Of a DNA stretch of 55,909 nucleotides, positions 1 to 55,909 are shown one piece after another. Location: assembly GCA_024243835.1 (NCBI GenBank), contig JALPMN010000636.1, positions 1 to 55,909 on the forward strand. Reading direction: 5' to 3'. A program made the translations under genes and the position numbers. Source of the DNA: Enteropsectra breve (Eukaryota; Microsporidia). How positions within the stretch are numbered: position 1 is the stretch's first letter; the number at the start of each line of letters is the position of its first letter. A model generated the notes under the pieces. The model worked only from the letters and a program-made list of their open reading frames with translations. It ran no database searches and was not told where the DNA came from.

Positions 1-109
1 TAAATTCCTAATGTTGTCCTATCATTTCATTAACAAACTGATATGCCGCAACATTGAATTCCACTAAGTGGGATGAGAATAGCTTCTACCATCGATCCTG
101 TGGGTAAAA

Positions 110-361
110 TCACTCCATTGCGCTGGAAGACGAATTGGGTTTTGAAATAAATATGCGCTCTTCATCAGTGAAAACAGTTCTCTTTTTATCGATTTTGTTG
201 TTAAGGTAAAAGTCCAAGCTTTTTGTTAGCGGCGTTCCATTTGCCAAGTCTAAAAGCGCACTTTCCTGGCGAAAGAGCAGATTTTCGAGTCGTACTATTT
301 CCTGTTCGTATTTATCTCTTTCGCATATCAGTTCGTCAATACACGATTTGGTATTAGTCAT
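110..361 (-). CDS. EAF6: Eaf6-like histone acetyltransferase subunit
   Basis: An 83-residue protein with an N-terminal coiled coil (about residues 9-40, with the pattern ELICERDKYEQEIVRLENLL) and a C-terminal tail containing DKKRTVFTDEERIFISKPNS. This order (short coiled coil, a G-x-(6-9)-DFYL-like stretch, then a basic run and a TDEERIF tail) matches the Eaf6/hEAF6 family, small subunits of the NuA4 and NuA3 acetyltransferase complexes in the nucleus. Family members are 100-200 residues, so this is a minimal version. GGGCCC lies about 15 bases upstream of the ATG, consistent with the local CCC start signal. The call rests on family pattern only; a generic short coiled-coil protein is the alternative. 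Confidence 0.65.
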   Translation of the reverse strand: MTNTKSCIDELICERDKYEQEIVRLENLLFRQESALLDLANGTPLTKSLDFYLNNKIDKKRTVFTDEERIFISKPNSSSSAME

Positions 362-682
362 GCGGACAGTGTGGGCCCCAGATTGTGCAACAAATAAAAA
401 TTTTCAAAACGCAAGCAGTGTTTTGCACATTTCCATCTAAGAAAGCAAAATAACATATAGATCATTGCAACCTATAAGCAGATAGATAAACATTGTGGTT
501 TAGTAATATGGATTTAAACGATGGCTAAAAATGTTAATTTGTGCCACTTTACAGTTGAGGCATTATTCATCATAGCTGATATCCTTTGATTTAGACTAAT
601 TTTTTCCATAAAAGAAACACCACGCTGCAGCTGTAAAATAATATCGCATCAATCAACTATTTTTCTCTTTACAAATGTTATA

Positions 683-752
683 TGATTGTTACCTTTCTAA
701 ATTTATTTAATTGAATACCCAACTTATGAATAATCCTTCTGATATTAACAAT
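683..752. repeat. 70-bp dispersed repeat, copy 1
   Basis: Seventy bases match 47770-47839 without gaps, with five differences by my count. On the minus strand the block reads as an open peptide (IVNIRRIIHKLGIQLNKFRK) that continues upstream as an ATG-less reading frame to about position 866. In the second copy the same frame carries a stop at the Gln codon. It looks like a fragment of decayed coding sequence, probably from a mobile element or multicopy family I cannot name. Confidence 0.75.
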
Positions 753-961
753 AAAGAATGAATTTTTACGAGTAACACATGGTCCGGTAATGCTCTGCTG
801 CAAATAAAAATAGTTTTTTAGAAGGCGACTATCGGTTTTCTGAAGCCAGGAATCATACCACAGCACTTCCTTTTACAACATTGATAAAATCTAAAAGGGC
901 GAAGAATCTCTCTAAATGCAATGCACATCATTAACTAGCATCAGAAAAATAATATCGATAG

Positions 962-1080
962 TGTCGAAAACTGGCCGTTCATTAATTAACATATCGTTAT
1001 AATTTTGCATGGATAAAATTTTATTAAAATTTTTACAATCATAATGGATTACGTATCATTTTTACAATACTAATCCAACA
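962..1080 (-). repeat. 3' LTR (element orientation)
   Basis: A 119-bp terminal repeat identical to 4648-4766. The polyprotein stop codon TAG lies inside it at 1070-1072, so the last codons (V-L-D-stop) are LTR sequence. It is preceded in element orientation by the purine tract at 1081-1088. Confidence 0.95.
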
Positions 1081-4000
1081 CCTCCTTTACTAGGATTTCG
1101 TTTACAAATCTTTTCTTGATGTGTGCTTTATTTAGCGTCAGCTTACTTTTTCCATTGCTTACAACATAAGAGTCATTTCCTGCTTTTCCAACAATAGTGT
1201 AGCCTTCTTCCCATTTAGACTCTAATTTTGCCCTTGGCATATCTCGCATTATTAGAACTGCTTGGTCGCATTCGAATTCTTCTTTTATTTTAATTTTCCC
1301 TTTTACAATTTCGTCGTTGTAATTTTCTTTTGTTTTACTCCTTATAATTAAAAGTTCCTCCTTATTAATGGTGACTTGATGCTTACCCAGTTTAATGTCT
1401 ATTGGGATTACTGGTGATATTCCTCTGCGTAATAAATACGGTGACGTTCCTATAGCTCTGTTCGGGCTGATGTTACAAGCGAAGACTGCTTTTCTCACAG
1501 CACTCTCCCATCTGTTTGCTCCGAAATTGCTTAGTTTCATTATTTTGCGCAGAAGCGTTTGATTCGCTCTTTCCACACAACCCATAGATTCATGATGGCC
1601 TACCGCATTATAGTCCCAGACAAACCCTTCTTTCGCTGCTAATTCTTTGCAAAGCGAATTATAAAATTCTCTTCCCCTGTCCGACAGTATCCTCCTAGGT
1701 ATTCCGTGTTTTCTGATGATTAGTTCTTTCACGCATTTAATAATGTTCTCTTGGCTCTTCTCGCTGATTACTTGTGCTTCAATCCATTTGTCAAAATGGT
1801 CGATTGCGACGAAAATAAATTTATTCTCCCCATCTTTAGTAGGTAATCGTCCAATTAAGTCACACTGCCAAAGTTCTCCTGGTCCTGATGTTTCTATTAC
1901 CCTATGCTCAGTATTCCTTCGTTTCCCTCCAATTTTCTTGCAAATTAAGCATTCATTTACGTAAGTTTCGATTTCTTTTTCCATTCCATCCCATTTATAT
2001 TTGTCCTTCATCAGGAACTGCATTGTTTTACTCGTTCCATGGCCAGATGTCTCGTGATAACTTTTAATCACTTCTCCGTGTTGCTCATCCGAATCTGCTA
2101 CTATTTGATTTACCTTATAGTCTATGTCTCTGCTCAGCCCATCTGCGCCATTCATTTCTCCCGCTATGTATTTAACATCGTAATCAAATTCCTGCAATTT
2201 TAAAGTCCATCTCAAAAGCCTAGATGTAGGATTCTTTGCCGTTTTCATACTTTCTAACGCCCTGTGATCCGTCTTTAACGTAAATTTCTTCCCTAACAAA
2301 TACCTTCTGTAATGTTCCATGGATTTTACTGCTGCTAAAAGCTCCTTATCAGTAACACTGTAATTTCTTTGTGCACTATCTAGCGTTTTACTATATGATG
2401 ATATCATTGCTTCATTCCCTTCGCAGTCCTCTTGACTTAAAATTGCGCCTATTGCTGTTTCTGATGCATCAGTTGTCAAAATAAACTCTTTACTAAAGTT
2501 CGGTTGTGTTCGCAGGGTTTTTTCTGACAACAAGTGTCTTGAATCTTTAAATGACTTGATGGTTGGGTCGGTCCATACAATTTTCTTTGAACTTCGTTTG
2601 GTTTCTCCTTTTAATAGCCCGTTTAATGGTTCAACAACTTCTGATAAGTTCGGTATAAATTGCCTGCAATAGTTTAGTAGTCCCAAGTACGATCTCAGCT
2701 CTTTGATGTTATTCGGTCTTCTGTAATTATTAATTGCCTCTACTTTAGACTTTGCCGGTTTGACGCTGTTTCCAGATACAATATTACCTAAAATTTCTAA
2801 TTCTGTCTTGAAAAACTTGCATTTCTTTTTATTTAGTGCTATATTGGCTTGCAGAAGACGCTCCGCAATGATTTTTAAATGGTTTATGTGGTCCTCTGCA
2901 GTCTTCGAGTATATAATGATATCGTCTAGATATGGAAGAACAAAAACACCTCTAATATTATTAAATACAACATCCATGGCCCGTTGAAATGTGGCGGGTG
3001 CGTTACAAAGCCCAAAGGGCATTCTATTGAATTCATAAAGCCCTCCCTTCCATCTAAAAGCTGTTTTCTCCTTATCGGCTTCTACTATTTCTATCTGGTA
3101 ATAGCCACTTGTAGCGTCTAAGCATGTGAAATAGTTGGCACCGCTCAATTCATCCAGTATTTCATCAATTCTCGGTATCGGATAGCAGTCTTTCTTTGTA
3201 ATGTTATTTAATCCTCGAAAATCGATGCATAATCTAATCTCTCCGTCTTTCTTTTTAACCGGTATGATGCTCGATGCCCACGGGCTCATTGAGTCCCTTA
3301 TAATTCCGGCTTGCTTTAGTTTTTTTACTGTTTTATCGATTTCATTTTCCCAAAATTTTGGGATTTGCAGGTTTCGTTGTGTGACTGGCCCCTGTCCCTG
3401 TGTTTCAATTGAGTGTACCCCTATCTTAGACTTTGTAAATTCATCTAATTCCGTTTTAAATAATTTTTCAAAAATTTCAGGTGCTTTATCTTCATATATC
3501 ATTCGGATTTTATTTTGTCTTGTCATTTTTCTTTCCTTAAACAAACACCCCTCCAGAATCTTCAGTCCTATACTAGGATTATCTTGTAAGCTATCGGCCC
3601 CCAAGATCATGTAATCGCCAGGCCCATTAATCGTCACAATTGGCTCCGCCTCGATTTTATTTCCGTCAATATCTATTACTTGTGGGCTCAGTTTCCCTGC
3701 CACTTCTATGTTTTCTCCACAGACCGACTTTAGCTTCGCACTGCAACTTTTGATTTGATCTTTATATTTAGTAGTCAGCTTCTCTGGTATCAGACTTACA
3801 TCAGCTCCCGTATCCAATAGTACTTTTATTGTATCTTTTCCAAGTTTAGCCTCTTTCAAAAAACAAGAGCTATGGTTTTTGATATTGTTACATAAATAAA
3901 TTGAACTGTCTTTATTCAACTGGTTTTCACTTCCGTTTTCAGCATCTTCATATCTTATATCCCTCACGAAACGTCTCTGTGATGAAGGTTGTTTCCTCAT

Positions 4001-4696
4001 CCACCCTTTACTTTCAAGTTTCTTAATTACTGGACAATATTTTGCAGAGTGCTCTCCTTCTCCATGATATGGGCAGTACCATATTTTTGATTGATTTGCT
4101 GCCGTTTTATTGTCGTAGTCATTGGACACTCTGCCAATTACTTTCTCGGGAAAGGCTACCCATGCGGCCTTTTCTGCTGTCCCGAGGAATATTTCCCAAG
4201 TATCTTCAGCAAATAAACATTGCAATAGTATCGATTTTATTCCAGCTGGAGACCTGGAAATCACTTGTCTCATTAGATGCGTGGCATCTATCCCCTGTTT
4301 TGCTTTTATAGCTCCGGCTTCCTCTAACATAAGCGTAAAACTGTTATAATCACTTGCTTCTTTTCTTGCTAGGAATCTAGACAAGATCTCATCTGCCGTT
4401 TTTTGGCTCTCAAATCTTGCAACTATACATTCTGCTAGCTCCTTCCATGTTATAGCTGGATTGTCAGCTATCTTCCCAATTCCCCATTCTGCTGCCGCAC
4501 CTCTAAAACATATTGCAGCTAGCTTAACCTTTCCGTTGTCATCGATTCTTGATAGATTTGCCAGTGTATCTATCCTTTTAACCCAACCTCTTGTATCGTC
4601 CTCTGGCCTTCCAGAGAACTCCCCTACGGCTTTTGCCGTTGTCGCCATGTCGAAAACTGGCCGTTCATTAATTAACATATCGTTATAATTTTGCAT
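1070..4696 (-). CDS. Ty3/Gypsy Gag-Pol polyprotein
   Basis: A 1208-codon single-frame polyprotein. Order: Gag (about 1-205); a variant zinc knuckle C-x2-H-x4-H-x4-C near residue 210; aspartic protease with LLDTGAD (catalytic Asp 295); reverse transcriptase with YLDD (Tyr about 589); RNase H with ILTTDASETAIG and TDHRAL; an HHCC integrase zinc finger; an integrase core with Asp946, Asp1006 and Glu1042 (D,D35E spacing from Asp1006); and a C-terminal GPY/F-like module (KWEEGYTIVG). Gag and Pol are in one frame, with no frameshift or stop between them. The first ATG (4696) is inside the 5' LTR; a second in-frame ATG (4648-4646) straddles the LTR/primer-site junction and would give a protein 16 residues shorter. 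The stop is inside the other LTR. All catalytic residues I can see are intact. Confidence 0.95.
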   Translation of the reverse strand: MQNYNDMLINERPVFDMATTAKAVGEFSGRPEDDTRGWVKRIDTLANLSRIDDNGKVKLAAICFRGAAAEWGIGKIADNPAITWKELAECIVARFESQKTADEILSRFLARKEASDYNSFTLMLEEAGAIKAKQGIDATHLMRQVISRSPAGIKSILLQCLFAEDTWEIFLGTAEKAAWVAFPEKVIGRVSNDYDNKTAANQSKIWYCPYHGEGEHSAKYCPVIKKLESKGWMRKQPSSQRRFVRDIRYEDAENGSENQLNKDSSIYLCNNIKNHSSCFLKEAKLGKDTIKVLLDTGADVSLIPEKLTTKYKDQIKSCSAKLKSVCGENIEVAGKLSPQVIDIDGNKIEAEPIVTINGPGDYMILGADSLQDNPSIGLKILEGCLFKERKMTRQNKIRMIYEDKAPEIFEKLFKTELDEFTKSKIGVHSIETQGQGPVTQRNLQIPKFWENEIDKTVKKLKQAGIIRDSMSPWASSIIPVKKKDGEIRLCIDFRGLNNITKKDCYPIPRIDEILDELSGANYFTCLDATSGYYQIEIVEADKEKTAFRWKGGLYEFNRMPFGLCNAPATFQRAMDVVFNNIRGVFVLPYLDDIIIYSKTAEDHINHLKIIAERLLQANIALNKKKCKFFKTELEILGNIVSGNSVKPAKSKVEAINNYRRPNNIKELRSYLGLLNYCRQFIPNLSEVVEPLNGLLKGETKRSSKKIVWTDPTIKSFKDSRHLLSEKTLRTQPNFSKEFILTTDASETAIGAILSQEDCEGNEAMISSYSKTLDSAQRNYSVTDKELLAAVKSMEHYRRYLLGKKFTLKTDHRALESMKTAKNPTSRLLRWTLKLQEFDYDVKYIAGEMNGADGLSRDIDYKVNQIVADSDEQHGEVIKSYHETSGHGTSKTMQFLMKDKYKWDGMEKEIETYVNECLICKKIGGKRRNTEHRVIETSGPGELWQCDLIGRLPTKDGENKFIFVAIDHFDKWIEAQVISEKSQENIIKCVKELIIRKHGIPRRILSDRGREFYNSLCKELAAKEGFVWDYNAVGHHESMGCVERANQTLLRKIMKLSNFGANRWESAVRKAVFACNISPNRAIGTSPYLLRRGISPVIPIDIKLGKHQVTINKEELLIIRSKTKENYNDEIVKGKIKIKEEFECDQAVLIMRDMPRAKLESKWEEGYTIVGKAGNDSYVVSNGKSKLTLNKAHIKKRFVNEILVKEVLD
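1081..1088 (-). other. Polypurine tract
   Basis: AAAGGAGG on the minus strand abuts the 3' LTR, where plus-strand DNA synthesis would be primed. It also encodes residues K-E near the polyprotein C-terminus. Confidence 0.75.
4635..4647 (-). other. Primer-binding site
   Basis: TGGCGACAACGGC begins at the base after the 5' LTR. A tRNA ending GCCGTTGTCGCCA would prime minus-strand synthesis. It also encodes the residues following the second in-frame Met (M-A-T-T-A). I cannot say which host tRNA matches, because no tRNA gene is in the window. Confidence 0.75.
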
Positions 4697-4766
4697 GGAT
4701 AAAATTTTATTAAAATTTTTACAATCATAATGGATTACGTATCATTTTTACAATACTAATCCAACA
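4648..4766 (-). repeat. 5' LTR (element orientation)
   Basis: Identical to 962-1080. Before the first in-frame ATG it carries AAAATTTT-AT-CC, resembling the host start signal, so it may supply a promoter and start site. The polyprotein ATG at 4696 lies 71 bases into the LTR. Confidence 0.95.
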
Positions 4767-4915
4767 GATAGTATATTGAATGAAATTTATTAAAATTACT
4801 TTTGCACAAATAAAGCATATAAATGATTCTTTGCATGCTATAAGGGCAATATAATGATGCGAGTAGCTTTGATGACTTCAGACAATACTTTTGCTATAAA
4901 ATAAATGCATAATGT

Positions 4916-6691
4916 CTAAAAAAATTTGTCTTTGAGCTCTTTTACGGCAGCAGCAGCATCAGTATTGTTGAGCTTGCTATCGAGTATCATTTTTTTAACG
5001 TTTGCGAGCTTGATTGATATTTTCATGGCATCTTTTAGCATGGCAGATTTTCGTTCCAGCATTTCAATATCACCAAGTATTTTTGCTTTTTTAATATTTT
5101 CATTATCAACATGCTTGTTCTTCTTGGCATCTCTTACTATTCTTTTAGCATCTGCCTTCGTCATACCTTTGGTTGGCGCTATATTGATAGTCTGCATTTT
5201 CTTACTGATGCTATCTTCAGCACTGACTTTTATGATTCCGTTCGCATCTGCTTCGAAACACACATTGATTTTTGGCACTCCTCTTGGCGCCTTGGGGATG
5301 TTCTGCAGCTTGATAGATCCAAGATATTTGTTCTGCTTCACGAACTGCCGCTCACCTTGGTAAATATGAATGTCTACCTCTGTCTGATTGTCTTCAGATG
5401 TCGAGAAAACCTCTGTGTGCTTAAATGGGATGGTGGTGTTCCGTTCAACGATTTTGCTGAACATTCCTCCAAGAATTTCTATTCCCAGGCTCAGCGGTGC
5501 AACATCTAAAAGCAAAATATTTTTCACGTCTCCCGAAAGAATTCCGGCCTGTATGGCTGCACCTTGAGCAACTGCGAGGTCGGGATCGATGCTGGTGTTG
5601 GGCTTCATCCCGAAAGTTTCTTCAACAAGCTTTCTAATAAACGGCATGCGCGTCATTCCACCCACTAAAATCACATGGTCAATTTCACTTTTGCTCAAAT
5701 TAGCATCTTTTATTGCCTGTTCACAGGGTGTTACTGTTCGATTGGCTATTTTCTTCGCTATACTTTCCAGTTGCTGCCTTGAAACAACAAGATCCAAATC
5801 CGCGCCTGGCACTACGTCTTCGATGCATATCCGTGTCTTTTCTTTCTCCGAAAGCTCTTTTTTCGCTTTCTCGGCATGAATCTTCAAAAGCTGCAGAACC
5901 TCTGGTGTTCGCTCCACAGGCCTGTTTTCTTGCGTCTCATGCAGATGAAGAAGAAAGTTCACAAATTCATTGTCAAAGTCTTCGCCACCCAGAAATGTGT
6001 CCCCATTGGTGGCTTTAACATGAAAAATACCATCACGAAGCTCTAAGATAGAAATATCAAAAGTACCGCCGCCAAGATCGTACACGGCAATATGCCCTTT
6101 CTGGACTTTCCCTAGCCCATAGGCCAGGGCTGCTGCTGTTGGCTCATTGATTATCCTTATTACATCCAAACCCGCAAGCTTTCCTGCCTCTTTTGTTGCC
6201 TGTCTCTGGGAATCATTAAAATATGCCGGGACTGTCACAACTGCCCTTTGCACTTTTTTCCCAAGCATCTTTTCCGTAAGAGCTTTGAGATTTGCCAGGA
6301 TCTTTGCACCAACATGCACCGGTGATATTTTTCCGTAGTCCGTTTTGATCCACACATCGCCGTTGCAGCTGCTTACTGTTTTATACGGAAGATTCTTCAA
6401 ATAGTCGCTTATTTGGCAGTCGTCGAACTTTCTTCCGATAAGTCGCTTGCTGGCGAAAATGGTGTTGCTTTTGTCCGAAATCATATTTTTCTGTGCTTCG
6501 TGACCGATCTTTGCATTCATTTTTTTGTCCAGAATCTGAACAATTGAAGGGAGCGTGTCGGTGCCTATATCATTTTTAACCATCAGTGGTATGTTATTTT
6601 TCATAAAAGACACGGCAGAGTTTGTGGTCCCAAGGTCTATTCCAACAACTGTCGGATCTTTTATTTTCAGTTGAAATTTTTTCTCAGACAT
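4916..6691 (-). CDS. Mitochondrial-type (mitosomal) Hsp70
   Basis: A 591-residue DnaK-family chaperone. The N-terminal ATPase domain shows GIDLGTTNS (about residue 17), [11 protein letters not shown] and YDLGGGTFD. The signature [14 protein letters not shown] is the mitochondrial/DnaK form, not the cytosolic or BiP form. The substrate-binding domain follows ([10 protein letters not shown]), and the helical lid is short and lacks any EEVD or KDEL tail. In microsporidia the single mtHsp70 lies in the mitosome, where it drives protein import and iron-sulfur cluster assembly; that location is inferred from the family. There is no clear cleavable presequence, only a basic start [13 protein letters not shown] Pam16-like co-factor is encoded at 21753-22031. 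Confidence 0.92.
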
Positions 6692-7862
6692 CGGCTAAGA
6701 ACTCTACAAAATTTTAATACTCAAGAAATATTCAGATGACCATGTGTTCCTATTCAGATATTAATCGAGACATATTATACTCCGCTCGCTTGCAGGATAT
6801 AAAGCTCAAGTGCAAAAATACAGTTCTAAAATCGGGCTATATAAAGGAATGATGACAGCACGGGCAAGTAAATGAAGGAATACATAAAAACATTACCGTA
6901 TATTTATAGGATCTCTTTTCAAAATAAATTAAGGTTAGATTTGCAAATGAGTTGCCCAAAATACCAATGTCCAAAAAAGTTAATCCTGCGCCTTTTGTGA
7001 TATGAAATTTGGATTTCAATGCCTAAACTGTAAACTATGAACAAACATTTTGTCGATGACGAAGAAAGCAATATAGATTCGCAGATCTTAAGCAGTTAGT
7101 CAACAAAGAACAAATGGCTATCTAGTAAATAAAGAAAACTAAATCTTTCAAAATCATTCAAAATATTTCTTATTATGTGTGGAAAGACGCTTCGTGTTAA
7201 CAAAAATAATGCAAGCATTTAGTAAGATACTTTTATTGCGCATCATATAGCGCAGTAAAAATTCTAGAAAATTTTTCATATAAATACAAAAAAATTTATT
7301 ACCCTCAAGAAAATGATGAGTAGTGTTATCCCTGACTGAAGATGATGAGGATGCAGATCTGATTCTTCTTTTTATATCAAAGTTTTTGCTTAGAAAGCAT
7401 CTGTCTAACTGGTTTTATCGTATTTTCAATTTTTTGTTTAAATGCTCTTTGTGGCGATGAAAACATCCCAATGATTCCATCTATTTCATTATTTATTCAA
7501 AACTAGAATATTGCCTTCAGTTGTGAAGAATGTCTACCTATTTGTATTACATTTCACGTTTCAACTACTAATACTTATTTATCAAATATCGTGACGAAAA
7601 GATAGTCGTCACTATTGACTATTTGTAAAGTAGATTCTTTTAGATACACTATAAATAGTACGTCCTGTATTACAGATGTGAGAGGCCCCAAAGCATATGC
7701 AGTAGTATGGCATATTAGCAGAAGGCCATTCATTTATTAGGACTGAAAAGAAAACTACGATTGCCAGTTTTTGCTTATTGATGATGGACTTTTGGTTAAA
7801 AGCTTAATGTTTTCCAAAACATGTTTTGAAAAATAAATATTTTGCAAATTTGCACTCTTTCA
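6692..7862. other. Intergenic, no supported gene
   Basis: About 1.2 kb of AT-rich DNA between divergent HSP70 and the ArfGAP. The only longer open frame (6837-7019, minus) starts at TTG and shows no family signal. Confidence 0.6.
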
Positions 7863-8624
7863 ATGGGTAGTGAGAACTGTAAAAGAATTCTGCACTCGCT
7901 AATGCAGAGAGAAGAAAATCGAAAATGCGCTGACTGTGGCGAAGATAACCCCAAGTGGGTGTCGCTGTTTTATGGAGCATTTGTATGTCTTGACTGCGCA
8001 GGAATACATAGATCCCTAGGGGTTCTCAAAGACATTATTAGGAGCGCTGAGCTCGATAAGTGGGATGAAAAGAGTCTCATGCCGTGCAAATATGGCGGAA
8101 ACCAAAAGCTAAGGAGCTATTTGATTGAAAAAGACATGAATGGGATGAGCACCGCAGAAAAATATTCTAGCAAGCTTGCATGCGAATATTCAGAAAAACT
8201 GGCTGCTCTTGTTTATAAGGAAACCGGTATTGAGATGCGGCATGCAAATTCAGAATCCAATAACAAAAAAATACAAAAGGAATGTGTAAGTGCCAGTTGC
8301 CCTGCTGATAATGCTGCTGCTGAAAAATCATGCACAACGAATAACTATGGTATGCAAAGCAATAACCAAAATACAAGCCATATGGGCAGAACCGCGGGTG
8401 GAGATATGAAAAACAACGTAGTAAAGCATGCAAAGGCGATTTCAACGGCAACTTTATACTATGGGAAAATTGTTAAAACAAAAATTCTAGAAAGCGCTTC
8501 AAAGCTGGTATCGAGCGGATCAGAAATTTTTTTAAAAACTAAGCAAAGCAAAGAAAGCTCGAAAAAGACCGACAGCCCCAGTGTTTCCCATTCTCAAAAT
8601 CTTCAGCAAAATGACTGGTCATAA
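7863..8624 (+). CDS. ArfGAP domain protein (Gcs1/ArfGAP1-like)
   Basis: A 253-residue protein. The N-terminal ArfGAP zinc finger is C22-x2-C25-x16-C42-x2-C45 (CADCGEDNPKW...VCLDC), followed by IHRSLG with the presumed catalytic Arg50 at the same position as in ArfGAP1. It should stimulate GTP hydrolysis by Arf1 during COPI vesicle cycling at the Golgi. The usual GVHISFVRS stretch is altered to GVLKDIIRS, a local divergence next to the Arf-contact region. The C-terminal 130 residues are low-complexity and lysine/serine-rich with no recognised domain. I chose the ATG at 7863; the frame opens seven codons earlier at a TTG. It works in the same route as the SEC23 and Rab genes here. Confidence 0.88.
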   Translation: MGSENCKRILHSLMQREENRKCADCGEDNPKWVSLFYGAFVCLDCAGIHRSLGVLKDIIRSAELDKWDEKSLMPCKYGGNQKLRSYLIEKDMNGMSTAEKYSSKLACEYSEKLAALVYKETGIEMRHANSESNNKKIQKECVSASCPADNAAAEKSCTTNNYGMQSNNQNTSHMGRTAGGDMKNNVVKHAKAISTATLYYGKIVKTKILESASKLVSSGSEIFLKTKQSKESSKKTDSPSVSHSQNLQQNDWS

Positions 8625-9353
8625 ATAAAATATCTTGAAAGAATCTTTCAATTACAATAAAAACTAGTGGTGCTAGTGTTTATAGCCAATATTATTTTTG
8701 CCGTGTTAGGTACCGTTTATTTTGGCTCTTGTTAAAATAATGAAGAGTAAGTGCTTGAAAATATTTAATTTCATTCCACAGTGCGATTTGACAAGTCTAA
8801 AAAGGTAGTTTACCCACATTTTTGCCCGAGCTTCAGGTGTTTTGCATTTTAATGGGCTTGATGTGACAAATCGAATAATTATTTGATAGCGAAACTATCC
8901 GAGAGTTCACAGTGTACAACAGCATAATTTAAAAGAGAATGCAGATTAATTAACAGCTAAAGATTTTAAGCTAAGTGTAAAACTTGCTGAAATCTCAAAA
9001 TGATTAGTATTCTTTTATCATTATTTTAATATCGAGCATAAAATGGCTAAGTGCTTAAGTAAGGAGTGTGTGTTTATCAGACACGAACACAACAAGATGA
9101 TTGATACTGTTTATCATTTTTATTAATCACAGTAAAATGCAGAGCTCAAGAAGTGCTGTAACGAAAAATTGTGAATTAGTTAATGGCCTATAAAATATGC
9201 GACGCAAAGTTAAATAAAAAATTCTCGTTGGGAGTGCCACCAATATACACATGAGTAAAAGGATGCATAGTAGCATTTAAAATGCCACGGTATATCATGC
9301 TCCAAGTCTGTGCTTGCTTCAAATTTTTAGCCCGCTAACACAGAGATTTTATA
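8625..9353. other. Intergenic, no supported gene
   Basis: About 730 bp of AT-rich sequence with no credible ORF. The last 35 bases contain AAATTTTTAGCCC upstream of RPN11. Confidence 0.6.
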
Positions 9354-10244
9354 ATGTTTTTTTACAAGCCCATGGACCAGCACTTCTATTCCTATGAGGT
9401 AAATAACGTTGCGTCGCCAGACACATCAGAAACAATACAGATATCTTCTCTTGCGCTCTTGAAAATGATGAAGCATGGGCGTGCAGGGATTCCCATAGAA
9501 GTAATGGGCCTCATGCTTGGAGAATTTGTTGATGAATACACAGTAAAAGTAACAGACGTATTTGCAATGCCGCAAACAGGAACGGGGGTTTCTGTGGAGG
9601 CAGTCGATCCGGTGTTTCAGACAAACATGATGGAAACACTCAAGCTCACTGGACGGCATGAGACGGTTGTCGGGTGGTATCACTCACATCCAGGATTCGG
9701 CTGCTGGCTCAGTTCAACAGATGTGTCGACCCAGGCGCTGTTCGAACAGATCTGCAAGCGCGCCGTTGCAGTGGTAATCGATCCAATCCAGAGTGTGAAG
9801 GGCAAGGTCGTTATTGATGCGTTCAGGAACATAAACAACGGAGCAATGGGTGGAGACCCAAGGATCACCACTTCAAACATTGGGTTTTTGAAAGAGCCAT
9901 CGTTTATTTCTCTTGTGCATGGCTTAAACAAGAGCTATTACTCATTTAACATTACATTTAGTAAAAATACTCTTGAAAGGCGGATGCTTCTTAACATGAA
10001 CAAGAAGTCTTGGGCCGATATTCTGAAGCTTCAGAAGGAGAAGCAGCATTCAATTGTGAAGCCCCTTGAACAGTACTGCAAAAGTACCAGTGCGGCTGAA
10101 GCAGAGGCAAAAAGTGCTGCGAAAAAATCCACTATGGGCAAAACAGACTTCAAGAAGCATCTTGTTGACAGAAATAACGAGAACATTGAAAAAATACTTA
10201 TTAACAGCCTGCTTAAAAATATTCACCGGCATATCTTCAAGTGA
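9354..10244 (+). CDS. RPN11: 26S proteasome deubiquitinase Rpn11
   Basis: A 296-residue JAMM/MPN+ metalloprotease, the lid subunit that removes ubiquitin chains as substrates enter the 26S proteasome. The zinc motif is complete: Glu49, H110-x-H112-x7-S120-x2-D123 within [16 protein letters not shown]. This sequence, with the [16 protein letters not shown] stretch, is diagnostic for Rpn11 rather than Csn5 or Rpn8. Length is close to yeast Rpn11 (306). The CCC signal (9331-9333) lies 21 bases before the first ATG; a second in-frame ATG at 9372 would remove MFFYKP and gives an N-terminus closer to the family, so either is possible. The C-terminal helices are present. Confidence 0.95.
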
Positions 10245-10542
10245 TTTTGAATAAAATGTCTTAAAATTCTATTTAGTTTTCCACTTTTAATCCTTACATT
10301 TTACAGCTTCAGTCTTCACATGTGTTTATTATGACTGGCATAAAGTAGCCTTTCTAGCAACAGAATGCGTCTTCATAGAAATGTCAGGAGCAATACTGCA
10401 CATGAAGATTATGTTTAGCGATGAGTAAAATGCCTCTCCAGTAATGTTTAAAGCAGAATATATGCCTATCCGTGCGGAAATATGAAGAAAGGCATGTTTC
10501 TTAGAGCTCTTTTCGCACTCCAAAGAAAATTTCTCCTTGTGC

Positions 10543-10551
10543 AACGCCCCT
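10543..10551 (+). promoter_or_regulatory. CCC-like start signal of EXO1
   Basis: The stretch AACGCCCCT ends directly before the ATG at 10552. It supports that ATG over the TTG that opens the frame 15 bases upstream. Confidence 0.55.
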
Positions 10552-11643
10552 ATGGGAATCACAGGTCTTCTGCCTTTGGTGAAGCCAATAATGCAAAAGA
10601 AATCCATCAAAGCCTATGCAGGCAGTGCTATAGGCATTGATGGGCATGCATGGCTGCACCAAGCCCTTCCAGTCTCAGCATCAGATCTGTACTTCAACAA
10701 AATGAATGACAAATACATTGCAATATTTATGTCAAAAGTAGACTCACTGCTTGATAACGGCATACGCCCAGTGGTGGTCTTCGATGGGGATTCTTTTGCA
10801 CCAAAGTCGCTTACCAATGCAAAGCGAAAGGCACAAAGAGATAAGTGCAAAATGGAAATTGAATTTTTTATCAAGAACAATAACATGGCCAAGGCGCGCG
10901 AACTGATGAAGAGATGCGTGTCAGTAACCCCGCTCATTGTTTACAATCTGATAAAGGCCCTGGTTGCAAGAAGCATCGAGTATATTATAAGTCCCTACGA
11001 AGCAGATGCCCAGCTGTACTATCTGCAGAAAATAAAATACATAGACTACATTCTTACAGAAGATTCGGATCTAATACCGTACGGAGGAACAAGAATACTG
11101 TACAAATACAACGGAGTGAATGTGGAGGAGTACAATGCAGACAAATTACACAAATGCCGCGGCAGTTTTTTTAGTGAAAATATTTTGGATATTTGTATAC
11201 TAAGCGGCTGCGATTATGCAGACTCGATCAAGGGGGTCGGGCTAAATACCGCACACAAGAAGCTGGAGGAAACAAGAACTGTAAAGAACTTCATCGAGCT
11301 CATGGCCTCTAGCAAGAAAAGCGTGCCTAGCAGCTACATGAGCACCTTTTTATCTGCAAAACTAACATTTTTGCACCATATTGTTTTTGACCCGGTTAAA
11401 CAGTGCAGAGTGCACTTGAATGAGACAAGCCTTGTCTATGATTTTCTGGGAACGTTGGAAAATATGCCTTATATTGTTAAGTCTGAAATAGGCGAGGACA
11501 TATGTGTTTTAAGACACATAATATACAGAAGTACTGAGACATGTGTAGAGGCTATTCAGAAAAAATCTGGTTGCGATGATAGTGAATCTTTAGACGTGGA
11601 CATGAATACCATTTCTCCATATTTTGCAGGAAAAAATAATTAA
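10552..11643 (+). CDS. EXO1: Exonuclease 1 (Rad2/FEN family)
   Basis: A 363-residue XPG/Rad2-family nuclease. It begins MGITGLLPLVKPI like Exo1 (MGIxGLLxxLKPI), distinct from FEN1. Metal-binding acids are visible in order: IDGHAWLH, VFDGDSF, SPYEADAQL, TEDSDLIPYGG, and SGCDYADSIKGVG within the helix-two-turn-helix. It should act as a 5'-3' exonuclease and flap nuclease in mismatch repair and end resection, the latter with Mre11, also encoded here. Yeast Exo1 is about 700 residues; this protein stops soon after the catalytic core, lacking the Msh2/Mlh1-binding tail. The start is fixed by CCCCT immediately before the ATG. Confidence 0.93.
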   Translation: MGITGLLPLVKPIMQKKSIKAYAGSAIGIDGHAWLHQALPVSASDLYFNKMNDKYIAIFMSKVDSLLDNGIRPVVVFDGDSFAPKSLTNAKRKAQRDKCKMEIEFFIKNNNMAKARELMKRCVSVTPLIVYNLIKALVARSIEYIISPYEADAQLYYLQKIKYIDYILTEDSDLIPYGGTRILYKYNGVNVEEYNADKLHKCRGSFFSENILDICILSGCDYADSIKGVGLNTAHKKLEETRTVKNFIELMASSKKSVPSSYMSTFLSAKLTFLHHIVFDPVKQCRVHLNETSLVYDFLGTLENMPYIVKSEIGEDICVLRHIIYRSTETCVEAIQKKSGCDDSESLDVDMNTISPYFAGKNN

Positions 11644-12181
11644 ATTTTATGTGTTCCAGCCGTGGCGCGATGTCATAGTTTTTTAGGCCCGTGCCATAAT
11701 CCTATTCTTTAGCCAAAATATCTTGTTACTCATATTTTAAGGATAGAGCATATAATTAAAATCATAATCATCAGAGCAAGAACTACCCCTTTGTTTAAAT
11801 TCATACCAAACACAATGAACAACTGTGTTTTAAGAAATAGCAGTGTCTTACTAAAATATAGTATATTCTATAGCATACCAGTGAACATTTTGTCCGTTAC
11901 TGGAGAGAAAATGCATCCAGAGATGGTACAGCCTCTAAATAGCATCTATTATATTTAAACCTGCTTATTAAAAGAAGGAAATTTTAGTCTTGAAAAAGGA
12001 ACTTCATTAATACAAATTAAGCAGCTTATATATTCTCTTTAAAGTTAACGCGTGAAATATATTTAGTGTAATTTTCTTCTCACTTAATTTGGCATGATTG
12101 TATATTTTCAAAAGCTACGATTATTATGTTCAAAAAACACTAAGGATGCAGATGAGCTATGCTTGTGCCAGCACTTTATTT

Positions 12182-12304
12182 AGCGGCTTGCTTCTGGTAA
12201 TTTTCACCCGTAATTTTATAATGGAAACATAAACAGCCAGGATGTGAGCACTGGCCGGCAATAAAGTAAATTTCATCCTAGGCTAAAAATATCAATAAGC
12301 CGCT
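12182..12304. ncRNA. Possible structured RNA (weak)
   Basis: AGCGGCTT (12182-12189) is complementary to AAGCCGCT (12297-12304). Inside lies a second stem, AGCC-A-GGATG near 12234 with CATCC-TA-GGCT near 12273. Nested, GC-containing arms in AT-rich surroundings suggest an RNA fold. I find no class motif, and strand is unknown. Confidence 0.25.
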
Positions 12305-12673
12305 CTGCAACTTGTTATGCTTTCTGTTGAAAGAGGCATAGTACTGCTATGCTTTATTGATGAAAAATTGGTTTTTATTAAACCTTAAAAGCGGGCACAC
12401 CATATATTTCTCTTAATGCATTTTGGCATGACATACATAACCTCTTTATCTCTACTCAGAAAGCTTCACAAGTATGAAGCTTCAGGTGTGTGATTTTTAA
12501 AATTTTGTATTCGTGCATTCAACAACGAAAAAAATTGTGATGGAATTAGTGCCATGGACACAGATCTTATTAGATCCAAAATACTGCATTGTAAAAGACA
12601 AATTAATAAGGCGTTTAATACGGTATTTTCCCCTGTAGCGCTGCCTTTTTGTCGAAGGAATCTTTTTTGAAGA

Positions 12674-12686
12674 AAAATTTTGCCCT
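12674..12686 (+). promoter_or_regulatory. AAATTTT-GCCCT start signal of SEC23
   Basis: AAAATTTTGCCCT ends four bases before the ATG at 12691. The same string precedes the AN1 gene (52901-52912), and a longer form precedes eL27 and the MRP RNA. Confidence 0.65.
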
Positions 12687-12690
12687 TTAA

Positions 12691-14769
12691 ATGTCTCAAA
12701 CAATTGAATCGATTGAGGAAAAAGATGGGATCCGCATGACCTGGAATGTATGGCCCGTGACGCTCAGCATGAATGAGATTGTTCCCATAGCATGTATGTA
12801 TAATTTGGCACAAGATGCCCTAGTACTGCCGCATGAGCCGATATTCTGCCATGGATGCCAGTCAATTCTGTGCCCACAATCCATTATTGATTATGGGTCC
12901 TTCACATGGTCTTGTCTTTTTTGCAACTATAAAAACAGTTTTCCTGCGTATGCCCGAAATATCTCCCCTGAAAACCTTCTCCCGGAGCTAATTGCAGAAA
13001 ATACCACAGTGGAATATGTGCTGAACAGGACTGTTTCATTTCCGACCGTGTTCTTTTTTATGATCGATCGATGCACATATGATGAGCAGCGCCACACGCT
13101 TATGAAAGACGGGCTGAAAAGAGCTTTTGCGCATCTCCCGTCTGATGCGCGAATTGGAATTCTGTTTTTTGGAACGAACATTGAGCTGGTTATGTTCGGA
13201 AGTTCAGAAATTGAGACAAGATTTGTGTTTTCCGGGCGCCAAAAATACACGAAAGATGATATCAACAAACTTCATATTAGCGATGTGCGATCATTCTTGG
13301 TGTCTAAAGAAGAAAAGGAAAAGGAAATATATGACTTCATAGACAGCATGAAGCAGGACCCATTTCCATGCCTCAGTGGCCACCGGCAAATGCGCTGCAC
13401 TGGTGCAGCACTCTCATTGGCTGTTAGTCTCTTTGAAGGCGCCTTTACTGATGCGACTGTTAAGATCGTGATCTTTACGCAGGGGCCATGCACCATCGGT
13501 CCTGGAAAGGTAGCCAGATACGAAAAATCTTCTGAATCTGCCGAGCCGTTGAATCTTGACGAGGCCCTCAATTTTTATACTGAAGTTGCAGAAAAAATAA
13601 ACACGATGGGCCACAGTGTTGATATCATAGCAGAAACCATAGCAGACATCGGTGTAGAGCAGATAAAGCCGGTAATAACGATGAATGGCGGATCTTTGAT
13701 AATGGCACAGGACTTTGATGAGCGGATCAAAATGGATTCAATCGATAAAATATTTGCGAAAGACGAGAATGATACAATGAAACAAGTATTTAATTTGAAG
13801 ATGCAGGTCAAGACAAGCGCTAACTTGTCTTTTAAGGGTGTTATCGGGGAGGGACGGCCGCTGGGAAGTGGCTGGAAGGTTGGCGCAGCTCTCCCTACGT
13901 CAAACATCACCGTGCTGCTTGAAAATAACACAAACGCCAGAAATAGTTCCTACGGATACGTTCAGCTGGTCACACAGTATCAAACAAGCAACAGATGCAT
14001 CAAAACACGTGTCACAACTTTCAGTCGAATATTCACGGATGACCGGAACAGGCTGCTGATGGGATTTGACCAAGAGGCAGCCTGTGTTTTTCAGGCACGT
14101 GCCTTCTCCAAAAAGGGCTTTCAAAATGTCATGGACTGCGAGAGTGCTATCGACAAAAACCTCATCAAATTTACAAAGCGCTACGGCAACTTTGAACGGG
14201 GAAATCCTCTTAGTGTCTCGCTGCCAGAGTCAATGAACTACTACATTAACTTTATGTTCTTCTTCAGGCGCTCACTCCTTGTGCAGAATGACGGCATTTC
14301 GCCTGACGAAGCGTCGTATTTTCAGCTTCTGCTTTTTAAATTCAGAGTCAACGATGTGTTAAAGATGATCAAGCCCTCTCTCATCTCGTTCCACTACCAG
14401 GGAGACATTATGCCAGTGGAGCTCGATACCAGCAGCCTCAGTCCAGAGAGCATATTGATTTTGGATACTTTCCACAACGTGCTCTTGTGGAGAGGCCTAT
14501 ATGTGGAAAACTGGGTAAAGGAAGGGCTGCATGAGAGTCCTGAGTACGAATTCTTTAAGAATGTGATAAGCGAGGCTGATGGATATGTAAAGCTGCTGCT
14601 TGATCGTGTGCCTGCGCCACAGTACAAAGAAACATGTGAGGGGAAAAGCCAAGAAAGAATACTGTTGCACTATATGAATCCTGGACACCAGGGTGCTTTA
14701 AACACCGAAAAAATAGATTATGGCAAGTTTTACGACACTCTTTGCAGGTATATAGTACGCCTTGAATGA
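12691..14769 (+). CDS. SEC23: COPII coat subunit Sec23
   Basis: A 692-residue Sec23, the inner COPII coat subunit and Sar1 GTPase activator for ER-to-Golgi vesicles. It opens with the family form GIRMTWNVWP, followed by a zinc finger (CHGCQSILCP...WSCLFC, about residues 52-76), the trunk/vWA-like domain (PTVFFFMIDR..., GILFFGTNIELV), a beta-sandwich, a helical domain and a gelsolin-like C-terminus (ESILILDTFHNVLLWRG). Yeast Sec23 is 768 residues, so the protein is full length apart from loop trimming. The Arg finger expected in the N-terminal half cannot be placed with certainty by eye. The AAATTTTGCCCT signal sits just before the ATG. Confidence 0.95.
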   Translation: MSQTIESIEEKDGIRMTWNVWPVTLSMNEIVPIACMYNLAQDALVLPHEPIFCHGCQSILCPQSIIDYGSFTWSCLFCNYKNSFPAYARNISPENLLPELIAENTTVEYVLNRTVSFPTVFFFMIDRCTYDEQRHTLMKDGLKRAFAHLPSDARIGILFFGTNIELVMFGSSEIETRFVFSGRQKYTKDDINKLHISDVRSFLVSKEEKEKEIYDFIDSMKQDPFPCLSGHRQMRCTGAALSLAVSLFEGAFTDATVKIVIFTQGPCTIGPGKVARYEKSSESAEPLNLDEALNFYTEVAEKINTMGHSVDIIAETIADIGVEQIKPVITMNGGSLIMAQDFDERIKMDSIDKIFAKDENDTMKQVFNLKMQVKTSANLSFKGVIGEGRPLGSGWKVGAALPTSNITVLLENNTNARNSSYGYVQLVTQYQTSNRCIKTRVTTFSRIFTDDRNRLLMGFDQEAACVFQARAFSKKGFQNVMDCESAIDKNLIKFTKRYGNFERGNPLSVSLPESMNYYINFMFFFRRSLLVQNDGISPDEASYFQLLLFKFRVNDVLKMIKPSLISFHYQGDIMPVELDTSSLSPESILILDTFHNVLLWRGLYVENWVKEGLHESPEYEFFKNVISEADGYVKLLLDRVPAPQYKETCEGKSQERILLHYMNPGHQGALNTEKIDYGKFYDTLCRYIVRLE

Positions 14770-15369
14770 AATTATATATAATTTAATAAGTTTTTGTTAT
14801 TAAAATGCTGTGCGGCATATTCATACTGAATACATTTAAAAGCTCATTTCAATGCATATTTTATTAAAGATTACAAATATGAAATAAATAACATTGGCAG
14901 TTTAACTAATGCAGTACGCAGTAGCTAGGCTCAAACTGAGTCATTAATAATCTATAGGTCTGAAGGCTTTTGTGCTACAAGAAGCAATGCAAGACTGCAA
15001 ATTTTCAAAGAGCCTGTTATAAGTATAGCTCTGGGATATAGAAGGCTTCTTGAAAATTTGAGCTAAGGATTAGCACGTTAGATGCATATTAATGAATTAT
15101 TTAATATTTGCCCTGATAAGCATTGAGAAATTTATTACTTCATTCAATCTTCTACTTAATTTTATCGCTCGCTATATTTACGGACGACTACTAGCTGATA
15201 TGAGGCATTAGCGTGTCTTAAAACGAGTTTATAGAATAGTGTTATTATTCAGGCATAATGTTTATTATTATCAGCGCTGTCGTGAATTTTTTGAATAATC
15301 TTGGTACGAACGTAGGAATTTCATATCGGAAATATAGATAACGTGCTACTTATATACAAGTGACATTCT
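14770..15369. other. Intergenic, no supported gene
   Basis: About 600 bp of AT-rich DNA between the convergent 3' ends of SEC23 and the next gene. A TTTGCCCTG string at 15108-15116 resembles a start signal, but no ORF or fold follows that I can support. Confidence 0.5.
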
Positions 15370-16611
15370 TTAAGAACTGTTTCTGTTTTTTACAAATCCA
15401 GATGCGTGTATACGCGCCGCCTTTAGTATTTTTCGAACTTTTAGTCCGCTTAGGCTTTTATGTTCAATAGTTTGCAAAAGAGATGTATTTTTTTCGATTC
15501 GACCAAGCAAAAAATTTCTTGTTTTATTGATCATTACACAAAGTAGTGAAGCCAAATCATCAGCAGTTTCTTCATTTATTCCTGAAGACTTGGCTCTCAA
15601 AAACACCATGGTATCGTTCCATATTAAATTCGTTAGAACGTATGTATTGTCCTTCTCAATATCAAGGCAATCAATAAAATCATCGATGGATGCTATATTT
15701 CTTCCACTAGAAACTGTCGATGCTCTCTTCTGAATACCCCTCGACTTTTGTGGTATTTTTACAGGCAGGCTATCATCAAACCCATAATTTTTCGTTGACG
15801 AGCCCAGAATAATAGCCTTTATCTTATTGTCAAGTTGATGGTATACCACAATTATCCTTTCCAGTAATGGCAGTTTTTCTGGATATATAGCTGTGTCCAG
15901 AAAGACAACTGCATTGAAAATGATTCTTAGCATGCTTCTTTTTAGAAGTCGTTTAGATAGCAGCACGGCTAATGAAATGAGCGTGTATCTTATGTAATGC
16001 TGCTCCAAATACAAATGAGCTGGACTTTCGCCCAAAGAAGGCACTAAGTGTATTTGAAGGCACTTATCAATGCTTGCTTGAACAATATCATCAATATTTA
16101 TAGATGGCCACAAGGAGATTAAATTGTGATAGTAAGATCTTAGTATTCTTTTCAGTAAGCATTCTTTTGAAACGGCGAAGGTCTTGAAAAGAAAAGAGTA
16201 TTTTTGCTGCATATTCACTGCAGAAGATGAGTAAAGAGGCGCGATTTCGCGACTGAATGAAGAATGATGCAGCATAGTTTCTCCTGGGCTTTTATTCATG
16301 TGTCTAGCTACATTGAGGAGAATTTCCACTGCAAAATTGCTCAAATAAAACAGTTCTGGTTGCGATAAAATAGCACTTTGCAGATTACAGTTTTTAGCAA
16401 AATTTGTTTTTCTCATTTTTCTCATGCTCTTCGTAAATATGAGATAGACAACTGCCATCTTATTAACTATGCTGCGGGATTCTATTTTGTTCTTGAATAT
16501 GTCAAAGGAACTAAATATCATCTCAGATTCAATAAGCGCCATTTTATACGTGCACTGGCCATTCATAAGCTTTGCGAAAAGATGCTCAAGCGCTTCTTCA
16601 ATATTTTCCAT
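15370..16611 (-). CDS. Hypothetical helical protein
   Basis: A 413-residue protein I do not recognise. The sequence is mostly predicted helix, with leucine/isoleucine-rich stretches (for example LSNFAVEILLNVARHMN and LISLAVLLSKRLLKRSMLRIIF), no transmembrane run long enough to be convincing, and a serine/lysine-rich linker near residue 285. It reads like a soluble helical-repeat scaffold. ATG at 16611 with AAAATTT about 10 bases upstream. Codon and base use resemble neighbouring genes, so it is probably real. Confidence 0.7.
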   Translation of the reverse strand: MENIEEALEHLFAKLMNGQCTYKMALIESEMIFSSFDIFKNKIESRSIVNKMAVVYLIFTKSMRKMRKTNFAKNCNLQSAILSQPELFYLSNFAVEILLNVARHMNKSPGETMLHHSSFSREIAPLYSSSAVNMQQKYSFLFKTFAVSKECLLKRILRSYYHNLISLWPSINIDDIVQASIDKCLQIHLVPSLGESPAHLYLEQHYIRYTLISLAVLLSKRLLKRSMLRIIFNAVVFLDTAIYPEKLPLLERIIVVYHQLDNKIKAIILGSSTKNYGFDDSLPVKIPQKSRGIQKRASTVSSGRNIASIDDFIDCLDIEKDNTYVLTNLIWNDTMVFLRAKSSGINEETADDLASLLCVMINKTRNFLLGRIEKNTSLLQTIEHKSLSGLKVRKILKAARIHASGFVKNRNSS

Positions 16612-17289
16612 TAAGCCGTAAATTTTTTCAGAACTAAATAAACATGCCCTGTATTACATACACAGAATGAAGATGCATCATAAATAACAATGGTTCCAGG
16701 CTTTGATGCAAATAATATGTTGAATTGCTCTAGGTTTTTTAAAAAACGATTTTAGGAAATTCTCAAGGCATGCAATACTCACATTCGTTTTTTTTGCGAA
16801 TCTTGCTCAAAGACAACTCACAGACTGTACAAACGGTTATATGGAAGAACTAGGCGCAAGTACATCATATAAAGATGGATTTTCTACCAGTATTTCTTCG
16901 TCATCTTGGAGGAAAAGATGGTATAATTCAGATCCATAGCGCGCTATTGATTTACTTTAGTGAGGGCAGAATGTTCGTGAATATCTTTATGAGGATACCC
17001 ATCATTAGTTGAAAATCTTAAGGAAAATGACATGTAATAGTAATTAAACAGCCATAAAATGTGTAGAAATGAAAAACACTGAAGAATACATCGGTTAATC
17101 GATGATACATTTATAACTATCTCGTTTAAAGAAACCTGTTTTAGCTTTCGTTTTTTAGCACAAAGAGCAATGCTACGCGTTTTAAAAAGAAAAGCTTAAT
17201 ACAAAATAAAATAGCATAAATTGCAAGTATTCCATCATTTTATTCTTGATGCTTTTGTTTGCGGTGGATAAGCACATATGTACCAGCAA
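16612..17289. other. Intergenic, nothing supported
   Basis: About 680 bp of AT-rich sequence. I see no ORF, fold or repeat that I can support. Confidence 0.55.
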
Positions 17290-17598
17290 CTACTTTTTAT
17301 AAGCAAGAAGTGTTTCGCCGTAATAACGCATTTTATAGTACTTTTCACTGTGCTCTGAGCCTAGCTCCCGCAAATATTTGTATATAGATAAGTCATAGAA
17401 TCTCAATTTTGTTCTGGGGCATGTGTACTGAGCAGGAAGGCCTGTAAAGTCACATAGCCGTTTTGAAGGCAAAATGGGTATCCGCGGTAGTGCTAGATAC
17501 GGGTGCTCCTGTTTGATGAGCGTTTTATACATTTGCTTAAGCGTTTTGGGTTTTATATTTTGTCCTATTCGTGTAGAACTCTTATATTTGTTCAGCAT
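17290..17598 (-). CDS. YL1 C-terminal domain protein, Ies6-like
   Basis: A 102-residue protein when started at the ATG preceded by GCCCCT (17605-17610). The frame stays open 16 codons further upstream, but only to a TTG. The C-terminal half contains ILPSKRLCDFTGLPAQYTCP followed by RTKLRFYD, the YL1_C domain found in Ies6 (INO80 complex) and Vps72/Swc2 (SWR1 complex). An N-terminal NIKPKTLKQMYKTLI stretch and the very small size fit Ies6 better than Vps72, which is large and acidic. It would be a nuclear chromatin-remodelling subunit. With the Eaf6-like gene it is one of two very small chromatin-complex subunits here. Confidence 0.8.
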   Translation of the reverse strand: MLNKYKSSTRIGQNIKPKTLKQMYKTLIKQEHPYLALPRIPILPSKRLCDFTGLPAQYTCPRTKLRFYDLSIYKYLRELGSEHSEKYYKMRYYGETLLAYKK

Positions 17599-18182
17599 TA
17601 TAAATAGGGGCTTCAAAAATTCACGACCAATTATGTCACCATTCAAAGGAATGGGGTGCCTAAAGTTCTATTTAGAGAAACAAAAAGCATATTGTCGATC
17701 AGCTAGCTATACAGAGAACAAAATCCGTGCATCGAATATGGCTTTTACCAGTAAATAGCACATAAGCTTTTGCTCTATGTTTAAAGTTTACAGAGAGTTA
17801 GAGACCTCACAAAATCTGGCTATAATATACTACTATCGAAGCATATTGCAGCCTAATACTATTTTATTTTATTGTTTTAAATGGTATCTTACATCATCCA
17901 AAGTAATTTTTAAGAAACAATTCTTCAACCAGATTTTCTTTCAATCATAAGCGTGAATTATCGGCCTTTTGATTATGCTGCTTCTGAGGCATGCAGTTGT
18001 TTATCAATTTCAGCAGCGATTCTGAATAAAGACGTTTATCTTGAATTTATTTATGAGTAGATAAAAGAAACGTCCTGTGCAGAGCTATCCATTTAATCGG
18101 CGTAATCATTCAGTGCTTAAATAGCATATTGAAACAACAATTTTGAGTGCTAAAATTAAAATGTTGCAAAATTTTTATCCAA
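17599..18182. other. Intergenic, nothing supported
   Basis: Divergent promoter region between the YL1-C gene and KRR1. No further gene is visible. Confidence 0.5.
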
Positions 18183-19016
18183 ATGGAAAAAAAGAAGACG
18201 GTGGAAGTGGACTTCTCGAAAATCAAGCATGCATTTTTAGAGACAAGCAGTTTCGACGTACTATTTTCAAAGCAAAGAATGGAATATCTCAAAAGTGTTG
18301 AGCTATATATCACAAAGGCCTGTGAACAGAAAAAAATCAGTTTTAGTCTGGAGTGCGACAGCCAGACAATGCGTGTTTCCACGACGAAGCATACTAGAGA
18401 CCCATACATTATCATAAAGGCATATGAAATGATACAGCTTCTGGCTAAAGGAGTAAATTTAGAGCATGCTGTCAAAAATTTGGAAGACGATGTTTTCTCC
18501 GAGATTATACCCATTAATTTGCTTTGCAGCTCTGAAAAGGTGTATGAGCGCAGAAGGGCGCGTATTATGAATCCCAAGATTTTAAAGGCCCTAGAGCTTT
18601 TGACAAAAACCTATATTCTGATTGCCAGCAAGGCGGCATGCATCGTAGGACCACAGAGGGGTGTTAACCAGGCTAAGCAGGTGATAATTTCGTGCTTTGA
18701 AAATATCCATCCCGCCTATGAAATCAAGAATTTGGTTATCAAAAAAAATCTTGAGAAAGAGGGGTCTGAAGGCTCTTGGGAGCGGTTCCTTCCGAAGATA
18801 GTGAAAACACATTCAAAAAATAAGAAGGAGGGCAGAGTTTCTGGTGGGATGCCCCAGGATATCCTGCCTAGAAAAACCGATCTTGAAAAGGAAACTGGAG
18901 AGTACTATCTGAATCCAAAAAATATAGAAAAAGAAAAGAAGAGGGAACAAATGCGCAAAAAGCGAGAAGAAATGCGCAAAGCTGCCAAAGAAAAATACGA
19001 TGCACCCGATGAATAA
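18183..19016 (+). CDS. KRR1: Krr1, small-subunit processome factor
   Basis: A 277-residue Krr1 homologue, a KH-domain nucleolar protein needed for 18S rRNA maturation and 40S assembly. Visible family features: VYERRRARIMNPKILKALEL, the degenerate KH segment ending ACIVGPQRGVNQAKQVIISC, ENIHPAYEIKNLVIKK and WERFLPKI. The C-terminus is a charged Lys/Glu/Arg helix (EKEKKREQMRKKREEMRK). Yeast Krr1 is 316 residues. The frame opens 12 codons earlier at a GTG; the first ATG is at 18183. It shares the rRNA-processing theme with the MRP RNA at 35661-35816. Confidence 0.93.
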   Translation: MEKKKTVEVDFSKIKHAFLETSSFDVLFSKQRMEYLKSVELYITKACEQKKISFSLECDSQTMRVSTTKHTRDPYIIIKAYEMIQLLAKGVNLEHAVKNLEDDVFSEIIPINLLCSSEKVYERRRARIMNPKILKALELLTKTYILIASKAACIVGPQRGVNQAKQVIISCFENIHPAYEIKNLVIKKNLEKEGSEGSWERFLPKIVKTHSKNKKEGRVSGGMPQDILPRKTDLEKETGEYYLNPKNIEKEKKREQMRKKREEMRKAAKEKYDAPDE

Positions 19017-19195
19017 GTTTAACGCGCGTAGAGTACTCTCAATAAATTAAAGCACTTATTTATTTATAATATTTCCCTTTCATTTTTTAAACTAACTATC
19101 TCTAAATTGATAACTTCTTTTCGATATGTATTTTATTTTAGGCTGTGGAAGCTTGCATAGCAATAAGAAATTCTGATACATATGCATTATGCCCC

Positions 19196-19636
19196 TTAAT
19201 AGTACTCGCTTAACTCATCTATTGTGAATCTTAATTCACTATATCCCTGCTCCATTCTGTTTACGAGCTTCAGCTTATACCCATCAGCACTGTTATCATA
19301 ATGGCCCTCTGCTACAATCATATGTGGCCCTGACATTAAAACCCCAAAGTCAGCTCCGCGATATAAGGTAAAGTTTTTATGTTTTCCATTGTTCGTGTTG
19401 CATGTAACAATTTCGTTTTTCTGGTTGGCACACAAGTACTGGCCATTTTTGGATCTAAATCCATTTCCCTCTTGGTAAAACATCTCGCTTTTATCATGCG
19501 TGTTATCTGTTCTTTTGACCAACATGGGCTCTTTATCAAGCATTCTTAAAACTAATTCCGGGTGGTCAAAGGACTCAAGCCTGTATACTTTAGCTGCTGT
19601 AATTTTTCCTATAACAATTAAGCTCGAAAGAATCAT
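19196..19636 (-). CDS. Putative secreted ricin-B-like (beta-trefoil) protein
   Basis: A 146-residue protein if begun at the ATG at 19636. That start gives a hydrophobic N-terminus (MILSSLIVIGKITAA), a plausible signal peptide. The rest reads like a beta-trefoil lectin: YRLESFDHPELVLRM, then FRSKNGQYLCANQKNEIVTC, then FTLYRGADFGVLMSG and YKLKLVNR. Ricin-B-like secreted proteins are a known expanded group in microsporidia, thought to reach the host. The frame is open upstream to an ATG at 19726 and a GTG at 19825; the longer forms would bury the signal peptide. The fold assignment is by pattern only and needs a profile search. Confidence 0.5.
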   Translation of the reverse strand: MILSSLIVIGKITAAKVYRLESFDHPELVLRMLDKEPMLVKRTDNTHDKSEMFYQEGNGFRSKNGQYLCANQKNEIVTCNTNNGKHKNFTLYRGADFGVLMSGPHMIVAEGHYDNSADGYKLKLVNRMEQGYSELRFTIDELSEYY

Positions 19637-20223
19637 GTTTTTAACTGCGTGTTTATATTTTATCTTCAAAATTCGAGAATAAGAAACAACTGTTTCATAA
19701 GTTGAATCGGAACCTAAAATTCTCATACTTAGCCAATGCAATAACTTTATTATCCGAAAAAGCTGAATATACGAAAATGATATATGCTTGTGCGGATGGG
19801 ATTTTACCCAATCATAAATTACCACAAAACAACCGCAGAGCCATTACTGACAAAACAATCTTTATTTTCAACTGAAGTATAATGCCAAACAATAGTGCAT
19901 CTCGCTTTTACGTTCATTAAACATATAATATGCTGATCATTTGCAACAGTATCAATACCGAAAAGGAGTTTGCTTTGGCTCCAAGAGCTAAGAAACATTG
20001 TGATTGATTATTCCATATCTAGGTCAAAACAAGTAACATAATTCACGTCATACGCACTGCTCATTAAAAGGGCTTGTATTCAAATCTAAGGTCTGAAAAT
20101 TATAGTTAAGAATACAACACTAAGTGACCATGCGTTGAAACGCACTCGTAAAAAAGATTTGTCAATCTGTCAGTATCATGCTGTTCAGCGAGTCCTATAG
20201 TTCATGTCTCTGTGGAATCATTT
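19637..20223. other. Intergenic, nothing supported
   Basis: Divergent region between the ricin-like gene and the two-TM gene. The upstream extension of the minus-strand frame (to 19825) lies here and is probably non-coding. Confidence 0.45.
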
Positions 20224-20733
20224 ATGAAAGAAGAGAGCTTAAGGAGCCCGTCTGTGTATACAATACCTGAAATATCTAAGTATCCAATATTAAAATTTCC
20301 CCTTGTTCAAAGATGCATTGTTAACTTAAAAATATTTGCCCATATGAAAACGAGTAAGCTTGAGGCGAGCATGCTCCTAGCAGCAATAGCTTTCGTTTCG
20401 ATGTTTTTCCTATTTAAAGAGGCACAAGAGAATTTCCTGATGCAAAGAAGAATAAATAAACTAAAGCAAACCTATAATGAGAACCTGCTGGAAAATAACA
20501 AAGAAGCAGAATATTATAGAAAGACAAAAATAGCCATAAACAACTTTCATATTGTTCGAAAAATGAATAGCTGTGACGATATAAGACAGTGCATGGCTAG
20601 TGAGTTTAAGCAGGCTCCGGGCTCATTGCTTTTAAAGATATGGCCACGGCTAACACTTATTTTTAATACGATAATATATGTGCCGCTTTTACTAGCACCT
20701 GTCATGAAATGCATCAAAATCATATTTGCTTGA
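20224..20733 (+). CDS. Hypothetical two-TM membrane protein
   Basis: A 169-residue protein I do not recognise. Two hydrophobic segments stand out: SMLLAAIAFVSMFFLF near residue 50 and LIFNTIIYVPLLLAPVM near residue 150. Between them is a charged helical region (AQENFLMQRRINKLKQTYNE). Three cysteines lie close together in the connecting part (NSCDDIRQC). The ORF opens four codons earlier at a GTG; I take the first ATG. It could be an ER or plasma-membrane protein; no family match is apparent. Confidence 0.6.
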   Translation: MKEESLRSPSVYTIPEISKYPILKFPLVQRCIVNLKIFAHMKTSKLEASMLLAAIAFVSMFFLFKEAQENFLMQRRINKLKQTYNENLLENNKEAEYYRKTKIAINNFHIVRKMNSCDDIRQCMASEFKQAPGSLLLKIWPRLTLIFNTIIYVPLLLAPVMKCIKIIFA

Positions 20734-21066
20734 TTGGAGATACACAGTCGAATAAACCCTCAAATACATGAGAGCAGATAGCAGCACGGGTCCTATGTGG
20801 TACCAATAAAACATGCAAGGCACCGTTTGAAAGGTATTCTGAGAATTCTTCAGATGGCCATTTTTCTAGTTTCAATATATGCAAAAAACTATTCATGACA
20901 ATTATGCTTTTAAAGACACCATGAATTAGGTTGCTTGCGCTCCTCTGTCATAAGATGCCCTGTGCAGATGTCCATTCTCATACTTATTGTATAGCCATAG
21001 CGCAAATATTCCGTTTATAGTGGTTATTATCGAAAAGAAACGTGCTTTAAAAATATTTTCCCATCA
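20734..21066. other. Intergenic, nothing supported
   Basis: About 330 bp upstream of the Rab gene. The last bases hold the CCC signal; nothing else is seen. Confidence 0.5.
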
Positions 21067-21069
21067 CCC
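21067..21069 (+). promoter_or_regulatory. CCC immediately before the Rab ATG
   Basis: The sequence CCCATCACCC runs straight into the ATG at 21070, giving a leader of almost zero length if transcription starts at the CCC as in Encephalitozoon. Confidence 0.5.
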
Positions 21070-21669
21070 ATGAACAGCCTGGCATACGACGTTCTGGCAA
21101 AGATTATATTGATTGGGGACTCTGGTGTTGGCAAAACTTCAATCATGCGGATGTTTGTGGACTCCATGCACATGCCTGATGCAGCATCAACGATCGGTGT
21201 AGACTTCAAAATCAAGACAATTCAGCTCGGCGGTAAAAAAATAAAGTTGCAACTTTGGGACACTGCTGGGCAAGAAAAATTCAAAGCAATTGTGGGAAGC
21301 TACTATAGAGGTGCGCACGGGATACTATTGGTATTTGACTTAACAGACAGAAACAGTTTTTTGCATCTGAGTTCGTGGCTGAGTGAGATTACAGAAAGAG
21401 TTGATAAAAAGGAAGTTGAGGTTTTTGTGTTAGGAAACAAAACAGATCTTTCTGACCGGTGCAGCGTCTCTCAGGATGAAATAAATAAATTTATGGCTGA
21501 GCAGGATATTCCTCTTGCCAGTTATGTAGAAGTAAGCGCCAAAGACAATATTAATATCGCAAAGTGCTTTGAAGATCTTGTTACAGCCATTGTAAATAAA
21601 AACAAAGAACTATCATCCTCGATGAAGGAGCAAATTAAACATGCACCACGGCAGAAAAAGTGTTGCTAA
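21070..21669 (+). CDS. Rab-family small GTPase (Ypt1/Sec4 type)
   Basis: A 199-residue Rab. G-motifs are intact: P-loop GDSGVGKTS (16-24), switch-I Thr in STIGVDF (about 40), DTAGQE with catalytic Gln68, NKTD (123-126) and SAK (156-158). The C-terminus ends KKCC (Cys198, Cys199), the double geranylgeranylation site that anchors Rabs to membranes. The effector region STIGVDFKIKT suggests the Ypt1/Sec4/Rab8 branch acting in ER-Golgi or exocytic traffic; I cannot place it further by eye. WDTAGQEKF replaces the usual GQERF. It ends 83 bp from convergent PAM16. Confidence 0.93.
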   Translation: MNSLAYDVLAKIILIGDSGVGKTSIMRMFVDSMHMPDAASTIGVDFKIKTIQLGGKKIKLQLWDTAGQEKFKAIVGSYYRGAHGILLVFDLTDRNSFLHLSSWLSEITERVDKKEVEVFVLGNKTDLSDRCSVSQDEINKFMAEQDIPLASYVEVSAKDNINIAKCFEDLVTAIVNKNKELSSSMKEQIKHAPRQKKCC

Positions 21670-21752
21670 AATAGGGATCCCCACTAATTTAATAATTTTC
21701 TGGCCCAATTAAAGTATAACCATCAAGTTCTAATGGGAATTGCCTGTGTTTA

Positions 21753-22031
21753 CTACTTCTGCCTCACAATAAATTTATTTCTTTTTAGTGACAAAAAGGC
21801 ATTCTGAATTGCCTGCTGAACATATTGAGAGCCGCCGTTTTTGATTGAATTTATTTTGTATAGCTTTTCAAACTTGCTCTTTGCTGTATGGGTGTCATCC
21901 TGTGATCCCAGGTCGAGTATTTTCTCTGCCTCCTTAAGCTTGAGCTCTCGGGGAATCAAGCTTGGAAATATGCTCAAGCAGAGAGACTTTAGAAGCATCT
22001 CACCAATCTTTCTTATTGTCTTGGTTTGCAT
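21753..22031 (-). CDS. PAM16: Pam16/Tim16-like import motor subunit
   Basis: A 92-residue protein matching the Pam16 (Tim16, Magmas) J-like family: ELKLKEAEKILDLGSQ (family L-xx-EA-xx-IL), then KFEKLYKINSIKNGGSQYVQ, equivalent to the family's LF-xx-N...KGGSFYLQSK. Pam16 docks onto Pam18 at the inner-membrane translocase and tunes mtHsp70. Here the organelle should be the mitosome. The protein is shorter than yeast Pam16 (149) and lacks an obvious presequence. The ATG is directly preceded by CCC. The mtHsp70 partner is at 4916-6691. Confidence 0.78.
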   Translation of the reverse strand: MQTKTIRKIGEMLLKSLCLSIFPSLIPRELKLKEAEKILDLGSQDDTHTAKSKFEKLYKINSIKNGGSQYVQQAIQNAFLSLKRNKFIVRQK

Positions 22032-22471
22032 GGGTAGTATAGTACGTAAAAATATTTAAATGGCGATTTTATTTTTGAAGTTTGATACGGCAAGATCAGT
22101 ATAACACGTATGTGCTAAGTGCCTCTATCTGAGGTCATCCACATCTTAGCCAAATGAATTTAATGGAAGGCGCACATAGTACCCTCCACTTTTCATACCT
22201 ATAGTATCGGATATGCACACTTACAAAGTATATTCAAGGGTTTAAACTTTCGTTATCTTGAACTTTCATGAATAGATCTTTGAATTCCATATTTTTGTTC
22301 TCTTTTAAAAACTTACAACATAAAATACTGCAGTGGATAAAAGGTATTTTTAACTAGTATTTAAAACACAACATCATATACAGGGGCATTCATACTCTAT
22401 TGAAAGTATATTTCAATAGAGTAAAATGTGAACTCGTTATACGAAACAACAATTCATATGCTTAACTAATT
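22032..22471. other. Intergenic with a short hairpin
   Basis: About 440 bp between the PP1 stop and the PAM16 start, both on the minus strand. It contains the dyad at 22393-22423 and nothing else I can support. Confidence 0.55.
22393..22423. repeat. 13-bp perfect inverted repeat, 5-nt loop
   Basis: TACTCTATTGAAA (22393-22405) and its exact complement (22411-22423) flank GTATA, about 50 bp past the PP1 stop codon. It could form an mRNA 3'-end hairpin or be a protein-binding dyad. Confidence 0.7.
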
Positions 22472-23410
22472 TTATTTTTTGCTCATGTTGGTGGTAAATT
22501 TATTTTTATAGGGCGAAGTTTCATTCGGTGTCAGGAGCTGGAAGCTGCAGCACAAATTTGTATCAACATTCATAATTGCTCCGGAATTATCAAACTCTCC
22601 ACAATAATTTGGGGCACTGAAAATCGTCACAAGTCCTTTATCCGCAAAAAATTCGTAGCCGTCCTCAACAACTTGGTGCGCCCTGCAGATAAGATCGATA
22701 TTTGTTCTGTTCAAAAATTCATCGACTACGTTTGATCCAAAGGTGACGGAAACACCTCGGTCATTTTCTCCCCATCCGTTGGTTGCCTTATCAGGATCGC
22801 TCCATAAAAGATCGCACAGCAGGCCACAGTCGGGGATATCAGTGGGCCTGCTGATTTGCCTAATCTGATCAATATTCCGCAGGTCAGGAGAAAGCCCACC
22901 ATGCATACACAAAATTCTGCTGTCTATGAGGGCCGCTATCGGCAGCCAATCAAAACATTCGGTAAAGATCTTCCAAAGATGCACAGAGTATCGGCGCTTG
23001 CATTCGTCATAGAATCCATATATCCGATTGATATTGGCACACTCGTGATTGCCCCGCAGCAAGAAAAAGTTGTTAGGGTATTTTATTTTATATGCGAGAA
23101 GAAGCGAGATGCATTCCAAGCTCTGCTTGCCGCGATCAACATAGTCTCCAAGAAACAGGTAGTTCGATGCGGGCGGGAAGAATCCAAACTCAAAAAGCGA
23201 AAGGAGATCAGAGTACTGCCCGTGAATGTCGCCACATATTTTAAGTGGGGCCTTTACCTCGAGCAGGACGGGCTGGTTTTGAAATACTTTCTGCGCCTCT
23301 TTGCAAAGATAAACGATCTCCTGCTCGCTCAGATTCACGGTTTTGTTTGCCTTGTTGCGCACTGCCAGCAACTTACCAATTATTTTATCTACATTTGGCG
23401 CTTCAACCAT
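22472..23410 (-). CDS. GLC7: Serine/threonine phosphatase PP1 catalytic subunit
   Basis: A 312-residue PP1-type phosphatase, started at the Met that gives the family N-terminus [15 protein letters not shown]. The frame is open a further 55 codons upstream, but only to a TTG. Metal-binding motifs are intact: GDIHGQ (60-65), GDYVDRG (88-94), RGNHE (119-123), and the LWSDPD and [10 protein letters not shown] segments that distinguish PP1 from PP2A and calcineurin. It should act in cell-cycle exit, chromosome segregation and glycogen control with regulatory partners. The family's SVTFGAEVV is SVTFGSNVV here, and LWKTFTDCF is LWKIFTECF; both are conservative. AAAATTTTAC lies upstream of the ATG. 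Confidence 0.94.
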
Positions 23411-24006
23411 TCTATTAAGGATGTTTTGTGTAAAATTTTTATTTTCAAAATACAGATGCCAGTGCATGCATTTGAAAAAGCAGATAAACCATGCAGAGCG
23501 TACTAAACTACGCAGCGTTGCAAACATATATTCCGCCAAGACATATTCTTTTTCTATTATTTTATGATCAAACAAAATAAAAATAAGTTACTTTAATTTT
23601 CTTCATTTAATTAAAGTGTTCTGGCCCAAAGTAACTGGATTTCTGCCACACCTTTAAATGTTTTAAGAGAGCAACGTTTATTCATGGCAAGTGTATATAA
23701 ACGTAGCAATTTTGTTGAATAATGCGTCATCTTAATTAAATTTCTATTAAACATTCTTTTTGCCAGAAGGGTGTTTTTGATTCATTTACATAAAAAATTG
23801 CCTTCATTCTAAAAATACCTCTGTTGTAGCGTTAAGAATCGACCATAAAAGCATATTAAAGAATAGCGTCTTTTCTCAGCCTAGAAGCATTTTCGAAATA
23901 CACGATATAAGGCCTATCATATCTACGTATCCAATGCTCTACATATGTATTTCAATTTCAGAACAGACAAGAATCTTCATGAAAATAAAGATTCAAGAGC
24001 CCTCAG
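23411..24006. other. Intergenic, divergent region
   Basis: About 600 bp between divergent PP1 and SSL1. It contains the TTG-opened upstream extension of the PP1 frame, which I regard as non-coding. CCC at 24000-24002 is the SSL1 signal. Confidence 0.5.
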
Positions 24007-25020
24007 ATGGAAAATAAATTTTCTTGGACCTCAGAGTATAAGCGTGCATGGGAAACAGAAGCACATGCTAATAAAGAGCTTGGTGTGGTCGATAGTGTGG
24101 AGGAATCTAGAGATCTTCTCCTGGTATTGAGAAAAATGGTCGTCGTTGTGGATTTTTCCGAATCAATTGAAAAAACTGACTACTTTTCCAATATAAGAAC
24201 CAAAATATATCACTCTTTGCAGAAAAGCATCGAAAGTTTCTATACGCGCAACCCACTGTCGACGATTGCGCTCCTCTCTTTTGCAGAGACCTGCCTTAAA
24301 TACGCGGAGGCCTGCAAGGATGTATCGAGCATCTTTAACTCTGTTGGCCAGGGCTCTTTCTGCTTGAGCAACTGCCTTGCGACTGTTCTTTCAAAATTTA
24401 AAAGTAAAAGCTCTCCCACAGATTGCTTAATTATAACAGCCTCAGTGAAAACCATTGATCAGCAAGAATACAGTGAGCTAATCAAGGAACTTAAAATCAG
24501 CAGCATAAGAATTCATTTTATTTCAATTTCAGGAGATGTGGACCTTTATAAACGAATTTCCCATATGACAGGTGGCATCTACAGCATTCCAAGTTCAGAG
24601 TCGCATTTTGAACAGATCTTGGACAGTTTTATGTATCCACGCACTCTCTGCGAAGGCAGAATATTTCTCTACAGAATTGGCTTTTATCGCTGCCACGAAG
24701 AGCATGGGCTGTGTGTATGCCATACGAAATTCTCCAATAGACTGGCCGAGTGCCCCTCATGCAAGGCATTAGTATGCCGATCCAGCAAAAGCTGCCCCGT
24801 CTGCAAGCAAACGCTGGGCTCTCTGATTGATGTGTGTTTGGCACAGCACTATATCAACAGGCCCGTCTTTAATACGATGGAGTCTACAGAAAGATGCAGG
24901 CTTTGTGCTAAAAATGAATGCTCTTATTCGTGCAGTGGGTGCAGTTCTGCAGTTTGTAATAATTGCGAGGCTTTTTTGCACGCTAGCCTCGGTTTCTGTA
25001 TATTTTGCAATGCTTCATGA
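24007..25020 (+). CDS. SSL1: TFIIH subunit Ssl1 (p44)
   Basis: A 337-residue Ssl1/GTF2H2 homologue. The N-terminus has the family signature FSWTSEYKRAWET, followed by a von Willebrand A domain (MVVVVDFSESIEKTD with its DxSxS-like site, residues about 44-215), then cysteine-rich zinc modules (LAECPSCKALVCRSSKSCPVC and a C-terminal RCRLC...CSGCSSAVCNNC block). Ssl1 supports the XPD helicase within TFIIH in transcription initiation and nucleotide excision repair. Yeast Ssl1 is 461 residues; linkers are trimmed. The CCC signal at 24000-24002 lies four bases before the ATG. Confidence 0.93.
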   Translation: MENKFSWTSEYKRAWETEAHANKELGVVDSVEESRDLLLVLRKMVVVVDFSESIEKTDYFSNIRTKIYHSLQKSIESFYTRNPLSTIALLSFAETCLKYAEACKDVSSIFNSVGQGSFCLSNCLATVLSKFKSKSSPTDCLIITASVKTIDQQEYSELIKELKISSIRIHFISISGDVDLYKRISHMTGGIYSIPSSESHFEQILDSFMYPRTLCEGRIFLYRIGFYRCHEEHGLCVCHTKFSNRLAECPSCKALVCRSSKSCPVCKQTLGSLIDVCLAQHYINRPVFNTMESTERCRLCAKNECSYSCSGCSSAVCNNCEAFLHASLGFCIFCNAS

Positions 25021-26170
25021 TATTCCATGAATTTTCAGAATTGGTTTTTAGGCGAGAAACGAGTCTGATCAGATGACTACTAGTATATTAAGCACCCGAA
25101 GTGCTGCCCTAAATATCAATTAAATCATCATTGGAGAGTAGTCCTCACATCTTACTATTCCGGAAGCGGGCACATGATACTCTAGCAAAATGATTGTGAG
25201 AATTGGAATGCATACATCTGCATTGCACACTTATCTTACAGACAGGCCTAATATTTTAAAATTATTAGCATAATGAGTTAATTGCATCATCATTATTTTA
25301 GTTTTTGCACCATCGTTGTTTAATAGCCATTAAATTACTTTAGGCCTCTTTTATAAAATATCAGTAATGCGTAAAGCCTACTGATAAAATATTATAGAAG
25401 TACGAAAAGCTGCACACATTATGTTTTTGCGTTTCATTAAGTCTTTATTCTTTCGACCAAGCTTGTTAATGCCATAACAGAGCTATTTACAACCATAACC
25501 ATCTAAACTGTAGATGTGAAAGCAGGCATAGCGTTTTCTTCTTTGGTAAGATAATAATAAGGCAATAAAAACGAATTCTAACAAATATAAGCAAGCTACA
25601 CAATCAAATTGTGCAAGGAGAGGATGTTCTCATGATTAAAAAATTTACTTCTAATTGCCACAGGCTATATAACTTAAAGCGAATTCATTATAGGCTCGGT
25701 TCTCAGTTGAAAAATCCTATTATTCATACATAGATTGCTGGCCTTTTGGGTAAAGCCCAGTATAAATGTTTAAAATCTAATTATTATAACCGGTATTGTA
25801 TGTAGCTTTAGGGGCTGGCTTCGTCTTTTTTATGAACATGCTGTAGTTAACGAGCTACAAATAAAACTGAGCAAGATCATACATAATATAAATTTGTGAC
25901 TAGAATTTATATAGTCTCAGTTGCCTACAGAGCATATTGCATTAAATGCGCTAGCCGGCACCAGAGATCATTTCCGACTAGTATTTAGATTTGATTTTAA
26001 AACTGTATACTAGCGCGAGAAACTAGCTGTCTAGTGCTGTATTATTGTTGGCTCTTCTATAGTCTCCTCTATACATGAGAATGGACTCTTATTAAATAGC
26101 GTTAGAAGTGCTATGATGCATACACCGCCACAGTGTTATTTTGTTTTTGTAATTTTTTGTGTTTGTTTAC
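25021..26170. other. Intergenic, no supported gene
   Basis: About 1.15 kb of AT-rich DNA between SSL1 and the DHHC gene. I find no ORF with family signal, no tRNA, and no clear repeat. Confidence 0.55.
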
Positions 26171-27097
26171 ATGGAATGGAAAAAGTTTATCCATGGTGCG
26201 ATAAAACTATGCATTGTGTTTAGCTACCCACTGGCCGAGGTCTACGCATTTTTTGTATTTTGCGGAATATTTTGCCTGGAGGGCCAGTGGGTCCCCGATG
26301 CCGTGACTGTCGTGTTTTTCATCATTTATAACTACCTGGTTGCATTAAAAATAGTATACTACATGCAGATTTTTATAATAGAAGGCCACAGCACGCAGGA
26401 GATTTTTCCCTATAATGAAAACCGGGAGAGAGAGGAAGATTTCCACAATATTAATCCATTTGTAATCGACCAGATGCGTGCCAAGAGCTCTGAAAGGGCA
26501 CAGGTGTGCAGCATATGCAAAACGTACAAGCCGCCGAGAGCCCACCACTGCAATTCGTGCAATCGATGCTTCTTAAAGCTCGACCATCATTGTGCGGTTT
26601 TTGATCTTTGCATCGCATTCCACAACTACAAGTTCTTTTATCAGTTTCTCATTGCAAACACAATTGGAATAGTGTACTACATCGCAATTATTTTCATTGC
26701 GCTATTTAAAGATGCGGTTAACTACGATGCCAGTGTGAATTATATTATTTCTTTATCTGTATTTGGCATTATGCTTGCAATCAACACTTATTTTCTGGTG
26801 TATCATACCTGGCTCATTTCACACAACGAAACAAGCATCGAGAACAAAACGATTAACGCATATATGGAGGGCAACTACACTTTTCACCATGTTTTTCAGG
26901 AAGGCCCCATACGCACGTTTTCAAATTCTACAGATCGTGCAATACTTAATCCTTATAATTTGGGTGTGAAACAGAACTGGGCTGAGGTATTCGGGAAAGA
27001 AAAGACCGGATGGGTCCGCCCGCGCTTTACGTCGATCGGGAATGGAGTCTCTTTCAAAACTAATGAAAAGGAGGAAGGTGAAGATACCCTAGTGTGA
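26171..27097 (+). CDS. DHHC-type protein S-acyltransferase
   Basis: A 308-residue multispan membrane enzyme. Two N-terminal hydrophobic helices precede the cysteine-rich domain CSICKTYKPPRAHHCNSCNR, then CFLKLDHHC with the catalytic Cys. Two further hydrophobic helices follow (FLIANTIGIVYYIAIIFIALF and ISLSVFGIMLAINTYFLVY). It should palmitoylate membrane or trafficking proteins at the ER or Golgi. After DHHC the usual PWxNNCIG is AVFDLCIAF: the zinc-binding Cys and the following N-Y are kept, but P, W and both Asn are replaced. I trimmed the start from a GTG at 26159 to the ATG at 26171. Confidence 0.9.
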   Translation: MEWKKFIHGAIKLCIVFSYPLAEVYAFFVFCGIFCLEGQWVPDAVTVVFFIIYNYLVALKIVYYMQIFIIEGHSTQEIFPYNENREREEDFHNINPFVIDQMRAKSSERAQVCSICKTYKPPRAHHCNSCNRCFLKLDHHCAVFDLCIAFHNYKFFYQFLIANTIGIVYYIAIIFIALFKDAVNYDASVNYIISLSVFGIMLAINTYFLVYHTWLISHNETSIENKTINAYMEGNYTFHHVFQEGPIRTFSNSTDRAILNPYNLGVKQNWAEVFGKEKTGWVRPRFTSIGNGVSFKTNEKEEGEDTLV

Positions 27098-27731
27098 GCC
27101 AGAATATTTGTTATGTGATTATCAAAATCGGCATTTGCTTATTATTGTTGCCTGTATCAAAGTATATGTTGCAACAAAACTTAAATAGACGGCGAAGACT
27201 TTTTAGTAGGCCTTTTAATAAATTTAATTTTATTGGAACTTGCAACGTAGAGCCTAAATTTCAATGTTCGGCAACACTGGGTTTTTAAGAAGTTGTATTT
27301 CTAAATAAAAATAGAAAATACCTAGCCATACAGGATGAATCAAACACGCCCCATTCTTGCTTTACTAACGTCATACTGACATGTGCCTAAAATGCACGGA
27401 CGGCGAGCCTCTTATTTATGTTAAAGAATATTACATTCACACTTTACCATTGTAAAAGATTATAATAGCACCATTATTGTTGCCAAATCTGTGCGAAAAG
27501 CTTTAAAAAATATAAGTTTATTTTTACTATGATCTTCTCACTCCATGATAAAGAAATAAACTTTGGGATAAGGTCCCTCGTGTACCATATTGGCTTTGCA
27601 TCACGTCGGCTCTTTTTTATGTGTTGCCATAATTGTGTGAAAAAGCTACTTGCGGCCGGGTGATATTATAGCTTGACGCTGTATAAAAGCAAACGACTGT
27701 AAAAATGGCCAAAAGTCTATAAAAACATATA
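27098..27731. other. Intergenic with a decayed repeat
   Basis: About 630 bp between convergent genes. It contains the relic repeat at 27514-27628. Confidence 0.55.
27514..27628 (-). repeat. 115-bp relic repeat, copy A
   Basis: Aligns without net gaps to 48062-48176 at roughly 77% identity (my count). On the minus strand both copies read as related peptides containing AKP-x-WY-x-RDLIPK and later WSE-xx-IVKINL, with conservative changes. Stops and the absence of an ATG mean neither is a gene now. This looks like a decayed member of a multicopy protein family. Confidence 0.7.
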
Positions 27732-28136
27732 TTATTCTTTATTGCGAAAAAGAGCACAGAGATGCTGAAGTTGTGGAGAGGGCCCGAGATACCATCCTGA
27801 CGATTCCATTCCCTGGGGTGGCATTTCATTCCTCCCTAGAATAAAGGCTCTAGACATCAAGTCTTCTTTTTCAGCTTCATATCTTTCTCTATTTTCATGT
27901 TTTTCTAAAAGCTTTATTGTCCTCTCAAGCTCTGAAAGATCATTGTGCAGAGCTTTTACATTTTCAAAAATATAATTCTTGATCTGTGGTCTGACGCGGC
28001 TGGACATGCTGCATTCTCTTGCTAGCATTTCTGCCTTGTCAAGAGCTTTAAGCTCCTCAATGCTTATTTCTCCAGCTATATATCGTTCTATGCCGTTAAG
28101 CAGCATGCTGGCCTTTTCACTGTAAAACACGTTCAT
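27732..28136 (-). CDS. ISY1: Isy1-like spliceosome factor
   Basis: A 134-residue protein resembling Isy1 along its length. The N-terminal YSEKASMLLNGI parallels the family's N-EKA-xx-ML-xx-F. A central coiled region (RPQIKNYIFENVKALHNDLSE, then a charged helix) parallels KWRRQIIREISRKV...LNDEINKL. The end (ILGRNEMPP, GWYLGPSPQLQHLCALF) parallels LGGPDY...GYKYFGxAKxLPGVxELF. Isy1 belongs to the NTC-associated set that acts around the first catalytic step of splicing. Yeast Isy1 is 235 residues, so this is a stripped version. CCCCC lies three bases upstream of the ATG. A generic coiled-coil protein is the alternative. Confidence 0.68.
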   Translation of the reverse strand: MNVFYSEKASMLLNGIERYIAGEISIEELKALDKAEMLARECSMSSRVRPQIKNYIFENVKALHNDLSELERTIKLLEKHENRERYEAEKEDLMSRAFILGRNEMPPQGMESSGWYLGPSPQLQHLCALFRNKE

Positions 28137-28241
28137 CTCGGGGGATAGTTGAATCGAAATTAAAACCCTTTAAAGTAGGATATGCATGGTATTGCATAGC
28201 ATTTATGCTGAGCTATAGTTTCATGTTTAATTACACAAATA

Positions 28242-28542
28242 CCGGATTTTACCGAAAATAAGACCATGGTCTTATTTTTATGCCTTGAAAATTTTTTTAT
28301 TTGTTTTCTTTTGGGAATGGGGAGGAAGAAGAAATGAAAAATGTTTTTTTTAAATACTAAGATAGATGAAATGTAATAAATTCAATGCATTTAACACTAT
28401 TTGCAGCTTTTTAGTTATATTTTGTAAGCTTATATCATGATAATATTTCTGTGAAGGGGGGTGGTCATATTTTCTTTCCTTGAAAGTGAAAAATTTTTCA
28501 ATTTTGAGCTTTTTAGGGGGTCTTATTTTCGGTAGAATCCGG
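28242..28542. mobile_element. Tc1/mariner-type MITE
   Basis: A 301-bp block with 24-bp terminal inverted repeats (CCGGATTTTACCG... and its complement at 28519-28542, one mismatch), flanked on both sides by TA (28240-28241 and 28543-28544), the target duplication typical of Tc1/mariner/pogo elements. The left end is followed by a subterminal palindrome, ATAAGACCATGGTCTTAT. No coding capacity is visible. The end design (TIR plus subterminal palindrome with ATAAG) resembles the pogo relic at 33191-34054, but the TIR sequence differs. Confidence 0.8.
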
Positions 28543-29331
28543 TAAAACTGATAAAGGGTTGATTAAATATCCTATCTTACAATGATTATTGTCTTCTAGC
28601 TGTAACTGAACAGATAGTCTGTATATAGTAAATAAAGTGCACAGTGCTATTTATACACGTTTTTAAACTGAAACGATTAACACAAGTGATAAAGATGCTC
28701 GATGACAATTATAAAGCTATTACGTTTAATATCAAAAGAAAAATAGCCTTTTTATTTTAAAAGCACAAAATACTGTGGAATAACAATGGTCCGGATGAAA
28801 TTACAAACTCCATGCCGTCCTTTCCATGTGCACATGCAGAATACAACACCCACTAAGAAGCATTTGTGAGGAATATTTGTACATGAAATACTAAAAGAGT
28901 TTGTTTTCCCCTATGTTTAACAAAAAAATAAAATCTTTCTGGTTCTTTCATCATTGCTAATATAAAGAAAAGTTTTCTGTTGCTAAATTAAATCATTATC
29001 ACGAGAAGGTACCAATTTTTGATAAATAAAACTAGAACAAGCACACTACTCTTCAAAAGGGCCAGCTAACATAAAAAGAAAGCTGCAAGGCAAAGATACA
29101 AGGTGAGACTAAGTTTAAAAACAAAAATGAACCATTCTGCCAGCGATGAGATGAAAAGAATATTAAAACTCTCAAAACTGAAACAATTCTCATACGGTAT
29201 GCAATGCCTAATAAATGCCCCATGTAGAGTTTTAATATTCTTTTCATCTCAAGTAGCTTTTTAAAAATAATAATGTTTAAGAATAGCTTTCGGTTAGTGC
29301 TGCAAGAAATATGAAGTGAAGCAACGAGATT
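28543..29331. other. Intergenic with a long hairpin
   Basis: About 790 bp of AT-rich DNA between the MITE and CTP synthase. It contains the 26-bp perfect inverted repeat at 29147-29251 and no supported gene. Confidence 0.55.
29147..29251. repeat. 26-bp perfect inverted repeat with 53-nt loop
   Basis: The arm at 29147-29172 (TGAGATGAAAAGAATATTAA...) is the exact complement of 29226-29251. It lies 80 bp beyond the CTP synthase stop codon. It could be a small-RNA hairpin, a fold-back element remnant or a recent local inversion-duplication. No target duplication is obvious. Confidence 0.8.
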
Positions 29332-30936
29332 TTATTTTTTATATATATTTTGAACAAACACTTTGATGATGGGATCAACGGCATCATAACGACTCTTGAG
29401 CTCAGGATGGTACTGAACACCCGCATAGAATCCATTTCTTTTGTATTTGAAAAGGACAAGACGGTCGTTGCTCGCCTTACCCATGAATTCAATGCCTGAT
29501 GCCTCCATGATGTTTCTGTACTCAGGCTTAAAGGCATATCTGTGCCTGAATCTTTGGACTGTGGAATCCTTTCCATGTATAAAAGCAGCCTCTCCGCGGT
29601 ACTTTACTATAAATGCCCCAAGAAGCGTCTTTTTTCCGGTGTTTGGGCACAGAACTCTCTTCATTTTTTGTATTATTGGGTTTGGGGTGTTTGGATCAAA
29701 TTCCTGTGAATTCGCCTCGGAAATACTCAAGACGTTTCTCGCAAACTCAATAAGTGCAATCTGAAAACCAAGACAAATTCCCAGGAAAGGAACGTTATTG
29801 ACCCTCGCATAGCGTGCCGCCTCTATCTTTCCAACAAGACCGCCAGTGCCGAATCCTCCTGGTATCAGAATTGCATCAACCTCTTCTAAGTTTGACCTGC
29901 AGTGTTCGTCTCCATTTCCAAGCCTTTCGGCATCAATATACATAATTTTTACAGGCTTGTCAACCTGCCTTCCCGCACTAATAAGTGCCTCTTCAACACT
30001 GCAGTAGGGGTTGTTTGATCTCTGCCCCTCACTGATAATGCCTATTACTACTGGCGGAGTAGTGCTTTCTCCACATACTTCGATACCCATCATGGCATCC
30101 CTGGCCTCATTTGCCAAATTGAGCACATTTTTAAGAATCGCGTACAAATTAATATCGCTCAGAATCTTACAGAAATCTGTAAACTCAAAATCTTTCTTGT
30201 CTAAAAGTGTTTCACGCACTGGAATGCCTTCATTTTGCAGGCATCTCACCATTTCAAACTGTGTGTAAGCCTGGCGCGCAATAAACTGATAGATATCGCA
30301 CTTAAAGTCCCGCTCCCAGATCTTGTCTACAATGCTCTGGGGCTTGGCCTCACGGTTGCGATCTTCATCAAAAAAGTTGAATACAAGCAGGTCCGAGCGC
30401 TCCACGATGCTCTCTGTGAACTTAGCAATTGCTCTGACAACAAACCCAAGGTCAGGATCTGAAACAATCTTTCCAATATCAATTATAAAAATATCAGGAG
30501 TAAATGTACTGAAGTTTTTTCCACTCACATATTCCACAGCTGGAGTTTCGATCAAGTTGATCAGATGTGAAATAAACGAGTTGTAGAAAGCCTCCCCAAG
30601 ATGGAGGGCACGGGTGTTGAAGGCACCATTCCGCTCAGTCTCAATAATAGAATCAATTATGTTTCCTATCGTCAGATAGTTATTCTTGGTCAGTGATAGA
30701 TTGCATGTGCGCTCACACACACCCAGATCGACACTCACCTCGGAGCCATCGTTTAGCACAAATACTTCACCTTCCTCATTGGGATCCATCATTCCAGTGT
30801 TGTAGTTGATATACGGATCTATCTTCAGAAAAGAGACTTTATATCCATTTTTCTGCAGAATATTTCCAAGCCCACAGGAAAAATTTTTTTTGTCCACAAA
30901 AGTTTTACTCTCGCCAGTTGTAATGATAAATTTCAT
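29332..30936 (-). CDS. CTP synthase, divergent synthetase domain
   Basis: A 534-residue CTP synthase, which makes CTP from UTP, ATP and glutamine. The C-terminal glutaminase domain is intact: IPGGFGTGG, GICLGFQ with nucleophile Cys388, and His510/Glu512 in YHPEL. The N-terminal synthetase domain is recognisable (KIDPYINYNTGMMDP, GEVFVLNDGSEVSVDLG), but hallmark motifs are changed: the P-loop GGVxSGLGKG is replaced by GESKTFVDKKNF, GGTVGDIE by GKIVSDPDL, and KTKPTQHS by EAKPQS. Whether it still makes CTP is therefore uncertain. The reading frame is intact and the ATG is directly preceded by CCCC with AAATTTTTA, so it is an expressed-looking gene, not a pseudogene. Confidence 0.9.
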   Translation of the reverse strand: MKFIITTGESKTFVDKKNFSCGLGNILQKNGYKVSFLKIDPYINYNTGMMDPNEEGEVFVLNDGSEVSVDLGVCERTCNLSLTKNNYLTIGNIIDSIIETERNGAFNTRALHLGEAFYNSFISHLINLIETPAVEYVSGKNFSTFTPDIFIIDIGKIVSDPDLGFVVRAIAKFTESIVERSDLLVFNFFDEDRNREAKPQSIVDKIWERDFKCDIYQFIARQAYTQFEMVRCLQNEGIPVRETLLDKKDFEFTDFCKILSDINLYAILKNVLNLANEARDAMMGIEVCGESTTPPVVIGIISEGQRSNNPYCSVEEALISAGRQVDKPVKIMYIDAERLGNGDEHCRSNLEEVDAILIPGGFGTGGLVGKIEAARYARVNNVPFLGICLGFQIALIEFARNVLSISEANSQEFDPNTPNPIIQKMKRVLCPNTGKKTLLGAFIVKYRGEAAFIHGKDSTVQRFRHRYAFKPEYRNIMEASGIEFMGKASNDRLVLFKYKRNGFYAGVQYHPELKSRYDAVDPIIKVFVQNIYKK

Positions 30937-31267
30937 GGGGTAAAAATTTGGTGTTTTAAAATTTTATCAGATTGTAAACAAGGCATAATGAGGATTGAGA
31001 GACAGATATTTTTGCACAGTCAACTGACACAGCGGGATAAAAGGCCTGAAAAGCAGTCAACTAACAATACAATGGTTTATACAGAGAGAAAAATTAGAGC
31101 GCCCATGATTTAGGTTTTTAGATAAGCCTTTGCAAAAAACATCTTTAGTGTATCAGAAGTAATAGTTTTTAATTAAAATAAATATTCACAGATGCAGTAA
31201 CGAAATAAACATTTACTTGTAGACACCCATTGTTTTTGATTGAATGCTTCCAGTTTTATGAGATTCA
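30937..31267. other. Intergenic, nothing supported
   Basis: About 330 bp between two minus-strand genes. ACAGAGAG at 31081 briefly resembles U6 snRNA but was rejected. Confidence 0.5.
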
Positions 31268-32854
31268 TTATTTTTGTATAGTGGCTAGAATAGCAGCCAT
31301 TTTATCATGCTCTTCAACAGTCAGATATTTTGCGCCGTTTACCGGGGAAGCGCCTTTTAACAGATCCAAAAATTCATTTAATTTGTAGAAGCCTCTTGTT
31401 TCTTCCACATTCTTCTCATATAGCCCCTGAGAAATCGCATACTCGAGAAGCTCAATTAGAGCCGCTAAAGAGACAGCATCCCAGGCAGAGAATACAAAAA
31501 CTTGGCCAAGAATTGTGCTGTAAAATGCATCGAAGAAAGCTACTTTTAAAAGATGAGAGTCATGGTGATGCGTTATCATCTGCACACATACACCAAACTC
31601 GTGCACAACTCCCGCCAGGTAAGCCTTGTTTGAAATAAGTGTTGCATGCAAGTCTAAATTGATTCGTGAACATGCATGGGCTATTTTAGCCCGTATATCC
31701 TCCATTCTCGTTGCCAAATCGCCGCAATACTCTCGGGCATATGACGACTCAATAAAATCTCGCATTTCAGCAAGCTGCACGAACAGCGCCTTTACATTTT
31801 TACATTCATTGCATTTAAAATACTTCTCAGAGCATCCCCTTGCTATTTTTTTGGCCTTTTCCTGTCTTAGAGACAAAGATTCTCCGCACCGCTGAAGACA
31901 GTTCTTTAATATCGTGTAACTCATAGAAAACACACCGGACCCAATAATATCTGAATCAAAATTCATGCTCGCTAAGAGAGTTTCTCTGTTTTTACTAATT
32001 TCGATTAGTTTTTTCATTACAACATCCAAAATCCACTCGTCTGGATTCGCAACGCTTGAGGATGTGCCGGCTAAAGAGTTTATACATTCCTTAACTATGC
32101 ACATTCCATAGTCGGTCTCAGTAATGACTTTTGACAGAGCGTACTTGCTGCACTCATAGAACAGGCACGCAATTTGACCTTCTTTGGTTTGGGCAGACAG
32201 TGGGACATAAGCTTGCCTTGTATTTATTTGAGTTTCCACAGTATCTGCATACTCCGCATCTAAAACAACTGCGATATGATCCTCGTTTTCATACAGGGTG
32301 ATCTGGTTCAGCAAAATATCACCAAGCTCTGCAATGATGCGTTCTTTATATTCTTGCTGGATGATATGGGATGCTTTTACTTCCTGCAGTGCCGTCTCAA
32401 CTTCCTTTTTTATTTTTACTAATTTTACGTGTTGTGTAGAGAACTTTTTGGAGAAGAGCTGCTCTGCAGTTTGTTTAACAATTGAAAATGATGTCATGGT
32501 CTGGTTCATGTACTCTCTGGCAATCCCTTCCATAGCTGCATCATCCAATTGGTTTGCGACAGAAACAAACTCTCGTGCGCTTTTAAATACACAAGCATCT
32601 AAGCCGTGCTTCTTAATCTCATCGCTTTTTAATGCAAGTTTTTGCTGTGCAAGTTCAAGCATCTTTTCCAAGTCTTGGCGAGACGATTCATCGACTGCAG
32701 TTTTCAGCTGTTCGATTTCAGCCGCCAAAGAGGAGATATTTGTTTTGGCGTCTTTATATTCAAGGTATAGTGCTTCGAGACCTTTAAGCTTGTCATAATT
32801 CTCATTAAGTAATTTTAGCTTTGCATCGTTTGTCATCCTTGGGGACAGAGACAT
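31268..32854 (-). CDS. Hypothetical coiled-coil/helical protein
   Basis: A 528-residue protein I do not recognise. Residues about 10-80 form a coiled coil (LKGLEALYLEYKDAKTNI..., DLEKMLELAQQKLALK). The remainder is predicted all-helical with cysteine pairs (YFKCNECKNV near residue 345). N-terminal coiled coil followed by helical bundles recalls vesicle-tethering subunits of the exocyst/CATCHR class, but that is only an architectural resemblance. GCCCTAAAATTTTCGC upstream of the ATG supports it as a real, expressed gene. Confidence 0.75.
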   Translation of the reverse strand: MSLSPRMTNDAKLKLLNENYDKLKGLEALYLEYKDAKTNISSLAAEIEQLKTAVDESSRQDLEKMLELAQQKLALKSDEIKKHGLDACVFKSAREFVSVANQLDDAAMEGIAREYMNQTMTSFSIVKQTAEQLFSKKFSTQHVKLVKIKKEVETALQEVKASHIIQQEYKERIIAELGDILLNQITLYENEDHIAVVLDAEYADTVETQINTRQAYVPLSAQTKEGQIACLFYECSKYALSKVITETDYGMCIVKECINSLAGTSSSVANPDEWILDVVMKKLIEISKNRETLLASMNFDSDIIGSGVFSMSYTILKNCLQRCGESLSLRQEKAKKIARGCSEKYFKCNECKNVKALFVQLAEMRDFIESSYAREYCGDLATRMEDIRAKIAHACSRINLDLHATLISNKAYLAGVVHEFGVCVQMITHHHDSHLLKVAFFDAFYSTILGQVFVFSAWDAVSLAALIELLEYAISQGLYEKNVEETRGFYKLNEFLDLLKGASPVNGAKYLTVEEHDKMAAILATIQK

Positions 32855-33190
32855 AAAGCGAAAATTTTAGGGCTAGTGAAAAATAATCTCTGCCATGCGT
32901 GCCTGTTGCAAACAGGCAGTATTTTTGATGATTAAAACTATTCCACAGTCTATTTTTTTGAGTCTATAGCCACTTTATATAGATATAAGCCATGCACATT
33001 AGCAATACACAAAGAACATATATTCCCGTACGATATCCATCGAGAGCGGCCAGCATGCAAATAGAAATAGCGCAGTTGTAATTTATTTTTCTGGAACAAG
33101 CGCTCCACTCGTAATTTATTATTTTCAAGCATGCGTGGTGAAATCAAAAATTGTCGTAAAGAGACTCAACTGTATTAATCACGCGAACTA
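32855..33190. other. Intergenic, nothing supported
   Basis: About 340 bp between the hypothetical gene and the pogo-like element. CCC at 32870-32872 (minus strand) is the start signal of the preceding gene. Confidence 0.5.
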
Positions 33191-33454
33191 CCCTAAAATC
33201 GCGCAGATAAGCCGCGGGTTATCTGGCATAAAAGTGATTTTTATTCATAAAAATGTGACGGTGCGGTTTATCTGTGCGATTTGAAGAAAAGAAAATAAAT
33301 AAATGATTTTATTCAAAACCTTTGTCGGACCCTCGGGGATATCGAGCGGGCGAACTAAAAGAAGAAGAATACTTTGTAAAACCCATATTTATTTAAATAT
33401 TTTTCTTATTTATATTTTATAAGTTGATTGCTGATTGTTCTTAATTTATTAGTA

Positions 33455-33484
33455 TGATATCATAGTTTTAAAACTATGATATCA
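33455..33484. repeat. 30-bp perfect palindrome
   Basis: TGATATCATAGTTTT is followed directly by its exact complement, with no loop. It lies within the decayed pogo-like element and would extrude as a cruciform. Confidence 0.8.
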
Positions 33485-33645
33485 ATAAGAGATTATGGCT
33501 GTAGAGTTGCAGAGACATCATTAGAAGATGTCTTGACAGCAGAGGTATCGCTGTTTACGACAACCTTCATCAAAAATAGTAGCATTCGAACTATTTTCGA
33601 ATTCTTGATTTAAATGGTCATTATTAACTTGATTAGGCTCACTAT

Positions 33646-33756
33646 TTACTGCAAGAATATTCGCTTTCCTAACCCATTTTGAATACATTCAATGGTTACT
33701 TCATCCCAAGCTTCTTTAACCCATCTTATGATTTGGCCATAAGAGGCCCTTTTCAT
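33646..33756 (-). pseudogene. Pogo transposase C-terminal fragment
   Basis: A 36-codon open stretch reading ...IIRWVKEAWDEVTIECIQNG, matching the end of pogo/Tigger DDE transposases (AW-x-V-xx-xTI-xN-C/G). It is in a different frame from the N-terminal fragment. The DDE catalytic core is absent. Confidence 0.7.
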
Positions 33757-33775
33757 AGCACCTCAGCATTTAAAT

Positions 33776-33937
33776 TCATGGTCGTCCTCCATCATCCATA
33801 TCCTCCATTTTCACGTAGTTTACTTTTGAATGATCTACTTCATATAAAGACCCAGCAGCTCTATTGCTATTTAACTCAGCATATCTTACTATTTCAAGCT
33901 TTTTGTAAGCTGGATACGTCCTTCGTATTCCCGCCAT
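33776..33937 (-). pseudogene. Pogo transposase N-terminal fragment
   Basis: A 53-codon piece beginning with an ATG. It reads IRRTYPAYKKLEIVRYAELN, then NRAAGSLYEVDHSKV, the helix-turn-helix DNA-binding start of pogo/Tigger transposases (RRSYTxxFKLxVVxYAExxGNRAAxRxFxV). It runs into a stop codon. Confidence 0.72.
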
Positions 33938-34096
33938 ATAGATTAAAAAACTTTTACAGATAAGCCGCGGTTAATCTGTAAAAAAAGTATTTTTTCAAAA
34001 AAAATTTTCGTTGCGGCTTATCTGCGAGTGCGGGCTATCTGCACGATTTTAGGGTAATGAAAAGCTATGATCTCTGAATATAAATTTTTCGTCAGA

Positions 34097-34133
34097 AAAT
34101 TTTTCGCTGGCATTTATATTTTAGAGACGCCCC
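34097..34133 (+). promoter_or_regulatory. AAATTTTT ... CCCC start signal of the transporter gene
   Basis: AAATTTTTCGC at about 34097 and GACGCCCC ending at 34133 lie just before the ATG at 34140. The signal sits 41 bp beyond the end of the pogo-like element, so the insertion abuts this promoter. Confidence 0.5.
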
Positions 34134-34139
34134 TTTACT

Positions 34140-35294
34140 ATGCCGACAAGCGAGTTTTACGGCATTTATTTCAACATGCTGAAGGCATGTGTGGGCTCTG
34201 GCATCTTAGAGTTTCCTTTTCTGCTGAATAAATACGGGGTGCTGCTTACCAGCTGCTATACGTTTTTGTCTGCGGCAGCGGCAACCGCTGGGATATACAT
34301 CTACATTGATTTGAACGATAAGTATGGGAAAAACAATAGTATGGCCAGTCTTTCGAGGCATATTGTCCGTGGAATGGAAACTTTCGTTAGTTTTGTCCTA
34401 TCCACCAAGTGCTATGTCACTGCGATTATGTATATCGTTCTTATCAACTCGAATTTAAAGATCTTATTAAACGAAGATATTGGAGATGGAGAACGAAACA
34501 GAAGTCGGCTCTTTTATAGAATAGTTGCCAACATAGTTGCTTTCTTGGCAACACAGTTTTTTATAACAAAGACAAATATCAACTCACTCAAAAGAATTTC
34601 ATTTATCGGAATTGTCATGGTACTGGTTCTCTTTATCGGTGCAGCATTTTGCAGCGATAAGAGGGATGGCGAGGTGAAAATGCTTGCTGGGCGGTATAAT
34701 CTCATTGACAACATAGGCACCTTTATATTCGGGTTCAATTGCCACCACACGATTTTTTCAGTGCAGAATGCATCAGCTGTATCAAAAACGAAACTTAAAA
34801 AATACATGGCTGCTGTATTCTCATCAGCATTTGTGATATACATTTGTTTCGCCCTATTAAACTGTGTTTTCCTCAAAAGCCCGCTGCAGAATATATTTGA
34901 GTCTTGGAAGGATTCGAGTGTAAAGCACGCAACTCTGCTCATTTACAGCATGGGGCTAGTTGTAAACACCATCTTACAGCTCCATCCGGTTGTCGACCAT
35001 CTTTCGGATCTACTTCCAGCGTATAAATATTCAAGACAAGGCGTAGGCGCGATTCTTCTGGTCTCAGCATTCACTATCGTATGGTTGTGGAAACTTCCAT
35101 TCGAGAAAATTTCATTGTGGATTGGCCTAATCTTTTCGAACCTTATATGCTTTGGATTCCCCTTTTTATATAGAATGGCAGATAAGTCGAGCATATCTTT
35201 TACCCAAAAAGCCGCAGCCTCTTTACTTCCTATATTTTCCATCCTGTGCTGTTTAAGGATAGTATCAGTTCTGGGCTCTTGGTCTAAAAAATAG
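34140..35294 (+). CDS. Amino-acid transporter (AAAP/Avt family)
   Basis: A 384-residue protein with about ten or eleven hydrophobic helices. The first helix has MLKACVGSGILEFPFLLNKYG, the AAAP family hallmark (G-xG-xL-xxP-xA). The mid-protein GTFIFGFNCHHTIFSVQNA parallels the family's FVFSFTCQHNIFPIYNE. This places it with Avt-type vacuolar/neutral amino-acid transporters (SLC32/36/38 relatives). In a parasite lacking amino-acid synthesis it may supply host amino acids; that is inference. Substrate and membrane cannot be read from the sequence. Length matches minimal family members. Confidence 0.88.
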   Translation: MPTSEFYGIYFNMLKACVGSGILEFPFLLNKYGVLLTSCYTFLSAAAATAGIYIYIDLNDKYGKNNSMASLSRHIVRGMETFVSFVLSTKCYVTAIMYIVLINSNLKILLNEDIGDGERNRSRLFYRIVANIVAFLATQFFITKTNINSLKRISFIGIVMVLVLFIGAAFCSDKRDGEVKMLAGRYNLIDNIGTFIFGFNCHHTIFSVQNASAVSKTKLKKYMAAVFSSAFVIYICFALLNCVFLKSPLQNIFESWKDSSVKHATLLIYSMGLVVNTILQLHPVVDHLSDLLPAYKYSRQGVGAILLVSAFTIVWLWKLPFEKISLWIGLIFSNLICFGFPFLYRMADKSSISFTQKAAASLLPIFSILCCLRIVSVLGSWSKK

Positions 35295-35637
35295 AAAGGT
35301 GGAGTAAATAAATAGAAGATTTGTTACTTGAAATAGTTTTATTGCCCAATATACTGCTTAGTATTATAAAATAAAATTTATTCAATCTAAAAAGCATCCA
35401 TTCAAAAATAAAAGGGGTTGTTGCACAATTCATACTTAAATGGACAACACTACTTTCATGTGTTTCGAATGATGTCACCACCCACTGAAAATCTAGAGTT
35501 AATTTGGGCTTGAAGGCGTACTTTTAGGCAAAAATAGCACACAAAATGCAAGTGTATGAGCCATCCCATTTTGCATATGGCCAAGAATAAGATTAGCATG
35601 TGATTCTCGCGGTGTTTAAAAAATTCCCCTTCGTATT
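35295..35637. other. Intergenic, nothing supported
   Basis: About 340 bp between the transporter stop codon and the MRP RNA start signal. The minus-strand open frame at 35284-35481 shows no family signal. Confidence 0.5.
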
Positions 35638-35660
35638 AAAAATTTTGCAAAAATTGCCCT
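35638..35660 (+). promoter_or_regulatory. Start signal of the MRP RNA gene
   Basis: AAAAATTTTGCAAAAA followed by TTGCCCT, almost the same as the signal before eL27 (48712-48737). The folded RNA begins at the very next base, 35661. Confidence 0.65.
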
Positions 35661-35816
35661 GTTGGGCAGAAGAACAGCATTGGAAATTTTTTTCCAAGGA
35701 AAGTCCTCGGCACTAACTGAAAAGTAAGCTTAGATGCTTCTCTACGCCTGAAACTAGATTTATGCTGTTGGGTATCGATCTACCAAACTTAATGAGGCTT
35801 ACTCTCTGTACCCAAC
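35661..35816 (+). ncRNA. RNase MRP RNA (RNase P/MRP family)
   Basis: A 156-nt segment that folds as an RNase P/MRP RNA. P1: GUUGGG-CAGA (35661-35670) with UCUG-UA-CCCAAC (35805-35816). P2: AACAGCAU (35673-35680) with AUGCUGUU (35762-35769). P3: UGGAAA/UUUCCA hairpin (35681-35696). CR-I: GGAAAGUCCUCGG (35698-35710). CR-V: UGAGGCUUACUCUC from 35793. P4 pairs 35702-35709 with 35793-35799 and leaves U704 bulged, the universal hallmark. CR-I and CR-V resemble human MRP (GGAAAGUCCCCGG; GGGCUCAUUCUC) more than RNase P, and a GARAR-type GAAAA (35719-35723) follows CR-I. Role: cleavage of pre-rRNA in the nucleolus. The RNA is very short; a TTTT at 35819-35822 could terminate Pol III. Confidence 0.78.
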
Positions 35817-36945
35817 CATTTTATTATCAGCTTTACTTTTTTATTGTGTATAATTCAAAAAAATAAAAAGTAGTGTGGCTACTTGCTTTTGTTATTTTAA
35901 TAATTCATAGCCAGCAGGCAAAAATGTGATTTGAGGGATTTTGTTTTTCTAGATGTCTTCTCAGCCTAAGAATTTTGTCTTAAAAACTAAATGCAACCCT
36001 TTGGTATGGCTCTCGCCAGTTTAAAACAAGCTAGTGCGCTCACACGCTTGTTTTTTAAAAACTTCTAAAGTAAATTTAGAAAAGCCTCTGATTTAGTGAT
36101 AGTTCTTATTTTAGAATTTCAAAACTCCACAGTAATTTAGCGGAAGTTTAATAGAATTACGTAAGCTCAAGGCGGTCATATAACATTTTTTTACAGAAGA
36201 TAGCACAAATGCGAGTTCGGGCAGCACAAAGAAATGCATGGCTTAGTATAAATGCAACTAGGTTTAGCGAAAGTGCAAAAACACTAAGATTGCATATTTA
36301 TAAACGCGCCATTTAAAATTTGTTCTCCTTATTTTAAATACGAGATTCTAATTTGCCCTTGTTTTGATGATGATCTGCTAGAAGATGGGATGCTGGTATC
36401 ATCTAATGATGGCTAACTTTCACGCAAATATTCAGGGTATCTTGCAGCAGTCTATCCATCAAACATACACTGTCTTAGAAAGGCTCGCCCTTGTACAGTG
36501 GTACTAGCATCTGAAAAACCATTTATAAGAAGTTTTTGTTCTATTTTATGTAAAAATTTTTAAAAAAGTCACTAAGGGAACTGCATAGAAGGGCGGTCTT
36601 AAGTTTCTACTGTGTTTCGTCTTAACGAAACATCACGTTTATAAGAACAATCTTAGAGTCTTTTCTTTCGCCAAAATTCATTTTTCAACAGTTCTTCAGG
36701 CATTCACGAAGTAAACACAATGTAATGTCATTCGGTGTTCAGTGATAGCGTGATATAGTTTCCCTTGGTACTGCAGAAAACATGCTAAGTATAAAAGCAA
36801 TCGTTAGTGCTAAATGAATTTTATTTAAAAATGGAACGTGTAGTCGCTATGAAACGCATAGTCTTTGTTGAAATCCAACAAACTGCTTACCACATCAAAT
36901 ACTTAAAGAACATTTAAAATATTAATTTATTTTTTTGCTGGTTGA
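35817..36945. other. Intergenic with a weak RNA candidate
   Basis: About 1.1 kb with no supported ORF. It includes the box C/D-like candidate at 36357-36518. Confidence 0.5.
36357..36518 (+). ncRNA. Box C/D-like RNA candidate (weak)
   Basis: After a TTTGCCCTT string there is GTTTTGATGATGA, with a box C-like TGATGA. About 150 bases later comes CTGAAAAAC, with a box D-like CTGA and a tail complementary to GTTTT. The order stem-C-D-stem fits a C/D RNA, but the length is large and no guide region can be shown. Confidence 0.22.
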
Positions 36946-38292
36946 TTAGCTATTAGCTGCACCAAGAATCTCTTGTGCTGCCATATAATTAATATCGCTT
37001 TCTGGCGTGCCTAATTTATTTTCATGAAGTATTGGTGAGCCAGGTGTCTGTAATTCGCCCTTGGCTGTTGCTGCGGAAGAATCGTCATCAATCAGATCTT
37101 TTATAATTTCGTGTTTTGTTGGCAGCGAAGTTGATTGCCCCTTGCTGCTATTTGCTGGCAGAGTGCTTTTCATATCAGCCGAGTTCTTTGCTGCGGCTAC
37201 TCCATTTGTGATGTTCACTAATGTGTCGTGCAGAATGTCAAGCGTTTCTTTGTCATGTTTCCCGAATTCATCTGATGGAGTCTCATTTCCAGTTGTCAGC
37301 ATCTGGTCGTTAATCTCATTATTAAGATCAATAGCTGAAGCCCTGTTGTTTGTATGCATGCTTTCAATCGCACTTTTTTGAATGCTGGATGAATTACCCG
37401 ACGAATCTTTATTTGGCCTTACCATTTTCATATTGATCAATGGAACATGTGGGATATTATTCCTGGTATTTTCCATTTCCTCAGAAGAAGAATCTGATGA
37501 CTCCTCAGGCTTTACATTCGTTCCATGGCGTTTAGAGGCCATATACTCACTCGTGGGCATCTTATTACCGTAGTTCTCAGCACCACTGGAGAAGCGTGAT
37601 TTTTTATTATGTTCTTGGATATGATTGAAAATACCATGTGCACCTGTGCCAGAGTTTTGCATTCCCAGTTTCTTCGGCGAATACGAAACTGAAAGAGTTT
37701 CAGGGATTTTTGAAACATTTAAATTCTCGCTGTGCGGCTGGCCTGCTTCGTCAGTATCAAAGCTTGCTTTATTTGGTATTTCTGATGCGAAAATACGATA
37801 CTTTGCGCCATCTGTTGGCGCTTTCCTGCGTTCTAGAGGCATTGTGCTGTTTGCGTAGTATCCATTTTCTTGCATACTGTTGCCTGAAAGATGTCTTCCA
37901 GTCAAATCACTGTAGTCTAGTTTTATTTTAGCAGGAGACACATCCGCATTACCGAGACTTGCGCCATCCGGGGCAATCACTGTTACTGGCTTGTTACTAT
38001 GGATCTGGCTATTTTTGAGATCAGTCTTTAAATTTTTTATTTCTGCCGACAGATCTTCAACTACTTTCGTAAGTGTCTCTAATTTCTTGTCTTCCGTGCT
38101 ATGCTTTTCGGATGTGATCTCTTTGGTTGGCTTAAAGGAGAGTATCTTCATGAAGCTAAACTCTGGCCTTGACTCCTTGAGTAAATTCTTATTTTTTAAC
38201 CTGTTCTTGAAAAACCTCTTATCGACCAGCAAAAGCCCCGCCGTTATTACTCCGAAGCAGGTGATCAGTGCAAGTTTGGAGGAATTCTTCAT
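36946..38292 (-). CDS. Hypothetical signal-anchored, disordered protein
   Basis: A 448-residue protein I do not recognise. One hydrophobic segment at residues about 7-23 (LALITCFGVITAGLLLV) follows a basic start and would act as a signal anchor. A short coiled coil follows (EDKKLETLTKVVEDLSAEIK). The remaining 330 residues are rich in Ser, Asn, Asp, Glu and Lys, including a phosphorylation-prone run (EESSDSSSEE), and look disordered. It could be a cell-surface, ER or spore-wall-associated protein; there is no family evidence. The reading frame is clean and long, so it is likely real. Confidence 0.7.
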   Translation of the reverse strand: MKNSSKLALITCFGVITAGLLLVDKRFFKNRLKNKNLLKESRPEFSFMKILSFKPTKEITSEKHSTEDKKLETLTKVVEDLSAEIKNLKTDLKNSQIHSNKPVTVIAPDGASLGNADVSPAKIKLDYSDLTGRHLSGNSMQENGYYANSTMPLERRKAPTDGAKYRIFASEIPNKASFDTDEAGQPHSENLNVSKIPETLSVSYSPKKLGMQNSGTGAHGIFNHIQEHNKKSRFSSGAENYGNKMPTSEYMASKRHGTNVKPEESSDSSSEEMENTRNNIPHVPLINMKMVRPNKDSSGNSSSIQKSAIESMHTNNRASAIDLNNEINDQMLTTGNETPSDEFGKHDKETLDILHDTLVNITNGVAAAKNSADMKSTLPANSSKGQSTSLPTKHEIIKDLIDDDSSAATAKGELQTPGSPILHENKLGTPESDINYMAAQEILGAANS

Positions 38293-38530
38293 TGCCTCCC
38301 ACTATTTTTTCTTTATAAAGCTTTGTAAAACAAGTTTCACAATGATTTCAGCTGCTAAACAATGAAACAATCTGCTGAATAGGAAACTCTGTATTCTCAG
38401 AAATCTCTAGGCACGTTTTGCATGCGAGAATTTACTGCATTGTATCAAACTATTACTCCAATGCAATAATTTACTAAAGGCATATGTTTGGCGATACTAA
38501 ATTTAAATAAGCAATAACATAATAATTTAT

Positions 38531-40576
38531 TTAAAGCAAATAAAATCCCGCTGTTAGCTTTATTGCCGTTGTTAGCTTGCTGGCCAGCTTACTGCTGTCT
38601 GAATACTCTGGAAGAAGAAGAGTGTTAAAGCATGTTTGGGAGCTTGGGAGACGCTCAGTATCGCAGCCGTTTTTAATTATTGTTAGCTTGAGCGAGCACG
38701 GGCCTGAAATAGGCATTCGATCATTCCCCGTTATAAACTGGAGGAGCTTCCTCTTGTCTTCTTCAGAGAAACTTTTAACAAGCTCCCAAAACGCCTTGAT
38801 AATTGCATCATTGCGTGTATAGCCAACGTACACCGTGCTCTTGATTATTGCTGATATGTTTAGTTCATCGATTCCCATCAGGATTTTTTCCAGCTCGCAC
38901 GGCCGAAAGCTCTTTAGCGCATCTTTGTGGATTATTTCGTTAAACCCAGAAAGAAATGCATCAAACTCCTTTTCAACAACGATGCTTGTAAAAAAATTCG
39001 CGTATGATGCCTTGAATGCCAGCAGGTTTGAGCCCGTGACTTTTATCTCGCGCCCACCCGGCACGAGCTCGGCGGTTTTTATCACTCCATCAGCCATGTA
39101 GTCGGCAGTAAAGTACATTCCAATGCCCTCCGCCTCAGCTTCATTTGGAAGCTCAAAATTATTCAGCGAGACAAACTGCTCAGGCTCGATGTCATGCAGA
39201 TCCTCAAAACCAAGTGGAGTGCAGAGCATTTTTTTAAAAATCAGCGCAGGAAACGGGATGCTCAGCACAACATCATTGTAGAGTGCCATTCCAACGATTT
39301 TGCCCACCGCCTTCAGTTCCTGCAGATCTGAACCCGGTCTTAGCCACACACGATTATTTTTGGTTATCAAGAAGGCGCTGCTATTTGGAATTGCAAGTCC
39401 AAGCAGCTGGAAGAACTCCTTTCTGATGCCACCAGAGTCAATTCCATCTTCGTCCACAAATTTGATTTTGAGCTGCTTCTTCAATTCCTGGCCCTTTTTG
39501 TCAGCTATCAACGCAATTGTATCACCGTATATCTGTTCTCGCCGTATGCTCACAAAAAGATATGGATCAACTGGTCCTTCAAACAGCGACTTGAAAAAGG
39601 AGTCCTGCAAGTAGAATTTCATTGTATCGCTATTCGAGTGCTTTAAGAGTTCTGATTTGATATGCATCGGAAGAAAGCTTGCATAGCTTAAAATGGAAGC
39701 GCTGTCAGATTTTAGGAACTTGTATTCGGTTTTGAAATTTATTTTGCTACATAGGGCATTCAGATAAAAGTCTTCCGGACTGATGCACTGCATTTTATCA
39801 TTCATCTTGTGTATGATTCCAAAAATGTCAAGAACTGTCTTCAGCGTTGCATTTTCCCGAATATCAAGAGATTTTGTGTTTTCGATAATCTCTCTAATAG
39901 TTGAATGTGCTCTGATGATATCCCTGCTGGAAAATAGCTGTCTAAAAAGACAGTTTTGGCATTCATCTGCCAAATGCTCCTCTGTGGAGCTAGAGACAGA
40001 AGATAGAAAGGCCTTTTGGTATATTATTTCGTAGGCCTTGTGCAAAAGTGAATAGTATTCTGGCTCAATGGATGTGTTTCTCTGCACAACATTATTAAAT
40101 AAACGAACAGCAATTAAAGCATGTTTAAGATTTTTTGACTTCTGCATTTTTAACAGCGCCAACTGCACAATGCCCACCATTAAATAAGCTTCGCCTGCAG
40201 ACATTTCTTTGTTTAGCTGCACGCAATATCTGTGGTCAGGCTGCAGGTGGAGTGCTTCTTCGGGGGCTGCGGACGACTGCTGTAAGCTTATATGTTTGGA
40301 AGTGAATGATATCGTGTCTTTCTTCGAATCATGCATGCTGCCATCCGTACACATATCCATGTAGAAAATTATGTCCAAGATCGTATCCCTGTATATTTGT
40401 TTTCTTTTAGAAAGTATTTTTCTAATATTCTTACAGCTCAGACTGTCTGAATATAGACCAAGAATCTGTGCGACTTCACCTGCTTGTACTTTGTTAGAGA
40501 GTCTGCGGCAGAATATTTTCAAGCATCCTTTGTTTGTGCATTTGTTGAGCAAATGCATCTTCGAAGTGCTCCCCAT
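38531..40576 (-). CDS. HECT E3 ubiquitin ligase with AZUL-like N-terminus
   Basis: A 681-residue HECT ligase. The C-terminal HECT domain (about 330-681) shows LKIKFVDEDGIDSGGIRKEFF, LVPGGREIKVT and the catalytic Cys649 in LPSSQTCFNTLLLPEYSD. The N-terminus, HLLNKCTNKGCLKIFCRRL followed by QILGLYS, resembles the AZUL zinc module of UBE3A/E6AP with C-x4-C-x4-C spacing, although the fourth Cys is a Leu here. It is therefore closest to the UBE3A/Hul4-type ligases, which act near the proteasome. No C2 or WW domain is present, so it is not an Rsp5/Nedd4 type. The CCC signal (minus strand, 40588-40590) lies about 12 bases upstream of the ATG. Confidence 0.92.
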   Translation of the reverse strand: MGSTSKMHLLNKCTNKGCLKIFCRRLSNKVQAGEVAQILGLYSDSLSCKNIRKILSKRKQIYRDTILDIIFYMDMCTDGSMHDSKKDTISFTSKHISLQQSSAAPEEALHLQPDHRYCVQLNKEMSAGEAYLMVGIVQLALLKMQKSKNLKHALIAVRLFNNVVQRNTSIEPEYYSLLHKAYEIIYQKAFLSSVSSSTEEHLADECQNCLFRQLFSSRDIIRAHSTIREIIENTKSLDIRENATLKTVLDIFGIIHKMNDKMQCISPEDFYLNALCSKINFKTEYKFLKSDSASILSYASFLPMHIKSELLKHSNSDTMKFYLQDSFFKSLFEGPVDPYLFVSIRREQIYGDTIALIADKKGQELKKQLKIKFVDEDGIDSGGIRKEFFQLLGLAIPNSSAFLITKNNRVWLRPGSDLQELKAVGKIVGMALYNDVVLSIPFPALIFKKMLCTPLGFEDLHDIEPEQFVSLNNFELPNEAEAEGIGMYFTADYMADGVIKTAELVPGGREIKVTGSNLLAFKASYANFFTSIVVEKEFDAFLSGFNEIIHKDALKSFRPCELEKILMGIDELNISAIIKSTVYVGYTRNDAIIKAFWELVKSFSEEDKRKLLQFITGNDRMPISGPCSLKLTIIKNGCDTERLPSSQTCFNTLLLPEYSDSSKLASKLTTAIKLTAGFYLL

Positions 40577-41090
40577 AAAAATTATTAGGGTGTTTGCAAT
40601 TATTCCAGAAAGGGGAGTAAAGGGGAGATCAGCAAATTATTTCAAAAGAAGGGGTATATCGCAGAGAACTACATGCCTGATAACAAAGCCCCTTTCACCG
40701 ACCGTATATTTAAATTTTACACAAAAGTATAAACATTTTGTCATCCACTTGAGTAAATGACGGAAGTATTTAAAGAATAGGCCTTATTTCATAGCTAAAG
40801 ACTAATAAAATTGCCATTAAATCATTGCATGCATTACTACTGACAGGTTTTCTGTATGCGGACTTGTAGTATAAGCTTAAAGGAAAAACTTAAAAGGTGC
40901 TCTTAAAGCCCAAAAGAATGAACGATGCATGTTTTAAATAAACTTTAAGACTTGTACTATTGTGATAGATAACAAACATTTTACCCATTTTCTGCAGATT
41001 TGAGTGTATGAAGATAGGTCAAAATAAGAGAAGCATTTATTTATAATTAAGCACATGTCAATTCTAGTGATTATCCTGTGTCACTCTAAA
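40577..41090. other. Intergenic, nothing supported
   Basis: About 510 bp upstream of the HECT gene. I see only its start signal. Confidence 0.5.
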
Positions 41091-41573
41091 TTAAGCCATG
41101 CCTTTTTTGTCGCTTTCTGAGAGCTGTGTAATCTTCTCTGCTAAAATTGCCAAAATGGGATCATCTTTTCCTTTCGATATTCGGCATAGTATTTCTGTAG
41201 TTTCTATATCTAATCCTAGAGCCTTTGCGAACGCGTCGAGTAAAACCTTTATACTGTGCCTGGCTTTGGAGAATGAATTGTCCTTTATGCTTGAAAGTGG
41301 TTCTTTGTTTTCTGATAATCGCTTCCGATGCATATTCTCAAGGTGTTTTATTTTCGCTTTGTGCTGCTGCTCGATAATTTTTATTTGTTTCTTCAGAGAG
41401 CTGTTCACCTGTCTAAGACACTCATTTTCACTTTCATAGCTTCTGCTCCTTGTTTGCTCCTCGTAAAGTTTGACTTCGAGTTTGCTGGCCTTTCTTTCAA
41501 GCTCATCCTGTTTGCCCCTGTATTCCTTTATTTCGTCAATAAGGCTTCTTATCTGTTCCAGCTTTGGATCCAT
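41091..41573 (-). CDS. Hypothetical coiled-coil protein
   Basis: A 160-residue protein if begun at the ATG at 41573, which is preceded by AAAATTTTTATAC. An in-frame ATG at 41678 would add 35 residues. Residues about 1-95 are a strong coiled coil (LEQIRSLIDEIKEYRGKQDE, ... SLKKQIKIIEQQHKAKIKHL). The C-terminal 55 residues form a small possible globular part (IKVLLDAFAKALGLDIETTE, ILCRISKGKDDPILAILAEK). It could be a spindle-pole, kinetochore or trafficking adaptor; I find no family signature. Confidence 0.65.
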   Translation of the reverse strand: MDPKLEQIRSLIDEIKEYRGKQDELERKASKLEVKLYEEQTRSRSYESENECLRQVNSSLKKQIKIIEQQHKAKIKHLENMHRKRLSENKEPLSSIKDNSFSKARHSIKVLLDAFAKALGLDIETTEILCRISKGKDDPILAILAEKITQLSESDKKGMA

Positions 41574-42134
41574 GTATAAAAATTTTGCTGCGAAATTGTT
41601 TTCAATGCTTTGGGGATACAAGACATTTCTGTCGATAGAATGATCCTGAAAAGGCCTTAATAATACTCCAACGCGCATTTATCATACTTCAGATAATATA
41701 TATTTAGTGGCCTTATTATTTAGTTAGACTATTTTCAGCCTTAACACATCCGTGTTCTTGGAAGACTTTCACTTTATCTGCAAATATATCTCCCATAACT
41801 ACAGAAAGCTAACCATTTACTTTACGGTGCTTTAAGCAACGACAGGCTTCTTCGCGTTTTATTTAAACAAATACTATCTCTGTTAAAATCTATTTTTTAT
41901 AAAATAATAGGACAGCGTGAAATAAATGAATACTTAATCAGCACTAACTTTTATATTAAAGTCTCTTTGCAAGAAATCAAAGCAAGCTTTAGCTGCCCCG
42001 CATGCAAAATATTGTGTCACTGCGAGTGGTTGCATAATCATGAACTTGATAACGTATTATGGCTGATAGTGGCAAGCACTAATACAGATGCTCCGCCATG
42101 AAAATTTTTATATTTTACTTTGCGATGGTTTCCC
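41574..42134. other. Intergenic, nothing supported
   Basis: Divergent region between the coiled-coil gene and CCR4. CCC at 42132-42134 touches the CCR4 ATG. Confidence 0.5.
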
Positions 42135-43577
42135 ATGATAGCTGAGGATAAAAACAAATGCCAGCTCCAACAAAAAAAGGACCGCGCGCCATGCGATAAA
42201 TTTATTGGGCTGGACCTATCAGCACAGGGGCTAAGACTCATTAGTGCTTCAGTATTCAAGCTTTCAGTGATAAAAGAGCTTATTATCAACAACAATGAGA
42301 TTGAGTTTGTGCCAAATAATATCTCACTCCTGACCAGCTTGGAAAAACTAAACTTGGGGCACAACAAACTGAGGTGCATCCCCTCTGAGATTGGAAGAAT
42401 AGTTTCCCTAAAAGAGCTTTATCTCAACAACAATCTTATAACAACTGTTCCGATGGAAATGGGCTGCTTGCACAACCTCACTATTTTTAATCTTGCAAAT
42501 AATCCGCTAATTGCACCGTTTAACAGCCTTGCGAAAGATAAGACGCTAATCACCTTTTGCCGTGAGCACAACACGGCCTATTCCCCGCCCATGGACAGGG
42601 CATGGGTTGATTCCCTCGTGAAAAACGAAACAGAGTCCATGCTGTTTTCAGTTGGCTCGTTCAATATTCTTTGCAACTTCTTTGCGTCGAAGCTTACGTA
42701 TGCGCCATCGTGGGTTATAAATCCAGAGCTGCGGAAGGAAATGATTATACAGACAATCGAGTCTTTGAATGTGGATATTTTGGCTCTTCAGGAGATTGAA
42801 GAGTCTTCCTATAATGATTTTTATAAGAAGACTCTTGAGTTAAAGCTCCACTACAGATCGGTATTTATGTCGAAATCCTCATCACTTGTGGGTGTTGAAA
42901 AGACTTCCCTGCCTGGCTGCTGCATTTTCTGGAGAGACGATTTATTTATGCTTGTGGAAACGATTCAAATAGACTTTCAGCAAATACTGGCCTCTGACCA
43001 GAGATTCAGCCAGAATAGTGACATATTGGCGCGCACAGCAAAAAAAGACAACATTGCACTGGCCACGGTTCTTTTGAGTACAGAAGGAGAGCATGTTTGC
43101 GCCATAAATGCGCATCTGTACTGGAACCCAGAGTATGCTGATGTCAAGCTGTTTCAGTGCATTCTCGTTCTGGAGGAGATTGAAAAACTTAAAACTCGCT
43201 ATCCTGGCATGCACATTATCTTCGTTGGAGATTTCAATAGTCTTCCCGACTCATCTGTATACAACCTGATTACAAAAATGAAAACGGATGGAAAAGACTT
43301 TAATCTTTTTGACTATGGGCCTTATAATACAGGCTATAAGCACTCCTCTCTCTTCAAAGATGCCTATATTAACCAAGAACTCACCTTTACCAACTTTACT
43401 CCCACCTTCAAAGGCATTATCGATTATATTTTTTACAGTAGTGAACTGCAGATATGCAGCGTTCTTTCTGAGATAGAAGATGAATATACACAGAGGACTG
43501 TTGGTCTGCCCAACATACATTTCCCCTCAGACCACATTTTTATTGGAGCCCGTTTTTCAATCAAAAAAAGAAAATAA
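42135..43577 (+). CDS. CCR4: CCR4 deadenylase (LRR + EEP nuclease)
   Basis: A 480-residue Ccr4, the main mRNA poly(A)-shortening enzyme of the Ccr4-Not complex. Leucine-rich repeats occupy residues about 25-140 (GLDLSAQGLRLIS, LEKLNLGHNKLRCIPSEIG, LKELYLNNNLITTVP) and bind Caf1/Pop2. The exonuclease-endonuclease-phosphatase domain follows, with SFNILCNFFA, DILALQEIEE (catalytic Glu), FVGDFNSLPDSSVYN and a C-terminal SDHIFI. All catalytic residues are recognisable. The LRR-EEP order separates it from Nocturnin/Angel. I trimmed the start from a TTG at 42120 to the ATG at 42135, which CCC touches. Yeast Ccr4 is 837 residues; the glutamine-rich N-terminus is absent. Confidence 0.95.
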   Translation: MIAEDKNKCQLQQKKDRAPCDKFIGLDLSAQGLRLISASVFKLSVIKELIINNNEIEFVPNNISLLTSLEKLNLGHNKLRCIPSEIGRIVSLKELYLNNNLITTVPMEMGCLHNLTIFNLANNPLIAPFNSLAKDKTLITFCREHNTAYSPPMDRAWVDSLVKNETESMLFSVGSFNILCNFFASKLTYAPSWVINPELRKEMIIQTIESLNVDILALQEIEESSYNDFYKKTLELKLHYRSVFMSKSSSLVGVEKTSLPGCCIFWRDDLFMLVETIQIDFQQILASDQRFSQNSDILARTAKKDNIALATVLLSTEGEHVCAINAHLYWNPEYADVKLFQCILVLEEIEKLKTRYPGMHIIFVGDFNSLPDSSVYNLITKMKTDGKDFNLFDYGPYNTGYKHSSLFKDAYINQELTFTNFTPTFKGIIDYIFYSSELQICSVLSEIEDEYTQRTVGLPNIHFPSDHIFIGARFSIKKRK

Positions 43578-44283
43578 TGACTTATAATCAATGCAATTTG
43601 GTAGTTGCAGTTCAATGCATCGGAATGGTGTGGCATGCACGGTCATTTGTATTAAAGAAGCATTAGCAATGATAAAGCGGTTATTTTTTCAAGGTACTGG
43701 TATTTGTTCCTGCATAAAACAATTTTTATAACTGCAGCGTCCTTTAAGACTGTAAATATTCGTCCATAAATAATCCTTAGAAAATACAGTGTATTGCATT
43801 ATCCATAATATTGATTGCCCAGAAAGAAATGCTTTTTTTCGATCTCGTTTTTCTTTTAAAAAGCAGATAATCATAAAATCAATCATACCACTTTTAGGTG
43901 TTATGCAATTTATCCATGAATAAAGAGAAATATCTGAATTACCTTTTGTAAACTCACTTGAGCATAGCACCAAGCCAAGGGCAATCACTTAAATATTTAG
44001 TTCGTTATATATACATGCAAAGGGTTTTTTCTTGAAGATTTATAAAATACAACATAAAAGACGATTTCAAACATGTTTTTAATATGATGAGGATTGATAT
44101 AGACTTGATGCCGAAATAAAGGCCTAAAATTGAGCGTCTGTGTCGCGTATGACAAGTTAAAGCATCTTAATGCAAGCAAGTCGAAACAGCAATGTTTTCT
44201 GCATCAAAGCACTTTAAAATGAAATGCCTAATTATAAAATACATAATATGCCTCCATAACAAACTTATACTATAAATATAATT
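43578..44283. other. Intergenic; open frames but no supported gene
   Basis: About 700 bp between convergent CCR4 and GRS1. Two minus-strand open frames (43689-43988 and 43997-44179) read protein-like but begin at GTG/TTG and match nothing I know. They may be decayed coding sequence. Confidence 0.4.
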
Positions 44284-46164
44284 TTATTGATCGTTCTTGG
44301 CTATTCCGTACTTTTCATAATAGAAACTCCATTCTTTATCCTCAGTGATTAAACTTTCTAGCAAAGAGGCAACCTCGTCAGCATTCACTCTAATTTGGCT
44401 AGTGCTGTCACGGTCCCTGATAGTGACTGTTTTGCTTGCCAGTGTTTCCTGGTCAAGGGTTATGAAGAAGGGTATGCCGATTTCATCGCAGCTCGAGTAT
44501 TTTTTTCCAATCGAGCATCCACGATCATTGATCTGGTATCTAATCCCGTGCTTCACAAAGCTTTTTCTGAGTGCTGCGATAACCTCTTTGTATTCCTCTG
44601 AATAACGGAGATAGGTGATCATGCAGTGCAAAAATGCCAGGCGTGGCTTAATGCTGAGGCATGTCCTGCCGTCCCTGATTTTAAAAGACTGCTCGACCAG
44701 TGCATACAGAATTCTTGAAATGCCGAATGAAGGCTCAATTACACACGGCACGAAAAACTCGCAATCAACAATTTTTTCTTTTACCTGGCACTTGAACGTC
44801 TTATCCTCAAAGTCAACACTGATGCATCCATCAACTGTACTGCCTTTGATAGTCTCCTGACTGATGCTGCTGACATACGCTAAAAACACTTCGGTCCTCT
44901 GCTTTAAGGACTGTCCGACAATCTTTTTGTCTGGCACTATCTCATAAACCTTTTTTGGAGTGATGTACTTCTTCACATTAACATTTATTTCGCCCGAATG
45001 GCAGGTTAAATCATACTTCGCACGGTCTGCAATTCCTGCGCACTCAACCCATCCGCTAAGTGTTTTGATCTCCACATCCCAACAGTCATTTGCGTAGTGT
45101 GCCATTTCATTAATGTTGTGCTGCCTGTACCTTATGCTGCTGAGTTTAAAACCAATAGACAGCAAAAACTCCTGTGCCTTCGCAATGTAGTAGCAAATCG
45201 CTTCTGAGCGGATTACACCATCCCTGTTCGCCTTCTCAAGTGTTGTTTTAAACGGGGCGCTATTTTTGTTCGGAAATATAGACACCTCTACATCTTTCAC
45301 ACTCTCAAAATCCGCATGCATGCCGTTTTCTGAAAAATATTCAATTTCTGCCTGTTCAAACTCTTTTGTACGCAGCATCCCTCCGCGCGCAGAAATTTCA
45401 TTTCGGTAGCTCCTCCCAATAGCCATGCTTGCGAACGGCAGCTTTTCATTGTTGAGCTCAAAAATTTTTCTGAAGTTGGTAAACTGAGATTGCGCTATTT
45501 CAGGCCGCAGAAACTGTTTCTCATTCAGTTTGAAAATCAGGTTGAAGTCGGACGCAGGATTAAATGGTTTGTTTGCCGGAGAATAGATATTGTACAGTAT
45601 TATAACGAAATCGATCTCCTGCTTGGTGAGGTCTGCTAAAGGCTTGACACTGCACTCAAACTCAGACAGCATCATTTCAGCCTCTTCGCTTGTGAGCTGG
45701 TGTGTGCACTGGCGCAAGTCAAACTGTGCAATTTTTTCTTCAAGTGTTTTGCAGCTTGTTTTTTTATACTTTTTTGCAAGAAGCTTGTTTTTCAATGCCT
45801 CGATCTTTTCAACCGTATATGAGTAATTATCTTTCAGGTTGCACGGGATATTAATGAACGTGTCGATGCGCTCTTCAAGAAAATGATCTGCCCTGAATAC
45901 CGACTCTCCGTCAGATATTATAATATCACAGAATTTGTCAACATGGCCAGATGCCTTTAATACTTCATACGGCACAACCGCGCTAGGCTCAAGCTCGTAA
46001 ACCCCTTCGGTCTTGAACAGTTTTCTGAACTCCTCAAGCATTTCCAGTTTGATCTGTGCCAGAACAGGCCCATAATCAAGGAAGCCATTTTGTGACGGAT
46101 AGCCAGTTGGTGTAACGAAGAACCGCTGCTTGAGAATTGCTTCTATCTGTGACTTTTTTTCCAT
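44284..46164 (-). CDS. GRS1: Glycyl-tRNA synthetase
   Basis: A 626-residue class II glycyl-tRNA synthetase of the eukaryotic dimeric type. It begins with RFFVTPTGYPSQNGFLDYGP and VFRADHFLEE. Motif 2 is in FASMAIGRSYRNEISARGGM followed by RTKEFEQAEIEYF, and motif 3 in PSFGISRILYALVEQSF. The C-terminal anticodon-binding domain follows (LAFLHCMITYLRYSEEY, GIPFFITLDQETLASKTV). It charges tRNA-Gly in the cytoplasm. Length is close to yeast GRS1 (690) without the mitochondrial extension, consistent with mitosomes lacking translation. The ATG lies behind AAAATTTTTACC and AAAATTTG blocks. Confidence 0.95.
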   Translation of the reverse strand: MEKKSQIEAILKQRFFVTPTGYPSQNGFLDYGPVLAQIKLEMLEEFRKLFKTEGVYELEPSAVVPYEVLKASGHVDKFCDIIISDGESVFRADHFLEERIDTFINIPCNLKDNYSYTVEKIEALKNKLLAKKYKKTSCKTLEEKIAQFDLRQCTHQLTSEEAEMMLSEFECSVKPLADLTKQEIDFVIILYNIYSPANKPFNPASDFNLIFKLNEKQFLRPEIAQSQFTNFRKIFELNNEKLPFASMAIGRSYRNEISARGGMLRTKEFEQAEIEYFSENGMHADFESVKDVEVSIFPNKNSAPFKTTLEKANRDGVIRSEAICYYIAKAQEFLLSIGFKLSSIRYRQHNINEMAHYANDCWDVEIKTLSGWVECAGIADRAKYDLTCHSGEINVNVKKYITPKKVYEIVPDKKIVGQSLKQRTEVFLAYVSSISQETIKGSTVDGCISVDFEDKTFKCQVKEKIVDCEFFVPCVIEPSFGISRILYALVEQSFKIRDGRTCLSIKPRLAFLHCMITYLRYSEEYKEVIAALRKSFVKHGIRYQINDRGCSIGKKYSSCDEIGIPFFITLDQETLASKTVTIRDRDSTSQIRVNADEVASLLESLITEDKEWSFYYEKYGIAKNDQ

Positions 46165-46773
46165 AGTATGGTTTCAAATTTTGGTAAAAATTTTACATAA
46201 AGAACAGCTCAATGAGGTTTATAGTTTTTACATGTTTGCGCTTCTCAGAAGAGATCCACATAAAGATGTGCTGGGACTCTTTCTTGTAAGCATGTTTTTT
46301 ATTATGTTGTATTCTTAAAATAGGTATGGTCTATATCAGGTTCAAGTGAATAGATTTGTCTAACACTTGTTTTTTTGAAGAATACGTAGCATGCTATTAT
46401 AGATGATTAAACAAATGTTTATTTACATTCTTATTTGCCTTATATATGAAATATATCTGTTATATGTCCATGCGTAGAACAGATTGCTTTAAATATAATC
46501 ATCTTTAGAAAATAGGTGTATTTACAGACAAAATCATAGACTTCTTTTTTTAAATGCGCTTATATAATGTTTATATTATTGCAGCATTGCATGAACAGGC
46601 TAAAAACATACTAGGGCGAGAAAACATGGAATTCATAGGAACTTGGGATGGGTGCAAATATTACTAATACTTAATGATAAAAATAAGCTAAATGTGTCTA
46701 TTTACTTTACATTATCTTCTTTAAAACTGCCTTACGTATTGCCTTCTAGTACTTGAAATATTTGAAAATTTTT
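46165..46773. other. Intergenic, nothing supported
   Basis: About 600 bp between divergent GRS1 and the next gene; AT-rich, no ORF supported. Confidence 0.5.
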
Positions 46774-47685
46774 ATGCGTTCAGCAATGACTATGACTTCG
46801 ATAACTGGCTTAAAGATCGACAATGGACGAGTCTATATTACAGAAAAGGATGATGCAAAGTGGATGCAAGCATCCGTGGCGAAAATTGAGGCGCTTGAGG
46901 CTCTGCAAAGGATGCTTGAAGACTTTAAATATCCTACCAAAATCAAGAAGAAATCCGACAAACTGCAAGAAGAGCAAGACATTGGCAGCGGAACAATGAA
47001 ATCTGTCTTAGACGAGGATGGCGACATATCTTATATTTATAAAAAGGCTGCGAAAAAAATCATTCATCTTGATGAGGATGCAGAGTTTGGGCACTCAGCG
47101 CACGGCAGCACAAGTATTAATCACTGGGCCATGAACAAGAGTGCAGAAAACGAACAAAAGAGCTCAAAGAGAACTCTCGAAAAGAGCGAGCAATCTGGCA
47201 TGAACAAGAGAAGACGTAGTGAAGCCGATAGCGGTTCCTTGTCCGGGATGATAAAGGGCATGAATATAAAGATTGTATCTACTACCGCGAAGAAGAATCG
47301 TACAGTAGCAGATATCTCAGATATGAAGCCTAATGATATTATGGACAGTGATGGTGCACGAGCAGGACAAAGACCAAACACTAATCGGAAGCACGACAAA
47401 ATTGGTAAGTTTACGAAGAGACCTTCCAGTGCCAGAATATCTCAAACAAATGAATTGAGAAAAAAGATCACGCACATTTTTCTGGATGAGAGTGTTGACA
47501 CTGCAACCCTTGACCGGAATATTGTAAATTCGCAAAATCTCAAAAATGTTTCTTTTAAATCAAAGAGGGGCCAATTCATAAAAGGAGTATCATCCACAGG
47601 CATTCTTCTTGGCCAGTTCCGGTATAACATCAAAAATGACGTACAAGGTGTTTTGGAATGCTCCTTCTATCTCAAGAAAGAGTGA
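46774..47685 (+). CDS. Hypothetical basic, nuclear-looking protein
   Basis: A 303-residue protein I do not recognise. The frame opens at a TTG seven codons earlier; the first ATG (46774) follows AAAATTTTT directly. The N-terminal 80 residues look folded (ITGLKIDNGRVYITEKDDAK, VAKIEALEALQRMLEDF). A long polar, lysine/serine-rich middle carries a likely nuclear localisation signal (MNKRRRSE). The last 60 residues may fold again (ELRKKITHIFLDESVDT, GVSSTGILLGQFRYNI). It might be a transcription, chromatin or RNA-processing factor; that rests only on composition. Confidence 0.65.
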   Translation: MRSAMTMTSITGLKIDNGRVYITEKDDAKWMQASVAKIEALEALQRMLEDFKYPTKIKKKSDKLQEEQDIGSGTMKSVLDEDGDISYIYKKAAKKIIHLDEDAEFGHSAHGSTSINHWAMNKSAENEQKSSKRTLEKSEQSGMNKRRRSEADSGSLSGMIKGMNIKIVSTTAKKNRTVADISDMKPNDIMDSDGARAGQRPNTNRKHDKIGKFTKRPSSARISQTNELRKKITHIFLDESVDTATLDRNIVNSQNLKNVSFKSKRGQFIKGVSSTGILLGQFRYNIKNDVQGVLECSFYLKKE

Positions 47686-47769
47686 AAAGATTCACTAAGA
47701 GGCATCGCGTCGAGAGAATTACTTTACTAATGGTATCCTTTGATAAAATATTAAAATATTCTTGTTGAA

Positions 47770-47839
47770 TGATTATTACCTTTCTAAACTTATTTAATTA
47801 AATACCCATCTTATGAATAATCCTTTTGATATTAACAAT
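47770..47839. repeat. 70-bp dispersed repeat, copy 2
   Basis: Matches 683-752 with five differences and no gaps. On the minus strand the shared frame is interrupted by a stop where copy 1 has Gln. Confidence 0.75.
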
Positions 47840-48061
47840 TCTAGTAAGTTTACGAAGCTTATAGTTCAGGATTCCTTGCATCTGAAAGAAATAAAAGCCC
47901 ATGAGAAAATAATGTTTGTGATAAAATAAGCGTTATTTAAGTATTTTGTCTATTTTGAATTTTAGTTGTACTTGTTTAATTTTGCAGCCTGCCATACAGG
48001 CTTATAAGTGCCTACAGAAGTTATTTGATATTTAAACGCACAGGCATTATCAAAGAAAGCC

Positions 48062-48176
48062 AAGTTTATTTTTACTATGGCGTTCTCACTCCACAGAATA
48101 GGAATAGGCTTTGGAATGAGGTCCCTTGCGTACCATAATGGCTTTGCTCTACTTAGGCGCTTCTTTCATGGTTGCC
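48062..48176 (-). repeat. 115-bp relic repeat, copy B
   Basis: Partner of 27514-27628. The minus-strand frame contains AKPLWYARDLIPK and WSENAIVKINL, close to copy A but flanked by stops. It lies 220 bp from the 70-bp repeat copy on the same strand, so both may derive from one ancestral element. Confidence 0.7.
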
Positions 48177-48711
48177 TAACTTCATTACAGGCATTATAAC
48201 TTAAATGATTTCAGTGTTTCCAAGTCGATATAAAACTTTATCGTAAAGCCATATTTATTTCATTTAAATTCACTATAGTGACATAAAAGAACAAAAGTAT
48301 TTTAATAGTATGCCGTTTTTATTACTAAACGAGAAGAAGACGTAGAGGCTCTCTGCAAGGCTAAGATTAATAAAATAAGGGCTATGAATGTGCCAATACA
48401 AATATTATGGCATTTGGCACATTAATTTTCACAATATTTATCTAAATATACTATATTGAGCAACTCAATGGTATAAATAAAGGATTTTTAAAGCACTTTT
48501 ATCCAACGAATTTTGGTCCATTCTTAAGACCACCCTTCAGCATGCGCCACCTTAATACTATACGATGCACATTTTAAATCTTACTCATTTTTAAGAGTAT
48601 ATTTGCAGTTGTCAATAATTCGTGTACTCTTTGTATATTGTATTGCATGCATCTGGTGTTTTTTAAATCCACAAAAACTCTCGCCTGCTTTGCTGTTCAT
48701 TCTCTTCTTGT

Positions 48712-48737
48712 AAAAATTTTTGCAAAAAATTTGCCCT
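48712..48737 (+). promoter_or_regulatory. Start signal of eL27
   Basis: AAAAATTTTTGCAAAAAA followed by TTTGCCCT, four bases before the ATG at 48742. It is the longest form of the local start signal and nearly identical to the one at the MRP RNA. Confidence 0.65.
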
Positions 48738-48741
48738 GCAG

Positions 48742-49122
48742 ATGATATTCAAAGAGAACATGATAGTGGTGATTACAAATGGACGCTTGGCTGGCAAAAA
48801 GGGTGTAGTTTTAAAAGCACTCGATGATACACATGTCTTAGTTGCAGGAGTTAACAGAGTTCCAAAGAGCGTGGAGGACCATGCTGCCCCATGGGAGAAG
48901 CGTAAATTTGCAAAGTTTCTTACATTTATTAAAAAGATAAATGTCAACCACGTGCTTGCAACAAGATATAAAGCAGATATGGGACTGACAGCTATCAACT
49001 GTGATGACGCCGTTAATGATGTAAAAGAGAAGCAGCTGCTTAATGAAAAGGCAAACAAGATGATGAAAGATGCTTATGAGGCCAGTAAGTCAAAGTGGTT
49101 ATTTAGCGCTCTGAAGTTTTAA
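48742..49122 (+). CDS. RPL27: 60S ribosomal protein eL27
   Basis: A 126-residue ribosomal protein eL27. The N-terminal KOW-type part reads NMIVVITNGRLAGKKGVVLK (family GKVVLVLAGRYAGRKAVIVK), then HVLVAGVNRVPKSV, FIKKINVNHVLATRY and the conserved end KWLFSALKF (family KWFFQKLRF). It is a structural protein of the large subunit. Length is close to yeast (136). No intron is needed to complete the family N-terminus. Confidence 0.95.
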   Translation: MIFKENMIVVITNGRLAGKKGVVLKALDDTHVLVAGVNRVPKSVEDHAAPWEKRKFAKFLTFIKKINVNHVLATRYKADMGLTAINCDDAVNDVKEKQLLNEKANKMMKDAYEASKSKWLFSALKF

Positions 49123-49164
49123 ATAAATTTTAATATAATATTTTAAATCTTTCGTGTATGGCAG

Positions 49165-49440
49165 GTGAGAAATACTCTATCTTGGGTTAGTGGTGTTTCT
49201 GGGCAGTCAAAGATATTCTTGGATATTATTAATCCTGCACTCTGCGGCAGAACAGTAATATGGCGGGCAGAATATGTGGGAGTCATAGTAAACAGGGTAC
49301 GTGTTGAAGGCCGCCAGAATCAAGATCGCGTGGGTCCTGGGCGGTATTGCTCGCGATTAAGGATGCTAGCTTTATACAACAGCTGCAAATGCATAGCCAG
49401 CGTCGAACAAAGTATAAGTTACCGAAGTTATTCGAAATCG
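49165..49440. ncRNA. GC-rich block, candidate non-coding RNA
   Basis: By hand count 49261-49380 is about 52% G+C, and 49161-49440 about 46%, against much lower values in the flanking intergenic DNA and a little above the coding genes. The plus-strand open frame through it starts at GTG and matches nothing. Local complementarity exists (GCCGCCAG near 49311 with CTGGGCGG near 49337; ATCGCG near 49325 with CGCGAT near 49352, mutually competing). I find no RNase P CR-I, SRP or snRNA signature on either strand. Confidence 0.4.
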
Positions 49441-49604
49441 TTAAAATATATAAATGCCTCTGATATTAGCGCCTAATAATTTTATTACTTTAATTTATAC
49501 TCGCATTTACTCATATCAGCGTATTTTTGTCTTTAAAGTATTTTGTTTATCCGTTGTTTATTTTGTTTTAAAGAGCCCACAAAAAGCATTCTTTATTATT
49601 TACG

Positions 49605-50588
49605 ATGCGTCATTTAATTTCATTAGTGGCGAATTGTGTGCTGCAGAACCAGATTTGCTGCTGGAACAACAATTATATTACCCGCAAGGCCCGTGATTAC
49701 TGCAGCGGACTTACTGAGCTCGAGCAGTTCTCTAAAATCAAGCTTGCATTTAGCGGGAAATGCCACCGAAATACAGAAAAATGTAAGGAGGAAGGCTGTA
49801 CTATCAAAAAAACTGTGCTAGCGAATGGCGAAAACCGCATTGACCTGCTTAAAAATCCAGAGTCTTTTTCGCCGCACGGCAGAGGAGGGCCCGAGGTCTG
49901 GAGGGACATATACGCACTGATCGAGACGAACAATGCGGCCAAAACCATAGTAAGTGGCCTGCAGTTTTCAATAAATACACATATTGCAATGAGATATTCA
50001 AAATGGTGCAGCTTTTACATCACAAACCCCTCAATATTCCAAAGGCGCTATAAAAAAGAATATGAGATGAATTTTCATTTATTGTATACGTTTGTGTGCA
50101 ATGCAATTACGAAAATAAATGAGAATCCGACAGACATAGACTCCTCTGTTCACAAGCTCTCTGATATGGTTTCTCAATCAAAGAGTCAATTTAGCACAAA
50201 AGGCGAAGAAATAAACAGCAAAATGGACATTCAGATAATAAATACCATGCTGCTATATCTAAACTGCCTCAGCTGTGAAAAATGCCTGCTCTGGGGGACA
50301 ATACAGCTTCGTGGCTTGCGAGCATCCCTTAAGCTTTATAAGAGAATCCCAATAACAGAGTTAGACGCAACATGTCTTGTGAACTTATTTGAGAGGCTTA
50401 ACTTCACTATGGACAATTATCAGAGTCTTCTGCATGCTTCGCGAGCCCGATGCGCAGCACTGTGGATCTACTACAATTGCTATTCAATTCTTGGTATTGG
50501 CCTTTTATGTTTTTTTGCAGGAACTTTTTACACTAAAATGCGAAGCGCGCGCCACCAGAACATTGAGTTTCTTGTTAAACAAAAATAA
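49605..50588 (+). CDS. ERO1: ER oxidoreductin Ero1
   Basis: A 327-residue Ero1, the flavoenzyme that oxidises protein disulfide isomerase in the ER. The catalytic C-x2-C pair is Cys224/Cys227 in CLSCEKCLLWGTIQLRGL, and the shuttle C-x4-C pair is Cys60/Cys65, the same spacing as yeast Ero1. FAD-pocket motifs are visible: GPEVWRDIYALIE, VSGLQFSINTHI and NPSIFQRRYKKEYEMNFHLLY. A hydrophobic C-terminal segment (about 297-317, GIGLLCFFAGTFY) may anchor it in the ER membrane, replacing the yeast C-terminal tail. The N-terminal signal is not convincing, so a start slightly different from this ATG is possible. Confidence 0.92.
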   Translation: MRHLISLVANCVLQNQICCWNNNYITRKARDYCSGLTELEQFSKIKLAFSGKCHRNTEKCKEEGCTIKKTVLANGENRIDLLKNPESFSPHGRGGPEVWRDIYALIETNNAAKTIVSGLQFSINTHIAMRYSKWCSFYITNPSIFQRRYKKEYEMNFHLLYTFVCNAITKINENPTDIDSSVHKLSDMVSQSKSQFSTKGEEINSKMDIQIINTMLLYLNCLSCEKCLLWGTIQLRGLRASLKLYKRIPITELDATCLVNLFERLNFTMDNYQSLLHASRARCAALWIYYNCYSILGIGLLCFFAGTFYTKMRSARHQNIEFLVKQK

Positions 50589-50982
50589 ACTGTTCTTAGC
50601 TTCATTTGCTGTCGGTTGAATAATTGGCGTTAGTGTGCTTTTACAGCGTCAGGGCTAAAAGCAAGTAGCCATTGCTATAAAACTAGCATAATTTGCATTT
50701 AAATGTACGTTTTTACAACAGAGAGCAAGGCTTATAAAATCTCGAAGAAGATATTTGTTGCACTTTGCTGGGCATTACCTGGTTAATTGTGCTGCAAGAC
50801 TCCCATACACTGCTTTACACCGTTGAGTCCACCATCAAGAATCTTTTTTCCCAAAGAATATTCATCATAAGTGTAGAAATTAGTTTGATACCTTCTGTGT
50901 TCCACATAGAAATGTACCTCTCCATATTAATAATGATCATGATGCATTAAAAACATTTACTTTCATTAAAAAGTTTAAGATT
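50589..50982. other. Intergenic, nothing supported
   Basis: About 390 bp between convergent ERO1 and the multispan gene. No RNA or ORF is supported. Confidence 0.5.
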
Positions 50983-51783
50983 TTATTTAAATGCCTTATA
51001 TTTTTCCAAAAAGTATATCAAAATCAGGCATACTGTCTTGAGAGGCATTATTGTCAACAGGACATCGGATTTACTATACAAATGGAATTTGCAGAATGTG
51101 TTCGTTAGAGAGAATGCAAATAGAGCAACAATATGCAGCAGATTATCTCTAATGTCATCTTTCATTGCGGATGCGCTTATATTTCCTGGGCTGCTTCTCA
51201 TTTCAGAGCAGAAAAGAAGAGACAGGGCAGGATAAAAAACGAAGAGTGTTGCTGGATCAATTCGCACACACAGGATCTGCATCAAAGCATTTGCTATTCC
51301 GTAATAGAGGGTTGTTATCACATAGACAACTGAGTATTGGGCAAAATGCGGATGCAGGTAAAATTCATACGCAAGAACTAAGCTGCCGACAAAAGCTACC
51401 AGAGCGGCCCTTTTTTCGAGCATTTTTTGCCTTCCGATAACGATGCTTAGAGCACCCAAAAGAAACAGCGACGAGACAAGTTCCATTGACATGCTGGGTA
51501 GACGTGAATGCAACTTTTCTCCATTTATATCTGCAATATATTCATTGATTTTTTCTAGTACTATCAGTGCTACGACTAGTAATATTTCCTCTCCTTGAAG
51601 CTTGATAGTTTTCTTCCTTGCGAAATTGATCTGGGCCAAAACAAAGATGCTTAAGTGCACAAGCGTTTTTGCTACGAGCGCATTTGTGCTTCTATTTATT
51701 GTGGATTGCATGCTTAGAAAATATATCCCGAACTCAGTAATAACGTACAGTGGAATAGTTATGCGGCTTTTACTGTTCATCAT
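50983..51783 (-). CDS. Multispan membrane protein, possible transporter
   Basis: A 266-residue protein with about eight to ten hydrophobic helices and short loops. Examples are LFLLGALSIVIG, RAALVAFVGSLVLAYEFYL, YVITTLYYGIANALMQILCV and LHIVALFAFSLTNTFCKFHL. Size and helix number recall the drug/metabolite transporter superfamily (nucleotide-sugar and triose-phosphate carriers), but no signature confirms it. The frame opens at a GTG five codons upstream of the ATG used here; the next codon is also ATG. Confidence 0.7.
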   Translation of the reverse strand: MMNSKSRITIPLYVITEFGIYFLSMQSTINRSTNALVAKTLVHLSIFVLAQINFARKKTIKLQGEEILLVVALIVLEKINEYIADINGEKLHSRLPSMSMELVSSLFLLGALSIVIGRQKMLEKRAALVAFVGSLVLAYEFYLHPHFAQYSVVYVITTLYYGIANALMQILCVRIDPATLFVFYPALSLLFCSEMRSSPGNISASAMKDDIRDNLLHIVALFAFSLTNTFCKFHLYSKSDVLLTIMPLKTVCLILIYFLEKYKAFK

Positions 51784-52915
51784 TTCGATATTGAGCACGC
51801 CGTAAAAAAGAAAAAAATAAAGCTGCGCAGGATTGAAAATTCACACAATGTCCAGAACATAAATAATGTGCTAGCACGAGCAGGCCAAACACTGGGAACA
51901 GGCCTTATTTCATCTAATCTGTGTTATCTAATTAGGTGTGAGCTGGAGGAGTGTCTACAAATACCATCATGGGTTAATACCTGTTGAGGTGCATGCCAGT
52001 CGAACAAATAATACTTAAAATATCAATACGACAAGTCTTAAAGACAATTTATAAGATCATTTATCATTTTTGCATTTCTATTTAGTTTTACTGGTGTGAA
52101 CTGTGACTTAATAATTTTGATAAATTATACTCGTACATTTTACTTTTCTATGGTAAACTTTTGCAAAAATGGCCTCGTTTCAAGCGTTTAGCCTCCTTTA
52201 TACAATACAACTTTGAAACGATGACTTTAGCGATGAAAAGCCCCATTATTAGGGGACAGCAATATAAAAAGTGTATAAACTCTTATCTGCTAAGTTGTAC
52301 TTAGATTTGCTAAGTTGTTTGCTTTTATGGAAAATTAGTAAGAGCAAACAGCTTTCTGAGCTCTTCTGCATGAGAAAGCACGTTCACATGATGTGCTTCA
52401 CTTAAAGAAAAATGATGTAAGACCATTACTTTGTGAATAATTCTGTTTTTTAAATGATCAATTTTATACAAATTATTTGTATAAATGAGAATTGCCTGTT
52501 TTAAGGGGTCTTTAAACTCAATGAATATTAATTTGGAACGATGAATTTTTGGCAGTTTGATTGTGTGAAATGCCTTGTGTCAGTTTTATTTTTAAAATTA
52601 AAATTTTATATCCTTCTTAGAATTTCCCTTGATTGGTTTAAAAGCACTTCCATTGGCCATTATTTGTCAAGTGTTGCCCCATGTAAAAACTCGGCCTTGC
52701 GATAAGTGTAATTTGTTATGAATGAAGCATGAGTGTTTTGAATAGATGCACTCGTGTAATTGGCATATTTAGTTTTAGGTATTTGTTGGTTTTAAATGTG
52801 CCAATACTGTTGTTCTGCAAAAACAAACAGAAAGAGAGTGATTTAAGACATGTTTCATACGGCAAACAAAATTTAAATAAAGGATTCTTATAAATAAAAA
52901 AAATTTTGCCCTTTG
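51784..52915. other. Intergenic; mildly GC-richer patch, no supported gene
   Basis: About 1.1 kb between divergent genes. 51841-52020 is about 41% G+C by count, slightly higher than the rest, with a short GGCC-closed hairpin near 51883-51906, but no RNA class or ORF is recognisable. Confidence 0.4.
52901..52912 (+). promoter_or_regulatory. AAATTTTGCCCT start signal of the AN1 gene
   Basis: AAATTTTGCCCT ends three bases before the ATG at 52916, the same string and spacing as for SEC23. Confidence 0.65.
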
Positions 52916-53269
52916 ATGACCAAAAGTAAAGAAACAATAGATGAGGAGAAGAAGGGAGAAAAAAGATTCGAATTATGCGCGTCTAAGTCCCCTAAAGCGC
53001 TGGGGAAACGCAAAATAGCAAGCGGCACCCCTGCCGAAGTCAAGCAAATCAAGGTGGTTGAAAACACGGTGCCGGAGGCCAAAACATGTGCGCACTGCAA
53101 TAAGAAGCTTAAGTTCATAAACACATATATATGCAGGTGCGAAAAGTCGTTCTGCACCATGCATAGATTTTTTGATCAACACAACTGTGAGTTTGATTTT
53201 AAGACAGATGCCAAAAACAAACTAAGAAACAACAATCCCAAGATTGTGGCTGAAAAGATAAAAGAGTGA
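52916..53269 (+). CDS. AN1-type zinc-finger protein
   Basis: A 117-residue protein. The C-terminal AN1 finger reads CAHCNKKLKFINTYICRC, then FCTMHRFFDQHNCEFDFK, with the family's C-x2-C ... CRC ... FC-xx-HR-xx-xx-H-x-C pattern and the trailing NNNPKIVAEKI (family NP-x-V-xx-xK). The N-terminal 55 residues are charged and show no A20 finger. ZFAND5/6-type relatives link ubiquitin to the proteasome and stress responses; that role is inferred from the family. The TTG before the ATG is not a start: AAATTTTGCCCT lies immediately upstream of the ATG. Confidence 0.9.
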   Translation: MTKSKETIDEEKKGEKRFELCASKSPKALGKRKIASGTPAEVKQIKVVENTVPEAKTCAHCNKKLKFINTYICRCEKSFCTMHRFFDQHNCEFDFKTDAKNKLRNNNPKIVAEKIKE

Positions 53270-54392
53270 AGGGACTGTTTGCATATCGACTATGGTGCAT
53301 GGAATAAATAGTATTAATGTATTCGGCACTGTCTTTCCATTTGTTTGCGGTGGGCTTGTATAATGCAGATTAAATTATAAGTTATGAACTAACTTCTTTA
53401 TCTTAAGATGATGAAACTAGCTGCAGTAGTTCATACGGCTCTAACTTTTTCCATTCTAAATGAGTATAAAATTTACTATTTTTATTTAAACTATTTTCAT
53501 TTTCAATATCACCCAAGCAATAGCACTAGGCCACAATATGCATTCCACTAGGCCACATTATGCATTCCGCTAGGCCACTTATGCATTCCGCTAGGCCACG
53601 ATATGCATTCCGCTCATCCTTTCATTGCTAGCAACCATCATATGCGTTATTTCGTTTTGAAGAAGTTACTCGCAAACAAGTGTGATGAGCAGCCACAGAC
53701 CGAATTTTTTGAAAATGATGATTTGTAGCTGCACTTCAGACTATGAAGCAAGCCTAGGCAGATGCATGCCTACTATTAGGACATTTGGCTTAAGTGACAC
53801 AAGCATCCTATGAAAACACCCGGAATGAAATGCAGAATACTCGGTGCCTGGATGAAAGAAATTCTATGCTATACTTCTGATTAAAAACTTGCGCTTGACA
53901 CGAAAGCATGGGAGGCAGAAGTCCTCAAAAGTAGGCTTATTTGAAAGCACCGCAAATTCAAACTTCTTTCTGTAATAAACACCATGTTATTTAAGAGTAT
54001 TTGTAACTAGATTCAATACACAATTCTTACAAATCATAATGTATCTTTCAGTACTTTCTGTTCGCTAATAAGCACAGCATCGTCCTCGACTTGCTGATGG
54101 CATGAAAGATGTTAGTAGCAAATAAAAGTGCTAGCTAGGAACTATGGGCACAGTTTGCAAAATGGACGCTCGCCGATCGTGCTTAATTTATGTCTTCTGC
54201 GCGACAATAATCATAATATCAATCCTTTAGAAATTAGCACTCTAAATTGTCTTTGATTAATAGAAAACAAACATCAAGAACTGCTATATTTCTACAAGCA
54301 CGGTTAAGAGCAGTTGCTTTGAGCTCGCGAGCAAACGTCTTTATTTGAGGTATTTCATAGACTGTTTTATTTTTTATTTTGCGAGCTCCAAA
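53270..54392. other. Intergenic with tandem repeats
   Basis: About 1.1 kb between the AN1 gene and MRE11. It contains four 22-bp tandem copies (53526-53612). The DNA after them (to about 53960) is slightly GC-richer than average but shows no supported ORF. Confidence 0.5.
53526..53612. repeat. 22-bp tandem repeat, four copies
   Basis: Unit CTAGGCCACAATATGCATTC plus two bases (CA or CG). Copies start at 53526, 53548, 53570 (21 bp) and 53591, with a few differences in the CAATATG core. Each contains the palindrome ATGCAT. Confidence 0.85.
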
Positions 54393-55769
54393 ATGAAAAT
54401 ATTTATAACATCAGACAATCATCTGGGTTACAAAGAGACAGATCCGCTGCGCGGAGATGACTCGTTTCACACATTTCAAGAAATTTTAGAACTTGCAGCT
54501 ATGCACGGAGCAGATATCGTCCTACAGGGCGGGGACTTATTCCACGAAAACAAGCCGAGCCGCAATACATACAACAAGGCCTTTCAAATCCTGAGAAAGC
54601 ACTGCCTGAAATCATCTGCTACCGAAGATGCATGCGATAAAATAAACCCCAGTGATGTAAAGATGCGTATTCTGTCGATACATGGGAACCATGATGACCC
54701 AAGTGGCTTTAATAGCATTTCACCGCTGAACATCCTCGAGAGTGCGGGGCTCATACACTATTTTGGGCGGTATCATAACTTGGAGGATATTGTGGTTGAG
54801 CCTATTATTATTGAAAACCAAAAAGTCGCGATATTTGGAATTGGATATATCAAAGACAGAAAAATGTATGCGCTTTTTAAGAACAAGAAGATCACATTTA
54901 AGCGCCCACAAGGAGAAGGGTGGTATAATATTCTAATGGTACACCAGAACCGTGTTTTCCGTGAAAATTCATATCTTCCCGAGGACTTTATTCCTGAATT
55001 TTTTGACCTTGTGATATACGGGCATGAGCACGAAAGTATTAAAATAAGCCATAAAAATTTTGAGGTAATACAGGTCGGAAGCAGTGTGCGTACCAGCCTG
55101 TGTGAGGGCGAGGCTGGTAATAAGTATGCCTATATGGTGACTCTTGGGAAGACAGCAGCCATTCAAAGGATGCAGCTGGAAACAGTAAGGCCACTTAAAA
55201 TGGGTTACCTTGAAGCTAGCCACAACTATGATGAGAAAAAGATCATTGAATATGCTCAGGACATGCTGTTGCAGCCTGTAAACTGCCTGAACAATGATGA
55301 GTTTATGGATGGTGAAGCAAAAAGACAGAGACTACCGAATGATTTGCTGCCACTGCTTAGAATAAATATCAGCCTAAGTGGTGCGATTCCCTTTAACAAG
55401 CATGCGGTAATGGAGTTTTTGGAGAAACACGTTGCAAATCCCCATGATGCGCTTCGTTTTATTAAAAAATCAAAAACAAACAGCGTAGTAGCTGCCAGTA
55501 CTAAGCCAAAAAGACAGAATGAAATTACTGAGATATATGATAAAATACTAGGAGAATGTAGCTTTAACATACTAACTAGCAACTGCATTGTGGACAGTCT
55601 GAATGAATATATACTAAAGGACAATAAGGATGCCTTTGTTACACTTATCGAGACAACCATTGGCGGGATATCAGAGCGCATTGGCCATGAAAATGTAATC
55701 TTCGATAACATAAATAAGGAAATTTCATGTGCAAAGCAAAGGAACGACAAGAGAGAGCAGGATAAATAG
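54393..55769 (+). CDS. MRE11: Mre11 nuclease
   Basis: A 458-residue Mre11, the nuclease of the MRX/MRN double-strand-break repair complex. The phosphoesterase domain is intact: ITSDNHLGY (D8-x-H10), QGGDLFHENKPS, IHGNHDDPSG, MVHQNR and YGHEHESI. The capping domain follows (VRPLKMGYLEASHNYDEKK). The C-terminal third is charged and shorter than in yeast (692 residues), lacking most of the Gly-Arg-rich tail. I trimmed the start from a TTG at 54345 to the ATG that gives MKIFITSDNHLG. It works in the same resection pathway as EXO1 at 10552-11643. Confidence 0.95.
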   Translation: MKIFITSDNHLGYKETDPLRGDDSFHTFQEILELAAMHGADIVLQGGDLFHENKPSRNTYNKAFQILRKHCLKSSATEDACDKINPSDVKMRILSIHGNHDDPSGFNSISPLNILESAGLIHYFGRYHNLEDIVVEPIIIENQKVAIFGIGYIKDRKMYALFKNKKITFKRPQGEGWYNILMVHQNRVFRENSYLPEDFIPEFFDLVIYGHEHESIKISHKNFEVIQVGSSVRTSLCEGEAGNKYAYMVTLGKTAAIQRMQLETVRPLKMGYLEASHNYDEKKIIEYAQDMLLQPVNCLNNDEFMDGEAKRQRLPNDLLPLLRINISLSGAIPFNKHAVMEFLEKHVANPHDALRFIKKSKTNSVVAASTKPKRQNEITEIYDKILGECSFNILTSNCIVDSLNEYILKDNKDAFVTLIETTIGGISERIGHENVIFDNINKEISCAKQRNDKREQDK

Positions 55770-55909
55770 TCTTTTTATTAGAATTTACAGCATGAAAATT
55801 TATCAGGCCCTATAGCTTATACAACAGGAAACAGCTTAGAGCGGTGTAACTTTATTTGAATCCTGATTTTCAGTATAGTTAAGCATATATTAAAGTAATG
55901 TTTAATTTA

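Follow-up and report, generated by a model that had tools for sequence, protein, structure and literature searches.

RNase MRP is a ribosome-processing enzyme with an RNA core. In the microsporidium Enteropsectra breve, a parasitic fungus-like microbe, a segment of 156 nt on the forward strand of contig JALPMN010000636.1 (positions 35661–35816) was proposed in a first-pass annotation to encode a very small RNase MRP RNA. This locus raises the question whether it is indeed a gene for RNase MRP RNA, or rather a gene for the related RNase P RNA, a decayed copy or a chance resemblance. Here we analysed the locus within the whole stretch of 55,909 nt that carries it (from here: the window) and within the 3.96-Mb assembly GCA_024243835.1. 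Based on homology in sequence and structure, we conclude with a probability of about 0.96 that 35661–35816 (+) encodes a microsporidian RNase MRP RNA; a single copy of the gene was found in the assembly.

The gene is located in a 1.65-kb gap between the converging open reading frames (ORFs) 34140–35294 (+) and 36946–38292 (−). Six ORFs starting with ATG and encoding at least 30 aa are listed in this gap, and one of them, of 34 aa, overlaps the RNA gene. Further downstream in the gap, an inverted repeat, AAAACAAGC...GCTTGTTTT, was noticed by eye at 36023–36054. A Pfam scan of ten long ORFs of the window returned matches for eight, including HSP70, Sec23/24, CTP synthase, a HECT ligase and a class II tRNA synthetase. 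The closest named relatives of the HECT protein were all microsporidian, namely those of Pancytospora philotis and P. epiphaga with 42–43% identity, followed by Vittaforma and others (47 matches, the first being the protein of the window itself; 7994 candidates scored); no confirmed relative was found among viral contigs. At 1070–4696 (−), an ORF of 1208 aa shows the Pfam domain order protease, reverse transcriptase, RNase H and integrase, which we read as a Ty3/gypsy-type retroelement. Weak MIR1886 matches at 29145–29253 on both strands (E = 0.0051 and 0.0086; 34.3 and 33.5 bits versus a cut-off of 62) probably reflect just an inverted repeat.

Covariance-model match and catalytic domain

The Rfam covariance model for RNase MRP RNA, RF00030, aligned end to end (model positions 1–266) to 35660–35816 with a score of 49.1 bits. 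The corresponding E-values were 8e-13 for a stretch of 701 bases, 6.4e-11 for the whole window against all of Rfam and 1.0e-12 in the whole-genome search. The gathering cut-off of the model is 50 bits. Because the score lies 0.9 bits below it, a default Rfam scan lists nothing for 35661–35816, and the match was recovered in E-value mode. Scoring with covariance models had been set beforehand as a check of the annotation, and its outcome was a full-length match as MRP rather than P, 0.9 bits short of the cut-off. In the entire assembly, RF00030 gave three matches at E ≤ 10 (49.1, 13.6 and 11.6 bits; all 19 candidates scored), leaving a gap of 35 bits between the locus and the second-best match, and the sequence itself has a single DNA match in the assembly. 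Matches to RF00030 below the cut-off (E ≤ 10) were also obtained in 13 of 14 prokaryotic control genomes; prokaryotes are not known to have an RNase MRP. Weak matches to this model therefore say little, and a match counts as evidence for MRP only by the height of its score.

The RF00030 alignment and folding delimit a catalytic domain (C-domain) in which P1, P2, P3, the P4 pseudoknot with its bulged U, CR-I, CR-V and P19 are all present, as shown computationally. The elements named in the first-pass annotation are found at the stated place. P1 is formed by GUUGGGCAGA (35661–35670) and UCUG-ua-CCCAAC (35805–35816; paired bases 35805–35808 and 35811–35816, with the UA bulge at 35809–35810). All 10 model pairs are standard, and in 5 of them both bases deviate from the consensus, according to our own reading of the alignment. 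In P2, formed by AACAGC (35673–35678) and GCUGUU (35764–35769), the same reading found standard pairs in 6 of 6 cases, with both bases changed relative to the consensus in 3. The annotation had suggested looking for compensatory changes in P1 and P2; two-sided differences from the family consensus are seen in P1, P2 and P4. The P2 helix had been described as 8 bp long at this place; the place holds, the length probably does not. P2 probably has 6 bp since the Rfam model leaves the AU/AU bases (35679–35680 with 35762–35763) as unpaired joining bases; as pairs of an 8-bp helix they would use the last two bases of CR-IV.

P3 is a hairpin of 6 bp, UGGAAA-UUUU-UUUCCA (35681–35696), with a loop of four U, without an internal loop and without the distal half known as P3b. 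It is followed by CR-I, GGAAAGUCCUCGG (35698–35710), which is identical to the RF00030 consensus at 12 of 13 positions and to that of the nuclear RNase P model RF00009 at 8 of 13. CR-V, AAUGAGGCUUACUCUC (35791–35806), matches the two consensus sequences at 14 of 16 and 11 of 16 positions, respectively. These hand counts on the alignments agree with the earlier impression that both elements resemble MRP more than P. The 5′ strand of P4, AAG-(U35704)-CCUC, is located within 35701–35708 (35701–35703 and 35705–35708 around the bulged U35704), and its 3′ strand GAGGCUU at 35794–35800 within CR-V. CR-I departs from the consensus only at 35707 (C to U), and this base faces a change from G to A at 35795 in CR-V, so that the P4 pair is kept (CCCC/GGGG to CCUC/GAGG); CR-V shows one further departure, U to C. 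As P4 is a pseudoknot, its pairs are not scored by the covariance model. P19 can fold as a hairpin with a stem of 4 bp, GGUA-UCGAUC-UACC (35771–35784), whereas the pairing that the Rfam model itself assigns to this element contains non-standard pairs.

Specificity domain, CR-IV and a separate RNase P RNA

Between the catalytic elements, the specificity domain (S-domain) measures 40 nt from P5 to P5′ if the putative P5 is accepted, or 45 nt from CR-I to the 8-nt reading of CR-IV. It had been described as reduced and as containing a GAAAA motif, both of which hold, and as about 50 nt long, which is an overestimate. The MRP-specific GARAR sequence is present, as the computational analysis shows, in the form of GAAAA at 35719–35723; in the RF00030 alignment it lies beneath the consensus GAGAG, shifted by one base due to a gap. 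In published accounts, a GARAR (or GARA) loop on the P8 stem is a mark of MRP RNAs (excerpts of PMC13184271 and PMC1796607), and GARAR cross-links to the substrate (PMC3737539, in part). The plan unique to MRP further comprises a 3-bp P5 beside CR-I, the GARAR P8 and a CR-IV of 6 nt, compared with 8 nt for the CR-IV of RNase P (PMC13184271, in part).

A corresponding fold can be drawn here. The predicted P5 pairs GGC (35709–35711), which adjoins P4 and shares its first two bases with the end of CR-I, with GCC (35746–35748); the P8 hairpin ACU-GAAA-AGU (35716–35725) holds the GARAR motif, and a putative P10-like hairpin, AAGC-UUAGAU-GCUU, follows at 35726–35739. All belong to the same suboptimal fold. 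When the S-domain is folded alone, this arrangement of P5, P8 and P10 is second-best with −6.8 kcal/mol, and the best structure is a single arm pairing 35709–35718 with 35727–35738 (−6.9 kcal/mol). With P1 to P3 held, the single arm dominates the constrained ensemble with pair probabilities of 0.82–0.91. In each of the two leading folds, GAAAA is part of a loop; the single-arm fold lacks P5, and the ACU/AGU stem occurs only in the second-best one. Although the energy rules favour the single arm, we consider it most likely on comparative grounds that the S-domain consists of P5, P8 and one short hairpin.

CR-IV (35756–35763) is ambiguous, as it can be read as AUUUAU (6 nt, 35758–35763) or as AGAUUUAU (8 nt). 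The rule given for MRP RNAs is a length of 6 nt in the context AnAGUnA (parts of PMC1796607, PMC13184271 and PMC3228867). The RF00030 alignment places CR-IV without an insertion, which equals the 6-nt reading; AUUUAU retains the three conserved A's of AnAGnnA, and the conserved G is replaced by U. AGAUUUAU retains AG but has 8 nt, the typical length stated for RNase P. In either reading, CR-IV of this MRP RNA is atypical.

The 8-nt reading, together with the P1–P4 core that is common to P and MRP, would be compatible with an RNA that cuts pre-tRNA, either the nuclear RNase P RNA itself or an additional divergent one (CR-IV rule from an excerpt of PMC13184271). Against this stands a full RNase P RNA of 237 nt encoded elsewhere in the assembly, on the reverse strand at C10:10603–10839 (locus L005), which scores 77.5 bits with RF00009 at a cut-off of 28 and has the P-type CR-I GGAAGGUCUGAGAC and CR-V AAUUCAGACUACUCUC. 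The presence of this separate gene makes a divergent P RNA at 35661–35816 unlikely. The two RNAs resemble each other in P3, which in the RNase P RNA also is a simple hairpin (AGGAUUA-GCGA-UAAUCUU, with a GCGA loop), and in an upstream AAATTT...CCC sequence. They differ in length, in the type of CR-I and CR-V, in the 8-nt CR-IV AGUCGAAU of the RNase P RNA and in its larger S-domain. At 35661–35816, the P-type features are missing (8/13 in CR-I, 11/16 in CR-V and an S-domain of about 40 nt), and CR-I, CR-V and GARAR are instead of the MRP type. The clan model listed for the locus was RF00030, with no mention of a left-out clan match, unlike at L005. In the whole-genome search with RF00009 (E ≤ 10), the locus was not listed among the 15 of 158 candidates that were scored. 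Moreover, a part of the RNase P S-domain reads the T and D loops of its substrate (PMC3737539, in part), and an S-domain of 40 nt would offer no space for such a part. We therefore regard an RNase P function as very improbable. The original assignment to RNase MRP is supported by the end-to-end match to RF00030 and by the distinct RNase P RNA elsewhere.

Upstream signal, decay and chance

Upstream of the MRP RNA gene, on the same strand, an AAATTT-like sequence, TAAAAATTTTG (35637–35647), and a CCC-like sequence (35657–35659) make up a candidate transcription signal of the AAATTT...CCC type described for microsporidian protein genes (PMC2803860, in part). TAAAAATTTTG is common to the 60 bases preceding the MRP and the RNase P RNA genes, where it starts at −24 and −21, respectively. 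When 4000 intergenic 60-mers were drawn at random from the window, 14 shared an equally long word with the RNase P upstream region, and one of these 14 had an equally small difference in offset. In the window, TAAAAATTTTG occurs three times on the forward and once on the reverse strand. Both RNA genes have AAATTT followed by CCC ending at most 8 nt from the RNA start. For a motif chosen after being seen, this arrangement is found within 8 nt of 68 of 19969 intergenic positions on the forward and 28 of 19969 on the reverse strand. The strict form was found within 12 nt of 4 of 26 ORF starts. No AAATTT was present in the inspected upstream bases of the U6 gene, which scores 35.4 bits and hence below its cut-off of 44. 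At the 3′ end, T-runs within 35819–35842 (+) (T4 at 35819–35822 and T6 at 35837–35842) are weak candidates for a Pol III stop, as TTTT follows within 12 nt of 2800 of the 21063 intergenic positions of the forward strand.

Elsewhere in the window, a very compact C/D-box snoRNA is likely encoded at 7307–7367 (+). By eye, its boxes are C (ATGATGA, 7313–7319), D′ (CTGA, 7336–7339), C′ (ATGATGA, 7342–7348) and D (CTGA, 7359–7362), enclosed by a stem AAGAA/TTCTT. Four C/D models of Rfam (snoR38, snoPyro_CD, sR2 and sR55) match below their cut-offs (E = 0.0033–0.13). The sequence GTTATCCCTGA before D′ is complementary to CAGGGATAAC, which we take to be a conserved stretch of LSU rRNA, in line with snoR38/snR38. 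By eye, this candidate also is preceded by the signal (AAATTT at 7292–7297 and CCC at 7302–7304).

The score just under the gathering cut-off, the short S-domain, the truncated P3 and the atypical CR-IV could also be taken as marks of a decayed MRP RNA pseudogene. This we consider more improbable still than an RNase P RNA. P1 and P2 contain no non-standard model pair, and in half of their model pairs both bases are changed, which decay would not produce; a missing P3b is the condition described for microsporidia (PMC1796607, in part); the upstream AAATTT...CCC signal is present; and no other significant copy was found in the assembly, which comprises 155 contigs and is maybe incomplete.

How much the architecture by itself can prove was evaluated with a geometry descriptor without conserved sequence (P1 of 6 bp, P2 of 6 bp, a P3 hairpin of at least 5 bp, and P4 of 3 + 4 bp with a bulged U). 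On both strands of the window it matched once, at the MRP locus, and it matched four times in 40 random windows generated by a first-order Markov model of matching composition, i.e. about 0.1 times per window. As roughly one in ten random windows is matched, geometry alone is no proof. Folding energy gave a modest z-score of −1.85, with 11 of 200 shuffled sequences folding as well and 189 worse, in a calculation that cannot count the P4 pseudoknot. The case for MRP rests on sequence plus structure together. Despite the four matches of the bare-geometry descriptor, a chance resemblance in AT-rich intergenic DNA is practically negligible in view of the E-value over the window and the 35 bits that separate the locus from the second-best RF00030 match in the 3.96-Mb assembly.

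Size, protein partners and possible meaning

Passages of PMC3228867 name the MRP RNAs of Encephalitozoon cuniculi and Nosema locustae as the shortest, and P3b and P6 are described as absent from microsporidian MRP RNAs (PMC1796607, in part). The RNA of E. breve resembles those of E. cuniculi and Nosema/Antonospora locustae in being very short and in lacking P3b (from the same two sources). With the RF00030 consensus it shares the full-length alignment, CR-I (12/13), CR-V (14/16), GARAR, P1, P2 and the P19 hairpin. It deviates from it in size, with 157 bases for 266 model positions, and in having inserts of 4, 7 and 8 bases where the model hides 35 positions in P3 and 16 and 72 in the S-domain. 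The MRP RNA of Giardia intestinalis likewise is short and has a P3 without an internal loop; it measures 189 nt in assemblages A and B according to the coordinates in Table 2, compared with 156 nt here, and assemblage E is given with 199 nt in the table and 189 in a figure legend (all PMC3228867, in part). Excerpts of PMC3919561 and PMC6461891 contained nothing on microsporidian MRP RNA itself, and a search for relatives with a CR-I...CR-V DNA pattern in viral and genome contig collections gave no match. The annotation had placed the RNA, at 156 nt, among the shortest of its kind, which fits the published lengths for Giardia (189 nt) and the ranking of the microsporidian RNAs as shortest (PMC3228867, in part). 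The small size results from a P3 without its distal half and an S-domain down to about 40 nt. Short microsporidian MRP RNAs without P3b were thus already known, and it is well supported that the RNA of E. breve is a clear further example.

Protein partners were searched in the assembly. Matches were obtained for two subunits that RNase P and MRP share, POP1 (POP1_N, 32.5 bits) and p29 (RNase_P-MRP_p29, 30.2 bits); for Rpp20 and Alba there was nothing at E ≤ 1 and no candidate past a first look. Since POP1_N and p29 themselves scored just 32.5 and 30.2 bits, missing Rpp20 and Alba in this fast-evolving genome is weak evidence. It would be in keeping with the lack of P3b in the two RNAs because Pop6/Pop7 bind P3 (PMC7351766, in part). 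A search of the assembly with the fungal SRP RNA model RF01502 likewise gave nothing (E ≤ 1).

By analogy with the family, the RNA would assemble with Pop1, Pop4/Rpp29 and partners into a ribonucleoprotein with a catalytic P4/CR-I/CR-V core. The GAAAA loop would pack on P4, P5 and CR-IV may form a cradle for a single-stranded substrate, and the complex would cleave the rRNA precursor between the SSU and LSU rRNAs. Tentatively, and with considerable doubt, we propose that E. breve may have a near-minimal MRP in which the C-domain is combined with an S-domain of 40 nt and a CR-IV of RNase P length, that P3b may have been lost from the MRP and P RNAs together with Pop6/Pop7 (Rpp20/Rpp25), and that the AAATTT...CCC signal may be shared with ribosomal-protein mRNAs. 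If this were true, a single promoter type would serve both the components of the ribosome and the RNAs involved in their processing.

With this gene, one small genome now provides both a very short MRP RNA of defined extent and the RNase P RNA that accompanies it. The pair is useful for considering the lower size limit of this ribozyme and the thresholds for its detection, given that a default Rfam scan fell short by 0.9 bits. As P3b is absent in both RNAs, they would represent a natural deletion experiment on ribonucleoprotein assembly if the loss of Pop6/Pop7 is real.
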